This document shows positions 1 through 64,000 of a DNA stretch of 64,000 bases, piece by piece (the stretch's first letter is position 1; each line of letters starts with the position of its first letter). The stretch is from contig JAAVTG010000635.1 of NCBI GenBank assembly GCA_011947345.1, positions 105,633 to 169,632 on the forward strand, read 5' to 3'. Below the pieces are notes generated by a model that worked only from the letters and a program-made list of their open reading frames with translations, had not been told where the DNA came from and ran no database searches. The stretch is from Phytophthora quininea. Taxonomy: Eukaryota > Oomycota > Peronosporomycetes > Peronosporales > Peronosporaceae. The translations under genes and the position numbers were made by a program.

Positions 1-664
1 TTAGAAGAAGACGCAATGACGAGCATCTCCGAGGACCAGGCGATCTCGCCCATCAACGATAATAGCGGTGGTGGTGACCAAATCCAAATGCAAGCTCAAG
101 GCTCCAGACCCACTGGCCGTCCCCGGAAGTTGCAGCACATGGATCACCAGGAGGTAACACTGTTTTCTTGCCTGTGCATGTCATGTTGCTGACGACTGAA
201 GTTTGATACTGCAACTTCTGTAGCATGGGCTGAAGAAGCGACTTCGCCACCGAGATGCAGACTTGTCCTACGTCGAGCCCAAGCTCAACACGAAGCTCCG
301 TCGGGTACGTCACTTCAATCTCGTGTTCCATCAACGCACGCCTACTTTTTTGCATTTGCAGGGAGACTACTACGGACTTGGGAAGCGTTCTGTCCCTTCC
401 AACAAGACTCGTCGGTCGCCGAAGCAGCACATGATCTCCAGCACCCGAAATGGTTCGCCCCGCTTCCCGGCAGCGTTTGGGGGCAATGCAGCCCATTCCG
501 CAGACGACACGTCAAGCGGATTTCATACGCCGAGCCCAAGCTCAACACCAAGCTCCGTCAGGTACGCACAGCTCAATCGTGGCGATCAGTGCTGGCTGCG
601 CGACCTGATCCACATCGTCGTGGTGCCATTCAAACAGGGGGACAAGTTCACCTTCACGTCCTGA
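1..664 (+). CDS. Shugoshin-like protein, C-terminal part (5' end outside window)
   Basis: Shugoshins protect centromeric cohesion in mitosis and meiosis. Four exon pieces are visible: 1-153, 224-304, 362-561 and 638-664, joined by GT-AG introns of 57-76 bp and ending in TGA. Exon 1 carries an AT-hook-like GRPRK. Exon 2 ends with SYVEPKLNTKLRR and exon 3 with SYAEPKLNTKLRQ; after the intron each is followed by Gly-Asp. This is the basic shugoshin C-terminal motif, which in known members binds phosphorylated H2A. Having two copies is unusual. Exon 3 is 200 nt where a multiple of three is needed, and the frame changes between about 365 and 515, so one base is probably missing. The coiled-coil N-terminus is not in the window. 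The family call rests on the motif alone. Confidence 0.6.
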
Positions 665-862
665 ACCAAGCAGCGACCGTTACTCGAAATAGCATATCCC
701 CTAATCCTCTCACATCTGTATTTTTAGCTCGATACTTCAGTCTGTTTTTAGCTCAGCACGCGAGCTTGCAGCCCTCGTTGGCAACACCACAACGCAACCA
801 GAAGCGCCGGCGGCACTCGCTCGACTGACTCCTTTCCCCCACACACCCAGCGACAGGAAGCC

Positions 863-2082
863 ATGGGCTGCGTGAACTCTAAGCCGGACCAGGACGTCGT
901 GACGGGCGATTCCCACGTTGATGCGAATGTCGACAATGCTACGACCGGCAAGCCGGCGCCTGTGAATCCCAACAGCTTCGAGGAGCAATACACGCTGGGC
1001 AAAGTCATCGGCTCGGGCACCTTCTCGGTCGTGCGCATTGCCGTCCACAAGCCCACGGGTCAACGCTACGCCATCAAGTGCATCAAGCGCGACGGTCTCG
1101 TGGCCGAGGACATTGAGGCTCTGACGACCGAGTCGCCATTCTCAAGCAGATGAACCACCCCAACATTATGATCCTGCACGACTTCTTCGTCGAGGAAAAG
1201 TTCTACTATTTGGTTACCGAGTTCATGGAGGGCGGCGAGCTCTTTGACCGCATCGTGGAGAAGTCCTACTACAACGAGAGAGAAGCTCGCGACCTGGTCA
1301 AGTTGCTCCTGGAGGCCATCAAATACTGTCACGATGCCAACATCGTGCACCGCGACTTGAAGCCGGAGAACTTGCTGCTCACCAGCAAGGACGACGACGC
1401 ATCCATCAAGCTGGCCGACTTTGGCTTTGCCAAGAGGATCGAGTTTGACAGCGAAGGTCTTGTGACAGCGTGTGGCACACCCGGTTATGTGGCGCCTGAA
1501 ATCCTCGAGGGCAAGCCGTACGGCAAGACCGTCGACATTTGGAGCATTGGTGTCATCACGTACATTCTGCTGTGTGGTTACCCTCCATTCCATGACGACA
1601 ACCACAATGCGCTGTTCAAGAAGATCAAGAAGGGCAAGTTCCAGTTCGACTCGCCGTACTGGGACCACGTCTCGGACGATGCCAAGGACCTGATCTCGCA
1701 GATGCTGGTGGTCGACCCCGAGAAGCGGTGCGTTTACCATCGCCTTACTCTTTACTATTTTATGTGCGAGGTGCTGACTGTTTGGTGTATTTTGCGATTG
1801 CAGTGCGACAGTGGACCAGTTGCTCGCCCACCGATGGGTCACGGGCACGGAGGTGGCCACGGTGCAGCTCACGAGTGCGCTGGAGGAGCTGCGTCGCTTC
1901 AACGCGCGCCGCAAGTTCAAGGCCGCGGTCAGCACCGTGTCCACGACCGTCGGCTTCAGCAAGAAGTACAGCAAATCGTACAGCCAGCCGCAGTCATCGC
2001 TCGACGAGCCCGCGAACGAGCTCGACAACGTGCCAGAGGTCTCCCCGAGACGGTGGACGTCGAGTTGGACAAGACCGACTAG
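863..2082 (+). CDS. CaM kinase-type Ser/Thr protein kinase with N-myristoylation motif (two apparent frameshifts)
   Basis: Protein kinase of the CAMK group, about 400 residues. The N-terminus MGCVNSKP fits myristoylation and palmitoylation, so membrane anchoring is likely, as in PSKH1-like kinases. Visible motifs in order: glycine loop GSGTFSVV, AIKC lysine, HRDLKPEN catalytic loop, DFG, and the activation-segment end GTPGYVAPE. Exons are 863-1727 and 1804-2082; the intron ends in GCAG. The frame changes near 1132, where one extra G would restore a standard VAILKQMNHPNI helix, and again near 2045, where one base would give an acidic tail ending DKTD. No EF hands follow, so it is not a CDPK. 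The frame breaks look like sequencing errors because the protein is continuous on both sides. Its substrates cannot be told from the sequence. Confidence 0.85.
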
Positions 2083-2203
2083 CGGAACAGGATCTGAAGT
2101 TGAAGTTGAAGGCAACCTATATCACAATTTTATTTTTAACCAATCAAATCAAATGTCACTACAATTTCTGGCATAATCCAAAGAGACACCAACGGCGGAA
2201 GCG

Positions 2204-3173
2204 ATGTGGTCGAGTCCCGAGGCGGACGAGGCCCAAAAGCGCAAGATCGTGCGGCACTTTGCCCCGCACCTGAGCGACGAGCAGCTCACGACCCAGGAGC
2301 GGCGCTACTTTGCGCTGGGCCTGGCGCGCGTTCTGCTGGTGTTTGTGGCGCCGTCCTGCATCGTCTTTTGCACCCGCGACTGGTTCGTGGACACGCTCGT
2401 GTTTCTGGTGGTGGCGTTCGTGTGTGTCGTGGAGCTGGCGCTGGCACTGGTGCGAGTGAGACGGCTCGCAGTTTGGTCTGTACAGGCGTGGAGACTTACG
2501 GCGTGTTGATTGTGCATTGCTTTCAGTATCGCTACTACATATTGTGGCCTGAAGGACTGGCGCTGCGTTGGCGATACTGGATGGAAGTGAGTGCTGTATT
2601 AGTGTACAGGTCTCTAGCTGCAATCTAATAGTGCTTTGGCGGATAGATTGTCCAGGCAGAGGACATGTACAAGCTCAGGATCTTAGGCTACTACGTCCGC
2701 AAGATCGACAAATTCCTGGGGCATTTCCCGCCGGGACTGAGCGCAGGCAAGATCAAGAGCCACTACCGCAAGCGCACGTGGCCTCTGCTAGTGTTGTTTG
2801 CATTAGTGTACGCAGGTTGTCTCGGACTGCTAGCACAGACGAAGCGCGAGAAGGCAGTGATGCGCACGTGGGGGTTCTACTTACTCTCAATTGGCAGCGG
2901 GCTGGTGGTGCTGCGCTACGCCAAGTTGCATCTCGTGGAGCTGCCGCAGGTCATTGCACTACGTGACCACCCAGACGTGAGTCGACTTTTGTGGAGATTG
3001 CCGAGTTGGTCGCTACCGTTAACGCTTTTATATATCGATTGCAGTTCGCGATGGACCAACTCCCGAGCGTATCCGAAAGTGTTCCATTTGCACGGCCGAT
3101 GCCATCGTACAGCACCACCAGCAGCGACCGCACCATCAAAATCGACGAGCAGAAGACCACCGTCGAAATTTAA
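2204..3173 (+). CDS. Uncharacterised integral membrane protein, about four helices
   Basis: Four exons (2204-2449, 2527-2586, 2647-2976, 3045-3173) join in frame to 254 residues plus a stop, all with GT-AG introns. Residues about 38-85 contain two adjacent hydrophobic helices (ARVLLVFVAPS..., TLVFLVVAFVCVVE). A polar middle part follows, with a WRYWMEIVQAED segment, then two more helices (LLVLFALVYAGCLGLL and FYLLSIGSGLVVL). The C-terminal tail is Ser/Thr rich and ends TVEI. No known motif was recognised, so the function is unknown. The gene starts only 121 bp after the kinase stop and is transcribed in the same direction. Confidence 0.75.
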
Positions 3174-3261
3174 TCGACGGATCCTCTCGAGGAGAAATGT
3201 AAAGTTACAGACAACCGGTTAGGCTCATCAAAGCGAAAGGAAATCATTCATTTACCACCAG

Positions 3262-4905
3262 ATGCGTTCACTTCAGCAAAATGCCTCATCGTTATACAGT
3301 CTATACGGATACATTCTGAATTATCCGGACAATGTTGCAACGGGTTCAACTGGGCGGGAAGCGTTGATGCCGCCCGTCGTCGGACGCGAGCGGCGTCCAC
3401 TGCCGTACGAGGCGCTAGAACCGGAGTGGGAGGCGCGAGAGTTCAGGAAGTTCCAGGCAGCGGCAGGCAGACAACAGGCCCCGTACGGCGCGTACCTCTT
3501 CGGTCGGTTGCTGCAGTCGGATTTGCATCAGAGCTGTCGGCCGGCGCTGCCTCCAGACGTCGACAAGCTCAACGGCTGCACGATTCAAGGCATGTGCATC
3601 CTGCAGGTCGTGGACGTGGCCAACATTGGCGAGAACTCTGAACATCGCACCGAGTTCTCGCCAGCAGGAGCGTCGCGTACGCTCAAGTTGGGGCTGACCG
3701 ATGGCCATCAAATGGTCTTTGGTTTTGAGTTCCAACCGCTACCGCAGTTCAGTACGAAGATTGCACGAGGCACGAAGATCGTCGTGGAGAATGTACCTGT
3801 GAGGCATGGACTGCTGCTTCTTGCAGTAGATAACTGCCAGCTATTGGAGACTGGTGATGATCAATCGGAACGAACCGATCGGCAAAGAAAACAATCGACG
3901 GGCCCAGATGCCAATGGAGGAGCCTACTCAGCTGCATTGGTGAAGGCTCAATTTAATACATCACAGGAGAAGGCGTCACCAGATACATTGCCGACAACAT
4001 CACGCCTGCCGATAGCTCCAGCAAGCAATGTGCCACGCCACAATCGACCAGTTAACGTACCTCCTCCACCAAGACAAGAAGCTGTGCGCAATATGAGCCG
4101 GGCTACTACAAGCCCTTTTGTCCCAAACCGTGCAACCACCACTGCACCGCCCGTATTTGTGGATGCGCCTTCTTCAGACGAGGATTTTGACAGCGACACC
4201 ACAGACCCGATGGTGGAGCATCTTTTCTACAGTCCAAACACTCCTAGAGAGCCCGCTGCAGCTAGAATGACTTCCTCGACGGTTAGTGGTTCTCGAAAAC
4301 GGCCACGATCACCATCGATAGAGAAGAAAGTTCCTGCTCCAGCAATATCTCGCTCACGCCAAATGACAGTATCAAGATCCAGCGGGGATATTATCATGGA
4401 TAATGTCGAAGAGGGGCCTCTTAGCAGCATCCGTAACGTTCCAGCCCCAGTTAGCCAGCCGCCGATGGACCCGAGACATCCGTTCCAGTACTTCTTTGCC
4501 AGACTTTCGACGTTGTCTAGTGCGACGCAAACGTCAATGACGACGACCCTGCAGATCCGTGCATGTATCAAGTCTGTGATTGGCTTTCAGTTCAACACGG
4601 GTCGGTACCAGCTACGCGTTTCGGTGGAAGACTGCACAGCAACAAGAGAAGCAGACGTCGCAAACGAATTTGTGACTCGACTCATGGGCGTTCCTTGCAG
4701 CGAGTTCGTGCAGACAATGCAAACAAAGCAGCAGGTGGCTCATGCGTGGGCAGCGACAATGCAGTTTGCGCTCATGAACCTCGAAGGCATTATGACATTC
4801 CAAGTGAGAGGAGCTGCGCCTCTCCTGTTAACCGACTGCCGAGATTACCAGCCAACTGATACACGCAGATTACTGCAGCGCGTCAAGACTTTAATGCCTC
4901 GATAA
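3262..4905 (+). CDS. RMI1: RecQ-mediated genome instability protein 1 (RMI1)
   Basis: RMI1 is the OB-fold partner of topoisomerase III and a BLM-type RecQ helicase; the complex dissolves double Holliday junctions in the nucleus. One open frame of 547 codons. Residues about 100-200 carry the N-terminal OB fold typical of RMI1 (LKLGLTDGHQMVFGFEF, then IARGTKIVVENVPVRHGLL and a VDNCQLLE strand). A long Ser/Pro-rich linker follows (about 205-385), then a second OB-like region (about 400-540, IRACIKSVIGFQF through FVTRLMGVPCSEF) as in the RMI1 C-terminus. The true start may be the internal Met at 3367, since the first 35 residues look less conserved. TDRD3 shares the first OB fold but lacks this second one. 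Confidence 0.75.
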   Translation: MRSLQQNASSLYSLYGYILNYPDNVATGSTGREALMPPVVGRERRPLPYEALEPEWEAREFRKFQAAAGRQQAPYGAYLFGRLLQSDLHQSCRPALPPDVDKLNGCTIQGMCILQVVDVANIGENSEHRTEFSPAGASRTLKLGLTDGHQMVFGFEFQPLPQFSTKIARGTKIVVENVPVRHGLLLLAVDNCQLLETGDDQSERTDRQRKQSTGPDANGGAYSAALVKAQFNTSQEKASPDTLPTTSRLPIAPASNVPRHNRPVNVPPPPRQEAVRNMSRATTSPFVPNRATTTAPPVFVDAPSSDEDFDSDTTDPMVEHLFYSPNTPREPAAARMTSSTVSGSRKRPRSPSIEKKVPAPAISRSRQMTVSRSSGDIIMDNVEEGPLSSIRNVPAPVSQPPMDPRHPFQYFFARLSTLSSATQTSMTTTLQIRACIKSVIGFQFNTGRYQLRVSVEDCTATREADVANEFVTRLMGVPCSEFVQTMQTKQQVAHAWAATMQFALMNLEGIMTFQVRGAAPLLLTDCRDYQPTDTRRLLQRVKTLMPR

Positions 4906-4961
4906 AAACCGCGTCGAGAAAATGATAGAACAAACTCGAGGTGTCTGTATATTGCTGAGCT

Positions 4962-6844
4962 TTATGTGTTGAGCATGGCTTTCCGAACGAGTGACTCTGT
5001 CGACAACACATCTTCGCACTCAAGCTTGAACAATCTGCCCCCACTCTCGCTTGCGGTTGCTCCAATCTTAACTTCCCGAGGAATACCCACTAGAACATCG
5101 TTCTTTGGGGTAGCGGTGGGAGGATGCATGACGAACATGAATGTGGTGTACTGTGCTTCTTCCGCACGCATGTTACGGTCGCTTTCGAGCAGTGTCTTGC
5201 ATCGACGGCGTCGGCGGTTGATCTCTGTGTGTGCGACAGCTGCATTGCTCGAGTGACCAAAGTCTGCCGCCTTCGCTAGCACCTCGTACTCAGTACGGGA
5301 GAGTTCACTGGCTAACGTGGCAGAACGAGGATACTCCAGCCCGCTGAGCTTAATTTTGCCAACGCAGCATGGGGCCAACACGTACGCAGCCCGTTCCGCG
5401 AGGCACTTCTGCATCACCATATCGGTCGCCTCACCGCAAGCGTGCAGCGCAATTCCAACGTCGAAAGGTTTGTCGTAGTCGTCAATGAACCCGAAAAATA
5501 TCTCAACGTTGGCCAACTGAGCTGCAGCGATCCGCTCCTTAGCTGAGCAACAGCATTAAACGACAGAGCCAAGTTAGGATTTTTGTCGTGTCAGATACGT
5601 AATCGTAGACAACAACGCTCAAACCGATAGCTAGCGACGGCTCCTTCTTGTCCAGCAGAATGAACGTGCACTGTGGAAACAGGGATGCGAGTGGCAGCGC
5701 GACGTAGCCAGACCCCGCGCAGAACTCCACGACGATGTCTCCAGGCCTGCAAAGATCCGACCATTGTTAGCTTTCCCAGCCCCTCGTCGATTCTAACTGT
5801 TGCATCAAGCAAACCTGAGTATCCGTCTCAAAAACACTGCCAAATTGTCCACTTGCTGTCGCTTGTTCCTCGCTCGTTGAGCAGGTAGCTTGCCATCTCG
5901 TGGGTGGATTCCGTCCGGCAGGTCTCCCCACGGGATACCCCACTCTGTCTCCGCTTCCGATGTTTCGTCTTCCACCACGTGCAGACAGTTGAGCGGGTTG
6001 CAGCGATAGCTTGCCTTGGTCTGACCGAACGGCGTGCGCTCGACGCGATCCAGCAGCTCCTCGAACCACAACTGCGAGTTCTTGGGCGCCTGCAGACCCT
6101 TCTTGCGTAGTTTGCGTGCACTGCGGAGGTTGCCGGACGTGCTCACCGCATCGATCTGGACGGTACCTGAGTGGTCGTCACTGTCAGCGGTGGTGGCAGC
6201 CCATTCGGCGTCGTCCCAAGTGCCCCACGTGAGCGTCGAGAGCACGCTGTTCATGACGGTTGGTGTGAGCAACAGCGACGAGAATGGAGCGCTGTGATTG
6301 GCTGGGGGCTGACGTAGCAGCTCGGCACTTGTTTGACCGTCGTCATGGCTCAGTAGTCCGAGCTGCGGCGAGAGCGCTGCATTTGAACGAAATAGCCCTT
6401 GCTGGAGACACCTAGCTGGGAGATTCGCACCTTGGCAGCATTTCCGGTGCCTGGCGAGATGGACGACTACCGGTACTGCAGTTGGCTGAACACGCAATTC
6501 GCGTTCGCGATGGGACGGCAGGCAAAAACGGTTGGCTTCGCACGTTCCCGAAACCAGGACGAACACGCCGGAGCTGAAACGAAATCGCAAACAACGCTGT
6601 GCACTCACGACCTGCTGGCTCGACACCACTGGCAGCGGCTCATCGAGTTGATCGGCGTCGCCAGTGCCAACTCAAACGATCTCGCCACGCAGAACAAGCG
6701 CGACCTGATTCGACGTGAGAATGCATACCTTCTTAACACAATTGGGTACGACGACGAATCCCTCTGCAATTCGATAGCGATGGGCAGCAGAATGGGTGGC
6801 CCCGCAACGTCTATCGTCCGTAAGTTGAAGCCCGCCGTCGGCAT
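4962..6844 (-). CDS. GSTCD-like protein with methyltransferase domain
   Basis: Five exons on the minus strand (6729-6844, 6471-6596, 5815-6411, 5625-5746, 4962-5542) join in frame to 513 residues. The C-terminal half is a Rossmann-type methyltransferase of the Methyltransf_32 kind: VVEFCAGSGYVALPLA (SAM site), LLDKKEP, DVGIALHACGEATD, and APCCVGKIK. The end, CKTLLESDRNMRAEE then TPKNDVLVGIP, matches the tail of GSTCD proteins. The N-terminal half has low similarity to anything I recognise; in the family it is a GST-C-like region. The first two exons are inferred from splice sites and frame continuity and are less certain. The gene is divergent from the SAM synthetase at 7169. Confidence 0.75.
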
Positions 6845-7101
6845 TACGGCCTGCTTCTAGCAGCGCGAGCGCCCTGCGCTTCCTCGCTCTGGACAAGCCA
6901 CTTGTGTCCTCGCCGCCGAGGCCGTTCCTCAGAATGCATGCGAGCTATTCTCGCGCGTCCTACCTGGCGTCATGTCATCGCGGCTGTGGCTTGTCATTGG
7001 CTCATCCCGCCACGAATGCCCTCGACCACTCAGTGAACAGCGAGGTTTTTCGGCTTCAACGCCTTCTCCCCGAGGTTTTTATCCAGAAACCCCCATGCAC
7101 G

Positions 7102-7117
7102 CCTCATTCTGGAATTT
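7102..7117 (+). promoter_or_regulatory. Oomycete initiator-like element upstream of SAM synthetase
   Basis: The 16 bases CCTCATTCTGGAATTT match the published oomycete core promoter GCTCATTYYNCAWTTT at 14 of 16 positions. The element lies 52 bp before the ATG at 7169, a normal distance for the short 5' leaders of these organisms. The transcription start would be within the TCATT. Confidence 0.5.
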
Positions 7118-7168
7118 GCTTGCCGGCGCGCACTTCCGCAGAAAGACACACTCCTCCTATCCACAAAG

Positions 7169-8343
7169 ATGACCCAGACCAGCTCCACGGACCGCACGTT
7201 CCTGTTCACCTCCGAGTCAGTGAACGAGGGCCACCCGGACAAGCTCTGCGACCAGATCTCGGACGCCGTGCTGGACGCCTGCGTGTCGGAGGACCCCAAC
7301 TCGCGCGTGGCCTGCGAGACGTGCGCCAAGACGGGCATGGTCATGATCTTCGGCGAGATCAGCACCAAGGCCATCGTCAACTACGAGAAGGTCATCCGCG
7401 ACACGATCAAGGAGATCGGCTACGACGACCCGGCCAAGGGCCTCGACTACAAGACGGTCAACGTCATCGTGGCCATCGAGCAGCAGTCGCCCGACATCGC
7501 CCAGTCCGTGGACTCGGTCACGGACGAGGACGTCGGCGCTGGTGATCAGGGCATCATGTTCGGATACGCCTCGGACGAGACGCCCGAGCTCATGCCGCTG
7601 TCGCACGTGCTCGCCACCAAGCTGGGCTCGAAGCTCACGGAGGTGCGCAAGAACGGTACGCTTGACTGGATCCGCCCTGATGGCAAGACTCAGGTCACTG
7701 TCGAGTACAAGAAGGAGGACGGCCGCATGGTGCCGCAGCGCGTGCACACCGTGGTCATCTCCACCCAGCACAACGACGACGTGACCAACGAGCAGATCGC
7801 CGCCGACCTCATGAAGCACGTCATCCAGACGGTCATCCCGGAGAAGTACCTGGACGACAAGACGGTGTACCACCTGAACCCCTCTGGACGCTTCGTCATT
7901 GGCGGCCCGCACGGTGACGCTGGTCTCACTGGCCGCAAGATCATCATTGACACCTACGGCGGCTGGGGCGCCCACGGTGGCGGTGCCTTCTCTGGCAAGA
8001 CACGACCAAGGTCGACCGCTCGGCGGCTTACGCTGCCCGTTGGGTCGCCAAGTCGATCGTGGCCAAGGGCCTCGCCCACCGTCTCCTTGTGCAGCTGTCG
8101 TACGCCATTGGTGTGCCGTACCCGCTGTCGATCCACGTCGACTCGTACGGCACCGTGAAGGAGGGTCTGACTGACGACGAGCTGGTGGAGATCATCAAGA
8201 AGAACTTCGACCTGCGTCCGGGTATGATCCAGAAGACTCTGCAGCTGAAGCGCCCGGTGATGCAGAAGACTGCTGCCTATGGCCACTTCGGTCGCGAGGA
8301 CGCGGACTTTACGTGGGAAACGGTGAAGGAGCTCGAGCTGTAA
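7169..8343 (+). CDS. S-adenosylmethionine synthetase (one apparent frameshift)
   Basis: Makes S-adenosylmethionine from methionine and ATP in the cytosol. Length is 391 residues if one base is restored, normal for the family. Motifs: [11 protein letters not shown] near the start, [12 protein letters not shown] (about 125), and the phosphate-binding GGGAFSGK (about 275). The frame changes at about 8000: AAGACACG should read AAGGACACG, which restores the invariant Asp after GGGAFSGK. One G is missing from a GG pair. The rest, through DADFTWE, is a standard C-terminus. No introns. High GC third positions suggest high expression. Confidence 0.95.
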
Positions 8344-8612
8344 GTTGTTGGGGGCCGGAGATTCTGTATATTGCCTCCTGCTTATTTTATGCCCAACAAC
8401 CAGCAGCTGCGAGACTAAACTCACTCATCGTCAGCTTTCCAGCGATGGAGAGTGGGGTGGAATCGGCACTGCCGCGTCCGATGAACTGCTTCGGCCGCAA
8501 TGCGAAGTGCACTATTGATGCCTGCTATCAATAGTCCATGGATCTTGTGGTTGCAATGCAGCGGACACGAGCAATCTGCCCATTTCACTGTCCCAACGCG
8601 TTTCGTCATAGC

Positions 8613-9742
8613 CTAAGTGATGAAATGAAATAGGTTAGCACACAACACTTTATTTTTGCGTGGCTTCTTTCTAGGCGCATTTGGTTTTACTTCGCATGTG
8701 CTCTTCCTGCAGTCGAAGCGCTGCCACAAGCGATTGGAAGGAATCTTTTCATGGCGAGCATTATGCGTCAGGCGCTGGTTGTTTAGCGTTGGGATTTTGA
8801 TGAGTTTTGGTTGACGCCTTTCAGCGGCAACGCGCCGAGGGTGGTCGCGATAATGCATCGTAGAACAAATGTCCTGCGTACGTCGCGACAGCTTCGGCTT
8901 GTGCGAAAAGGATGGCTGTCCAGTGCGTTCCAGACGTCGACGCTGTGATGATACACGTGTGAGTCATTAGTTGAAGCGCCCCAGTTGCCTCAGAATGACA
9001 AAGCGGTACCTGTCGGTTGTGCTGATCGTTCTCTTGCCGCGTGATGAACGCTGCCTCTGCTCGAGACGACATCCGCTTTGTCTTCACCACTGCTGGCGTC
9101 GGAAGCTCTTTTGGTTCGCGAGCCACAGGCTGGTACAAACGCTTGAAAACTTCTTCACCGTCAGATTTCTGGATCGGATGATCATCTCGACTAATGAGCT
9201 TGGCCGTCGGTCTCGTGAGATCTCTCGAGTTACCAGCATCTGCGGTCTTTGATTCGCACGTTGCGCACGAGGTTCTGTGGGGTTTCAATGAACGCCGAGG
9301 TACAAGTTTTGGGCGAAATGTGCACTGGAGGTTTCTTCATTCAGCTGCTGCTGTTCTGCAATCGCTTGAAGCATCAATTTCTTCCACTGGAGTTCTCCAG
9401 CAGCTTCATAGTTGCGCTTAGCAGCAGCCTGAACGCGGCTCAAAGGCAGAGATTTTCCTCGCGACAAAAAGTAGTTTTCCTCCTCAAGTCGAGCGTCTTC
9501 TCGAGCTTAGCTTTCACCGCACCTATTTCATCGCAAGTTTGTTAGTATAAGGACGTCGAATGCATGAAGGTTGAACATACGCGTAGCTTCGTTGCGCTTC
9601 TTCCAATGGAAAAGCCTCGCTGCTATGGACGCAGCCTGGTTGGAATTAATGGTAGTTCGCTGCTTATCTAGATCAAACGTAAGCACGAGTTCGCACACAG
9701 TATCAGAATACGATGCATACCTTTCGCTTCTTCAGTTGACAT
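8613..9742 (-). CDS. Uncharacterised basic coiled-coil protein (one apparent frameshift)
   Basis: Five exons inferred on the minus strand: 9721-9742, 9581-9667, 9326-9522, 9010-9239, 8613-8942. The protein begins MSTEEAK. Residues about 20-110 are helical and rich in Lys, Glu, Ala and Gln (KKRNEAT, AAAKRNYEAAGELQWKK, AIAEQQQLNEE), so a coiled coil is likely. The C-terminal 120 residues are basic (HYRDHPRRVAAERR, APRKKPRKNK), suggesting nucleic-acid binding or a nuclear signal. The frame changes near 9488, where CTCGACTTGAGG would need a second C. The intron at 9240-9325 was chosen because it alone keeps the frame. No domain was recognised. Confidence 0.5.
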
Positions 9743-9865
9743 CGTCGTGATTATCGGCAAGTGTCTCGACGTCAGCTTGCTCAATGAAGTCACAAGTCGA
9801 AACGACCACCAAGGCTTGCCCTTCAAATATCGCTACTTGTATTATCGCATTTGTCGCCCGTACAG

Positions 9866-11867
9866 CTACCGTTTCGTCACAACCTCGCGGTCCCAGGGGC
9901 AAATGCGATGGTTACCCAAACCTTGAGCATCCTTGCTTGACGACGGAGTTAACCGTCCCCAGCATGAAATGCACAGCGTGTGGTTGCAAGGATTCAAATG
10001 CACCACTGCGCGCTCCGTGCAGCACAATTGGCATAGGTCAGAGTCATCATCCGTGATTTCCAGCGCACTTGCTTGTCGGGTGTATCCACTAGGAGTTTGC
10101 TTCTGTTGCGGAGACTTGTGGACATTTTGCGGCGTCCTGGGCTTTTACTTCCCTCTGTGGTGATCTCTGACAAGTCCACCTTTCCAACAATACTCTGTCG
10201 ACGAGTCTTGCGTCGAGGCTTTTGGGCTGTGTCTGACTGGATTACTCGGCTGCGTTTGGGTTGTGGCTGCGATAATTCTTCGCTCTCTGTTACCGTACTC
10301 CTTGCAGTATTATGACGAGCGGCGGCTTGAATATCAATCGTCGAATCCGGTAGAATGAGACTCCTTCGACGATCCCGCACCCGCTTTCTCGCTGATTAAG
10401 ACACGTACACGAGTGAGTAGGTTATCCAAAAAGAAACCACAAAATATAACTCACAGCTTGTGGAAGGCGGTTGAACTGCAGTTGTCGCGTTGCCGTTGCT
10501 GACACTTTGTTTCCGTAGCTTGCGCGCCTGGGCAAATGCTACACTCCACTCTTTCCACAGCCGAGCACAACCATTCGACAATGCAGCAGGATCAAGAGAG
10601 AAGAAATCTTCGTCAATGATACAACTAGAGCTGATATCGACCCCCAAAGTTGCTAGAAACATTGAGGAAATACGCTGGGCTTCCTCGTCCGTCTTTGATA
10701 TAGCAGCCTGTTGAATCGATGGCGTTGTTACTGAAGACGTTCCGTCCTGTGTCTCTTTGTTGGGCACGGGGCACATGTGAAGTATGGGGTTGACTTCGTG
10801 TGCCTTGACGTAAGCCAAATACCGCTGTTCATATGTTCGCAACGAGATCTTCGCTCCTGTATCCGTATCAGTATACTCGAAGAGATCGTCTTCGTTTCGC
10901 GAGTGTTTCGCTTTGGTATGCAGTTGGCGATGGGAGTCCGCCTCCTTCCACTCTTTATTCATGCGATCAACAAACCCCGAGAGCTCCGTCACGGTATTTT
11001 TCCGGTAATTAGCATCTTCAGTAAAGTTTGGGAGTGTTTTCATCATGGGGCCCAAGTGGTATCCCGTCCCAGCTTGGACTTGCTTGGCGATGGCAATCCC
11101 TTCCCCACTCATCGCCTCCAGTTGGGTATACCTCCTCACCAAGCTCCGAAATTCCTCTCTCTTTGTACCACGCTCACTCTTTAGCGTTGGCCTCTTCTTC
11201 GTGTCGTCAATTTGTCCAGGTCGCTCTAGCGTGTTCACGTGTCGTAGATCCTCAGTTTTCTTCAATTGTCTTGCTACTTTATCAGCCACTTCTTCTTTAC
11301 TACTCTTCATCATCTTCTTCAGCAGCGTCATAAACTCATCTCGATGTGTGGCTTTAAAGAATGGACCAGGCATGAACGTCATCTCTAGTCTGTGTCCGTC
11401 TTTGAGCGTCAACTCCACTCCTTGCACCTTGTTCTGCACTGTAGTAGCTTCAATTCTCTGCACTTCCTGCACCTTCACAAACACCGCAGTGGCGGACTTT
11501 GTCTCTTCTTCCGGGCCTTTGTCTCTCCGGTTGGTGATGTCTCGCAGCTCCTGCTTGCGTCTCTCCAAAGCGTCCGAGTCCGACGCCGCTTTCTGTTGCC
11601 ACACAATTCCTCCTCCTTCTAGTGCAGCGAAGCTCAGCGCCCCCAGGCCGCCGTCGATGCTGGCGCCGTCGAGTTTGGCGGCTACGTGTTGGAACTTGTT
11701 GCTGTCGCTCTTGTCGCGTCGCTGCTGCTGCTGGTAGCGCGTCAGCAGTCGCTCAGACATGTAGAAAGGACTCAGAGCTCCCAGATCCAGGCGCTTGGGG
11801 ATGCAGGCGACGCGCTGAACAGCTCCGAGTACGAGCCGAAGCCGTACGTGTCCTCGTCCTCTTCCAT
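9866..11867 (-). CDS. RING-finger protein, putative E3 ubiquitin ligase (two apparent frameshifts)
   Basis: Main exon 10455-11867, intron 10392-10454, last exon 9866-10391. The N-terminal 480 residues have no recognised domain; they include an internal GVELTLKDGHRLEMTF strand pair and many Lys/Glu helices. The extreme C-terminus is a RING finger: LCQLCCTERAVVHLNPC, NHTLCISC, then ICPWDRE. The last metal ligand is Asp instead of Cys, as in RBX1-type RINGs. A RING would recruit an E2 enzyme. The frame changes near 10066, just before the RING, and near 11805; a second G in a GG pair explains both. If the first break is ignored, a premature stop at 9994 removes the RING. Start chosen at MEEDEDTYGF. 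Confidence 0.6.
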
Positions 11868-12011
11868 CACCAACTTGCGCGCCCAAAAACTTTTGAAGGA
11901 GAAACAATACATATGATTGGGCAAAAGCACAATCAATACAATGTTTAGATGTACACACGTCACAGATTAACGTCAACTTGCACTTTTGCCCATGATATGC
12001 AAACGCTACTG

Positions 12012-14593
12012 TTATGGGAATCGAACTGTGTATCGCGATTTCGGCTCGACCGTGTACTTGCGGACGTTCTTCTGCAGCTCGTCTCGGTGCAGATTCGTGA
12101 TGCGCTGCATCAAGCAGTAGGCGTTTTCACGGTCGGCTAGAAGCTCCTCGTCCGACTTGAGACCGATTTGGGCCACCATCCACACGGCGTCCAAAGCACC
12201 GAGGAACCCACGTGAGATCCCCACGTCTTCGTGCCATACGGGCTCGAGCAGCGAGTCGCCAATCAAACCCAAGTAGAGCTTCTTGCCGTGCGATGTGAGG
12301 ATGCTGGCGGCTCTGTCGGCCCGAGAGCGGGAGCTGAAGTCGAACAGACTCACGCGCGTAAAGTCCGTCTTCCTGGGGATGCCCGCAAAGTCGACGATGC
12401 TCTTGACGTACTCGTGGAGCGCGCTCTTGTTGATGTTCTCATCCAAGACGAGATCAGCCGAGCTTTCGTGGTTCTTGTTGACCACTTGACGGTCCAACAA
12501 GCTCTGGCGTTTTGGCGTCATGACGAGGTAGTGCATTTCCCCTCGGTAGTATACGATGTTCTCTAGGTCGATGCCGACTTCGCGTAACTTTTCGAGCATG
12601 CTGTTCCGGAACTCCGACGTCCACGAGAACTCCTTGACCTTTGCTTCTTCAGTCGTTCCTAGGTTGGGGAAGTAGCACACAATGCCCAGAGATTCTTTGC
12701 GGCAGAACACGAAGCGGTTGATTCCAGCAGGCCCAGCTAAGTTGTCGTTCGTACCGGAAGCTCCAAGCACAGCCGTGAACTCCATCGTCGAGATCTGAGG
12801 CTGAGTCGCGACAGTGTAGAATGATTTCTCCTTGTCCTCCGAGCTAGGTGGAACCAACGACGCGAACGAGGTCGACGAGTACACGGTCACACCGACCAAC
12901 AACGCCACCTTCAGCAGGATGACTTGCAGCTGACGAGTACTGATGTGGAAGTACGTGTTGGACTTGCAGAACCGCGGGTAGAGCACCTTGGCACCCAAAG
13001 ACGTCAGGTCCTGCACCACCCACGGCCACAAGTGGAGCATATTTTCACGACTGAAGAACTGTCGCTTCTCGAGCACCACGACTTGACCTCCAAGCAGTGC
13101 GGCTTCCACGGCAGCTCGCAGACCAACGGGGCCAGCACCGACAATGCACACACGCTTTCTCCAGGCCGACTTTCGCTTGTACACGTCGATATTGAATCGA
13201 GCGTCCAGGAGTTTGAAGAGCTGTTTGTGGCGGAAGCTCAGCTTGCTATACAGCGCTGCCTTGATGTAGCTGTAAATGCGCCATGGCTCGTCGACCTTGG
13301 CATCATCAAGGCCGCAGTCAGTCATGAGCTTGTTGAATTTGACCAAAGTATCGCCAAGATCCTGCGCGGCATCAAACGCCTTGAACGACTCGAGCACGGT
13401 TGGGGCCACATTGAGGACGGCATTTTCAGGCGCTGACGAGTAGCTAGTTAAGAACTCCGATGGGCCTTCTTCCACTGGAGCCGTTGGCTCTCTTGAGTCT
13501 TTGTCGGGTTCGCTCGACTCTTGCTCGCTCTTGCTCCAGTTTGTTCTCGACAGCCGCCGCAGACTTCGCTTTGGGGCACCATTCTTCCGGTCCATGTCTT
13601 CATACACGATTTGGTTGATCGATGACAGTAGCGTCGAAATACGAGTCATCGAATTTTCCGACAGCTCCGCCCGCTGGCACATGCGTGTAACCTGCTCAAG
13701 CGTTGCTAGTAGCGCAAAGCGGGCGGACGATTTACCAGGGACGAAGTCGTTCGCTGGCTTGTTGCTGAATTGCTGAAGGAAGCGCTTCGACTTAGCCATG
13801 TCGTGATCTTCACCTGCTTCAGACGGCTGTCCTCGATTGAGGAATTGCGCAATGCGATTCCCCATTCGGTCCATGTGCTCTGCAAATGTCATTGGAGGTT
13901 CTTGCGCTTCATGTAGAGATGCCGACGTGTTGTCCGACGAAGCAGCTTGGGCCAGCGAGGAATCGACAATCGGAGCTGCGTCCACGTCCGACGAAACACT
14001 GCGGTTGTAGAAATCTTCACCCGGTCTTGCCAAATGGTCGAGTAGTCTGACAGTGCCAAAGCTACAGCGAGTGCTTGACTCATCGACAGACTTGCTTGAC
14101 GTGTCGGCAATGTGTTCCTTGCGGAATGCAATTTTTGCTCTTCTTCGACAAGAAGCTGGCGGAACTTCAGCCACGCCTGCTCCTTCTCTTGGCGAGCTCG
14201 TTGCTTGCGCTCGGCTTCCTCAGCAACGATCCGGCCCAGTTGGTCGGAGTCGATCTCGCTCGGGTTAATCACGGCAGGACGCGGGATGCTTGATTTTACA
14301 GGATGAAGAGGAAGCGACGGTGGTTTGTTCTTCCTTCCTGGAGATCTCGGCTCGCTGTCGTAGCCCAAGTTGTCATTGTCGTCGTAGGTGTCGTCGAGAA
14401 ACCTCTCGCCATCGTCAACATCCAGGTAGTCCAGTAATTTTCGACGGTGTCGTGGCGAGGTATCGGAGCTGCTGCGCTCCACGGCGCCGCCGTCGACGAG
14501 TCCTTCTCCAATCCACGCGTCTTGGTGGTCCACAATGCTGGCTCGATCCATCGCTGCGAAAGCGGCTTCATGGGCAAGCGGCTCGGCTGCCAT
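12012..14593 (-). CDS. MICAL-like FAD monooxygenase, copy 1 (one apparent frameshift)
   Basis: MICAL enzymes are NADPH-dependent flavin monooxygenases that oxidise actin methionines. Single exon, about 860 residues. The N-terminal 380 residues are acidic and charged (DYLDVDDGERFLDD, EEAERKQRARQEKEQ). The catalytic part begins with FKAFDAAQDLGDTL, then KQLFKLLDARFN, the dinucleotide site GAGPVGLRAAVEAALLGG with VVLEKRQFFSREN, LHLWPWVVQDL, STRQLQVILLKVALLVGV, and a C-terminal FDFSSRSRAD. No CH or LIM domain follows, so actin binding must come from elsewhere, or the substrate differs. The frame changes near 14130 (A5 where A6 is needed). It is a close tandem paralog of the next gene, in the same orientation. 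Confidence 0.8.
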
Positions 14594-14933
14594 GCTACCA
14601 CAGATTTCAGCGGCCTTGAGAGTTTTGCTGAATAATCCAAACTGCCAGCTGAGAGAACGGAGGAAGACGATCTGTCCTCGTCCTCAAATGTGCACTCTCA
14701 GCCTCTCTACCTTGGTTTTCACCACATGGCAGTACACGAAAACATGGCATAAGACGGTGACGATAAGAATGCTCACCTGCAGGGACCTTACCGGCATTCG
14801 TTACGAACCGCCAGCTGCTTCGCTTCCTCCAGCATCTTCATCTCCAACTTTGAGACGCGAAAACCAAGCACTCGGGTCGCTGCTGCGAGCAAATATGAAG
14901 TTGATATTTGACTACTACTACTACGTAGTACAC
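14594..14933. other. Spacer between the MICAL-like genes
   Basis: About 340 bp between the start of copy 1 and the stop of copy 2. It should hold the promoter of copy 1 and the terminator of copy 2. I see no coding segment and no clear initiator. Confidence 0.5.
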
Positions 14934-17900
14934 TTAACACAGTTGCGGGAATTTCACCGTGTACCGGGACTTGGGGTCGACCGTGTACTTGCGCACATTC
15001 TTCTGCAAGTCGTCACGTCTGAATCCCGACACATGTTGGATGACACGGTACGCCATCTCGCGGTCAGCGAGTAGCTGCTCGTCGGACTTCTTGCCGATCT
15101 GGGCCACCATCCAAACGCCATCTAGTCCGCCCAGGAACCCGCGGCAGGTTCCGACACCCTCCGGCCAGAACGGCTCGATCAGCGAGTCGCCGATAAGACC
15201 GACGTAGAGCTTCTTGCCATGCGACGTCAAAATACTAGCAGCCTTATCCGCCCGCGTCCGCGAACTGAAGTCGAACATGCGGATACGCGAGAACTCGGCC
15301 TTCTTTGGAATCCCCAAGAACCCGACCACGCGCTTGACGTACTCGTGCAAGAGGTTCTTGTTGATGTTGTCGTCCTGCACCAAGTCTCCCGGTTCCGGGT
15401 GGTTCTCCTTCAGAACGTTTTGTTCCAGAAGGTTTTGGCGCTTTGGAGTCATCACCAAGTAGTGCATCTCGCCTCGGTAGTACACGATGTTCTCTAGGTC
15501 GACGCCGATCTCGCGCATTTTAGCGAACATTTGCTGTTTGAATTGAATCGTCCACGAGAACTCGGTCACCTTCTTCTCTTCGGTCGTGCCAAGGTTGGGG
15601 AAGTAGCATACGATGCCTAGCGCTTCCTTGCGGCTAAACACGAAGCGGTTGATGGCAGCGGGCTCAGCCAGCTTATCATTCGTACCGGAGGCGCCAAGCA
15701 CCGCGGTAAACTCCATCCAGGGGATCTGAGGCTGCGTCGCCACGGTGTAGAAGGGTTTGTTGTCGCTCTCTTCCGAGTTAGGAGCCACCAGACCTTCAAA
15801 CGCTGTGGACGAATACACTGTGACGCCAACCAACAGCGCCACCTTGAGCAGGATCACCTGCAGCTGACGAGTGCCGACGTGGAAGTAAGCAGTCGAGTGA
15901 CAGAACGACGGGAAGAACACCTTAGCGCCAAGAGCCGTCAAGTCCTGCACCACCCACGGCCACAAGTGCAGAATGTTCTCTCGACTGAAGTGCTTGCGCT
16001 TCTCCAACACCACCACTTGTCCACCAAGCAACGCAGTCTCGACAGCCGCTCGAAGACCGACTGGACCGGCGCCGATAATGCACACGCGCTTCTTGGCTGC
16101 AGGCTTGCGCTTATAAACGTCCAAGTTGAACCGCGCATCCAGTAGTTTGAAGAGCTGCTTGTGGCGGAACCCCAACTTGCTGTACACTGCCGCCTTGATG
16201 TGGTTGTACACACGCCACGGTTCGTCCACCTTGACGCCACTGAGCCCGCAGTCCGTCAGCAGTTTGTTAAAACTCGACAGCGTTTCTATCAGGTTTTGAG
16301 CTGCATCAAACGCCTTGAACGAGTTCAAAACGCCCGGCCCGCTCTTCACCTTTGCGTTATCCACGGTGGCGGTGGCCGTCGGAACAGCTTGCACCGGCTC
16401 ACGAGGAACCTCGACAACCGGCTTGGGTGGGGCAGTCGGAGCCCTGCGCGGTTTCTCGTGCTCCGCCAATTCGTGCTCGCCCTTCACCCAATGCGCGCTG
16501 GATAGCCGACGAATGACGCGATTCGGCTGGCCGCGGTGCTTTTGCACGTCGTCGCGCACGATTTGGTTGATCGACGTCAATAACGTCGATATCCGGGCAA
16601 TCGACACCTCGGACAGCTCCGTCTTCTGACACGTTTGCGTGAGTTGGTCCAGTGTCGCCAGCAATGGGGTCATACGAGCTGAAGTAGCACCATAGACGAG
16701 TGGGGCGGCAGCCTCAGGCGGCTTAGACGCGTGGAATGCAGCCTCCACACTCAGTTTATCATACGAGGCTTTGGAATGGAACGGGGAGGGTGGAAGCAAC
16801 CGTCGACCACGCGGCGGATTGCTCTCCTCTGAGGTTGCCGAGGCCCCGCGGTGCAGGAACTGCGCAAACTTGTTGCCAACACGCTCCAAATGACTCGTCG
16901 GAGGTGACACAGATTCTTCTGCTGGGCCTTGGGTGAAGGTGGTGGTGTCATCGGCCTCCAACGACGAAGCCAACGACCTCGGCGATGAAGTATCGCTCGG
17001 CGGTGTCGACTCCATCTCGGACGGGACGCTCCCGCCATTGCGACTGCGCGACAAGTTGCTGTTGTGATCGTCCGGCGCCACGCGATCCAAGTAGTCCAGC
17101 AGGTTCACCTTGCCGTAGTCGTCGATGACCGTCTCGCGACGCACGGTGGTCTCATCCACCGACTTGATGGTCGCTTCATTGCCCGATCCTTTGCGCTGCG
17201 CAGCTTCGCGTTCCTCTTCAAGCAGGAACTGCCGCACTTTTGGCGCGCGAGCTCCTTGTCAGCTCGAGCTTTCTGTTTGCGTTCGGCCTCCTCCGCCACC
17301 ATCTGACTGAGTGCGTTGGAGTCGACCTCTCCAGGGTTGAAAAGCATCGTGCGCTGCTTCTGCGGCACCACTTTGGTCACAAACTTGTTGCGCTGGTCCG
17401 AAGAAGGCGCCGAGGGGTTGATGAGAAGGAGGAGCTGTTGCCATTGGTTTCACGGCGCTTGCCCTTGTTCTCCTGGGCCAGGAAGGCCTTGAGCTGGTTG
17501 TTGGCTCTGGCAGACCGATTGCTGAGAATCTGCAGATCTTCCGCGTGCTGGAACTTTGGGTCATCATCGCTAATGAGCTCATCCAGTCCATCCTCGTCCT
17601 CTCCAGCAGCTCGTTCCTCCTCTTTGTACACGCCATTGAGGTATCGCTCCCCGACGTCATTGGCCAGGAAGTCCATCAGCTTGCGACGTCTCTGCGTCGA
17701 CTTCTTGGCGGCGCCCCTTCGTTCGGGTACGTCTTGGTCAGGAACTCGCTGAGCTTGCTGGCTTTGGCGTCGGCCGCTGCCACAGCCATGTCCTCGTCCG
17801 CGGCCTGGTGCTTGACCACCATGGACTCCTTGACCAGGTCGGCGTACGCCACGTCGCTCAGGCGGTCGATGGCCTCCAGGCCGCTGGCGTCGATCAGTCC

Positions 17901-18125
17901 CTCGCCGATCCAGGTCTCGCGACGGGCCATGGAGCTGCGTCGCACCTCGTCGAGCTCGTGCGGCTCCGTCTCGGGCTCGCCGCGGCGCTGCAGGCGGTCG
18001 TCGTCCTCGCGCACAGTCGGCACCGACTGCACGCTGCGCTTGCTGGCCACGGACGACCGCGGCGAGAGGAACACGTCGCCGCCGCCGTCCGAGGACGACG
18101 ACGAGTGGGTGTCCACGTCCGCCAT
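14934..18125 (-). CDS. MICAL-like FAD monooxygenase, copy 2 (three apparent frameshifts)
   Basis: Same architecture as its neighbour, about 1065 residues in a single exon. Start MADVDTHSSSSSDGG. The N-terminal 500 residues are charged, with the repeated family elements ETWIGEGLID, RRKLMDFLANDVGERYL, and EEAERKQKARADKE. The FAD part has GAGPVGLRAAVETALLGG, VVLEKRKHFSREN, LHLWPWVVQDL and GTRQLQVILLKVALLVGV, nearly identical to copy 1. The frame changes near 17720 (G4 for G5), 17415 (C4 for C5) and 17240 (G for GG). Each fix gives continuity with copy 1, so the gene is probably intact. Its longer N-terminus is the main difference. No CH or LIM domain. Confidence 0.8.
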
Positions 18126-19309
18126 AGTGAACTAAACTGGAAGAAGCTTCTCGGCCGCAGAATGAACTCTGAACGCCGGCCGCGGGGGCCACACAGCCAC
18201 GCGCTTCAAGCAAGTCGACGTGGCCGCCCCGGCTGTGCACACGTTTGCAATGTGCACTTCTTTGTGGTCGGACCGGCGACTTGAAAATTGTATGCTGCGA
18301 AAGGTTGAACCTCTTTATACGGGACACGTTTCAGCTTCGATACAAACTCGACGTGTTTGGCAGTTGATTTACCTCGCTACAAGAGACTTTTGCTGCAGCA
18401 TGTCCATGTGGCCTCGCTTGGGCAAACCGCCCGCCGCCTGACACCGCACACCCATCGTTGCGGTGCCTTGGGCGACGCTCGATGTCACAGCTCGGCTGGC
18501 ATTGCTGCCGCTGCTCGGCTTCGGCATGGTCTGCTGCAAACGACACCCTTGCTCCATTCGCTGAGACCGACGGTGCCCACCCGCGGCAGCCTCAGCGTTT
18601 GTAACCGGCGGTCGCCGTAAAAGATCAGACTGCAACTTGCAACCTGCACCCCAAGTTGGGGCCCAACTGGCGGGGATTCGCGACGGACGACGGCCGCAGA
18701 CTGCAACAGCTTTGCCGAGTGACATCACCAGTCCACGCTACCGATTGCCGCCCGATGAGGTTGTCACCGCAGCTCCGTTCCGAGGGTGGCCCGAGGATCC
18801 GATCCTGGCAAGAAGCGTATTTGCTTGTCAGCTCGGCCATCCCATCGCTGGACAAAAGCGGCGCGAAGTGGATAGTCGGATAGGATTCGCGTCGACTGCG
18901 TCACCGCTTGGTGACTCACCACTTTTGGAGGCGCGCGCGAATTCCTGTTCGAAAAGTGACTGCGCAGCACCGCACAACAGCAACTCGGGGGTGGTGTCGG
19001 TGCACCGTGCAACGCTGGGCAAGTTACTCCTCGATGGTCGCGACAGACATATTTCCTATAACCGCCCAGCAATCTTCAGCATGTCCAAATGCCTCGACAG
19101 ACCTGCAGCGGCTTGGCCAGCGCCAGTTCTCAGCGTCCAGCGCAGGCGTCGCTAGTGATGGCAGTGCCAACTGGACTGGTTCCATCTCCAATAACGCCTC
19201 GCCCGTCCATTCGCTGAAATCGTCCTCTCTCCCATTGGCCAAAACTCGCAATAAGCTCCGCTAGCAGACAGGAAGAGACTCGATCCGGGACGAGGCCGCT
19301 GCGTCCACC
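18126..19309. other. Divergent intergenic region
   Basis: About 1.2 kb between two genes transcribed away from each other. Several frames are open for 70-170 codons on both strands, but none has a recognisable protein or coding-like composition. It should contain both promoters. No repeat was noticed. Confidence 0.5.
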
Positions 19310-22300
19310 ATGGCGCCCCCGTCCCCGTCCCCAGCTCCAGAAAAGGAGAAGCAGCTGAGCGCCCTGCTGAAGCAGATCCACGTGGACCGAGTGAGCCGCG
19401 CCAAGACCGACGAGCGCGAGCAGCAGCACAGGCAGCAGCAGCAGCGTAGACGCAGCTTGACGCCGAGAGCCCCGTCCCCGGAACGTCCTCGCACCAGCTA
19501 CAGCCAGCAATTCCAGCGACGCAAGTCGCAGCAGGAGATGCCGATGGAAAATTCAGAAAGTCGAAAGCCGTCGAGCAACGGGTCGAAATCCCAGCCACGA
19601 AACGAGCTGGCGGATGGAGATCCACCATTGAACGGACTACACAGCAGCGACGACCAGGAACAGAGTGCTGACAGCGCAATGAACGGAGCAAGGGTGGAGA
19701 CTGTGGGTGATGTGGTGGATGCATCGTCGTCGGATGCAAGTGCAGGCGAAGGTTTGGAGACCAAGACCGTTGATAAAACGACGACCATTTTGACCACCCA
19801 GACAACCACGACAGAACGCATTGTAGTGGATAGCTCTTTGACAAAACCGGCCGTCTCGAAGAAGCGCAAGGCTCCGTGTGGAAGATCTACTGTAGCTCTG
19901 GTGACGGGGGTGGGTCTTGCAGCATCTATGACAAGCGGAGTCGCTGTGTGCAGAATGTACCCGACATCACCTGCGGCGATTTGGATCTTCTTGGCAAAAG
20001 ACAGAGTGCTGGCGTACTTGCATTATGTCTTCAAAGAAATATGGGCTGTGGTGAACACTCATTGCCAGTCGTTTTTGAAGACAAAGACACTGGTGGAAGC
20101 TGCCACAGCGCTGAAGTCTATTGTGACTGAAGACGTTGATTCTGCTTTATGTTTTTCTTGGAGCGATTGCAGCATGTCCGAGATCAGCTGAACCCAGTCG
20201 CTTCGTTGACACAATTGTGGAGCTCCACATTTGCGCTGACATGGAATCGTTTGAAGGACGTTGTCGATTTGGAGTTAGGAGGTGATAACTGGTGGCCGGA
20301 AGAAGTACAATCGCGGTTGGATGCAGTATTGACAGTTCTACAGGAGGCGGTCGATCCTGTTATGGCTTGGATGGAGCTCCGAGTGAACAACCTTCTCGAA
20401 TTGATAGACTTCGAGCCCAAGGCGGACCGCGTGGAAGAGACTAAGGACCAATTGCTGTCGCCACGAGATCTATCATCTCTGCAGAACGTTCGGAAAGGGG
20501 TTGTTGCGAAAGAAGAAGAGCTTCTCCTACAAGTTCAACGCTCCGAGAAGAGTCGTGTGGCATCTACAGCGGTAACAGACACTCGCATTGCTGGTACGCA
20601 AGCTGTGGTATCAACAACCGTTGGCGAGTTCAAACCTGCTGCCATGGAACACATCGAAGCACTGAAGAAGCGTCTAGCAAAGGAGTATCTCGAGGCTATA
20701 GAGCAGGAACTCACGGAGTTTGAGCGCACGTCAAAGCAAATGATGGAGCTAGGTTTCTCGAGCGTGGCTGCCGTAAACCGAGTAGAAGTGGATGCTGCTA
20801 CCAGGTTGCGACAGGAGCTGAAACTAAGCATCGGAGCAGCAGATACCACAGCGATGGATGAAGAACCAGGTTCCGGTAGTGATATGAAAGATGATATCAG
20901 TGACGATGATGATGCCGCAACAGTATTGCAAAACTTGAGCGACGAAAACCAGCCAACCTCTTGGCAACCATCGCTGCAGGAAGTGTCTCCCAATGCAGTT
21001 GATACCAACGATGTCTTGGCCGAATTGGGAGAAATTGCAGCTGATGTAAAACACATAGTAGACGAAGTGGTAGGGTTATCGTTGACTGAGAGTGTTACGC
21101 AAGATCAAGATGATGAACAGGACGAGGCAACAGCTCAAACACCAGAGATACCAGAGAATGAGCTGAAAGTTGAGTTGGCTATCGACACCATTGAGAATTT
21201 TGATGAAGAGCAAGCCGATCTTGACGCGGATTTAAACAGTGCAAGTTGGAAGGAAGAAGAATCAGCTGAAAAGTCTACAGCATACACTGAGCCGGCCACA
21301 GAGAATGCGAACATATTCGACGTCGATAGGAATGATGCTGAGGTGAAGGACACTGAAACGGTGCACAATGCAAACATTCCCAGAGTGGAGGTGGAAGAAG
21401 CGGTGGAAAAGATCACCACGCTGAGGAGACGGAGATAGTTGATGTGCTGGACGATGTGGAAGCTGCTATTGAGACGTTAAAGCAAGATATTCAGGATAGC
21501 TTTGCTTCCGGTGGAGCACCCGAGGTTGACTCGTCTGAAGCGAAGGAAAGCGGTAGTCTTTCGTCTGGAATAGAGACTCTAGAAGACAATACACCAGCAG
21601 TCGAAGTTCAAGACGAGAAGAGTGAAGAAAGTCGCATTGAACAAGAGTTGCTCCTGATTGCAGAGGTGGAAGGAATTCACCTGCAAACCCAAGAACCCGA
21701 TACAAACGCACAGCTTGTGCTGAAAGTCGAAACCATCCAAGTGACCACAGTGGTGGCCGATTCTGATGTTGTTCCTGAAGTGGGAGGACCGCAAGCCAAC
21801 GTGAATAGCTCGTCACTTGTAGATATGCACAGCAACGCATGGCTGCAGGCAGGTTTGGCCGTAGTATCATTATTGGTCTTTTCGGGAGCCGCAGCGCTTC
21901 TTTTCGTTCGTCATCCCAAGCGTGGACAACATGATCATGGATATCGCCGTCGTCGACGGAAACCGCTAGAAGAGATTGAAGAAGTGGTGCTGATGTCAGA
22001 CGTCAGCTCAGATGATGAAGCGGCTGAAACCGGTGAATCAAAGGATGATGTGGAAGCCGATGAGCCGGTTCCTAGTGGAGATGTAGATGGTGTTGTAGAC
22101 GCTTCTTTCGAAGGTGACGGAGAGCAGGAAACCAGCGAAAAATACGATGGGGAAGGAAAAGGAGACAACGCAGAGGATAGTACTCCTCACACCGAAGAGG
22201 AGATCGACGTTGTGTTCAATGCTCAAGGACCAGAAACGAACAGTGTTAAGGATTCCCCTGACAGTTCAGGTTCAGAGGCATCGCCTACCGAAGCCTCCGA

Positions 22301-22433
22301 CATTCACGACTCGCAGTCGTCTGCCGAGGCTAGTGAAGCTGGCGCGGCATCAGAAGGCGAATCGACAAATGACACGCTGGGCATGCTCGACATTGCTCAT
22401 CGCACTCGTGGAAGGCTTCGCAAATTCTCGTGA
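19310..22433 (+). CDS. Large acidic transmembrane protein of unknown function (two apparent frameshifts)
   Basis: About 1040 residues if two single-base breaks are bridged, near 20150 (TTT for TTTT) and 21430 (G for GG). Residues 1-190 are polar, rich in Gln, Arg and Ser. A moderately hydrophobic stretch near 195-245 (STVALVTGVGLAASM, AAIWIFLAKDRVLAYLHYVF) may be one or two membrane segments. A long Glu/Asp-rich, partly coiled-coil region follows (EALKKRLAKEYLEAIEQELTEFE). A clear helix comes near 840 (LQAGLAVVSLLVFSGAAALLF), followed by RHPKRG and a basic RRRRRKPLEE. The tail is very acidic. No known family. A 38-bp intron at 20133-20170 would also bridge the first break but is too short to favour. 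Confidence 0.6.
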
Positions 22434-22620
22434 ATACTGCAAGCGCAGCAGAACCCATCGATAGAGTAGCAACGAACACAACGTGCCAGCCCTGGAGGCT
22501 CCGTTGCTATGATGTAAAGAAATAAAATGCAAGCACGGCCACACAGCTCCATTCCCCCTTCGCTTCTACATGCACAAACTACAGATCCACAGCAAGAGCC
22601 GGATGCAGGCAAGTCCAGAA

Positions 22621-23627
22621 TCACGCAGATGATGTTGCGTCCAGATCCCGATACTCACTGTGATTAGGCTGTCTCGGCGAGTCCGTGGGTCTCTTCACCA
22701 CCAGCTTGTAACCAGGACGGATCTCGCCTCGATACCCCTTTGGGAAGTAGGCGCGGTTGAATTCCGCATCTCGTCGTACGTCATTCCGTAGCGTTGCGCG
22801 AGTTCCTCCGGCGTGTCACCAGGTTCCACGACGTGGATCTGCTTGGTGAGTTTCACCTCTGCAATATTGCGTCGACTCGCAGCTTGTTGCGCTGCCAAGA
22901 GGTCCGGCACAATGACGCGTTCTCCAGCCACCAGCTCGGCGCGTTTACCGACAGGATACCGTCCGCGATTGATCTGCAAGAAGTGTGCGTACGGGATACT
23001 GTACTGCTTGCAGATCGACTCAAAGGTGTCTGTCGACGCCACCAAGTGGGTCTTGTAACGTGCAAAGGCAGCCGACGTGCTGGTGTACGTGGCTTCCTGT
23101 TCTCCTTGAGCATTGAGCGCCGACGCGTTGGTGTCTGCATCTGCTGGTGGTTCGTCCTTCTCCATCTCCCCAGTGTTCATGAGTCGGATGTGCAGCAATT
23201 GACCTGGACAGAGAAGGCTACGTTCACCCGTGGGGAAGTAGCGACGGTTGTCTTGACGTAGGATCTCTTCTGTGGTATTGTACAGCGCTGCAATGTCCCT
23301 GAGCGTCTCCCCAGCACGCACCAAGTGCATTTGTCCCCAGCCATTGTCGATACACTCGGGCGGTGGTGGGAGGGATACGGCGTTGGCCTCCTCCACGATG
23401 AGCTGCTGGCCTGGATAGAGCTTGACGCGCTTCTTCTTGGGGCCCAGCAGAGGATTCAGCGCCAGCAGAGCCGACTCGGTCGTCTGCGTCTTGTGCGCCA
23501 CACTGGCCAACGTATCGCCAGGCAGCACGTGGTAGCGGAAGGGAGACGGCGTAGGAGGAGGAGGTGCCAGCTCTCCACGCGAGCGGGAGCTGCTGGCGCT
23601 CGCGCTGGAGCTCACGGTGCCGTACAT
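22621..23627 (-). CDS. Protein with four LysM domains (one apparent frameshift)
   Basis: LysM modules bind N-acetylglucosamine polymers such as chitin or peptidoglycan. Single exon, about 335 residues from MYGTVSS. Four LysM repeats: YHVLPGDTLASVAHKT, MHLVRAGETLRDIAALY, a divergent third (HLVASTDTFESICKQY) and IHVVEPGDTPEELAQRY. Three of the four are followed by an N/D-R-x-Y/F-P-x-G segment. No convincing signal peptide precedes the first module, so an intracellular role is possible. If translation began upstream at 23777 the extra 50 residues would not form a clear signal. The frame changes near 22765 (GG for GGG); repair completes module four and a tail ending ATSSA. Confidence 0.75.
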
Positions 23628-23751
23628 GGTCGACGAATTTTGGTGAGACTTTGATTGGCAAAAATCGAATGGAAGTGTGGAATACCACCACAGTTTGATG
23701 GCCATGCCGGTGTTGAAGCGCATTTTGTTATGATAGCAAGCTGCAGGGGAC

Positions 23752-24837
23752 TTAAGTAGAGCAGCACGGGTCGACACTGCCTCTGAGTTCGTCTGCGTCA
23801 GTGTCTTTGAACACTGCGAAGCCCAGACCCAAGCCGATGATCACGGCTACGAACATGAGCGTCTCGAACGTCATGATGATCAGCATGACCCAGTAGCCCA
23901 GACAGAGATGCACCATGTACATCACTGCCAGCACGCACTTGCACCAGAGCGGCAGGCGGCGGATAATGCTGAGCTTTGGCGCGTTCGGCACCCGGTTGGG
24001 CTTGACCACGAACGAGTCGTGACTTCTGGATTGACCACCACCACTGCTGACTTGGGGCGTCGCCAACGATACGTAGTTCGCTTGACTCGATACGATACCG
24101 TAGTCACGGTTGAGTAGCTTCTGCACGTAGTCGCGTAGCTCGCTGAACCCTTCAATGGACATGGCCAGCAGTACGACGCCAAGGAACGCGAACGCGTACT
24201 TGACAGCGGACGACAGTACCCACGGCTGGAAGAGCAGCAGCAGACACGTAGCGTCCCCGCCAATAGCCAGTTGGAAGCCGTTGAACATGACTGACCCCGT
24301 GGGGTTTGCTGCGGATCCAGAGTAGCAGAAATCACCGGAAGAAGTTTGCGCCGCCACATACGCCGTGGGGTTGTCGAACACCATCTGCGCATGCTCCTGA
24401 GAGCACGTGTAGATCTTCTGGGCGCCCTTGGAGATCCACGGCACTGCGTGTGTGAGCTGGTCGTAGCCCTTGCCACACACGGGGCACTTGAGCGCCGTCG
24501 CGTCCTTGTAGATCTCGTCCGTGGTGATGTCGGCGGTGACAGGGTCACCCAGGTTGGCTCCCTACCCACCACCACAATTATGAGATTTACATTTCACTAT
24601 CAATTAGGGAAGTTGATGCCGTACCGGGTTGTTCTGCAGCGAGTCGATGTGGCCAGCCATCTCGCAGGCGTAGACGTGCTGGTCGCCCAGCACGGAGGCG
24701 TTGATGTCCTTCTTGACGTCCATATTGCACAGCGGGCACGTGGTCAAGCGCAGGTTCTGGTCGGCGCTCGTCGGGAGCGGCAGCACCAGCGCCACCACCA
24801 CTATCACCGCCAACACCGCCAGCGACGTCCTCGCCAT
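23752..24837 (-). CDS. CTR-family copper transporter with Cys-rich N-terminal modules
   Basis: CTR proteins move Cu(I) across plasma or vacuolar membranes as trimers. Two exons (24625-24837, 23752-24561) join in frame to 340 residues. A signal peptide (LAVLAVIVVVALVLPLPTSA) is followed by two Cys modules, CPLCNMDV...YACEMAGH and CPVCGKGY...YTCSQEHA, which resemble YHS/TRASH metal-binding folds. The CTR core starts with SVMFNGFQ, TM1 FQPWVLSSAVKYAFAF, then a cytosolic loop, TM2 with MLIIM (the MxxxM motif) and TM3 with GLGLGFAVF (GxxxG). The protein ends CCST, perhaps a metal-binding tail. It lies head to head with a paralog at 25384. Confidence 0.85.
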
Positions 24838-25383
24838 TTTCCCAATTGAAAACTGAGACCGGGGCAACGTTCGGTTCAGTCAACAATCAAATATTGCAAA
24901 AATGGAATCACCTGTGTGCAACTTCGGCTCTTCGCCGTAAAGGGCCTTGTGAGCGCTTTGTGTATAGTACCTGGCAGTAGCAGCCAAAAGAAACCCACAG
25001 GCCAGAATGCCGTCGACGTGAGATCTAGTGGCGGCAAATGCAATGGGGCGCAGGACGCCAAGTATCGAATAGTACTCGCATCGGGTGCTATGAATATTGT
25101 GAATGGATCAGTCAACAATACCGGGCGAGAGGGCGCGATGTGCGCACCGGAAGAGGTCCGAATCCGAGGTTGCAGCCTGCAGGAAAGCCATGGCCGTCAC
25201 CACCACCACTTCCTCCATTCGCATTTTGGCCAGCACCCAGCGTCAAGTTCGTCTTCAAAGGCTTGAAGCCGATCTCCCTGGTCATCATCTGCCAGCTGCT
25301 CTTGGTAGACAACGGCCTATAACTTCGCCCCGTCTTCTCACAAGTCAGAACTCTCGGTTCCTCATTCCTGCTTCCCCCTGCTC
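24838..25383. other. Divergent promoter region of the two CTR genes
   Basis: About 550 bp separate the starts of two copper transporter genes transcribed in opposite directions. Shared control of both genes is possible. No copper-response element was recognised, and no coding segment is seen. Confidence 0.4.
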
Positions 25384-26782
25384 ATGATGCGGACCTCTAC
25401 GCCTCTGGGCAGCGACGGCAGCTCTCTCCTCGCTGGTGGTGGCGACGGCGACGGCCCACGCCCACCACCACCACGAACTGCACCAGATCCACGACATGCA
25501 CGCCATGACGGCGCACCGCGACCTGGCGGCCTCCGGCGTGAGCTCCACGGACTACACGTGCCCCGTGTGCGGCATGTCGACGCTCGACAGTGGCTACGAC
25601 AACGAGAACTACGTGACGATGGCCAACGGCCAGAAGGTCTACTCGTGCGGCATGGCGGCGCGCTCCTTCACGGCCTACGACTTTGACGTGACCGATACGG
25701 CCTACTTGGCGGCCAACATGGCCGAGTTCATCATCAACCAGACGGACTCCACCACGTACGCAAAGTGTGAGGACAAGTGCACCGAGTGCTCGGACGGTAT
25801 CAAAGACCCGGTGTCGGGGACTCCGTCACCACCGACAACTTCGTGTACGTGTGTCTGAAGAACGGCCAGAAGATCTACTTTGCGTCGCAGGACAACAAGA
25901 ACTCGTACCTCACCAGCGTCAACTCCAAGGTTCGGTACCTGGTTAACGACGTTACGTGCTCGGGCGCGACGTGTTCGGATGCGACCAACATCACGACGCT
26001 GAGCCCTGCGGCGCAGAGCTTCGTGGCGGACTTCTCCTCTGCCAGTACTAGTAGCTCGACGTCGGCATCAACCAGCAGCGCTACGACGGACTCGACGTCG
26101 ACCTCCACCAGCTCGGACTTTTGTACGGGCCAAGGCTCCGTCATGTTCAACGGCTTCCAGTCGTCCATCGACGGGTCTTGTGTCATGCTGCTCTTCCAGC
26201 CGTGGGTGCTCAACAGTGCAGTCAAATACGCATTCGGCTTCATCGGCTGCTTCCTCATCGCCCTGCTAAATGAATTCCTAGTGAAAGGCGTGAGATGGTG
26301 AGGCAGAGGCTGCTGCAGGCACGTAAGCTCCGCCCACATGACAAATTCCACAAGATGCAGTGCAAGTTGGCGTTGGCGGTGCTGTACATGATCCAGATGA
26401 CGATTGCGTACTTTGCCATGCTGGTCGTGATGACTTACGAGACGGGTTTGTTCATAGCGCTGATTGTTGGCTTCGGAGCCGGCTTCTTGTTGTTTAAGAA
26501 CCTGGACATGGACATCACCGAGAGCGTGGATCATGGCGATTCACGGACCCGTCCACGGTCCGTATCCAAGTCGGAGGCATGTCGTGTATGAAGAACTGCG
26601 GTACCACGGTGGAGAATGCGCTGAAGAACACACCGGGCGTGACGGATGCGGTGGTGGAATTCGATGAACGCGCTGCCTACGTGTCAGGCTCGGCGCAGTA
26701 CAGCGATCTCGTGGCGGCTATCGAAGGGGTTGGCTTCACCGCCGAGGTGAACAACCAGAACCGGAGCAGCGAACGCGCGTAA
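25384..26782 (+). CDS. CTR-family copper transporter fused to a C-terminal HMA domain (several apparent frameshifts)
   Basis: About 465 residues if frame breaks are bridged. A signal-like hydrophobic segment (LSSLVVATATAHA) ends before a His-rich stretch (HHHHELHQIHDMHAM). A Cys module follows (YTCPVCGMSTLD...YSCGMAAR) and a second, diverged one (VYVCLKNGQKIYF). Then a Ser/Thr-rich linker and the CTR core: SVMFNGFQ, FQPWVLNSAVKYAFGF, AMLVVM (MxxxM) and GFGAGFLLF. The C-terminus is an HMA domain, GGMSCMKNCGTTVENAL...AIEGVGF, with a Cx3C site instead of the usual Cx2C. Frame changes occur near 25403, 25815, 26290 and 26548; the first would need an inserted base, the others a missing one. In-line fusion of a copper channel and a chaperone-like domain is unusual. 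Confidence 0.75.
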
Positions 26783-26879
26783 GCACCCTATCCGTTAGTA
26801 CTCTGTAGCCTATCGCCAACATTACTGGTGGTGCGCACGCTGTCCATAAGAAACAGCGATTTCTCACATATTGTGTTTC

Positions 26880-28000
26880 TTTTTCTTTTGGACGATGATT
26901 TATTCTGTAGTGAATGCCGCAAGGACGTTTGACTATGACCAAGCTGGGGTGGTGGAAGTCTGCTAACCTTTTTGAAGTAGTAAGCACATGTGGTGAAAGT
27001 GGTGAAGAATCACCATCACCGTTTGAATTCTGCGGCAAGTCAACAATTGTTTTGCTTTCCCAATGAAGTTGCATTGTGGAGTTAAAATACAACGGGTGTG
27101 CGGCACGATACAACTCGCTGATCTCCTGCATGCGATCTGGAGGAGAATTTCTTGATCAAACGCACGGTAGAGTGGCTCGGACTGTGGACGCGGAGCTCAA
27201 GACGCTCATTGCGCTGTCAGAAAGCAAAACTAGCGGGACTTCGATCCCGGTATAATTGACGTGCAATAGTTCCGACGGGATTTTCGAGTCTTCGAGCAGA
27301 TGCTGCGCGTTTTGTGGTTGCAGAGGTAACATACCTGTTTCTTGCGTCGTAGCAAGTTCCTCGGTGTTCTGCCACATCCGGAACATCCACCGCTGCTGGA
27401 ATTGACGGTTGGGTCAGCGATCGCCAAAGCGTCTTCGCAGTGCGATGTTGCCGATTTTCGGGATTAGCTTGGCCAGTATCAATAAAGCGCGAGCCGGAGC
27501 CTCTTTCAGCTTCTTGACGACTCCTCTCGCTTGGGATTTAGGGACGACGTCACACGTGCCGAAGGAAAACACCAACGTTTGTTGCGAAGAAACCTGCTCG
27601 CTCAGTACGTAGCCGGCCAGCACGTTGCCGCCGACCACGAGTCGGCCAGTCCGGTCTCGCTTCAACATCTGGAATGTCCGCGTCGCCGCGCGTGTCAACG
27701 GGTCGAAGTCGACGTAGTCGAGGATCTCGATGGTCTTGATGCTGGAGGATCGAATTGGGGAACGTGGTCCGTTTGGTGGATAGGTGGGTATTCACGGACG
27801 TTCTAGGCACCTCGCGCAACGAGAACTATTATGTGCTACCCTGCCAGCTTCCTCAGTGGATCAGGTTCTCCACGATGGCTCGAGCACTTTCGGCCAGATC
27901 AATCAGCGCGTCGTCCCCTTCCTTGGTTTCGACCGTGCTGGACAAGTCGATGGCGGACCACCGACAGGTTCTGGGACGGTAATATGACCGGGAGTGCTCG
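26880..28000 (-). pseudogene. Decayed paralog of the START/FYVE-like gene
   Basis: On the minus strand, pieces of the neighbour at 28459-30007 can be followed. SRSYYRP...ESARAIVEN (about 27855-28000) is followed directly by a degenerate LAG...REVP (about 27800-27850), so some 65-80 residues that lie between them in the intact gene are missing. Next come NTHLSTKR, the conserved GRLVVGGNVLAGYVL (about 27615), PKIGNIALRRRFG and a zinc-finger part CSGCGRTPRN...CYLCNHKT. The frame shifts near 27745 and 27300, and an in-frame TGA (27156) precedes a further coding-like stretch beginning MQEISELYRAAHPLYF. The long deletion argues for a true pseudogene, unlike the single-base breaks elsewhere. Confidence 0.6.
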
Positions 28001-28012
28001 TGGAAGGGTGGA

Positions 28013-28117
28013 GTGATGCTCGACGCAAGCCGCAGCTTTAATGCTGTGGGCTGGACGGAACGCAAGGAAGGGCAAGGAATGTACGTGTACGGGTCCTCTG
28101 CTTTGGTTCCCAATTAG
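28013..28117 (+). pseudogene. Inverted fragment of the START/FYVE-like gene
   Basis: On the plus strand this stretch encodes SFNAVGWTERKEGQGMYVY, matching GFNPVDWKERKEGQGVHVF in the intact minus-strand gene at 28459-30007. It is part of the segment missing from the adjacent decayed copy, now in the opposite orientation and on its upstream side. After the stop at 28115-28117 similarity becomes weak. Confidence 0.55.
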
Positions 28118-28458
28118 AGTTGTACCCTCTACACGGAATCGTAGAGAAGGTCATCCGGGATGAAGGCACAGCTCCTGTCAAACGCCCAACTTGACTGATG
28201 CGAGCCACAAAAAATATAAAGACGTTTTTGAGAATTGCATCCGTACCAAGGACTTGACTTATATAATAGCTCGCGTAGGCTTCGCGACGCAAGTTAACAA
28301 CTTCTTGAAAGTCCACTCTTACTTTATCAACGGATTCAAGATAACCTCGCGATTCGGTTGATGTTTCAGGGCGTCATGGATGTACCGAATGCTCTTATGA
28401 TAAAAATCTATTTAACAAAAATCTCTATATGTTCAGGACTGAGCAAATAGTGTTGTGA
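28118..28458. other. Spacer without recognised gene
   Basis: About 340 bp between the inverted fragment and the 3' end of the intact START/FYVE-like gene. Some frames are open but nothing recognisable is encoded. It may contain more degraded copy sequence. Confidence 0.4.
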
Positions 28459-30007
28459 TCATAAGCTCGAGGCTGTGGACGTCGCGCTCAAAACGTCCAA
28501 CGTGCTTTGGCGAATCAAAAGCGTCGGGTTCTTCTCGAAAGACTCGAACCTTCAGTCTCCTCGCTCTTCTCGAAAGCACGGCGGCGTGTCGTCAGCGTAC
28601 AACCACAGCAAATCCGCAGGCGCTCGATAACTCCAATAAGTCCTTCGACATCTTGAGCTGTCGAGCAGGAACCGCAAGTTTGTTGACTGCACAAGTAGCA
28701 CACGTACTTCTTACGTAGCAGCGAGTCCTTCAATGCCTTGCCGCATCCTGAGCACCTTCCGTCAGTGTGCCTCCGCAGCTGAACTCAATCGCTGGGTCAG
28801 TCGTGTCTTCCGCGCCAAAGCGTCTACGTAGTGCAATGTCGCCGATTTTCGGGGTCATCTTCGCCAGCTTGAGCAACGTGTGCGTTGCAACCTCACGGAC
28901 CGTCGCAACTTTCAGCTTGGCCTTTTGCTTTACGATTCCGCTCATCTTGAACTCAAGCGCCGACGTAGTATGCGTACCGAAGTAAAACACTGAAGTCTGA
29001 TGCAGCGACGACTTCTCACGTAGCACGTATCCGGCCAAGACGTTGCCGCCAACGACAAGACGGCCAGCTAGGTCTCGTGATAATTTCTGGAACGTACGCA
29101 CCGCCGTGCGGGTCACGGGGTCGAAATCGACGTAGTCCAAAATCTCGACGGTCTTGGTACTCGAGACGAGCGGGATGGAACCGGAAAACTTGATACGTTT
29201 GATGGCCAAGTGGGTGTTTACGGACACTGTGGGCACCTCACGTAGCGTGACGGCATACGAGAAGGCATCGCCTGCGAGTGCCACCATCGTAGCGTTAAAG
29301 TCGTCGCTATTGCGACTCGACAGCACTTCGAGGATCTCCTTGACACTGCACGGTAGGGTCGACGTCGCTACCGTTTCGAAGCACCCGGTGCTCGGTCTCC
29401 GCTCGAACACGTGCACGCCTTGGCCTTCTTTACGTTCCTTCCAGTCCACGGGATTAAAGCCACGCCGTGCATTTTCGACGGCAGCACGGCCATTAGCTGA
29501 CAGAATCACCATCGCGTCGTCCTCTTCCCGAAGCTCCAATGAACTGGACAAGTCGACGGTGGACCGACCGCTGCTGGAACTGTAGTACGAGCGAGACCGC
29601 TGGTGGTGCGGTGCGCGACTCGGAGTCGTGAGGAAGCCGGCGTTGTCGGAGCACGTGAACATGCTACGTGCCGAGATATTGGAGCTGCTGAATTCGCGAT
29701 TCATGGCGCAGTACGAAGAAGTATTCCAGCTCGATGTGTGTGCTACGAAGCGGAATGGAGAATGGCAGTAACTCGACGATCTCGGCTGCGCTCCGCCCAA
29801 CCCCGAGCCGCTGTTACATACACTGCCCTGCAACACCAAGGGTTCGGAATGTAGACGTCTCACAAGTGATTTTCTGGGCAAAAAGTGTCCACCGGTAAAA
29901 GTTTCAGTGGGAGTTGGTGGTGATTTCAACTCGTTGGCAACGGAGCCGCTCGAGACTCGACGCGCGTCGAGGTGTGTACCGCCGAGTCCGCCTACGACAG
30001 ACACCAT
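28459..30007 (-). CDS. START-like lipid-binding protein with FYVE-like zinc finger (two apparent frameshifts)
   Basis: Large oomycete family combining a START-like lipid pocket with a FYVE/zinc-finger C-terminus; likely binds membrane lipids. Start MVSVVGGLGG. Residues 1-180 are Ser-rich and low in complexity (SRSYYSSSSGRSTVDLSS). The START-like part runs about 185-400: FNPVDWKERKEGQGVHVFE, SVKEILEVLSSRN, NTHLAIKRIKF, ILDYVDFDPVTR and GRLVVGGNVLAGYVL. The finger follows: CSGCGKALKDS, CYLCSQQTCGSC. The frame changes near 28755 (GG for GGG, just before the first Cys pair) and near 28550. The last stretch, NPTLLIRQSTLDVLSATSTA, resembles the decayed copy next door. The basic FYVE signature is incomplete, so phosphoinositide specificity is uncertain. 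Confidence 0.65.
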
Positions 30008-30394
30008 CGAGCTGATTTTCCAAACTGGTTTCGTTGCCTCGTGACTCGACTGTCAAATTCGGCCGTCCCGTGTCCCGGAAGCAGTTCAACTCGAGTGCAG
30101 CGTTTGCTCGGAGAGCGTCGCATCCACTCCGGTCGTCAGAACCTCTGACTCAGAGGCAGGTTTCGTCAGCTGCACCAGTAGGAAGCTAGGAAGTCCTAGC
30201 AAAAAAACACCGTGAAGTACAGGACGTATGTACTTGCACTGTTAAAGCAAACGAAATTTCGCCGTTGCTACGTGGACACTTTACGTTCGACACGACGATT
30301 CTTTGGTGTAAATCGCCGCGGCAAAACACAGCGCTGACCATCTTCTTGACGAAATTCAAAACCCCTGCCTCAGCCATAAGGTGTCGTGTCGAGC
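30008..30394. other. Intergenic, no gene recognised
   Basis: About 390 bp upstream of the START/FYVE-like gene; probably its promoter. No convincing coding segment on either strand. Confidence 0.4.
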
Positions 30395-30673
30395 ATGGAC
30401 GGGATGTTCGTTCGCGCCTCAAGTCCACTCAATTTTTCCATGGATCGGATCCCTAGACCAAGTTCACAAAAAAATGCGTCTGGCATTCGGGAACAAGCCG
30501 AAGTGTGGTCCACAGTTCAACCTCATCCAGAAGATATTTTTGCGGGGACCGACAAAGCAAACAAGAGAATTGCACGGTTGCGGTTGAGGAGGTCTTGGCC
30601 CACGTTCGACGGATTTTTATTGGAGACCGCCACCTCCGGCACTGCAGACTCTGCAGCAGAGAGCATCGAATGA
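30395..30673 (+). CDS. Possible small hypothetical protein
   Basis: Open frame of 92 residues from MDGMFVRASS to a stop after AAESIE. The composition is protein-like (SMDRIPRPSSQ, VQPHPEDIFAGTDKANKRI, WPTFDGFLLE), with no membrane segment and no known motif. It could be a gene, an exon or chance. Between its end and the CHID1-like gene at 30959 there are 285 bp without other features. Confidence 0.25.
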   Translation: MDGMFVRASSPLNFSMDRIPRPSSQKNASGIREQAEVWSTVQPHPEDIFAGTDKANKRIARLRLRRSWPTFDGFLLETATSGTADSAAESIE

Positions 30674-30958
30674 GCTAGTCGTGCCGCTGTTCAAACCACA
30701 TGGGGAGCAGATTCGCTGGAAGCAGTCGATGAAGTCACTTGAAGCGAGGACTACAGTGGGTCTTTCAAGACTAAGAATCTTGTCGGAGACACTCCGTGAG
30801 CATTAGTATACAACTGCTTGTTGCCTTGGAGCACAAAGCATTTCTATTTAACAGAGACGGAGAAAGCATTCCTCCATCTTGGCGTGAAAATTGGCAACTT
30901 GCGCTTCAATTTGTAGCAATCATTTTGGTACCAAAAAGTGTCAAATCGCTAGTGCATC

Positions 30959-32513
30959 ATGAAGCTTGCGGTGCTAGTGGCGCTTGCCGCGATTTTCCTG
31001 ACGGTTCTGCTGCTTATGAGCAGTAGCGCAGCTGCGTGGGAAGGGGATGACGACGAGGATGAAGTGGAGGAGGAGGACGACGGCTTCGACTTCGTCTCCA
31101 GCAATGTAAGGGGGGCTATGATACTATTGATCATGGATAGTACTTTACCCACGTATCTGACCCTGTGGCTCCCAATAGCTGGACTTTGTGAAGCGTGACG
31201 ACCTGGTGGAAGTTCAATGCGACGGTCAAGAGTGCGTCGCTGTGACGACGGACGCCACCGGTGCAGTGCCGTCCGTGTGGACACGAGGCCTCGTGACGAC
31301 CAAACCCCAGCCCAAACTCATCCTACAGGAACACGGCCGGTCTGGTAGTAACCTGGACAAGCAGTTTACAGGAGAGACACTGGGCTACGTCACTCCGTGG
31401 AACAGCCGCGGCTATGACTGGGCCAAGCAATTCCGCACAAAGTTCACGTATATCTCACCCGTGTGGCTTCAAGTTCGTGAAGATCCGAAACAGGTGCCGA
31501 TGATCACGGGGACCCACGATATTGATGGCCAGTGGGTTCTGGATGTGAAGAATGGGGTGGGTACTGAGAGGGATGACAAGAAGGGTCCGGCTGTAGTGCC
31601 ACGGGTCGTCTACGAACGCAACCGTCTTAGCTCGGAGGATATCCCAGTGATTATTACCAAGATGTTGGAGCTCGTGGAGAAGCACGATTTTGATGGAATG
31701 GTGTTTGAAATTCCAGTCATGGCAGGAACAGTTGATATGCTCAGTCAAATGGGCCGCGCTTTCCAAGAAGCGAACAAGCTGCTGGTCTTGGTGCTGTCTA
31801 GAAGTTCACATGAGGTATGTGGCTAGCTTGCGTTAACGTAGCACGAGGTCTTTGACTGACATATGAGTGTACAGGGCGAACTTCCCGTAACGCACGAGAT
31901 TTTCGCTGAGCTAGTGCCACTGGTGCATCGCTTCTCTATGAACGCTTATGATTTTAGCACTCCTGGACCAAACGCTCCATACCTATGGCTGAAAGCTACG
32001 CTGGAGAAAATGCTGCCATTGGAAAGAGAGAAGATTTTGCTGGGCATTCCATTCTACGGCTACGATAATAACGGTTTGTGCGCCTGCGTCATGGTAAGAG
32101 AGGTGTTTCCATTAACACCGTGCTTGCCATTCGTAGATGCTATCACGGGATCGACTTACATTCAAACACTGAAGGACAACGATGTCTCTAAAATTCGATG
32201 GGATGCAACGGCACATGTACGCACTCGAAAAGTGGTGAATAAGAAGCAACGTCTAACGCAGTTTTCTATTTGTCTGTGCACAGGAATGCCAGCACGTGTA
32301 CACATCATCCAGTACTAACAGCCATCACGTGGCTTTTTACCCCTGCTTGCAATTTCTACATGATCGTTTGGCTTTGTATCAAGAGTACGGCGTCGGTGTT
32401 GCAATTTGGGAACTCGGACAAGGTGTGTGCTGCATTTACTCGTTGACAGTAGCATTTGCTAACATGCTGGTTGTGGTTTTTAAGGGCTGGATTTCTTTTT
32501 CGATCTGCTGTAA
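30959..32513 (+). CDS. CHID1: Chitinase domain-containing protein 1-like (CHID1, GH18 fold), secreted
   Basis: Six exons (30959-31105, 31179-31814, 31875-32073, 32137-32216, 32284-32422, 32485-32513) join in frame to 409 residues. Signal peptide MKLAVLVALAAIFLTVLLL, then an acidic stretch. The GH18-like barrel has the CHID1 hallmarks: GYVTPWNSRGYDWAKQF, FTYISPVWLQV, HDFDGMVFEI, MNAYDFSTPGPNAPY, GIPFYGYD, STYIQTLKDND, and the end [20 protein letters not shown]. The GH18 catalytic DxxDxDxE is replaced by FDGMVFE, so chitin hydrolysis is unlikely; family members bind saccharides or act in the secretory/lysosomal route. All splice sites fit GT-AG and no frame break is present. Confidence 0.9.
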
Positions 32514-32775
32514 TGGATCAGCACATTTTGATAGTGTCCTTCGGTTTTGTCGACACACCGTGGCAAAGCTTCACAGGCTTAGTCGTACCGGGAATCGCAG
32601 TGGAGAGCTAAAGGTAATGGCGTTCATAATATGAGTAAACTTCCGCTGCGAATAGTAAAAAAATCCTGTTAGTATTTGAAATCTAGTATCGATGTTGCAA
32701 TACGACCACAACACCAGCTCTAGCATAACGTTGCTAAGTCAACCCTTCACGAGGGATCTTGTTCGGCTTTCTCCG

Positions 32776-33026
32776 TGTTGAGGTTGAGGCTCGTCATGCC
32801 CAGTTGAAGTTTGTATTGATTAACACCGATCTTATCCTATACAAACTGAAGTGCTTGTCAATCTCCATGTGACTCAATGACTGCAGCATTTAACGGTTGG
32901 CAGTCACTGCAATTGTTGTAACACGTGTCCTGCTCCCAAAGCAGTCCATTTAATGCATAATATCACTTCTTCTTTTACCTTCTTCTACTCAAGCTCTACT
33001 CTTCAAGTCCCCTAAGCAGTGCACCC
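32776..33026 (+). repeat. 5' LTR of copia element
   Basis: 251 bp starting TGTTGAGGTTGAGG and ending AGCAGTGCACCC. The same sequence recurs at 39314-39564 with one mismatch noticed. Confidence 0.9.
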
Positions 33027-33033
33027 CGCAATA

Positions 33034-33050
33034 GGTCATGAGCCCCAGCC
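33034..33050 (+). other. Putative primer-binding site, internal tRNA-Met type
   Basis: The bases GGTCATGAGCCCCAGCC follow the 5' LTR by about 8 nt. Their complement reads as a tRNA anticodon stem-loop with loop CUCAUGA, anticodon CAU. Drosophila copia is primed by an internal half of initiator tRNA-Met in the same way. There is no normal TGG-starting site here. The gag ATG at 33038 would overlap it. Confidence 0.4.
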
Positions 33051-36000
33051 AAGCCTCAAGCGACGACTTCCCCGACTTACCGGGTCGGGAAACTTCGACG
33101 TATGGAAGGCCCGAGTGACCGCTTCGCTCGATGGCAAGCATCTCCTCGGCTTCGTCACGAAAAGGGACTACAACGGGGTGAGCGACGATGAAGAAGACGT
33201 CGACTCTGGGGATGGCAGCGAGATATCCGACGTCGAAGACACCTCCAAGGCTTCCACGTTAGCCACCGATGGCTCGGATGCTGTCGACTATGAGTCCAGC
33301 TCTGATGGCGGCCAGCAGGACAGCGAGCCACCAAGAACAAGGTTTCTCCCAACCCACCCTCCCCAATCCGCTCGTTCGCGCAGCGCAAGTCTCACCGACG
33401 TGTTGAAAAGGACACGCCCGTGCCACCATCATCTCGGCATCTACGTCGAGTGGAAGCGCAAACCAAGGCTTTCTTGATGAAGACGATGGACGACACGCAC
33501 ATTCGTCTGGCCAAGAACCTTACCACGGCTTATGGCATCTTTCAAGCTATTTGCACGAAGTATGAGGGAGCCGAATTCCACGGCGACCCGTATTTCATCC
33601 AGCACTTCCTCATGGAGACCAAGTACGAGGAAGGCAGCGACGTCAACAAGTTCTTCCTCGTTCTGGAAGATGCGATGCGAGCCGCGCCCAAGGCGACCGA
33701 ATCGGTCCTAACTGATGGACAGAAGTCATTGTACCTGTTTCACTCGATGCCAGCGTCCTGGAAAGACGATCTGCGCATTTGGAAAGGTAACCGGAAGTAC
33801 ATCCCGTATGATGAACTCAAGATGAGCATCGAGAACAAGGTTCGCAAGATGGAGGCGCAGACGCGTTATACGCTAGCGAAAGGCACTCCAGAAAGCCACT
33901 CCACCAAGAATGAGCGTGCTCTCATCGCCCCAACGGAGGTCGCGACACGCACCGTCACGTATGACAATGTGTGCAGCTACTGCCAACGGCCCCACCACAC
34001 CATTCGACAGTGTCGCGGTCTTCAAAAGGACTTACGCGACGGTACCGTCAAGGCCGGAGCAGTATTGCCCGCGAACTTTGAGTTCCGCGGTGGTAATTCC
34101 CACCGGTCCCACCCTTATGACCGCGCCAGCAGCAACACTGGTCGTGGTCGTGACTCGTGGCAGAAAGGCGATCGTCGTCATGGGCGCCACAACGGCGGTC
34201 GTGGTGGTAATTACAGCGGCAACAAAAACAAGGGCAAGCACCAATTTTGGCGCGAGGAAGGCGGGTACGATCAACGCCGCCGTGAAGAAGCCAAAATCGC
34301 TGTTGCGACTGTGATCAAGCCTTTGCCGCCTGCTGTCAGCCTTACAGCTCAAGCGTCTTCGACGTTTGACGGCAACTGGACGGTCGACTCGGGCTGTACC
34401 AGCCACGTCACGCAGCATGCTGAGTGGTTCACCTCAAAAACGCCAGCGAGCGGCTCCATCACCGTTGGCGGCAAGTCTGAGATCCCGATCGAGGGAACTG
34501 GTGATGTCATGCTGCACGTCACCGACTCCAAGGAGGTCACCGCCAGCTCAAGTTGTGCGACGTGCTGTATGCCCTCAGCTCCAGTACAACCTCCTCTCAG
34601 TTCCCGCGGCTGTGGAGCACGACTTTCGCTTCACGTTCCAGCGCACTGCGTGCACGGTGCAAACGGACCAGCGTTTCAATCTCAAGGCGAGGAAGTCTGC
34701 CAGCGCTAAGCTGTACCAGTTTACAGCTTCACCGGTTCAGCAGCAGGAAGCCCATGTGGCCACCTCAGGTAAGCCCACTGCAATCGTGCTTCTGCACAAA
34801 CGACTTGGTCATCCTAACATTCGTGTCTTACAGGCGCTGACTAAGGATCAGGCCCTAGAAGGACTCGACGAGAATACCGTAGTTCCTAAAGACAACTTCT
34901 TTTGCTCAGCCTGTACTTATGCGAAGTCACACCGCGCTGCATTTCCCTCTAATAGACAGGTTGAACGTGCTACAATGCCCTTACAAAAGTTCACAGCGAT
35001 ATCTGTGGGCCTCTTCCCGTTTCTAGTGTTAGCGGCTGCCGCTACTTTATTGTCTTTATTGACGACTTCACGCGCTACATGTTCACGTACGCCATCAAGA
35101 CACGGACTGAACTCTACTCCTGCTACGAAAACTTTCGGATGCAAGCATTGAACATCTTTCGCTCCGATGTTTACACTCTTGAGTATCCTGGGTCAACCTC
35201 TGACTTGGATGTCCAGGTGCTTCAAGCTGATAACGCCAAGGAGTACGAGAAGCTCGGCCGTATTATCTTTAAGCGGTACGGAACACACGCGCAGTTTACA
35301 AACGCATATACACCACAACAAAACGGTGTTGCTGAGCGCCGCATGCGCACTATCATGGAACGGGTCCGTGCCTTACTACTCGATGCTAAGCTCCCCAAGA
35401 AACTATGGGCAGAATGTGTCACGCATGTTACGACGCTCCTCAACATGACACCTAGCGACAACACTTACAATCGCACTCCGTTTGAGCTCTGGCACAACCG
35501 TAAACCTAGCATCCAATACCTCACAGTGTTTGGGTGTGCGGCGTACGCTCACATCAACGACATCTATCGAGACAAACTTGATGCACGCGCTAAACTTTGT
35601 ATTTATCTAGGCATTCCCGCACACAAGAAAGGTTACCGCCTTATGGACGTTCATTCCCATGCAATTGTCTACAGTCGCGATGTTGTCTTCCGTGAAAACA
35701 ACTTCCCGGCACTTGCAACCGCCGACGACACTCCAGATCCGTTACCGTTACCGGAACAACTTACTGTACCTGATGAAACAGTCACTTCTCCCAGTGACGA
35801 ACAGGATGAATCTGCGACGAGTCAATTACCGCAGGTCGGACCAAGCAATACGACTGTTCCACCATCCGCGGTGGATTCAGTAACGTCCATTCCGCTCCCA
35901 TCTCTAAGTGAAGCACTTGAGCGTGGTGTTGTTACATATTCTTTCGTAACGGAGACGCCTTCAACGACTTTCGCCAGCCCTACAAAACGCCCTCGCTATG

Positions 36001-37724
36001 AGGAAGCAATCAAACTCACAGAGCTTACATCACAAGAGGATACTCGTGAAGTCGAGGAGTGCCAAACTCTAGTCCTCGGGCTACTGGCTATTTGCTAAGT
36101 GCCCGAACCCAAAACGTATAAAGGAGCTATGAAATCAGCCTATGCCCGACGATGGCGAGTTGCTACCGAGTCGGAGTACGCGTCTCTTATCAAAAATGAG
36201 ACGTGGGTTCTGGTTCCACCGCCCAAAGGCCGCCGTGTACTACAGAACCGATGGGTCTTCGTTGTAAAATACACGGGCACTGGTGACATTGATAGATTTA
36301 AGGCACGTCTGGTTATCAAAGGGTTCCTCCAGCAGTATGGCATCGACTACAATGAGATCTTCTCTCCTGTGATTCGGATGGAGGTACTCCGCCTCCTCCT
36401 TACCATAGCAGCACTGCTTGACTATGAAGTCTACCAAATGGTTGTCAGACAGCTTTCCTAAATGGCTTTCTGGTGGAAGAAATTTACATGAATTAACCGG
36501 AAGGGTTTGCGGCTCCAGGCCAAGAACACCTCGTACGCAAACTGCTGAAAAGCCTTTACGGACTCAAACAAGCACCTCGAATTTGGTATCAGACACTGTC
36601 TACCTTTCTTGAGAGCCTCGGTTTTCACAAACTGATTAAGGATCGCTGTGTCTTTATGGCCAATATCGATGGTGACGTCTGCTACATCGCTGTCTACGTG
36701 GACGATCTGCTTATCATTGCACCCACTGTCAGCCTCATATGTCGTGTTAAATCGGCCCTGAACAAGAGATTCTCCATGACAGATTTAGGGAGGTGAAGTA
36801 CATTCTCGGCTGGTCCATTGAACGGAACCGTAAAGCCCGAACGATATTTATCCACCAGCAAAAATATGCTACAGATGTCCTCGATAAGTTTAAACACTTG
36901 ATCTCGTATCCGACTGCGACGCCATCAGACCGCAGTACTAAGCTGACTAAAGCAATGGAGCCTCAGACTGATGAAGAGAGGGAGGCTATGAAAGACATTC
37001 CATACCGAGAAGTTGTAGGCAGTTTAATGTACCTCATGGTTGGCACTCGCCCCGATCTAGCGTTTTACATGCGCGAGGTAAGCCAATTCTTAGCAAACCC
37101 TGGCAGAGAACACTGGACAGCAGTCGTAAGAGGTCTCAAGTACCTATCCGGCTCAACGGGTCAAGGTTTGCTACTTGGTGGGACGAACGCAATAAATGAA
37201 AGCACTTAGCTGACCATCTGACAGCCTACATCGACTCGGACTATGCCAATTGCCCCGACACTAGAAGGTCGGTCGGTGGATATGTCACTATGATCGGCGA
37301 AAGCCCGATCTCATGGCTTTCGAGAAAGCACCACACAGTTGTGCTCTCGACGACAGAAGCAGAATACATCGCATTGTGTCATTGTATGCAAGAGGCCATC
37401 TTCCTCAAATTGCTATTGAAAGAACTTGGATTTATGACAACAAGAGCCACAGTTATTATGGAGGACAACCAAAGCTGTATAAAAATTTCCAACAATCCCG
37501 AACTACACGGACGTTCAAAACACATTGATATCCGTTACCATTTCGTTCAAGAGAAGGTAGAACGACACGAATTTAGCGTTGTTTACTGCAATACCAAGTC
37601 AATGGTAGCAGATATTTTCACTAAGTCTCTTGACAAACATCAATTTCGAAACTTGAGACGGAAACTAGGAATGCAATCTCTCGATAGACTAGCAGCAGAC
37701 GCAATTACTGCAACAAACAATTAA
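33038..37724 (+). CDS. copia gag-pol polyprotein (several frame breaks)
   Basis: Gag starts at 33038 (MSPSQASS), shifts frame within 25 codons, and continues with TGSGNFDVWKARV, a UBN2-like Gag. The zinc knuckle CSYCQRPHHTIRQC (CX2CX4HX4C) is at about 33970. The protease site is WTVDSGCTSH (about 34380). Integrase: HKRLGHPN...CSACTYAKSH zinc domain (34795-34930), core with TPQQNGVAERRMRT (about 35315) and LWHNRKPS. RT: NRWVFVVKYTGTG (36249), a damaged KTAFLNG region near 36450, and YVDDLLII (about 36694). RNase H: SRKHHTVVLSTTEAEYIA (37321) and ADIFTKSLD. At least six frame changes or stops occur, notably near 34560, 34730, 35075, 36098, 36460 and 37208. Some are single-base; whether any copy is active cannot be told. 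Confidence 0.85.
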
Positions 37725-37919
37725 TGAAGTAATAGACCCACCTTTTCACAAACTAATGAGTCACAGGAATGCATGAGGTTTCTCTTTGAAAAGGTTTACT
37801 CATTGCATCCTATAGGTTTTACCCTCATAGAGGTTTTCCTGGCACACAGCTGCCGAATAAGCAACAAATAGTAAAGTGAAAATGAGTGACAAAGTCAAAG
37901 AAGCAAATATATTACTTGC

Positions 37920-38723
37920 TTAGTTCTTAATGACGACCTTGCGCACGAACATGACCGCGTCAATCCATTCACCATAGCGCCCCACGCTGCACTTGACATC
38001 GCCATCATGGACAGTCAACTTTCGTCCGTCGACCTGGAGCACGAACGTGTACCCAATGCCCATGGTGTTGCTGGCGCCCACCACGTAGACGCCGTTCTCG
38101 AGCCCGAGCTTCTTGAATGCGGCGACGCCACGATACCCAGAGCGCTGGAAGTTGTACTGGAAGTCGGGCACCGACAACGCCGATCCAGCCTTGCGTAATT
38201 GGTTCAGGAACGCACGGACGGCGTTCCACTTTAGCCCAGTAGAGATATCCACGCCGCGGGCTGCAGCTCCTTGCTGGAAGCGCTCCACTTCTTCCGATGG
38301 CACAGCGGACGGAGAACCGAGAAGCTCCACAGTCTTGGTCAGCGCGTCGAAGACGCATGTGCCGCTTGGGTTGGCGCCCAGCACAGTCTCGTGGTTCTTG
38401 CGAGCCCAGACGAGGAAGTCTCCTGGACGCCCTGCATCCACCCACTCGTCAACGATGTCGAGCACGTCGCCAAACCCGTCCTCACGCAGCCTGGTACCCG
38501 GCTCGTCAGTCACGGGACGCACGCCATCGACCTTGGTCCTCCACACTACTGTGTACTTCGCGTTGGGGCCGGATCCCACACGATCGCAGATGTACGCGAC
38601 GGCCCACTTCCTTGCCATCGCCCTTGCCTGGCGCTGCTCAATGTAGCCCACACGCACGGCCAGCTGCTTCTTGGGGGCCTTGCCACCATTAGACTTCTTC
38701 GCTGTCTGCTTCGAACGAACCAT
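37920..38723 (-). CDS. Histone H3-tail mimic fused to chromodomain-like and peptidase-like segments, inside the retrotransposon
   Basis: An uninterrupted antisense gene of 267 codons. After Met the first 21 residues, VRSKQTAKKSNGGKAPKKQLA by position, match histone H3 1-21 at 16 sites; K4, T6, K9, S10, K14 and K18 are all kept. Residues about 38-95 look like a chromodomain: VAYICDR, YTVVW (the aromatic beta strand), TDEPGTRL and ending DIVDEW. Residues about 110-267 have GTCVFDALTK (compare the DGxCxF of OTU/papain-like Cys peptidases) and, near the end, MGIGYTFVLQVDG then TVHDGD; the expected catalytic His before the strand would be Tyr, so activity is doubtful. It lies between RNase H and the 3' LTR. 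Chromatin targeting by mimicry is inferred, not shown. No frame break, unlike gag-pol. Confidence 0.8.
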   Translation of the reverse strand: MVRSKQTAKKSNGGKAPKKQLAVRVGYIEQRQARAMARKWAVAYICDRVGSGPNAKYTVVWRTKVDGVRPVTDEPGTRLREDGFGDVLDIVDEWVDAGRPGDFLVWARKNHETVLGANPSGTCVFDALTKTVELLGSPSAVPSEEVERFQQGAAARGVDISTGLKWNAVRAFLNQLRKAGSALSVPDFQYNFQRSGYRGVAAFKKLGLENGVYVVGASNTMGIGYTFVLQVDGRKLTVHDGDVKCSVGRYGEWIDAVMFVRKVVIKN

Positions 38724-39299
38724 TTGCAGGGAGCTAACACAACTCTTAGTCTAAGGTAAGGTACACAAACGCAAGACAAGCAAAGAAAGCAAACACAGTG
38801 TATTACTGAATTCACTCTACTCTGTTGCTGGCAAAAGACCGAGTGAGCAGTGCCTCGCAAGCGCCCAGTTCGGATACCTCCACGAGGGAACTGCAGCTCT
38901 TGCGTCCGACGGCGGGTATCCGAGTCCGAATCTCGGCTGGATACGGACTGGGTATCGACAATCCATTTTGCACATCAAAATGATCCGTGGGAAGTGACGA
39001 GACATGCACTGCGATCATTTATACGTACTCTGAAAATCAGTAAGTTTTTGCTAAGGGGCCTCATTTGGCAATTTGCCATGGAGCCCGCAGTTGGCCAACT
39101 GGCAAAAGTCCAGGACCAACTGGGCCGATCCCCTTCCACGAGGAGAGCCCGAATCCGGCCTCGTATCGGTCGTAGCTCTCCCAGGAGAGCCAAAAACGCC
39201 GAAAGTCCGTTTTGGCGGCCAGGTTTCGAAACTTGACTGGGGATAATTTTAGGATGGGTAGCTCCGTTTTTGGCGAATCAGCGCCTTCATCCCTGATGC
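38724..39299. other. Region between antisense gene and 3' LTR
   Basis: About 575 bp inside the element upstream of the H3-mimic gene. It has no coding segment I can support; it should hold that gene's promoter. Near-symmetric GC-rich pieces such as GGCCTCGTATCGG occur at 39155-39240. Confidence 0.4.
38833..38848 (-). promoter_or_regulatory. Possible oomycete initiator of the antisense H3-mimic gene
   Basis: On the minus strand GCTCACTCGGTCTTTT fits GCTCATTYYNCAWTTT at about 12 of 16 positions, with the GCTCA core and TTTT end kept. It lies 110 nt before the ATG at 38723. Confidence 0.3.
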
Positions 39300-39313
39300 C
39301 GAGCCAGGGAGGC
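39300..39313 (+). other. Putative polypurine tract
   Basis: Purine-rich AGCCAGGGAGG directly before the 3' LTR, where plus-strand DNA synthesis of the element would be primed. Two or three pyrimidines interrupt it. Confidence 0.35.
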
Positions 39314-39564
39314 TGTTGAGGTTGAGGCTCGTCATGCCCAGTTGAAGTTTGTATTGATTAACACCGATCTTATCCTATACAAACCGAAGTGCTTGTCAAT
39401 CTCCATGTGACTCAATGACTGCAGCATTTAACGGTTGGCAGTCACTGCAATTGTTGTAACACGTGTCCTGCTCCCAAAGCAGTCCATTTAATGCATAATA
39501 TCACTTCTTCTTTTACCTTCTTCTACTCAAGCTCTACTCTTCAAGTCCCCTAAGCAGTGCACCC
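39314..39564 (+). repeat. 3' LTR of copia element
   Basis: Second copy of the 251-bp LTR, same start and end as the 5' copy, one mismatch noticed. It ends about 15 bp from a CRN gene fragment. Confidence 0.9.
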
Positions 39565-39578
39565 TCCATACTCCGCTA

Positions 39579-39850
39579 TCAAATAGACAATTCAAGTGTA
39601 TCCTCCTCATCAGCGCCAAAGTAGCATTTAGCGGCCGAAAAATCCTCCCGTTCAACAAAGTCACCACCCTCTCATTTCGTTCAACTCGCGTGGGATTTCC
39701 CACTCGGAAATCAACGACGACATAGTCGTCTAAAGCGAACGGGGCATACTTCTCAGCAAATTAACTCAACCGTTCGCCAACGTTAATGCCTTTTATGAGC
39801 AACGCGATACCCCAAGGACGATTTCCATTCAGATAAAGTTCGATTTGGCC
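39579..39850 (-). pseudogene. CRN (Crinkler) effector C-terminal fragment
   Basis: Read on the minus strand it encodes the typical end of CRN effector proteins: IELYLNGNRPWGIALLIKG, an internal TAA, then FALDDYVVVDFRVG, DFSAAKCYFGADEE and a stop at 39579. This is the predicted PD-(D/E)xK-like C-terminal segment of NTPase-nuclease type CRNs. It has no N-terminus and is a remnant. It shares its tail with the pseudogene ending at 44721, in opposite orientation. Confidence 0.6.
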
Positions 39851-39941
39851 ATCGGTGGCCTGGCCGGGCTGGGTCAACGTTGACAGGAACACTCTTGTAA
39901 GGTCCGAGCATATGTAGCAGGGTTCGTCAGTGTATTGCGCT

Positions 39942-40001
39942 AAATCGGCTAAATGCTACTTTGGCACTGCTGCGGAGGAAACCAATGAGTTGGCAAATTG
40001 A
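39942..40001 (+). pseudogene. Short CRN tail fragment
   Basis: Encodes SAKCYFGTAAEETNELAN and a stop, nearly the same as the end of the CRN at 44721. Only about 60 bp is recognisable. It is in the opposite orientation to the fragment at 39579-39850. Confidence 0.5.
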
Positions 40002-40741
40002 AAGCGGAACCTTCCCGACACGATTCTTCGTGGATGATTGACTTTGCAACATGTTGTCGCTTCCGATGCAAAAGTAGAAGTGATATATATTGAGTAGTTT
40101 GTTAGCTTTCACTAGCTGCTCTCCTATGGATGCTCTTGGAGATTCATCCGTTGGACCCGTCCGTACTTGCTGCACTTGCATAACAGTCCGTAGTTGAGCA
40201 ACCGTCCTTACTTTCTGCAGCTGTACAGCTTCCGTAGAGTGTTGGTGTTGGTGGGCTAGATCTCAGCAACGACTACACGGCATAGCAACACAACATTATC
40301 GAAAAGTTCGTTTTGTAGGGCATATTGCAGTGTCGATGCTTTACTAAGGATAGCTAACCAATATCTTCGTCACTCTTAAGTTCGTTGAAGTCAATCCCTG
40401 CTTTGTATTTTTTCAATTGATGCCGATCAAGGCATTGGATCTAATTCTTGCATTTTGGGATGGTATTTGACAATGCATATCTGGCCGCACCTTTCGATCT
40501 TGATGGTGTCAAGAAACACGTGATGACGTGAATGGAAACGACTTCATACTACCAGTAGTCATTCCATTCCGTTCATTGGTTAGGTAAATTCTAGTACGAG
40601 CCCAGCTCCTGCAGTAGCGACGACAGGAGTGGCATAAAAATCTGGTTGTCTTGGAGACTACGAAATGCCTGAGAAATATGGTGATTGATTAGGTCGACAT
40701 TCGGGACAAGACTCATTTCAGAATTTGCAAAGGTGGTTAAG
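40002..40741. other. Intergenic, no gene recognised
   Basis: About 740 bp, rather AT-rich, upstream of the CRN pseudogene. No coding segment could be supported. It may contain the CRN promoter. Confidence 0.4.
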
Positions 40742-41323
40742 ATGGTAAAACTCTTGATCTACTGTGGCATCGCTGGAAGTCCGGGGGCAGCGTTCTCGAT
40801 GAAAGTCGACGACAGCGTCTCAGTCGAGGATTTGAAGGAAGGATCCAGGACAAGATGTCGACGTCGATTACATGTGACGCCACGGACCTGCACCTCTTTG
40901 TGATGCCGGACAAGTCGTGGGTAGCAGTACAAGACGCGATGGCTAACGCCGTCGAAATCGACAATCTGACCAAAATGAGTCCCCTGGAGCTGCCAGTTCC
41001 GTTATTCAAGCAGTCGGAGGAAGTGAATGCGAGAAACCGCCTCAGTCTGAACCAAATTGCCGATGAGCATGCTGTCGGCGTGCTTGTGGAGGTTCCGAAG
41101 TTGGCAATCCGTCCAAGGCCCCAGATTTATAAAGCGTATGGGACACTACTAGGGCTTGATGTGACGTACCCTCACCTTCGTCGTGAAGCTTTGGTGGCGA
41201 AACTGTACGGCATAGTGGTGGAGAACGCCATTGTGCTGTTCTCGGCGCCCTTACGTTCTGGAAAGACGTCGCTGCTGACATTGCTTGCCAATCAACACCC
41301 CGAACTTCACTGTTATGATATTA

Positions 41324-41331
41324 GCTTTAGC
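41324..41331 (+). repeat. Left target-site duplication of hAT
   Basis: GCTTTAGC directly before the transposon. The right copy at 43453-43460 is GCTTTAAC: 7 of 8 match, the length typical for hAT. Confidence 0.7.
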
Positions 41332-43452
41332 CAGGGAAGCCGGAAAATATATTTACTGAAAATATATTTCTGTAAAATCCGTAAATATTTGATTTACGGG
41401 ACCACCTGCTTCATGTTACGTATGTTATAAGTTTGGTGTTTCGATACACAACATTTATTTCAGAAGCCCGACGGCCAGCAGTTCACTGTTGGTTCTGAGG
41501 GCTCTAACTTGGTCAGTCTCGCTACTTCATCTCACTCTACAATTTTTACCTGAGCCCCTCCAACCAACGCCACCAACTCTCGCCATGTCTGACGCCCTCC
41601 TTGCCCCCAAGCCCTCCAAGGGCAAGTTCACGCCGAAGCAAGTGGCGGCTTTCTACTTTAAGCCGCTACTGACTGAGGACGGCGAGCCTACTGGCCTGCA
41701 GGCCTGCAAGGCTTGCGGCAAGACACGCAAGCACATGCCCAAAACGGGCTACACAAACCTTGTGTCGCACGTGCGGGCCGACCACCCCAGATTTGAGGCC
41801 GAGATGGAAGCGGCCAGTGCTGCCGCCACGGGCACTTTGCTGCCGTGGGTGCGCCAGAAGGCGTCTAACCGCCACGCATGGCTGCTTTGGATCGTAAAGG
41901 GAAACCTCCCGTTTTCTTTCGTCGAGATGGAAACGACAAGACGGTAACATATTGTTTTCTATTTGTAATTTTAAATCTGGCTAACTTTAAGTATATTTTT
42001 GAAAGGTACACAAATCTACCACCTGTCTGCAAGGAAACCATTGGCCGCGACATGGAGAGCGTGACGAAAGCCGTCGAGAAGAACATTGGTGCCGTGCTCC
42101 CGGACAAGTTTGGCGCGATTCTGGACGACTGGACGCACGGCACCGAGCACTACACGGCGGTGTACGCCTGCTTTGAGCTGAATGGCGTCCGCCACTGCCC
42201 CCTGCTGTCGCTCGCACCGGTCATCAACGGCCCGGACGACCGGCTTAATGCGGAGAGCCACATGTTCTTGCCTTTTTGGCAAGGATATTTCTAACGTTGT
42301 CTTTTTAGTTGGTGACAACTGTGCGATGAACAAGAGGCTGGCGCGGCTGATGGGGGTGCCGCTTGTCGGCTGCGCGAGCCATCGCTTTAATTTGGCTGTA
42401 CGTGGCTTCCTGGAGCCGTACAAGGACGACCTGGAGCAAGTGGAGTCACTCATGCGGCGTCTGCGAACTATCACCCAGGCTTTAAAATTGAGGTATGTAA
42501 TTTTGACTTTTCGTTTGGGCTAAATTCTAATTTTGATATTTGGTTTTTGAAAAGGTTAAAAACTTCCCTCAGGCCCAAGCTGCGGAATGAGACGCGCTGG
42601 GGTCGACCTACTCAATGCTCGCGCGCTACTTTGAGCTGCGCGAGTTTATCAGCGCGGACGACGAGGAACTCGCCGAAGAGATGCTAGCGCCGGCCGCAAA
42701 CCGGCGGCTCAAGGCCCTCCTGACTCAGCTGGGGGATGTGGAGTCCGTCGCCAAGAAGCTGCAGTCGGAGGGGCCTCAACTTGTTGGACGCACGGGACCT
42801 GCTGGATGGACTTCTGGAGATCCAACCATCATTCGCCAACTACCTCGGTACGTATGTACAGCTAAGCTCTAATTATTGATGATGTTTTTATATTTTTTCT
42901 TAGCGCCAAGGGCTGACATTGTCCACTCGCCCGACTTTGAGTCGGCAGTGGTGAAGGTGCTGGCGGGTAAGGCGAAGCGGCTCTCTCGCCCCGAGCGTGC
43001 GGCGTTGCAGCCGTTTTTGCGGGCGGAGAGCACGGCGGAGGAGGCTACAGGCGAGGCGGAGCCCACCAAAATAGGCTTCGCGGACCGTATTTTGAAGAGG
43101 CGCGAGGTTGAAGTCGCGACGAGCGCTTACGAGCTGCTGGAGATCATTCCACCGACGTCTAATATCGTTGAGCGCCTATTCAGCGTCGCTCGGATGGTGC
43201 TGCGCTACGAGAGAACCGCATCACGCCGCTTACCCTCGAAATGATTCTATTCCTAAAGGTGAATGATAGTTATTGGGACGTGACGACAGTGGACGCGTGC
43301 ATCTAGACGGTTGATGCATTTGGCTTAACTGATAATTTACTTGTTTGTTGAACACGTTCGCGTTATTTATTTCCTGCAAAATGCTAGAGCCTAACGCTAC
43401 TTATTGCTGATTGTCTTCGGAATAGGTATAAATGATATTTACGGGTACCCTG
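41332..43452 (+). mobile_element. hAT DNA transposon inserted in the CRN gene
   Basis: A 2.1-kb element. The left end starts CAGGGAAGCCGGAAAATAT; the right end, reversed, starts CAGGGTACCCGTAAATAT, giving imperfect terminal inverted repeats. It is flanked by an 8-bp target duplication. The interior encodes a BED-finger transposase with a hAT dimerisation domain. Confidence 0.85.
41585..43306 (+). pseudogene. hAT transposase (frame breaks)
   Basis: Start MSDALLAPKPSKGKF. BED finger: CKACGKTRKHMPKTGYTNL then HVRADH. Introns with clear borders: 41944-42005, one starting near 42494 (GTATGTAATT to GAAAAG), and one near 42849-42903. Core: NIGAVLPDKFGAILDDWTHG, FLVGDNCAMNKRLARLMG, GCASHRFNLAV, NETRWG. 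The C-terminal dimerisation part is IIPPTSNIVERLFSVARMVLR. Frame changes occur near 42280, 42605, 42780 and 43215. Orientation is the same as the CRN gene. Confidence 0.75.
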
Positions 43453-43460
43453 GCTTTAAC
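43453..43460 (+). repeat. Right target-site duplication of hAT
   Basis: GCTTTAAC directly after the right terminal repeat; pairs with GCTTTAGC at 41324. Confidence 0.7.
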
Positions 43461-44721
43461 TTCAATTTGAAGCCGACAGAGCTGCTCGGTGAGGTAGGGA
43501 TCGATATCGTCAACAGAGTGTGTCGAATTCCAGAAGATGACACGCTACACATCGTTACGTTGGACGATTGCGAGACACAGTATCGCAACATACCGTTCTA
43601 GATTAGCCTCATTAAAGACTTCACCAGACCAGAGTCCATGGCCTCCGCGACATATTCGGTTTATCCTGTCGGCTAGGCACTCGCTGGAGACGGAGATCCC
43701 TACAAGTCCTGTTGTATTCGAGACTCAAATTCCGGCCAGCCTCGGACTATTGGATGTCTTGGTCAGCGACGAGGAAGCCCGTCACTAAATTATTGTGGAA
43801 AACGGCCTGCCACCATGTATGCACTTCCCAGATTTGATGACGACGATTATACGTGAGTGCAATGGGATTATTGGTGCGTTGCGCGCCTTCGTCGATGAGA
43901 TTTACGCTCTTTTCCGCCTGGAGAATCCGCGGCAGCACACTTTGTTGGAATATTATCTCTCTGACTTTGGGAATTATATGGGAGACTTCTTTGGAGCTGA
44001 GTAAGAAGCACCCAGTAAGGAGGTTCAGGCAGTTCTGATCAAGATATTCTTCCCTAATTCACGGCAGACAACGTTGGGGTTATTGAGTGATGCTGATAAG
44101 AAACTTCTTCAAAGCGTGGCGAATTTAGGTATCGTGGTAGTAAATGCTGAAGGTGTGTACGTGTTTAATTCTGCCATGACTGCGAGATTCTACGGCAAGT
44201 GGCTGCTTCCGAATCGTGGAGAGAGAGACCCAGAGATGCTGCGCGAACTGATCACGGACATGATCGAATGCTTTTCGGCGGAAATACTTCGAGGTTCTGT
44301 TCCTAGTGGAGACGAGTTCCCTGACGAGGGAACTTTGCAATATCTTTTATGACTGCTTTGGCACAAAATACCCGTCAATCATGCTGCATATACCCAGAGC
44401 TTCCACGAGCGTTCCCGTCCATGCCAGCTCGCTCCGATGGCAAAATGGATTTCTATCTGAATGGAAGTCGTCGGTGGGGAATTGAGTTGCTCGTGAACGG
44501 TCGTAACATTGATGAACATTTGGCTCATTTAGGGATAAATGTGCCTCGTTCGCGTTAAATGACTCGTCGTCGTTGATCTTCGAGACAACTTGGATGGAAG
44601 TGCCACGAGAGTTGAGTTACACGAAAAGATAGTAACTGTGCACTTCGAATGCGAGGGTTTTTCGGCCGCTAAATGCTACTTTGGTGCTGATGAGGAGGAA
44701 ACCATTGAGTTGGCAAATTGA

Positions 44722-45290
44722 ATGCAGAACGATAGAAGCGGGAGCTGAGATGAAGTCCCTCGTGGAAAGTTGGCGACGCAACGTTATCCAAGCGCTGTTG
44801 TAGGCAGTATCGACGTTCTACTAAGGTTAAAATGTTGATCTTAATGCTGTTAAGACGTGATGACGAGAACAACAACAACATACTATCTCGCTGTAGCACT
44901 CCATTAGCCTGCAGACTTCATGCGACTTTACTTACTACGAGCATGAATAAACAAACAAAATTTTACCGGTAATGAAATTCCTCTCGATTAGGACTAAGCT
45001 GCTTATGATGGTGAATAAAAGCTGATAGATCTTGATGACCCAAAGAACGTTCTTGTTTTGCGTTGCCCGCGGGCGGAGTTCACTTGGTCGCTGCGAATTA
45101 GATCAACGAATGAGGGAACTTCGGTTTGCGGATTCTGCCAGCAGGAAGTTACCTCAACGATAAGGTGGTTTGAACCACGGTTTATCGATTATGCTGGATT
45201 GCTTTTATCTTTGATGTCGTGAACATGCAGTCTGTCCTAACACTGTGTGGCTTCCTCGCCAGGGGAAAATGCATAACCACAGAATAGAGG
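44722..45290. other. Intergenic, no gene recognised
   Basis: About 570 bp, AT-rich, downstream of the CRN pseudogene. No coding segment could be supported. Confidence 0.4.
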
Positions 45291-45450
45291 ACACTGTGTC
45301 TCATCCAAATGCAATTATATCCTGCCGATATTCGTGGCGTGATGAAGGAATTTCGTCACCCAGTGAGTGGATACCCACAGACGTCCTCACCTAAGGCTGC
45401 GAGGCGTGAAATTTTCGCCATATTTTGGCAGGAGAAGTGCGGCATACGAG
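45291..45450 (+). repeat. Left arm of a degenerate inverted repeat
   Basis: This stretch (AGAGGACA, CCAAATGCAATT, GATGAAGGAATTTCGTCA, AGTGAGTGGATACCCACAGAC, TTTTGGCAGGAGAAGTGCGG) is similar to the minus strand of about 45795-45970. Both arms may derive from a coding part of a transposon; no domain was identified. Confidence 0.5.
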
Positions 45451-45573
45451 GCTGTCTAGGTTTTGCGTTTGAGCAGCTTATCATTTGCTTGATCGCCATC
45501 AACATGAAGCCAAAACTGGTAATCAGTTAATCAAATATTTGTCACTGCGGATGGCGATGCTGGAGGACAAGCA

Positions 45574-46008
45574 TCAGGTGCTACTGTTGAAGCTTGAGAA
45601 TATGACCATGGGAGTGTGCGAGCATTCGCCAAAATTGTTCATCAGAAAACTTGTTCTTCCGAAACAAAGACGAAAGACGGGAGCGATTCCATGTATTTTG
45701 AAAAGCCAACAAGGAAGAGCTGTAGATTCGACTGTATTGCATGTGGTGTAACACGCAACGCTGCAGGTGAATGATACTGAAGGTTCTGCCCAAAACCCGC
45801 AATTCTCCTTCCAAAACATGACACTGCGCAAGCCTATGTCTGTGGATATATACTCACTCGATGTTGAAATTTCTTCATCAAACCTCGACAGGCAATAAGT
45901 TGCATTTGGGTAGGGCACACCATCTTTTCCGTGGTGTTTTGTCCTCTTGGCGGCGGACACCACGCAAACCGGACAGCCTGTGCTTCCACGTTTGAAGGTA
46001 AAATGCAA
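45574..46008 (-). pseudogene. Possible transposon-derived open frame (right arm)
   Basis: A 144-codon frame on the minus strand with STGCPVCVVSAAKRTKHHGK, a Cys-pair that may belong to a transposase zinc ribbon, and FDEEISTSSEYISTD. Its part at about 45795-45970 is the right arm of the inverted repeat. A related frame on the plus strand at 45309 is broken. The family is not recognised; a DNA transposon remnant is my best guess. Confidence 0.3.
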
Positions 46009-46217
46009 GTGAACGTAATCTGGATAAGCCGAAAGTACATGTATGTTTGACGTTGTTCAAATTTTGATCATTTTCCCTCACGGCAACTTCTGGCGGTGGA
46101 AACTACGCACAGAATTTTTCTCTCATTCGTCGATCAAACGCGCAGCGACCAAGTGAACTCTCCTCACGGCCCACGGAAACCAAGAATGTCATTGGGAACG
46201 ACTCAACATCCACCATC
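46009..46217. other. Spacer, nothing seen
   Basis: About 210 bp, no feature recognised. Confidence 0.4.
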
Positions 46218-46443
46218 ATGAAGATCTACCAAACTCTTAATCGTCACCGTCGTGTGCAGCTTGATCCACTTCAGTGTGGGCTTCAATTTTAATCCGCAGC
46301 CTGGCCATAACATCGAGGAACCTTGGGGTTTACCCTCCTCGAATCACCTCTACACCGTCACCTGAACGACTGCCAACGCAGCCTCCGCCACTCTTAACAT
46401 GATCAAGCACAAGGCTACAGCCGAGGAGACCGAACGCGGCTAA
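46218..46443 (+). pseudogene. Possible small secreted protein with in-frame TGA
   Basis: After the ATG at 46218 a one-base frame change gives RSTKLLIVTVVCSLIHFSVG, a good signal peptide, followed by FNFNPQPGHNIEEPWGLP. An in-frame TGA at 46363 interrupts, then the same frame runs to a TAA at 46441 (NMIKHKATAEETERG). About 70 residues, Cys-poor in the mature part, no RxLR. Between it and the NRAMP stop lie 164 bp with no feature. It may be a decayed secreted effector-like gene. Confidence 0.3.
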
Positions 46444-46607
46444 GATTTTTCATTGATACCATATATGTAGCTAGCTTGTAGCGTTAATGGCAACTGAATG
46501 ATTTGAGTGCTCAATCATCGAGATCACTAGCGTAGTGCAGTCGACAACGTTGCCCAAGAACAACCAGTAAACTTGACCAGGTTGAACTACTTGTATACTA
46601 TCAGTGT

Positions 46608-48348
46608 CTATGCAAGTTGCAGCTCGACGGAACTTGCTACGGAAGCTCTAGGTTGCTCGCTATCTGCGACGATCTGCTCTTCAGAACTTGCCTTGTACCA
46701 TGCGATGAACGGGAACGCCACAAGATACAGGATCAACGCAGCGTAGAAGACTGCGATCACTCCGACGATGGTCCAGCCCTTGGTCGACAGTGCGAACGTC
46801 TGCTGGAACGTCTTGAACACCAGCGTGTAGTTTACGCCGAATAATGCTAACGTTCCGATTCCCAGAGCCATGATGACCCAGCGGTTGTAGACGAACGGCT
46901 CGCCCATCAGTCTTTGTTGGTCGTAAACGTAAGCAACGGGATCAACGCGAATGGCAGTTGGATACTCTGCATGACGTTGATCATCTCACTCACGATATCG
47001 CTGTGGAAGCCTCCGTATTCGGTGAACAGCGCCACCACCAGTGCCGGTATTAGTGCGATGGATCGCGTTATGGCGACACGTTTCCACGCGGCGATACGCA
47101 GGTCCAAGAATCCCTCCATGACGAACTGTCCGGCGTACGTTCCCGTCATTGTCGAAGCTTGGCCCGAAGCAACCAAACCGACAGCCCAAATAATTTTGGC
47201 GTAATGACCTAGCGAGCTGCTTACAGCTTCTCCTGCTTCTTTGAGACCGACCTGCTGACAATATCCGGCGACGTACTTGGTCGTGTAACACTGCGCACAA
47301 GACGCAGCCACCGCGCCATTTTCAACAGCGCAAGTGAGTCCCGAGGTGGCGCTGTAGATGTCGTTTGAAGAAGTCAAGGCAGCAGCCGTCGGGATGCAGG
47401 CAGTTTGAATGCCTGCGCTGTAGACATCGGTGGAGGTGTCTGCGCTCAGGATATCGCATTGTTGGCTGTAGAACGTGCTGGCAAATGCCGAGATGACGAA
47501 CATGTTGATCAGGAAGCTTACAAACAGCGCCAGCAAAGCCTCTAGACCAAAGTAGAAGTTGGCTTCTTTGACTTTCCCAGCAACACGACGGGAGTGGAGA
47601 CTCCGTGACTGGACAAGCGCAGAGTGCAAGTAAACGTTGTGCGGCATGATGATGGATCCGAGCATGCCGACTGCTTGCATGACGTTCTGGTTGTCGATAC
47701 GGGGCTCGGCGATTCCCCTGACGATCTCGACACCGTTAGGTTTGCTCACAGTGAAATCCACGAAGAAACAGGCACACATGATGCCAATGAGACCCATAAA
47801 GAACGTCTCGAGGTACCGACTGCTCTTGTTGTCTCCCCTCCTGTCGATTGCCAGAAACGTGAACGTGTCCAGCGCAGTGATCAAGCAGCCGATCCACAGC
47901 GGCAACCCGAACAAAACTTGCAGTGCAATAGCTGTGCCCAGCACCTCTTGGATATCGCAGCCGATGATCACCAGCTCCATCATGATCCACACGGCGTAGG
48001 TCACTGGTCGGGGTATTCAGCTCGGCAGATCTCTGCGAGGTGGCGTCCTGTACAGGATCCTAGCCTGGCAGCCAGGATCTGGTATAATCCTCCAAGTGCT
48101 GTGCTCCAGAACGTCACGTAGAGCAGCTCGTAGCGCGAGTACGCGCCACTCTGCAGGTCTGCCTCGAGGTTGCCAGGGTCCAAGTACGCCATGCTCATGA
48201 GCCATCCAGGCCCCACGAAGGACCAGAACTTGCCCCACGAGAACGGAGGACGCTGTGGGGCCATCTGGATATCGCCATCAAGCTCCGAGAGGCGCGAGTA
48301 GGACGCACTGAGCGTCACACGAGGAGTCTCCTCGGCAGCACTCGGCAT
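46608..48348 (-). CDS. NRAMP (SLC11) divalent metal transporter (two apparent frameshifts)
   Basis: Proton-coupled uptake of Fe2+ or Mn2+. About 580 residues from MPSAAEETPRV; an upstream ATG at 48421 would overlap the ERCC1 promoter. TM1 carries DPGN (MAYLDPGNLEAD) and TM6 MPHN (SIIMPHNVYLH), the two unwound helices that bind metal with Asp, Asn and Met. Other segments: CDIQEVLGTAIALQ, LFVSFLINMFVISAFAS, a Cys-containing extracellular loop between TM7 and TM8 (CDILSADTSTD...CAQCYTTK), and SGQASTMTGTYAGQFVMEG. The frame changes near 48004 and 46910, each explained by one base. It is head to head with ERCC1. Confidence 0.9.
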
Positions 48349-48452
48349 CTTGGAGTGGCGTCGACGATGAGACAGGGCAATGTTCAATAGAAACGTAGCT
48401 GAAAGATTGCTCCCAAGAGACATGATTGGTGGAAATTTGAGTTCTTGCAAAA
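48349..48452. promoter_or_regulatory. Short divergent promoter of NRAMP and ERCC1
   Basis: Only 104 bp separate the two start codons. Contains GATTGGTGGAAATTT. Both genes must be controlled from this piece or from inside each other's 5' end. Confidence 0.4.
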
Positions 48453-49354
48453 ATGGCGGAAGACCTCGACGCGAGCGGCTCCGTCGACTCTACAGCGGCC
48501 TCTGCGTCCGATAACAGCGTGCCGAGCCTGCTGGACTCACGTACATTACCCCCTGTGGATGGGGGTGCTGTAGATACGGAAGAAGCTGCGCCTCGATACT
48601 TAACGAGGGAGAATGGGGCGGCTACGTCCTCCTCGTTGACCTTCAGCGAGGCGTTCGCCCAATTGCGCAGTACTTCCTCGTATGCAGCGCCACCTCCAGA
48701 GCCTGCACAGACACCCAACGCTCCGCCAAGAGATGCAGCAGCCATTGTATACGTGAACAAGCGCCAAAAGGGCAATCCGATGCTCAAGTCGGTGCGTAAT
48801 GTGGGGCTGGAGTATCGAGATGGACAGGTGCCCGACTACGTCATGGGGAGTCGTCCTGCTGTGTGCTGTTCCTGAGCGTACGATACCATCTTCTACATAA
48901 TAATTACTTGGAAGAACGCGTGCAAAGTGTGCGCAAGGATGACCCGACACGCTACCGGACCAAGCTCGTGCTGTGCTTTGTGGACGTGGACGACAATGAA
49001 GTGGCACTGCGAGAGATCAACCGTGTCGCGCTGCTGAGTGAGTTTACATTGGTGCTTGCGTGGAGCTGGTTGGAGGCAGCGCGGTATCTGGAGACGTTCA
49101 AGGCGTACGAGAACAAGTCGGCCACGATCATTAAGGAGAAGGTGGAGGCAGAGTTCTTACCCAAAGCCAACGACGTGCTTACGTCTATCCGGTCGGTCAA
49201 CAAGACGGATGTAGTGACATTGTTGTCCACGTTCGGTACCGTTAAGGGGCTTATGAATGCCTCCATGGAAGAATTATCGCTCTGTCCTGGCGTTGGTGCC
49301 AAGAAGGTTCGTCAACTGCTAGAAACCTTCCAGGAGCCGTTCACCAAGCAGTAG
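48453..49354 (+). CDS. ERCC1: DNA excision repair protein ERCC1 (one apparent frameshift)
   Basis: ERCC1 is the non-catalytic partner of the XPF nuclease in nucleotide excision and crosslink repair. About 300 residues, no introns. The N-terminal 95 residues are polar. The central domain begins IVYVNKRQKGNPMLKSVRNV and EYRDGQVPDYVMG, then VRYHLLHNNYL, LCFVDVDDNEVALREI and LAWSWLEAARYLETF. The C-terminal tandem helix-hairpin-helix is VVTLLSTFGTVKGLMNAS and LCPGVGAKKVRQLLETF. The frame changes near 48855, between MGS and SCCVLFLS, and one extra base restores the conserved strand. Confidence 0.92.
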
Positions 49355-49524
49355 TGCTACAATCTTGACACGACTTGCGGCGAGATGTACAATCAAAACG
49401 ATAGTAAGCCTCATGACATGAGGAAGTCGCAGCTTTTGGACGGCAAAAAAACTTTTGACGTTTAAGTAAAAGGTGACTACGCTAGCGAGGATAATGAGTG
49501 CGGACGTGGAGCTTCGGTCGCTCA

Positions 49525-50907
49525 TTATGTGGTTGTCGGGACATGCACCCAGATGAGTGTGACCGCCACAAGCGCGTACGCAGTGAGCAGCATGGAGCCC
49601 TCGAGCCAGTTGGACTTGCCGTCGGCGATGATGGCGTAGACGATGATGATGGACATGAGGTAGATGAGGATCTCGAACTGCGGGAACGCGAGCGACATGG
49701 ACTTGTCCATGATCCACCCGGAGAGTACCACGACGGGCACCACGAAGAGCGACACCTGCGTGGCCGATCCCACCGCTACACCCATAGCTAGTTCCATCTT
49801 GTTGTTCAGCGCGACCTTGACCGCCGTCACATGCTCGACCGCGTTGCCGACCACAGGTAACAAGATGATGCCGATGAACGACTTGCTCAGGTTCATCTCC
49901 GTAGCGAATCCGTCGATGGATCCGACGAGGAACTCGGAGAACAAAGACACCAGTAGCGTGGCGACCAGCAGCACAGCTCCACTTGCACGCTTGGACAACG
50001 TGACCGTCTCCTCACTCTCACCTTCGTCCTCGAAGAAATCTGCGTGGGTGTGTAGCTGGAAGTACAGTAGTTGCATGTACATGAAGAGCAGGAAGGCCGC
50101 GGCGATGCGCGAGAGCGTCAGCGTGTTGGACATGCGCGTCTCTTCCGACTCGTTATCGGAGAAGTAGAAGATGTAACTGGGCAGTAGCATGGCGAAGCTG
50201 GCGAGCATAAGCAGCGACGAGTTGGCGCTGGCTCCAACAGCGTTGAACGAGTTCTCCTTGTGGCTGACGCCACCAGCAATGAAGGCACAGCCCAGTACAA
50301 GCAGCAGGTTGGACAACACCGAGCCGATGAGCGAGCTCTGCACGACGTTGATCTCGCCCGCGCGCAGGGCGAAGATGGCGACGATGACCTCGACCGTGTT
50401 GCCGAAGGTGGCATTGACCAGTCCGCCGATGGTCTCGCCCGTGTGGAAAGCCAGCGACTCGGTAGCCTCTCCCAGCAGGTTGGCGAGCGGGATCATGACG
50501 AGGAAGTTGAAGAGGAAGACCCAGAAGTCGCTCCAGCCGCCGAGCGACGACCAGATCGCGAGTGGCGCGAAGAGCAGCATGAGGTTGAGTCGCTGCCCTC
50601 GCAGCATCTGGAAGATGGCTTCAAGATCTTCTTTAAGAGTGGCGGGGGCGTCATGCTCGCCGCTGGCTCCTGGGGAAGCCAGTTGGTAGCTGGCGCCGCT
50701 GCTGCCATTGGTGCCAGCGTGCAACAGTGCCGAGTGCTCGCTCGGGTACTTGCGGGGCCGGCCGAGGCCGCCTTCGTTGTCGTAGGTGCGTGAGCGTCGG
50801 ATGGACGCGAGAGCTTGGGCCGTGTGCATCGTGGCGGGCTGGTTCGGTTGTGGGGAGCGAAGGATCTGTCGTGGCGGCGTCCAATACGGAAGCTGTTCCG
50901 CCCTCAC
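49525..50907 (-). CDS. CAX-type Ca2+/H+ exchanger
   Basis: Moves Ca2+ into the vacuole in exchange for protons. 460 residues, intact, no introns; the start may be Met 27 (MHTAQAL). About eleven membrane helices. The two inverted repeats each carry the cation-binding GNxxE: FGNTVEVIVAIFAL and VGNAVEHVTAVKVAL. An acidic loop (FFEDEGESEETVTL) separates the halves. The stop is 170 bp from the convergent ERCC1 stop. Confidence 0.9.
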   Translation of the reverse strand: MRAEQLPYWTPPRQILRSPQPNQPATMHTAQALASIRRSRTYDNEGGLGRPRKYPSEHSALLHAGTNGSSGASYQLASPGASGEHDAPATLKEDLEAIFQMLRGQRLNLMLLFAPLAIWSSLGGWSDFWVFLFNFLVMIPLANLLGEATESLAFHTGETIGGLVNATFGNTVEVIVAIFALRAGEINVVQSSLIGSVLSNLLLVLGCAFIAGGVSHKENSFNAVGASANSSLLMLASFAMLLPSYIFYFSDNESEETRMSNTLTLSRIAAAFLLFMYMQLLYFQLHTHADFFEDEGESEETVTLSKRASGAVLLVATLLVSLFSEFLVGSIDGFATEMNLSKSFIGIILLPVVGNAVEHVTAVKVALNNKMELAMGVAVGSATQVSLFVVPVVVLSGWIMDKSMSLAFPQFEILIYLMSIIIVYAIIADGKSNWLEGSMLLTAYALVAVTLIWVHVPTTT

Positions 50908-51242
50908 TTTTGCTCGATGCGACAGGTTCAGGAGTGGGCCAAGTAGTCAAGCTTCATACTGAGGCCAAGTGACCGTCCTGGCGATGCAACGACTGGGTCG
51001 AGCAAAAATAGTCTCTGTACCAAAACGGTTGTCAACAGCAACAGAAATCCACTCGATGGCGAGCTGCAAGACACGAGAAGACTTTGCTCGAAATCGACTA
51101 AGCGTCCGTTGGACAAGCGAGTGAAGGCGACGGAAGTAGAGAGGATAGCCCCGTCGGATCGGGGAGAAACATCGAGAAAAGCAGCAAAGCTCTACAAGCT
51201 GGAAAATCCAGCTCTGGTCCGAAGAGAACGCCGTGGTCGTCT
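50908..51242. other. Intergenic, no gene recognised
   Basis: About 335 bp upstream of the CAX gene; probably its promoter and the 3' end of the next gene. Confidence 0.4.
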
Positions 51243-51825
51243 TCAATGCTCTGCTGCTTGCTGAGTCGACGCGGTATACGTCCAGCTGCCCTGTGCTTCT
51301 GCAGCGGATACAGGGATATTAGTCGGCAGGTGCCCTCTGTCCAGCAGGTAGCCACCGATTGAATCGCCGCCGTGGAGCGCTGCATTGGCCACCTTCATGG
51401 TTAAGATTTTCCCGAGCAGCTTTCGAGGATCTGTCTGTTTCAAGAACTGCTAACATGTGCCAAATGGTCAAATGACAACGATGAAGAACAGCAGAGATGC
51501 GATGCCGACGCAGCAAGATAGGACAACCCAAGCCTCCCACGAAGAACCGTTACACGAGCACATGAAAGGGCAGTGCCTGTGCTCTTGCATAACCCCACGA
51601 ACTCGGATTTTGAGGTTTTCTCTTCCCCACTAAAGTACGAGAATCACGAGCACTCGCGCTGTCTCCCAGCGCAAAACTTCGTGTTTGAAGCAGGCGGAAA
51701 TAAGCGAGTGGAATTTGCTCGTGATACCGCTCCCTAATTGGCCAATAATACTTAGTCAGTGCGAAGATTCGCCGTAAATTACGACGATCTCGGGGGCCGC
51801 GAGAAGCTCGCAACCCACTCGCCAT
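51243..51825 (-). CDS. Possible small uncharacterised protein
   Basis: Exons 51556-51825 and 51243-51449 join in frame across a GT-AG intron, giving about 159 residues. The first part is basic and Arg-rich (RASRGPRDRRNLRRIFALTKYYWP), as in a mitochondrial targeting region. The second part reads QFLKQTDPRKLLGKILTM, ALHGGDSIGGYLLDRG. No family recognised. The start is uncertain and the first exon may be non-coding in part. Confidence 0.35.
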
Positions 51826-51892
51826 TCAAGCAGCCTCCAAGCCCTGAAGGGATCTCAAGCTCCGTTTAGACCACACGAGGACTTTCATCGAG

Positions 51893-54216
51893 ATGGTAGC
51901 ACCAGAGCCTCCCGCGAACGTGAAAGATGCCGTAAAGAATTGGACGAATAGGGGCGGGTTCGAACGGATATCCCCGGGTGGAGAGTACTCGTACATTGAC
52001 GACTGGGGCGTTCGAGTCACGTACACGGATGACCAACAAACCAAGAAAGCGTTCATATGCATGGCGGACTCGGGGTGCCGAGAAGCAACAGATGGGAGAA
52101 ATCTCATTTTGTTGTCTGGCGGAAAAACATCGTCCGCTGTGAAGCATCTCACAACTCGGCACCACCTTGAGTCACCGAAGACAGTGAAGGAGGTGGCGAC
52201 CAAGCGCAAACGCAATGCAGACATCGAGCGTTTGCGTACGTCAACTCTCTACACGCGCAATCCAGTCCGTCTCAATCTACTGCTTGAGACTTTGCGCATT
52301 ATCAACAACAATCTACCACTGGAGATGGTCGAGTATGAAGAGTCAAGATTGAAAGAGGCACTTGTGTTGAGGCAAGAGGTGCAGAGCACGCTGACGACAG
52401 AACGAGTCAACGAATGTATCATTGAGATATATTCGTCGACTAGAAAAGAGATCGTTGGATTTCTCAAGTCCAACCTTCAGCAGTATCCGAACCTAACTAT
52501 GGTAGCTGACATGTGGACTTGTAAAACGACGTCGGACAAATTTCTGGGACTACGGGTTTATCTAATTGACAATGACTGGAATTTTAGATCTGTTCTTCTC
52601 GGGACGCGTAAATTTACGCCTGCTTATGGAGATCGAGATGGTGGTATTCAAGCTCCATTTTTGTGTTGGATTAAGCGTACTTTGGAGGACTTTGAATTGA
52701 CGGTGGATAATTTTTACGGTGCTACAAGTGACAAAGGCGCCGACGTGCAAAATTTGATGAGGAAGCGACTGCATTACCAATGGGAGTGGTGTTTGGCACA
52801 TATGTCGCATGCAGCTACACGCGCGTCGTGTGGCATGAAGGCTGCTAACAACAGCAAGAACCCTGGTATGACTTCTCTAATAAAGAAAATGAACAAGGTC
52901 ATTTACGAAGTGAAGCACGTGGAGGTTACCGGTGATCTGTTTAAGGAACTTTGTGAGAGTATGACGACTGGAAAATCCACCACTCTACTTAACTATTCCG
53001 ATGCGCGTTTCCTTAGCGTGACCAAGGCAATGCGACGTGTTTTAGACAAATGGCAAGCCATCCAAGCTTGGTACGATGAAAGAGCACGCAAAGCAATCCG
53101 AGAAAATAGCACACCACCCGTATTTCCTCTTGCTGGTGAATTTACGACTTTAACTCAAGTGCTGTCCATACTGCAGTCTCTAGCTGATCTCAAGCGTTCC
53201 TGCCAAGCGGAGTTGCCAACTCAGGTCGACAATCTGATGATGTTGTACCGCATTCGTCTAAACGATCTCGATATTGAAAAACCAATTCGCCACTATCTTT
53301 CAACACCGAAGAAACCTATCTGGATCCAACCAAGCGATCTAACACCGTTAGCAGCAACAACGCGTCGTCTACTTCAAGAAGCTCTCGACAAGCGCTTTTT
53401 TATTCGATATCACGATGAAACCAAGATGGCAAAAACATCTTTTGTGTTTGAAATGCAGCAAAAACTGCATCCAGTGTTCAAAAGTCCAAGACATAACCTT
53501 AATGCTGTCATACTGAAAGTTTGCCAGAATAACGGAGATAATGGACGGGTAGCTTGTGAGAAACGTGACAAGGTTCATCAACGCATTCGTGACCAGCTGC
53601 GAAATTTGATCGAGCGAATAGCAGAGCCGAAAATGCGTGATCCAGCGCCTAGTTCCGCTCCAGTATATTTCAACGAGTTAGAGGAGATGTTCGCACCACG
53701 GAGCAGTAGGCCACAGCCACACCCTCTAATCACTCACAGCGATATCTCGATGAAGAAATTGACAGGTGGATGAACGACCCAATTGAGCCTCTACGTGCTT
53801 TGAATAACAACAAACCGGAATCAGTGCTTTCGTTTTGGGAGAGAATGGAACGTGAAGGTAACTACCAATTGCTGCCCAAAGTGGTAAAGGTGCTTTTTGC
53901 CATTCCGATGTCATCTTGTCAGATTGAGCGAGATTTCAGTGTAAGTGGAAACATGGTAACCACTCAACGCACAAGCTTATCCCAACGAAATATTGATATG
54001 TGCTCGTTCTTAAATCGCAACCGCGATTTTATCGACCTATTGCAGTGTGAAGCAATCCCTCGCGGACAACACAGGCATCACGCGCCATCGTGTTTCACCT
54101 TCCCGCTCGATGCAGACCCCGATATTTACATGGATATGGATAGTATCATGGATGACATGATGGCAAACTTTGTCTCGAGTGCCACGCTGTATGAAGAGCA
54201 AAAGGAACGGGCGTAA
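51893..54216 (+). CDS. hAT-family transposase-like gene, nearly intact
   Basis: About 775 residues without introns. The N-terminal part has ICMADSGCREATDG and AVKHLTTRHH, a BED-like finger. The middle resembles hAT catalytic cores: NLTMVADMWTCKTTSDKFLG, VDNFYGATSDKGADV, WCLAHMSHAAT. The C-terminal dimerisation domain is LLPKVVKVLFAIPMSSCQIERDFS then GNMVTTQRTSLSQRN. Only one frame change is seen, near 53745 (CCC for CCCC). No terminal inverted repeats or target duplication could be found next to it. It could be a young element with ends I missed, or a domesticated gene. Confidence 0.7.
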
Positions 54217-54253
54217 GAGCATTCTAAAATGGTTGGCACCGCAGTAAGCTCAT

Positions 54254-54492
54254 ACATGTCAATGGGGGTGGCGATGATGGGTCGATTACGCTCTCGGTTG
54301 GACGAGAAACCATCGTAAATGGTAGTGGTATTTCTTTACTTATCGGGATAGCTACTGATGCAACCTCCGGTTCCGGTATTGGCGGAGGTATCACTATGTC
54401 TGCTGGTGATTCAGCATCCTCGACTGGTGGCCCTCTCTCATTTTTAAGCGGAACTGGAAGTGCAAAAGCTCCGGGAACGCTGCCACTCGAAG
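54254..54492 (+). pseudogene. Fragment of a Gly/Ser repeat (beta-helix-like) protein
   Basis: Encodes repeats of the form GGGDDGSITLSVGRE, GSGISLLIGIAT, GSGIGGGITMSAGDS and GGPLSFLSGTGS, an 18-20 residue spacing typical of right-handed beta-helix surface proteins. Start and end are missing. It runs straight into the ABC fragment in another frame. Confidence 0.4.
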
Positions 54493-54505
54493 TGCCGACG
54501 GAGGT

Positions 54506-54833
54506 ACGGCTGGACACAACGGCGCCGGCAAGACGATTCTCATCTCCATGCTCACGGGTATGATAGCACCTTCAAGCGGAAACGCCACTTTCCGCGGCGT
54601 GTCAATCAACGAAGACATGGACGAACTACGCCAGTCGCTCGGGATCTGTTTCCAGCACCATGTCCTGCTCCCGGATCTGTCGGTGGAGGAACATTTGCTG
54701 TTTTCGGGTCAGATCAAGGGGTACGCGAATGAGGAGCTGAAATCAGTCGCTCACTGAGAAGCAGATCCGACAGGTTGATCTGACGGAGAAGCACCACTCA
54801 TGTGGAATTACCTATCCGGCGGTATTTGTATAG
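54506..54833 (+). pseudogene. ABCA-type transporter nucleotide-binding domain fragment
   Basis: Walker A GHNGAGKT (T changed to I after it), then MLTGMIAPSSGNATFRG, LRQSLGICFQHHVLLPDLSVEEHLLF (Q-loop region) and KGYANEELK. A frame change near 54752 leads to KQIRQVDLTEKHH before similarity ends ahead of the signature motif. No membrane part is present. It is a remnant of an ABC subfamily A gene. Confidence 0.65.
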
Positions 54834-55073
54834 CTGGGGTTTGCCCGAAGCATTAGTGTCTTACGTTCATTTCTTGTGCATAATATTCATCACATTACAA
54901 GCTACGAATTTCGTCCTTCCTTCTTCTGCGTACTACATGAACGTCAGCAGCACCAGACAATGAGTTTTAGGATCGAGAAGCGTATCGCTGTGCTGAGGCT
55001 TCAGCTCTTTCCGCGACCTGATTTTGAATACGGGCTGACGTTGCACGCAGACCAAGCCTATGACTACTGTGGC
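54834..55073. other. Spacer, nothing seen
   Basis: About 240 bp, no feature recognised. Confidence 0.4.
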
Positions 55074-56759
55074 CTAGCATACCACGCTGTCCTCTTGATC
55101 CAATGCTGGTTTTTGTCGTGGACTCGGCCTATTTTTTCTTGGAACGCTGCTTGTTCTGCGTATATCATCTGTTGTAGCGTCAGCCGATCCACTGGTTTGC
55201 TCTTCTTTAATGTGCTCCTTGCACTCAACTTCTTGAGCCTGGGCCAATGCTTCCCTCATCCTTCGTTGTATCTGTCGGTCTTCTTCTGACAGACCATAGT
55301 CGTCGTCACCATCTGTATCCTCTTCTTGAATTGCATCGCTGGCTCTGCTTCCGTCAGTAGCAGGCATCTCATGCAGCATTGCTTGGTTAACAGCGTCACG
55401 GACAGTTGAAATGATAGAATGGATACTGCTCTCAACAGACCGTTTAATTTCAGCTGAACCTGATGCATTTTCGACGGATGGTTGGGTTTGTCGTTCGTCA
55501 AGAACTCTTGTTAGTTCAAACCCCACTAAATTAGCAAAGTGTTGACACATCTCCTCGTCTGTTGGGGGTTGCTGAATGAGATCCACTTGCCTGGCAACTT
55601 CATCCACCACAAATGCCTTCAGTTTTCTTTCAACAGCATCCATATTCAAGTAATTCCCTGCCAAGCGTGGTTGGTGTTGATGAAGTTGTTCGCGCAAGAT
55701 AGATGTAGCATCAGCTTGACGTTGAACTTGCAGGTTCATTTCTGCCCGAGCAGCGGTGACCACTTTCTGCATCCGCGACTCGGCTTGGCGTACAAGTCGA
55801 GTGGTCTCTTGCGTAACAAGTTGTTGGATATCTTCGGCAATTGTTTCGTCTGAAGAACGATTCGAATCGAGCCGACGCTGCGTTTCCTGCCGAAGATGGT
55901 CAAGCCGAAGATCAATTGACTGCTCCAGGCGATGCGCCATATTCGATACAGACGTCTCTACGAGTTTGTGCACAAGCTCATCAACGTTCTCGTTGGTGTG
56001 TCCTTCGTTGCGTGAACCCAATTTGCTGGTAAGTAGTTCATCAAAGCTACGTTCTAAGGAGGCCTTAATCCGAGATTCCATAGCTGAGGTGGACTTTAGT
56101 ACGAGCTGCTCCACATCCTTGGCAGGGTTGGAACCTAGGCGAGACGTTAGATGCTCCACAATTTGCTGTTGCACACGGTCATTCACCTCCTTAAAATCGG
56201 CTTCAATCTTGGAGTTGACAGTATGTTCAATCTGGTTGGCTCCGTCAGTATGAGCCTGAAAAGCGAGCTGCGAATCGCGCTGAAGATCTTGAATTGCCTG
56301 GGCAAGACTCTCGTTCACTTTTTCCTCAAGTTGTGCTCCCAAATCTCCATGTAAGTTTTGTAAACTACTTATCTGCTCTTGAAACACTGATCGATTCGAT
56401 GCCAATTCACCTTGAAATTCTTGAACCATGACCAACTGCCTGTTGGCCAGCTCATTCAACCCTGACTCCGCATAATCTTGAACAGCAACCAGCGCTGTTT
56501 GCTGCGCTTGATTGAGGCCTTCCTGCTGGAGCTTTAGCATAACGTGCTCACCGGCCAGGGCTTGCGTCTGAGCCAAAAAGCGCTCGGCAAGGTTCGCTAG
56601 CTGGTCTTCTGCGTCTGGGACAAGCTGGATCGAAGTTGGAGAGCTGGCCACGCTCGGAACCTCAACGATTGCAGTCATTTTGTCATGTAGCTCGGGGTCT
56701 TGCGTCGTGGCTTGTGCAGCGGCCTGCGCAGCAGCCGCCTGCGACCGGGTCACCACCAT
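55074..56759 (-). CDS. Long coiled-coil protein of unknown function
   Basis: 561 residues, intact, no introns. Starts MVVTRSQAAAAQAAAQA. Almost the whole protein from 50 to 430 is helical, rich in Gln, Glu and Leu with heptad patterns (LANLAERFLAQTQAL, ASLERSFDELLTSKL, RLDHLRQETQRRLD). The C-terminus is acidic, then basic (DTDGDDDYGLSEEDRQIQRRMREAL, RKNRPSPRQK). No domain recognised. It may be structural or nuclear; some retroelement Gag proteins begin similarly, but no zinc knuckle or pol is nearby. Confidence 0.7.
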   Translation of the reverse strand: MVVTRSQAAAAQAAAQATTQDPELHDKMTAIVEVPSVASSPTSIQLVPDAEDQLANLAERFLAQTQALAGEHVMLKLQQEGLNQAQQTALVAVQDYAESGLNELANRQLVMVQEFQGELASNRSVFQEQISSLQNLHGDLGAQLEEKVNESLAQAIQDLQRDSQLAFQAHTDGANQIEHTVNSKIEADFKEVNDRVQQQIVEHLTSRLGSNPAKDVEQLVLKSTSAMESRIKASLERSFDELLTSKLGSRNEGHTNENVDELVHKLVETSVSNMAHRLEQSIDLRLDHLRQETQRRLDSNRSSDETIAEDIQQLVTQETTRLVRQAESRMQKVVTAARAEMNLQVQRQADATSILREQLHQHQPRLAGNYLNMDAVERKLKAFVVDEVARQVDLIQQPPTDEEMCQHFANLVGFELTRVLDERQTQPSVENASGSAEIKRSVESSIHSIISTVRDAVNQAMLHEMPATDGSRASDAIQEEDTDGDDDYGLSEEDRQIQRRMREALAQAQEVECKEHIKEEQTSGSADATTDDIRRTSSVPRKNRPSPRQKPALDQEDSVVC

Positions 56760-58016
56760 CTTGGTCTTGCTGGACGGCGGCTATTTGTTCTTTGGCCCCT
56801 CAAGATCGTAATTTATCGTGATATATTTCACGACAAATTAGCCAATGACCGCGCCCAAGCACGAAGAACTTCGTCTTCGTCATCCGTCTCCCCCTAAAGC
56901 GATCGGTGAGGTTGAAGCGAAAAACCCCACGAGCACTCTTCGTGGGGTTTTAAGTTTCCCGAGGTTTTGAAGGAGACTGTCTCCTCGCCTCTTCGTGGGA
57001 GGCTTGGGACAACCTGCTCGCCAAACTTCGTCCCGCTTTTCGGAGAATCCATCGGCGTCGCAGAGAAGTGAAGGAGACGAACGGATAAGTCGATGACAAC
57101 CGTGGGGACTCACAGACAAACATTCCTCATAACCGACGTCCCGGAGCAAAGGCAACTTTCCATTTCAATTCGTGTTCAACCACACCGTTTGTATCGATTC
57201 TTTTTTGCGCTTGTCGACAACTCCTGATCTCGAGCGAAACGGGAAACGGAGCTGCACGCAACGGACTCTGAACTGCCTGTCAGCCCTGCGTCGATGCTTG
57301 TCACTGCTCTGAGGACGATCGGTGGGAAACGTTACGCAACTATTCAACATGACGACTGAAGCCGAATCCGTTACGCCGAGTTGTTATTATCGGAGACCGT
57401 CAAGGTTCCGTTTGCATCCGACTGCAAGTCCGATGCATGGCTGGGTTCCGTTGCATCAACGACCATTGCTTCTCAATGCCAAGGGCATTTTGAACACCAT
57501 TGCACTGACTACGGTCTTGCAAATGCCGCCGTGCTTGCCACCCCTACCGCCAGTGCATTGGCCATCCGTCCCGCGTCCTGCCATCGTTCGCCACCCAAGC
57601 AAGCTGGCAATTCGTGATGCATTGGTAATTGAGTCGGTGCGCTTCTGCAAGCCCGTGCTTGTGTGCCGTCGGAGCCCTGCTCACCACAAGCGCTCTCCTC
57701 GCTCAAGACCTGCCCTCGCGTATTATAGCAGTTTATTTTTGCCCCGATTTCTACCCGACCGCCGCCTGTGATTGGCTCGATCGCATCCGCAACGCCAGCA
57801 CTCGAGGGCCACGACTTGCCTTTGAACTGGTCGCCGTTACCGTCACAAGCCCAGTGAACGACCAGGCCGCAAGCTTCCAGCCACCCGCGAGCGCGAGCTC
57901 TGCACCCCCGGCGTCCGCGCTTCCTCCAGCGCAGGTGCCACCCACCCTCTCTGTCCGTTAATCCGCTCCGCCAGTCCTCGTGACGTCGTGAAACCGCTGC
58001 AGTCCGGACGTGCCAG
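56760..58016. other. Divergent intergenic region
   Basis: About 1.25 kb between genes transcribed in opposite directions. Open frames of 60-150 codons occur on both strands without recognisable products. A palindrome-like AACCCCACGAGCACTCTTCG then TGGGGTTTT lies at 56922-56950 and could form a hairpin. Confidence 0.5.
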
Positions 58017-58032
58017 GCTCAGTTTCCATCCA
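58017..58032 (+). promoter_or_regulatory. Possible oomycete initiator before trehalose phosphatase
   Basis: GCTCAGTTTCCATCCA matches GCTCATTYYNCAWTTT at about 12 of 16 sites. It is just before the ATG at 58035, so the leader would be very short. Confidence 0.3.
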
Positions 58033-58034
58033 AG

Positions 58035-59131
58035 ATGCTGCACCCGACCAACGCCTTCCTTGACATGGAGGCTATCCGCCAGAAAGTGGCCGGTGAGTGC
58101 TTTGCACTGCCTTGACTGGGGCTGTAGACGAAGCAGACCGGTGGCTGCTTGGAGCAGCAATATCGACGTGTCTATGGGATTCTGATGTATTGTTGCTTGT
58201 TGCCAATGCAGGCAAGCGCCCGGTTGTCTTTCTCGACTACGACGGCACGCTGTCGCCCATTGTAGATGTCCCCGACCACGCCTTCATGGCCGATACCATG
58301 CGCGCCGCGCTCAGCGAGCTCTCGTCCAAGTTCGTAACGGCCATCGTCACGGGCAGGTCCACCGAGAAGGTCTACAACTTTGTGCAGCTGGACAACCTGG
58401 TCTACGCTGGAAGCCACGGCTTCGACATTAAAGGCACCAAGACGCGTCCTATCAATTGCCAAGTTGCCGACCACTTCCGCCCCGAGCTGGAGCAGGCTCT
58501 TCTAGACCTTAACGAACAGACGTCGCACATCGCTGGCGCCGAGCTCGAGGACAACGGCCTCGCCATTTCGGTGCACTATCGTCATGTGAGAACTTGCTAT
58601 CGAGACGTTCTTGGGTTGGTCTTCCACTAATCAGTTCACTTTGCTACGCTCAGGTCGACCAGGCACTGCAAAATGCGGTTGAGCAGATCGTCGACGACTA
58701 TGTGGCTTACCACCCGAGTCTCACCAAGAAGATGGGGAAAATGGTGTTTGAGCTGCGACCTCGAGTAAGTCAGCTCTACTGCTGCCTGGTCAGCATGAAT
58801 TAGATTTATCTAACTCGTGTTCTTTCAGGTTGACTGGGACAAGGGTCGTGCTGTCATGTACATTCTGGCGGAGCTGGGTCTGGATGCGGAAGACGTTGTG
58901 CCCTTTTACCTGGGCGACGACGTGAGTGATGAGGACGCCTTTAACGCGCTCAACGGTCGTGGACTGGGCGAAGGTATCTCCATTATCGTGCGTGACCCAG
59001 AGGCGGAGAAGGTGGACCTACCGGGAAATCTCAAGGAGTTGCCGGTCACCAAGGCGTCATACTCGCTGCGTGACACGTCGGAGGTGCAGCAGTTTCTGAC
59101 GGAGCTGGCCAGGCTGGAATGCGCGTGCTAA
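58035..59131 (+). CDS. Trehalose-6-phosphate phosphatase
   Basis: Removes phosphate from trehalose-6-phosphate, the last step of trehalose synthesis. Exons 58035-58092, 58212-58585, 58654-58764 and 58829-59131 join to 281 residues, no frame break. HAD-superfamily motifs: VVFLDYDGTLSPI (nucleophile Asp), IVTGRS, AGSHGFDIKG, and FYLGDDVSDEDAF (metal-binding acids). There is no glycosyltransferase domain, so it is a free-standing OtsB-type enzyme. Confidence 0.92.
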
Positions 59132-59502
59132 GAGCTTTCCGTTATCCTCTCGGGTCGTAGAGAGAGAGCAGCAGCCCTACCAATTCTGCCATCAGTTGTG
59201 TAGCGTGATTTGCGTTGCTTTTGACGATGAGAGAAGGTACATGGCGGAACATTGGGCTGCGTTGCTCGGCATTTACCACATGCACACATTGCTCTGGTGG
59301 TACCCAGGGCGAGAAGTGCTTTGCGTAGTAAAAGAAATTCATGGTTTGTACATTTTGCACAAGTGTATTGTAGCCATTCCGGGGTTTACACCACTCTTAT
59401 ATAAGGGTGTCTTCAGTTACTTGTCTTCAGTATGCCTCCAAGCCGTTAAATCGGAGTTGCGATCTGAGGCCCAGGAATCGCCAAGCCACCAGCACTTCCA
59501 TC
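59132..59502. other. Spacer upstream of NDUFS4
   Basis: About 370 bp with no recognised coding segment; it contains CTCTTATATAAGGGTG at 59393, which could be a TATA-like element. Confidence 0.3.
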
Positions 59503-60304
59503 ATGTCTGTGCGCGTGCTCCAAGCGACTTCGCGCGCCGCTGCGGCGGTCTCAACCAAGCGCGTGGCCGTCGCCTCGACCTCTCGTGCCTTCTCTGAGGT
59601 TGCCAAGGACGACGAGGCCGCCAAGGCTGCAGCTGCCGCCGCCGAAGAGAAGCTCATGGCGCAGCTCCGCGAGCAGTCTCTGGCCGAGAAGGAGCGCACC
59701 AGTACGTTGCTTTTATAATATCGATAATTTATATTATGGGCTAACCTTATTATATACTACAGTCCTGCCGTTCCAGGCGACGGAGCGCTACTTCCCGACC
59801 ATCGAGACGTCGCCCATGCCGTACCCGGAAGAAGCCGCCGTCGTGTCCGGCACTGGCGCCTGGTCGGTAGGGCGTAAAGGAAAACTCTTCAAGCCTGGAC
59901 GCAACCAGATGCAGAGCGGCACGTTCCAGACCAAGCACTGGGAGATCCGCTTTGAGTCCCCGCGCACATGGGAAAGCCCGCTCATGGGCTGGACCAGCAA
60001 CGCCGACCCGTACATGGGCTTTGTGTTCAAGTTCGACGACAAGGAGTCGGCGGAGAACTTTGCCAAGAAGCAGGGATGGGAACTCGAGGAGTTTGAGCCT
60101 GCCCCCGTCGGCGACTTCAACGGAAAGATCTCGTACGCTTACAACTTCCTTCCGGAGGACGTCGGCAACCTCATCAAGCAAAAGGGCAAGAAGTCGGCTG
60201 TGCAGTTCAAACACCCTACTGGCCGTCGAAGCAACTGGGTCAAGACGCTCAAGTACCACGGCGACGGTGTCGTGGCGCAGCACGGTGGCGAGGCCAAGGA
60301 GTAA
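59503..60304 (+). CDS. NDUFS4: Mitochondrial complex I subunit NDUFS4 (18 kDa, AQDQ)
   Basis: Accessory matrix-arm subunit of NADH:ubiquinone oxidoreductase. Exons 59503-59701 and 59763-60304 give 246 residues. The N-terminus is a mitochondrial presequence (MSVRVLQATSRAAAAVSTKR). Core: GRNQMQSGTFQTKHWEIRFE, TWESPLMGWTSNADPYMGF and ESAENFAKKQGWELEEFEP. The protein goes on about 55 residues past the usual end (YAYNFLPEDVGNLIK to HGGEAKE), which is not in animal NDUFS4. All in frame. Confidence 0.85.
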
Positions 60305-60541
60305 AGTGGTGAAGTCATTGAGGTTTGCAGCAGCAACTGACCAACAAAATGAAGACGTCAAGAAACTGAAGCAAAAGCTCTTGCGTTCTGTCCTATCCAA
60401 CTGCTCAACTAGCCTTTGAGTTGCATTTTCATCGCTGCGTGGGAAGCGAGTTACGAGGAGATGCAGAAGAAGCTGATATACATCCATGCAGCTTAGCCCT
60501 CACTTCTTGTTCCGTGTGTCAAGACCTGTCCTTTTCCATTG

Positions 60542-61429
60542 TTAAACAGACACGTGAGCCGGCTGCGCCTTGGCGGCCGTTGCCGTCCCGGAGACGGGCA
60601 CCTGAGCCTGCTTTTGGTTATAGCGCAGCTCGGGCATGGACTCCAGGTCAGCCGCCTCCTGCTGCTGCGCCGTGGCGCCCGTCGGGTGCATCATGGCCTC
60701 CTTGTACGCCGGGTGCTGCAAATACCACGCAAATCAGGTCATACAAATAAGAACCCAGTCCAATAACAACACTAGAAATCATTAACGTACTCGCTTGATG
60801 AGGAAGAAGTTGAAGAGCGCCAGGAAGAAGAAGCAGCCGCCAATGATCCAGCCGATCCAGCCCTGCGAGACCGCCAGAAACGCGATGCACAGAATGTACG
60901 TCGCCTTGCCCGTGGCCGAGAACATGAAGCCGAAGTTGACCTTCACTCGGTCCGTAATGGAAGGGAAGCGCTCATGGTTCTCCACAAACGCCAGTCCAGC
61001 ACTCAAGAACCTAACAGTGACAAAAAAACTATTAATAAACCTTCCCAATCAAATATTCCACCAATCGCCAACGTACATGAGGTAGATAATCACCAGGAAG
61101 TGCGAGTAGCTGGGCACTTGGAACATCCGGAAGAAGCACGTGACCCAGAGACCCCCAGCGAACACGAGATTCACTGCACGCATGTAGCCATTGATACGGG
61201 CGATGTCCGTGGCCGAGATGCGGCGCTCCAGCTCGTCAGTGCGGTCCTTGAGCGCCTTGGGCATCTGCACCTGCGAGATCTGCGACTGGATCTGTGTCGA
61301 GAGCTGGCGCAGGATCTCGGCGGCCGGGACAGCCTGAGCGGCGCTCGTCGCATCGGCTGCGGGTGCTGCAGACGCTGCGGGGACAGCGGCGGGGTCAGCA
61401 GCGGTCGTAGACGTCGAGGGCTCCATCAT
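60542..61429 (-). CDS. Four-helix membrane protein, COPI-associated-like
   Basis: Exons 61077-61429, 60791-61010 and 60542-60715 join in frame to 248 residues. The N-terminal 80 residues are Ala/Pro-rich, then a coiled stretch (LSTQIQSQISQVQMPK). Helices: NLVFAGGLWVTCFFRMF, HFLVIIYLM plus FLSAGLAFVE, ATYILCIAFLAVSQGWIG, and IIGGCFFFLALFNFF. The pattern fits COPI-associated proteins of Golgi membranes, but the match is only by topology and short motifs. The tail is soluble. Confidence 0.5.
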
Positions 61430-61703
61430 CCTGAGCTCTGCTTCGAGTGTGATGGCTTCGGGAAGAGACGCTTTCTCAGTCGGTTTTTACCGGAAGAAAC
61501 GGGGACAAAATTAGATGAATACAAACCGCTATATGCGGATTGATCCATCCAGAACGCATAGCGAATGTACCGCGGAAAATATGCGGCCAGGTTGGATTCA
61601 TGTATCACATGGCTACAGTAGCCGTTTGGGCGTTTCAGCCAATCCGGTACGAAACCACTGCGGATTGGCCGATATTTTTACCAGCGACTTTGATCTGGAA
61701 ACG

Positions 61704-62895
61704 ATGGACGAGACGCTCAAGAAGTCGGTCGCGGCGTCCGTGGGCGCCGTCATCACGTCGCTCGTGGTGCGTGCTGCCCTGCCACGGCGCTGCCAACGTG
61801 GCCTTCGCAAAGTCTGACGCTCCGTCTCCGATGTGCAGGTCACGCGTAAGGCGTCTATGAGGATTGACACAGCGTATCATACTTTGTAATTGATGATACT
61901 TTATTACGGGATGTATCCACAGCGCTGGAGGTCGTGAAGACGCGCATGCAGGTGCAAGTCCGGCGGTAGTCCACGCATCGCCTGCCATGCAAAGGTAGTA
62001 GCTCTAGTTCTCTTCTCTCAATGATAGCGGTGCTAATCAACTGTGTGGCGGCTGCAGTGTCCGTACTACAACTTCTCCAACGGCCTGACGGACACGATGC
62101 TGCCCAAGCAGAGGCTGCTGAAGCAGTGCAAGTGCTCGGCACAGCAGATCTGCTCGCCGCCCAAGCCGGACAGCACTCTGTTCACGATGGCCCGCATCGC
62201 GCGGCTGGAGGGACCATTGGCATTGTACGCTGGTCTCCCTCCTACCCTGCTGACTGCGATCCCGGCGACTGCAGTCTACTTTACCTCTTATGAGATGCTG
62301 CTGAAGCGGTTAAAGCGGGCGTCCCCAGAGCAGAATCACGGCGCGCTTGCCATGGTTGCCGGTGGCATCGCTCGCACCGTGACAACCACGATCTTCTCCC
62401 CGTTCGAGCTCATCCGCGTGCAGATGCAGGCTGTGGCCAACGCGCACCCGTTCAGCACGTACGTCCGGCAAGTGTGGCAGGGCGGTGCGCGGTCCCTCTT
62501 CGCTGGACTCGGAGCCACGCTCGCGCGGGACATCCCGTTCTCCATGTTCTACTGGTGGGGCATCGAGACGTCCAAGGAGTATTTATCGGAGCAGATGCCC
62601 ACGGTCGACCCGCAGCGGAAGCGCGTGTCCGTGGCGTTCATGTCGGGCGTGCTGGCGGGATCTTGGCTACGATCGGCACGCACCCGTTCGACGTGGTCAA
62701 GACACGGTCGCAGTTGGTCGTGTTCACCAAGGACATGGCGCCGTCGCCGAGTTTCACGCAGCTACTCCAGCAGGTTTGGCGCGCGCGCGCGGGATGACCG
62801 CGGGGCTGTTGCCTCGCGTCGTCAAGGTGGCGCCCGCCTGCGCCATCATGATCTCGTCCTACGAGGCGACCAAGCTGGCCTTCAACGTCGACTAG
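61704..62895 (+). CDS. Mitochondrial carrier of the SLC25A39/40 (Mtm1) type
   Basis: Inner-membrane carrier; animal SLC25A39 brings glutathione into mitochondria. Exons: 61704-61766, a 7-nt microexon 61839-61845, 61923-61951, and 62058-62895. The microexon completes the first signature TPLEVVKTR; the others are SPFELIRVQ and HPFDVVKTR. After the first helix comes the family's long matrix loop with CPYYNFSNGLTDTMLPK and CKCSAQQIC. Later RLEGPLALYAGLPPTLL, GGARSLFAGLGATLARD. The frame changes near 62655 (GGG for GGGG) and about 62790 inside GCGCGCGCG. Length about 310 residues. Confidence 0.85.
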
Positions 62896-63687
62896 GCCTC
62901 ACAAAGAATAGACTGCGTTTTCGATTCAACCTTGGCCACGGTACGACGGCAAGACAATTTTGCCTCGGATTTGCCGGTCAAGGGGCTGATGAAGGCGAGC
63001 GTCGCACTGCAACCTTTGGCACCGGCATGGCTGCGGCCAGGACCGAGTTGACCATGGGGCCTATCCACTGATAAGCCGGAGCGAGTCGTCGAATCCCATG
63101 GATGGGAGATCGTTGTCGTCTGACCAAACTTCATCCGGGGTGAAGTGGAGATCGCCCACCGTGAGGCGCTCGCAGCGGCTCGAATGCTCTAGATGCTTGC
63201 TGTGTGCAGCAGCTATGGCAACGACATCGACTGTTTTGCCTGCGGCTTCCCAGGCAGCAGGCATCGGTCTCAGCAGCCACATCTACCAGTGCAGCGGCTC
63301 CACATCTCGGCTGGGAAGGCAATCTGAGCCATGCTCACTCGGCGTAGCTAATGGCGGGGGCGTCTTCGTAGCCATCGTTTTGCTTGGCGTCGTCGACGGA
63401 TGCGTCTTGGCGCCTTGCCCAACGGTTCCTCCTGCCCACAAAAGCGGCACCGGCTGGGGCGCGGTCCCGCCTGCGCCTGCGGACTGAATACTCGCATACC
63501 CGCGACAACGCATCGCTGTCCGGCACCTGGCAGGCGTGGCCACACAGCACAGCAGATCCCTTCGCAACTTATACCCCGACAAAGAGCTCGAATTTCGAGC
63601 TCGAGCGACTGCAGAGAATTGGATTGCCGTCTGCAACGTCTCGCGCGAGCGTCAATTGGCAATTGGCGCCAGCGCTAACACGTTGAG
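62896..63687. other. Intergenic, no gene recognised
   Basis: About 790 bp. Open frames on both strands overlap but none looks like a protein I know. It should contain the promoter of the gene at 63688. Confidence 0.4.
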
Positions 63688-64000
63688 ATGACTGTCGAGG
63701 AACACCGGATGCAGGATGACAAGCCGTTCGACGGCAACGCCAGCCAATGCCCGTGCTCGAACCGCTCGGCCGAAGCCGTGCGGGTCGGCGTGCGGGTCGA
63801 CGACGACGAGTCCTTCTCGCTGAGCTCGTCGTGCTTGAGCTTCTCCCGACGACTGCGCAGACGTCGCCACCGCAACTCGCCGCCGCGGGTGCCGCTCGTG
63901 TCGGTCACGTCGCTCTACAACCGTCTGCAGACCACGGGCGTCGTGGTCGTCGACTGCCGCAAAGGTTTCGAATTCGCAGCGGGCCACCTGCCTGAAGCTC
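63688..64000 (+). CDS. Rhodanese-domain protein, possibly dual-specificity phosphatase (3' end outside window)
   Basis: 104 residues are visible. MTVEEHRMQDDKPF, a Cys/Ser-rich stretch, Arg-rich SRRLRRRRHRN, then the start of a rhodanese fold: SLYNRLQTTGVVVVDCRKGFEFAAGHLPEA. That module at the N-terminus is common in MAP-kinase phosphatases; the catalytic part would lie beyond the edge. Plain rhodanese remains possible. Confidence 0.6.
   Translation, partial: MTVEEHRMQDDKPFDGNASQCPCSNRSAEAVRVGVRVDDDESFSLSSSCLSFSRRLRRRRHRNSPPRVPLVSVTSLYNRLQTTGVVVVDCRKGFEFAAGHLPEA

What the first reader, a model, noticed from the sequence alone, without database searches (positions are those of the whole stretch)
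37920..38723. Retrotransposon encodes a histone H3-tail mimic on the antisense strand
Directly seen: an intact 267-codon antisense gene between RNase H and the 3' LTR starts with 21 residues of which 16 match histone H3 1-21, with K4, K9, S10, K14 and K18 all kept and four of the five changes conservative. The main polyprotein of the same element is full of frame breaks, this gene has none. Inference: the protein could be modified by, or compete for, host H3-tail writers and readers, so the element might escape or exploit silencing. I do not know a described family with this make-up.
Basis: partly seen in the sequence, partly recalled or inferred. Interest (0 to 1): 0.92.

Follow-up and report, generated by a model that had tools for sequence, protein, structure and literature searches.

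The report
Retroelement protein with histone H3-like tail
A mobile element in a Phytophthora-type genome carries, on its back strand, a chromatin-reader and cysteine-peptidase-like gene whose first 21 residues closely resemble the tail of histone H3, which suggests, but does not prove, that the element meddles with the host's silencing chromatin.

Summary
The 267-codon antisense ORF (37920-38723) lies between RNase H and the 3' LTR of a young copia element (LTRs differ at 1 of 251 bases); 16 of its first 21 residues match H3. It is not a one-off: three more copies here (17, 18, 17 of 21) and a P. cinnamomi protein (14 of 21) share the tail; three further relatives carry a weaker version. The gene belongs to a Phytophthora-wide family, antisense downstream of pol in 20 of 20 copia and gypsy loci examined; its body is under purifying selection. 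Six of 11 readable outgroup starts are MxRxAQ and one lineage is intermediate, which favours stepwise convergence on H3; capture of an H3 start is not excluded, and codon identity leans slightly that way. Constraint on the lysines is not shown: K4 kept in 8 of 8 tails, K9 in 4 of 8. Best reading: an accessory factor acting on host silencing chromatin through reader, peptidase and H3 mimicry. The function is inferred.

The parts
32776..33026 (+). 5' LTR of the copia element
   Evidence: direct repeat of 251 nt with 39314-39564, 1 mismatch
34366..37724 (+). sense copia polyprotein remains (integrase, reverse transcriptase, RNase H), broken into several ORFs
   Evidence: the homologous frames of the C570 copy hit Pfam copia gag, integrase and RVT_2
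37920..38723 (-). antisense ORF, 267 codons plus stop
   Evidence: homologues; codon-position bias and dN/dS
38658..38723 (-). H3-like tail, residues 1-22
   Evidence: 16 of 21 identical to host H3
38433..38606 (-). chromodomain-like region, residues 40-97
   Evidence: three strands plus helix in the model; Foldseek MPP8, HP1, Rhino chromodomains, E above 0.3; Pfam Chromo below the cut-off in 7 of 14 relatives scanned, none in the window protein
37923..38372 (-). papain-like (C39-type) peptidase fold, residues 118-267; C123, Y225 (His in relatives), D240
38724..39040 (-). 5' flank of the antisense gene, kept in the other tail-bearing copies
   Evidence: query (38500-39040, flank plus ORF start) 95, 88 and 86% identical in three copies; alignment
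39314..39564 (+). 3' LTR of the copia element

Best explanation
The ORF is an accessory gene of an oomycete LTR element, carried antisense between pol and the 3' LTR. Its protein has three parts: an N-terminal tail that resembles H3 1-21, a chromodomain-like domain, and a papain-fold cysteine peptidase. Most likely it works on host chromatin as a counter-silencing factor: the chromodomain brings it to methylated heterochromatin, the tail engages H3-tail writers or readers (or the protein's own domains), and the peptidase, in copies with an intact triad, cuts a chromatin protein. Shown here: the tail, the antisense family, purifying selection on the body; the two folds by models of middling confidence. 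Inferred: expression, binding, cleavage, and the effect on silencing. The tail more likely arose by stepwise change from an older MxRxAQ start than by capture of an H3 gene (about 0.55 to 0.4).
Confidence: 0.4

Rival explanations
1. The tail is a captured 5' end of a host H3 gene in an ancestor of the tail clade, P0003 and L019/L020 (perhaps of the whole group), and has been decaying since, with no mimicry function. Every one of the 21 H3 residues, R8 and R17 included, is found in at least one of these relatives.
For: Positions that vary within the clade have the H3 residue in some copies and not in others, as decay would give; R8 in P0003 and L019, R17 in L019. Codon identity with host H3 exceeds expectation in 15 of 16 comparisons, P below 0.05 in 6, all against loci L011 and L013 (the comparisons are not independent). 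One outgroup, P0013, also resembles H3 a little beyond shuffles (P 0.007-0.008). A second H3-tail ORF elsewhere in the genome, with true R8 and R17, looks like a capture.
Against: L019 shares S3, V6 and M9 with outgroups where these differ from H3, and position 4 is Ala in 9 of 11 outgroup starts. The match stops at about residue 22, and I saw no H3 likeness upstream of the ATG or beyond.
Confidence: 0.32
2. The tail is an internal ligand: a pseudosubstrate or autoinhibitory leader for the protein's own peptidase or chromodomain, and the H3 likeness follows because the enzyme's target is the H3 tail itself.
For: Tail, chromodomain and peptidase are in one chain; H3 tails are clipped by a cysteine protease, cathepsin L, in mammals (PMC12269491, passages).
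Against: No cleavage site or docking was tested; outgroups with an intact triad lack the H3 form.
Confidence: 0.15
3. The tail is a generic basic, disordered start (nuclear entry or nucleic-acid binding) that looks like H3 by composition alone.
For: Several relatives also have basic stretches in a low-confidence N-terminal part.
Against: Order-specific match: none of 4000 composition-preserving shuffles reached the H3 alignment score for any of the 8 tails; 18 of 21 identity in L021.
Confidence: 0.05

Closest known systems
Viral H3-tail mimics (influenza NS1 ARSK, SARS-CoV-2 ORF8 ARKS, adenovirus protein VII; PMC10208167, passages read)
   Same: a parasite protein copies residues of the H3 tail that host writers and readers use
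   Different: those passages name motifs of four or five residues; here 14-18 of 21 residues at the N-terminus, in a retroelement, fused to a chromodomain-like and a peptidase-like fold
Antisense ORFs of plant Retand elements, TRP28 domain (PMC11963269, passages read)
   Same: antisense gene between pol and 3' LTR, thought regulatory
   Different: other protein family, plant gypsy elements; no H3 tail, chromodomain or peptidase in the passages seen
Chronos oomycete elements and chromoviruses (PMC5348765, passages read)
   Same: LTR elements with a chromodomain, also in oomycetes
   Different: there the chromodomain goes with integrase; here it is in a separate antisense protein
CoLT, the copia element of P. 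sojae centromeres (PMC7082073, passages read)
   Same: oomycete copia element in heterochromatin
   Different: its domain list gives gag and pol only and 'antisense' does not occur in the main text; kinship with this element not tested
VANC anti-silencing proteins of Arabidopsis VANDAL transposons (PMC10398659 and PMC5735166, search listing and abstract starts only)
   Same: transposon-encoded accessory protein against host silencing, the role proposed here
   Different: sequence-specific anti-silencing proteins; no histone mimicry in what I saw
C39-type papain-fold peptidases (ComA, PCAT1) and AvrPphB
   Same: fold, and Cys-His-Asp arrangement (the triad of the known enzymes is recalled)
   Different: about 6-14% identity; substrate and activity unknown here

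Membership tests
Histone H3 | histone fold after the tail | tested here: not met
   tail match ends at about residue 22-26; the rest models as other folds
Histone-tail mimic | sequence match to a histone tail beyond chance | tested here: met
Histone-tail mimic | bound or modified by histone writers or readers | not testable with these tools
   needs peptide or protein assays
Chromodomain (PF00385) | Pfam score above the cut-off | tested here: not met
   window protein no hit; 7 of 14 relatives scanned reach 12-19 bits against a cut-off of 25.1, the other 7 none
Chromodomain (PF00385) | chromodomain fold | tested here: inconclusive
Chromodomain (PF00385) | aromatic methyl-lysine cage | tested here: inconclusive
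   two Trp kept; TWEP Trp and third position changed in the tail clade and P0003; no coordinates superposed
Papain-like C39-type peptidase | fold | tested here: met
Papain-like C39-type peptidase | Cys-His-Asp/Asn triad | tested here: met
   in the family C 20 of 20, H 21 of 22, D 21 of 22; the window copy itself has Tyr for His
Papain-like C39-type peptidase | proteolytic activity | not testable with these tools
   needs an enzyme assay
Antisense accessory ORF of LTR retrotransposons | own frame opposite gag-pol, between pol and 3' LTR, conserved among copies | tested here: met
   20 of 20 places antisense downstream of pol; LTR pairs found around it in the window, L018, L019 and L020 only
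Antisense accessory ORF of LTR retrotransposons | antisense transcript | not testable with these tools
   no RNA data; an oomycete start-site pattern was at chance level

The most novel reading that the evidence does not exclude
Probability: 0.12. Interest if true: 0.93.

Novelty: new variant of a known kind. Interest (0 to 1): 0.75.

Why it matters
Long N-terminal mimicry of the H3 tail by a retroelement, inside a protein that also seems to carry a chromatin reader and a peptidase, would give a direct test of how mobile elements fight heterochromatin in oomycetes, where the PMC3522703 passages I read describe gene silencing through histone modification without cytosine methylation. It would also be an unusual case in which the steps by which a sequence came to resemble a histone tail can be ordered on a tree. 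Even without the mimicry, a chromodomain-peptidase gene carried antisense by both copia and gypsy elements of Phytophthora did not turn up in the papers I could search.

Tried and rejected
Pfam on the window protein: no family at E 1. Oomycete initiator-like pattern (consensus recalled, from no call): 13 matches in the window against 9.3 expected, none on the minus strand upstream of the ORF, so no promoter claim. Viral fold library: no match at E 0.001. Codon-level match to host H3: above expectation in 15 of 16 comparisons, P below 0.05 in 6, too weak and too dependent to decide capture. Selection on the tail alone: too few sites. The chromodomain part is barely covered by the VIA-align rows of the window model, hence the second model. 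Protein searches: one search scored only the 7998 candidates that share most words, and says its counts are lower bounds. Literature: ten searches listed no paper whose title or abstract start describes this gene family or a retroelement H3-tail mimic; subscription papers and preprints are not in that library. Rows dropped: the N-terminus comparison used 19 starts that I chose because they were readable, which favours rows that show the motif. Left out were P0005-P0009, P0012, P0014-P0018, P0020-P0024, P0027, L046 and most own-genome relatives; of these P0005, P0007, P0008 and L032, as annotated or read, do not show an MxRxAQ start, nor does L024, which was included. Three of the 19 begin at an internal Met of a longer model. 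The trees used 35 and 28 rows; L021 and L022 entered with their first 125 codons only. The place of L019/L020 beside the tail clade is weak (73/45).

Full report
What is there. The window is part of contig C629 of an 87 Mb genome. Its relatives in protein databases are all Phytophthora where an organism is named, so I take it as a Phytophthora-type oomycete, species unknown. At 32776-39564 lies a copia element whose LTRs differ at 1 of 251 bases. Its sense frame is broken into several ORFs. Between RNase H, which ends at 37724, and the 3' LTR, the minus strand holds an open frame of 267 codons, 37920-38723.

The tail. Residues 1-21 match the host's H3 at 16 of 21 positions. The first 22 residues by themselves find H3 as the best PDB matches, E 5.6e-7. 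Three more copies in this genome match at 17 (C570), 18 (C693) and 17 (C290) of 21, and a P. cinnamomi protein, P0002, at 14 of 21. The C693 and C290 copies change frame at the same point in the second half of the gene. Three further relatives, L019, L020 and P0003, match at 7 to 8 of 21 without gaps and score above all 4000 shuffles with gaps. C983 and C984 hold one decayed copy, seen twice, whose start still reads MARAKQIEKK. A search of the whole genome with H3 1-45 at E up to 10 returned 16 rows: seven H3 loci (ten rows), the four element copies, one unrelated ORF (see noticed in passing) and one weak match.

Which residues are kept. Over the eight tails (window, L018, L021, L022, P0002, P0003, L019, L020): K4 in 8 of 8, R2 in 7 of 8, Q5 in 7 of 8, K9 in 4 of 8, K18 in 4 of 8; K14 in 7 of 8 if one gap (L019, L020) or a longer gap (P0003) is allowed (read). 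So the H3K4 end is the stable part, and the H3K9 site is not.

A family, and antisense in every place looked at. One search gave 46 matches in this genome. I fetched 20 places with flanks, the best matches and a choice of the weaker ones. In 13 the neighbouring pol is copia and in 7 gypsy; the gene is antisense and downstream of pol in 20 of 20. Some of these copies are nearly identical, so they are fewer than 20 independent cases. Relatives are named from P. cinnamomi, P. nicotianae, P. infestans, P. cactorum, P. citrophthora, P. palmivora, P. lilii, P. megakarya, P. idaei and P. fragariaefolia, and under a JGI label that I read as P. capsici.

Selection. Between the window copy and L019 there are 101, 77 and 143 differences at codon positions 1, 2 and 3 (chi-square against equal shares, p 3e-5), with dN 0.44 and dS 1.32 over 266 codons. 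Close pairs say less: window against L018 4, 1, 8 (p 0.058), dN 0.013, dS 0.026; L019 against L020 7, 7, 11 (p 0.53), dN 0.025, dS 0.055. The two frame-broken copies L021 and L022 differ from each other without bias, 5, 6, 7, as expected after loss of function. For the tail alone, dN/dS between the two copy groups is 0.9-1.6 on very few sites, and its identity between species is like the rest (15 of 22; 40 of 57 in the chromodomain region, 120 of 169 in the peptidase region). So the gene is constrained in the long run; special constraint on the tail is not shown.

Origin of the tail. On the tree of the protein body, with the tail columns left out, the five clear tails form one group (99/99), P0003 is their sister (99/92), and L019/L020 come next with weak support (73/45). 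Of 11 readable outgroup starts that I compared, 6 are MxRxAQ and 9 have Ala at position 4: among them MPRYAQVARM, MPRSAQVTRM, MLRAAQVMPM and MLRSAQVVPV, and in the gypsy-borne group MVRSAQSFGR and MVRVAQSSGR; MPPLTQIDRM, MVRSARLLGR, two MxRVAPSLGR starts and the copia-borne L024 do not fit the whole pattern. L019 reads MARSKQVDRMSSGK: it has K4, S10, G12 as in H3 and S3, V6, M9 as in outgroups. Matches to H3 among residues 1-11 rise from 0-4 in outgroups, through 5-6, to 7-10 in the tail clade. This order fits stepwise convergence. The counter-case is capture and decay: all 21 H3 residues are found in at least one of the related tails, including R8 and R17; outgroup P0013 is itself slightly more H3-like than shuffles (P 0.007-0.008); and codon identity with four host H3 genes is 9-12 codons against 8.3-9.3 expected, above expectation in 15 of 16 dependent comparisons, P 0.017-0.67, below 0.05 in 6. 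I put convergence at about 0.55.

How it most likely works. Step 1, transcription from its own flank on the minus strand, is inferred; the flank with the ORF start is kept at 86-95% identity in three copies, but no promoter pattern was found. Step 2, action at methylated chromatin through the chromodomain, is inferred from the likely fold; it is doubtful in the tail clade itself because of the changed residues. Step 3, engagement of H3-tail writers or readers by the N-terminus, is inferred from sequence. Step 4, cleavage of a chromatin protein, is inferred from fold and triad and probably does not apply to the window copy as it stands. Known parts that make this plausible: H3 clipping by cathepsin L (PMC12269491, passages), viral H3 mimicry (PMC10208167, passages), centromeric heterochromatic copia elements of P. 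sojae (PMC7082073, passages), and silencing in P. infestans by histone changes without cytosine methylation (PMC3522703, passages).

Compared with what is known. Chromodomains in oomycete LTR elements are known next to integrase (PMC5348765, passages). Antisense genes between pol and 3' LTR are known in plant Retand elements (PMC11963269, passages). H3-motif mimics are known in viruses. The combination, a long N-terminal H3-like tail with a chromodomain-like and a peptidase-like fold in an antisense retroelement gene, did not turn up in ten searches of the paper library. I file it as a new variant of a known kind.

Noticed in passing
L054:930-1319 (G000:C555:202529 on): A second, unrelated ORF in the same genome starts MARTKQTARKSTAGTAPRRLLSTKAA, an H3 tail with true R8 and R17 that matches to about residue 25. 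It lies just upstream of a 2OG-oxygenase-like frame and beside a divergently oriented relative of that oxygenase whose start shows no such tail.
   Followed up: partly
L012, L013, L014, L015 (G000:C197, C918, C919, C557): Four of seven H3 loci change frame, three after about 34 residues and one further on, which may be assembly error and warns against trusting every frame break in this genome.
   Followed up: no
L030:2812-2949 (residues 378-423 of the pol frame 1681-2988): A gypsy element that carries an antisense gene of this family also has an ordinary chromodomain behind the integrase on the sense strand (Pfam E 5.2e-6), so chromodomain-like sequences lie on opposite strands of one element.
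   Followed up: no
window 39572-40010 and 44647-44730: Short inverted and direct repeats of 61-82 nt at 80-89% identity just outside the 3' LTR, perhaps a small transposon family.
   Followed up: no
L024-L026: Copia-borne relatives have an acidic, Asp/Glu/Ser-rich N-terminal part in place of a basic one; the frame is open for 338 codons from MSPADV in L024 and L026.
   Followed up: no
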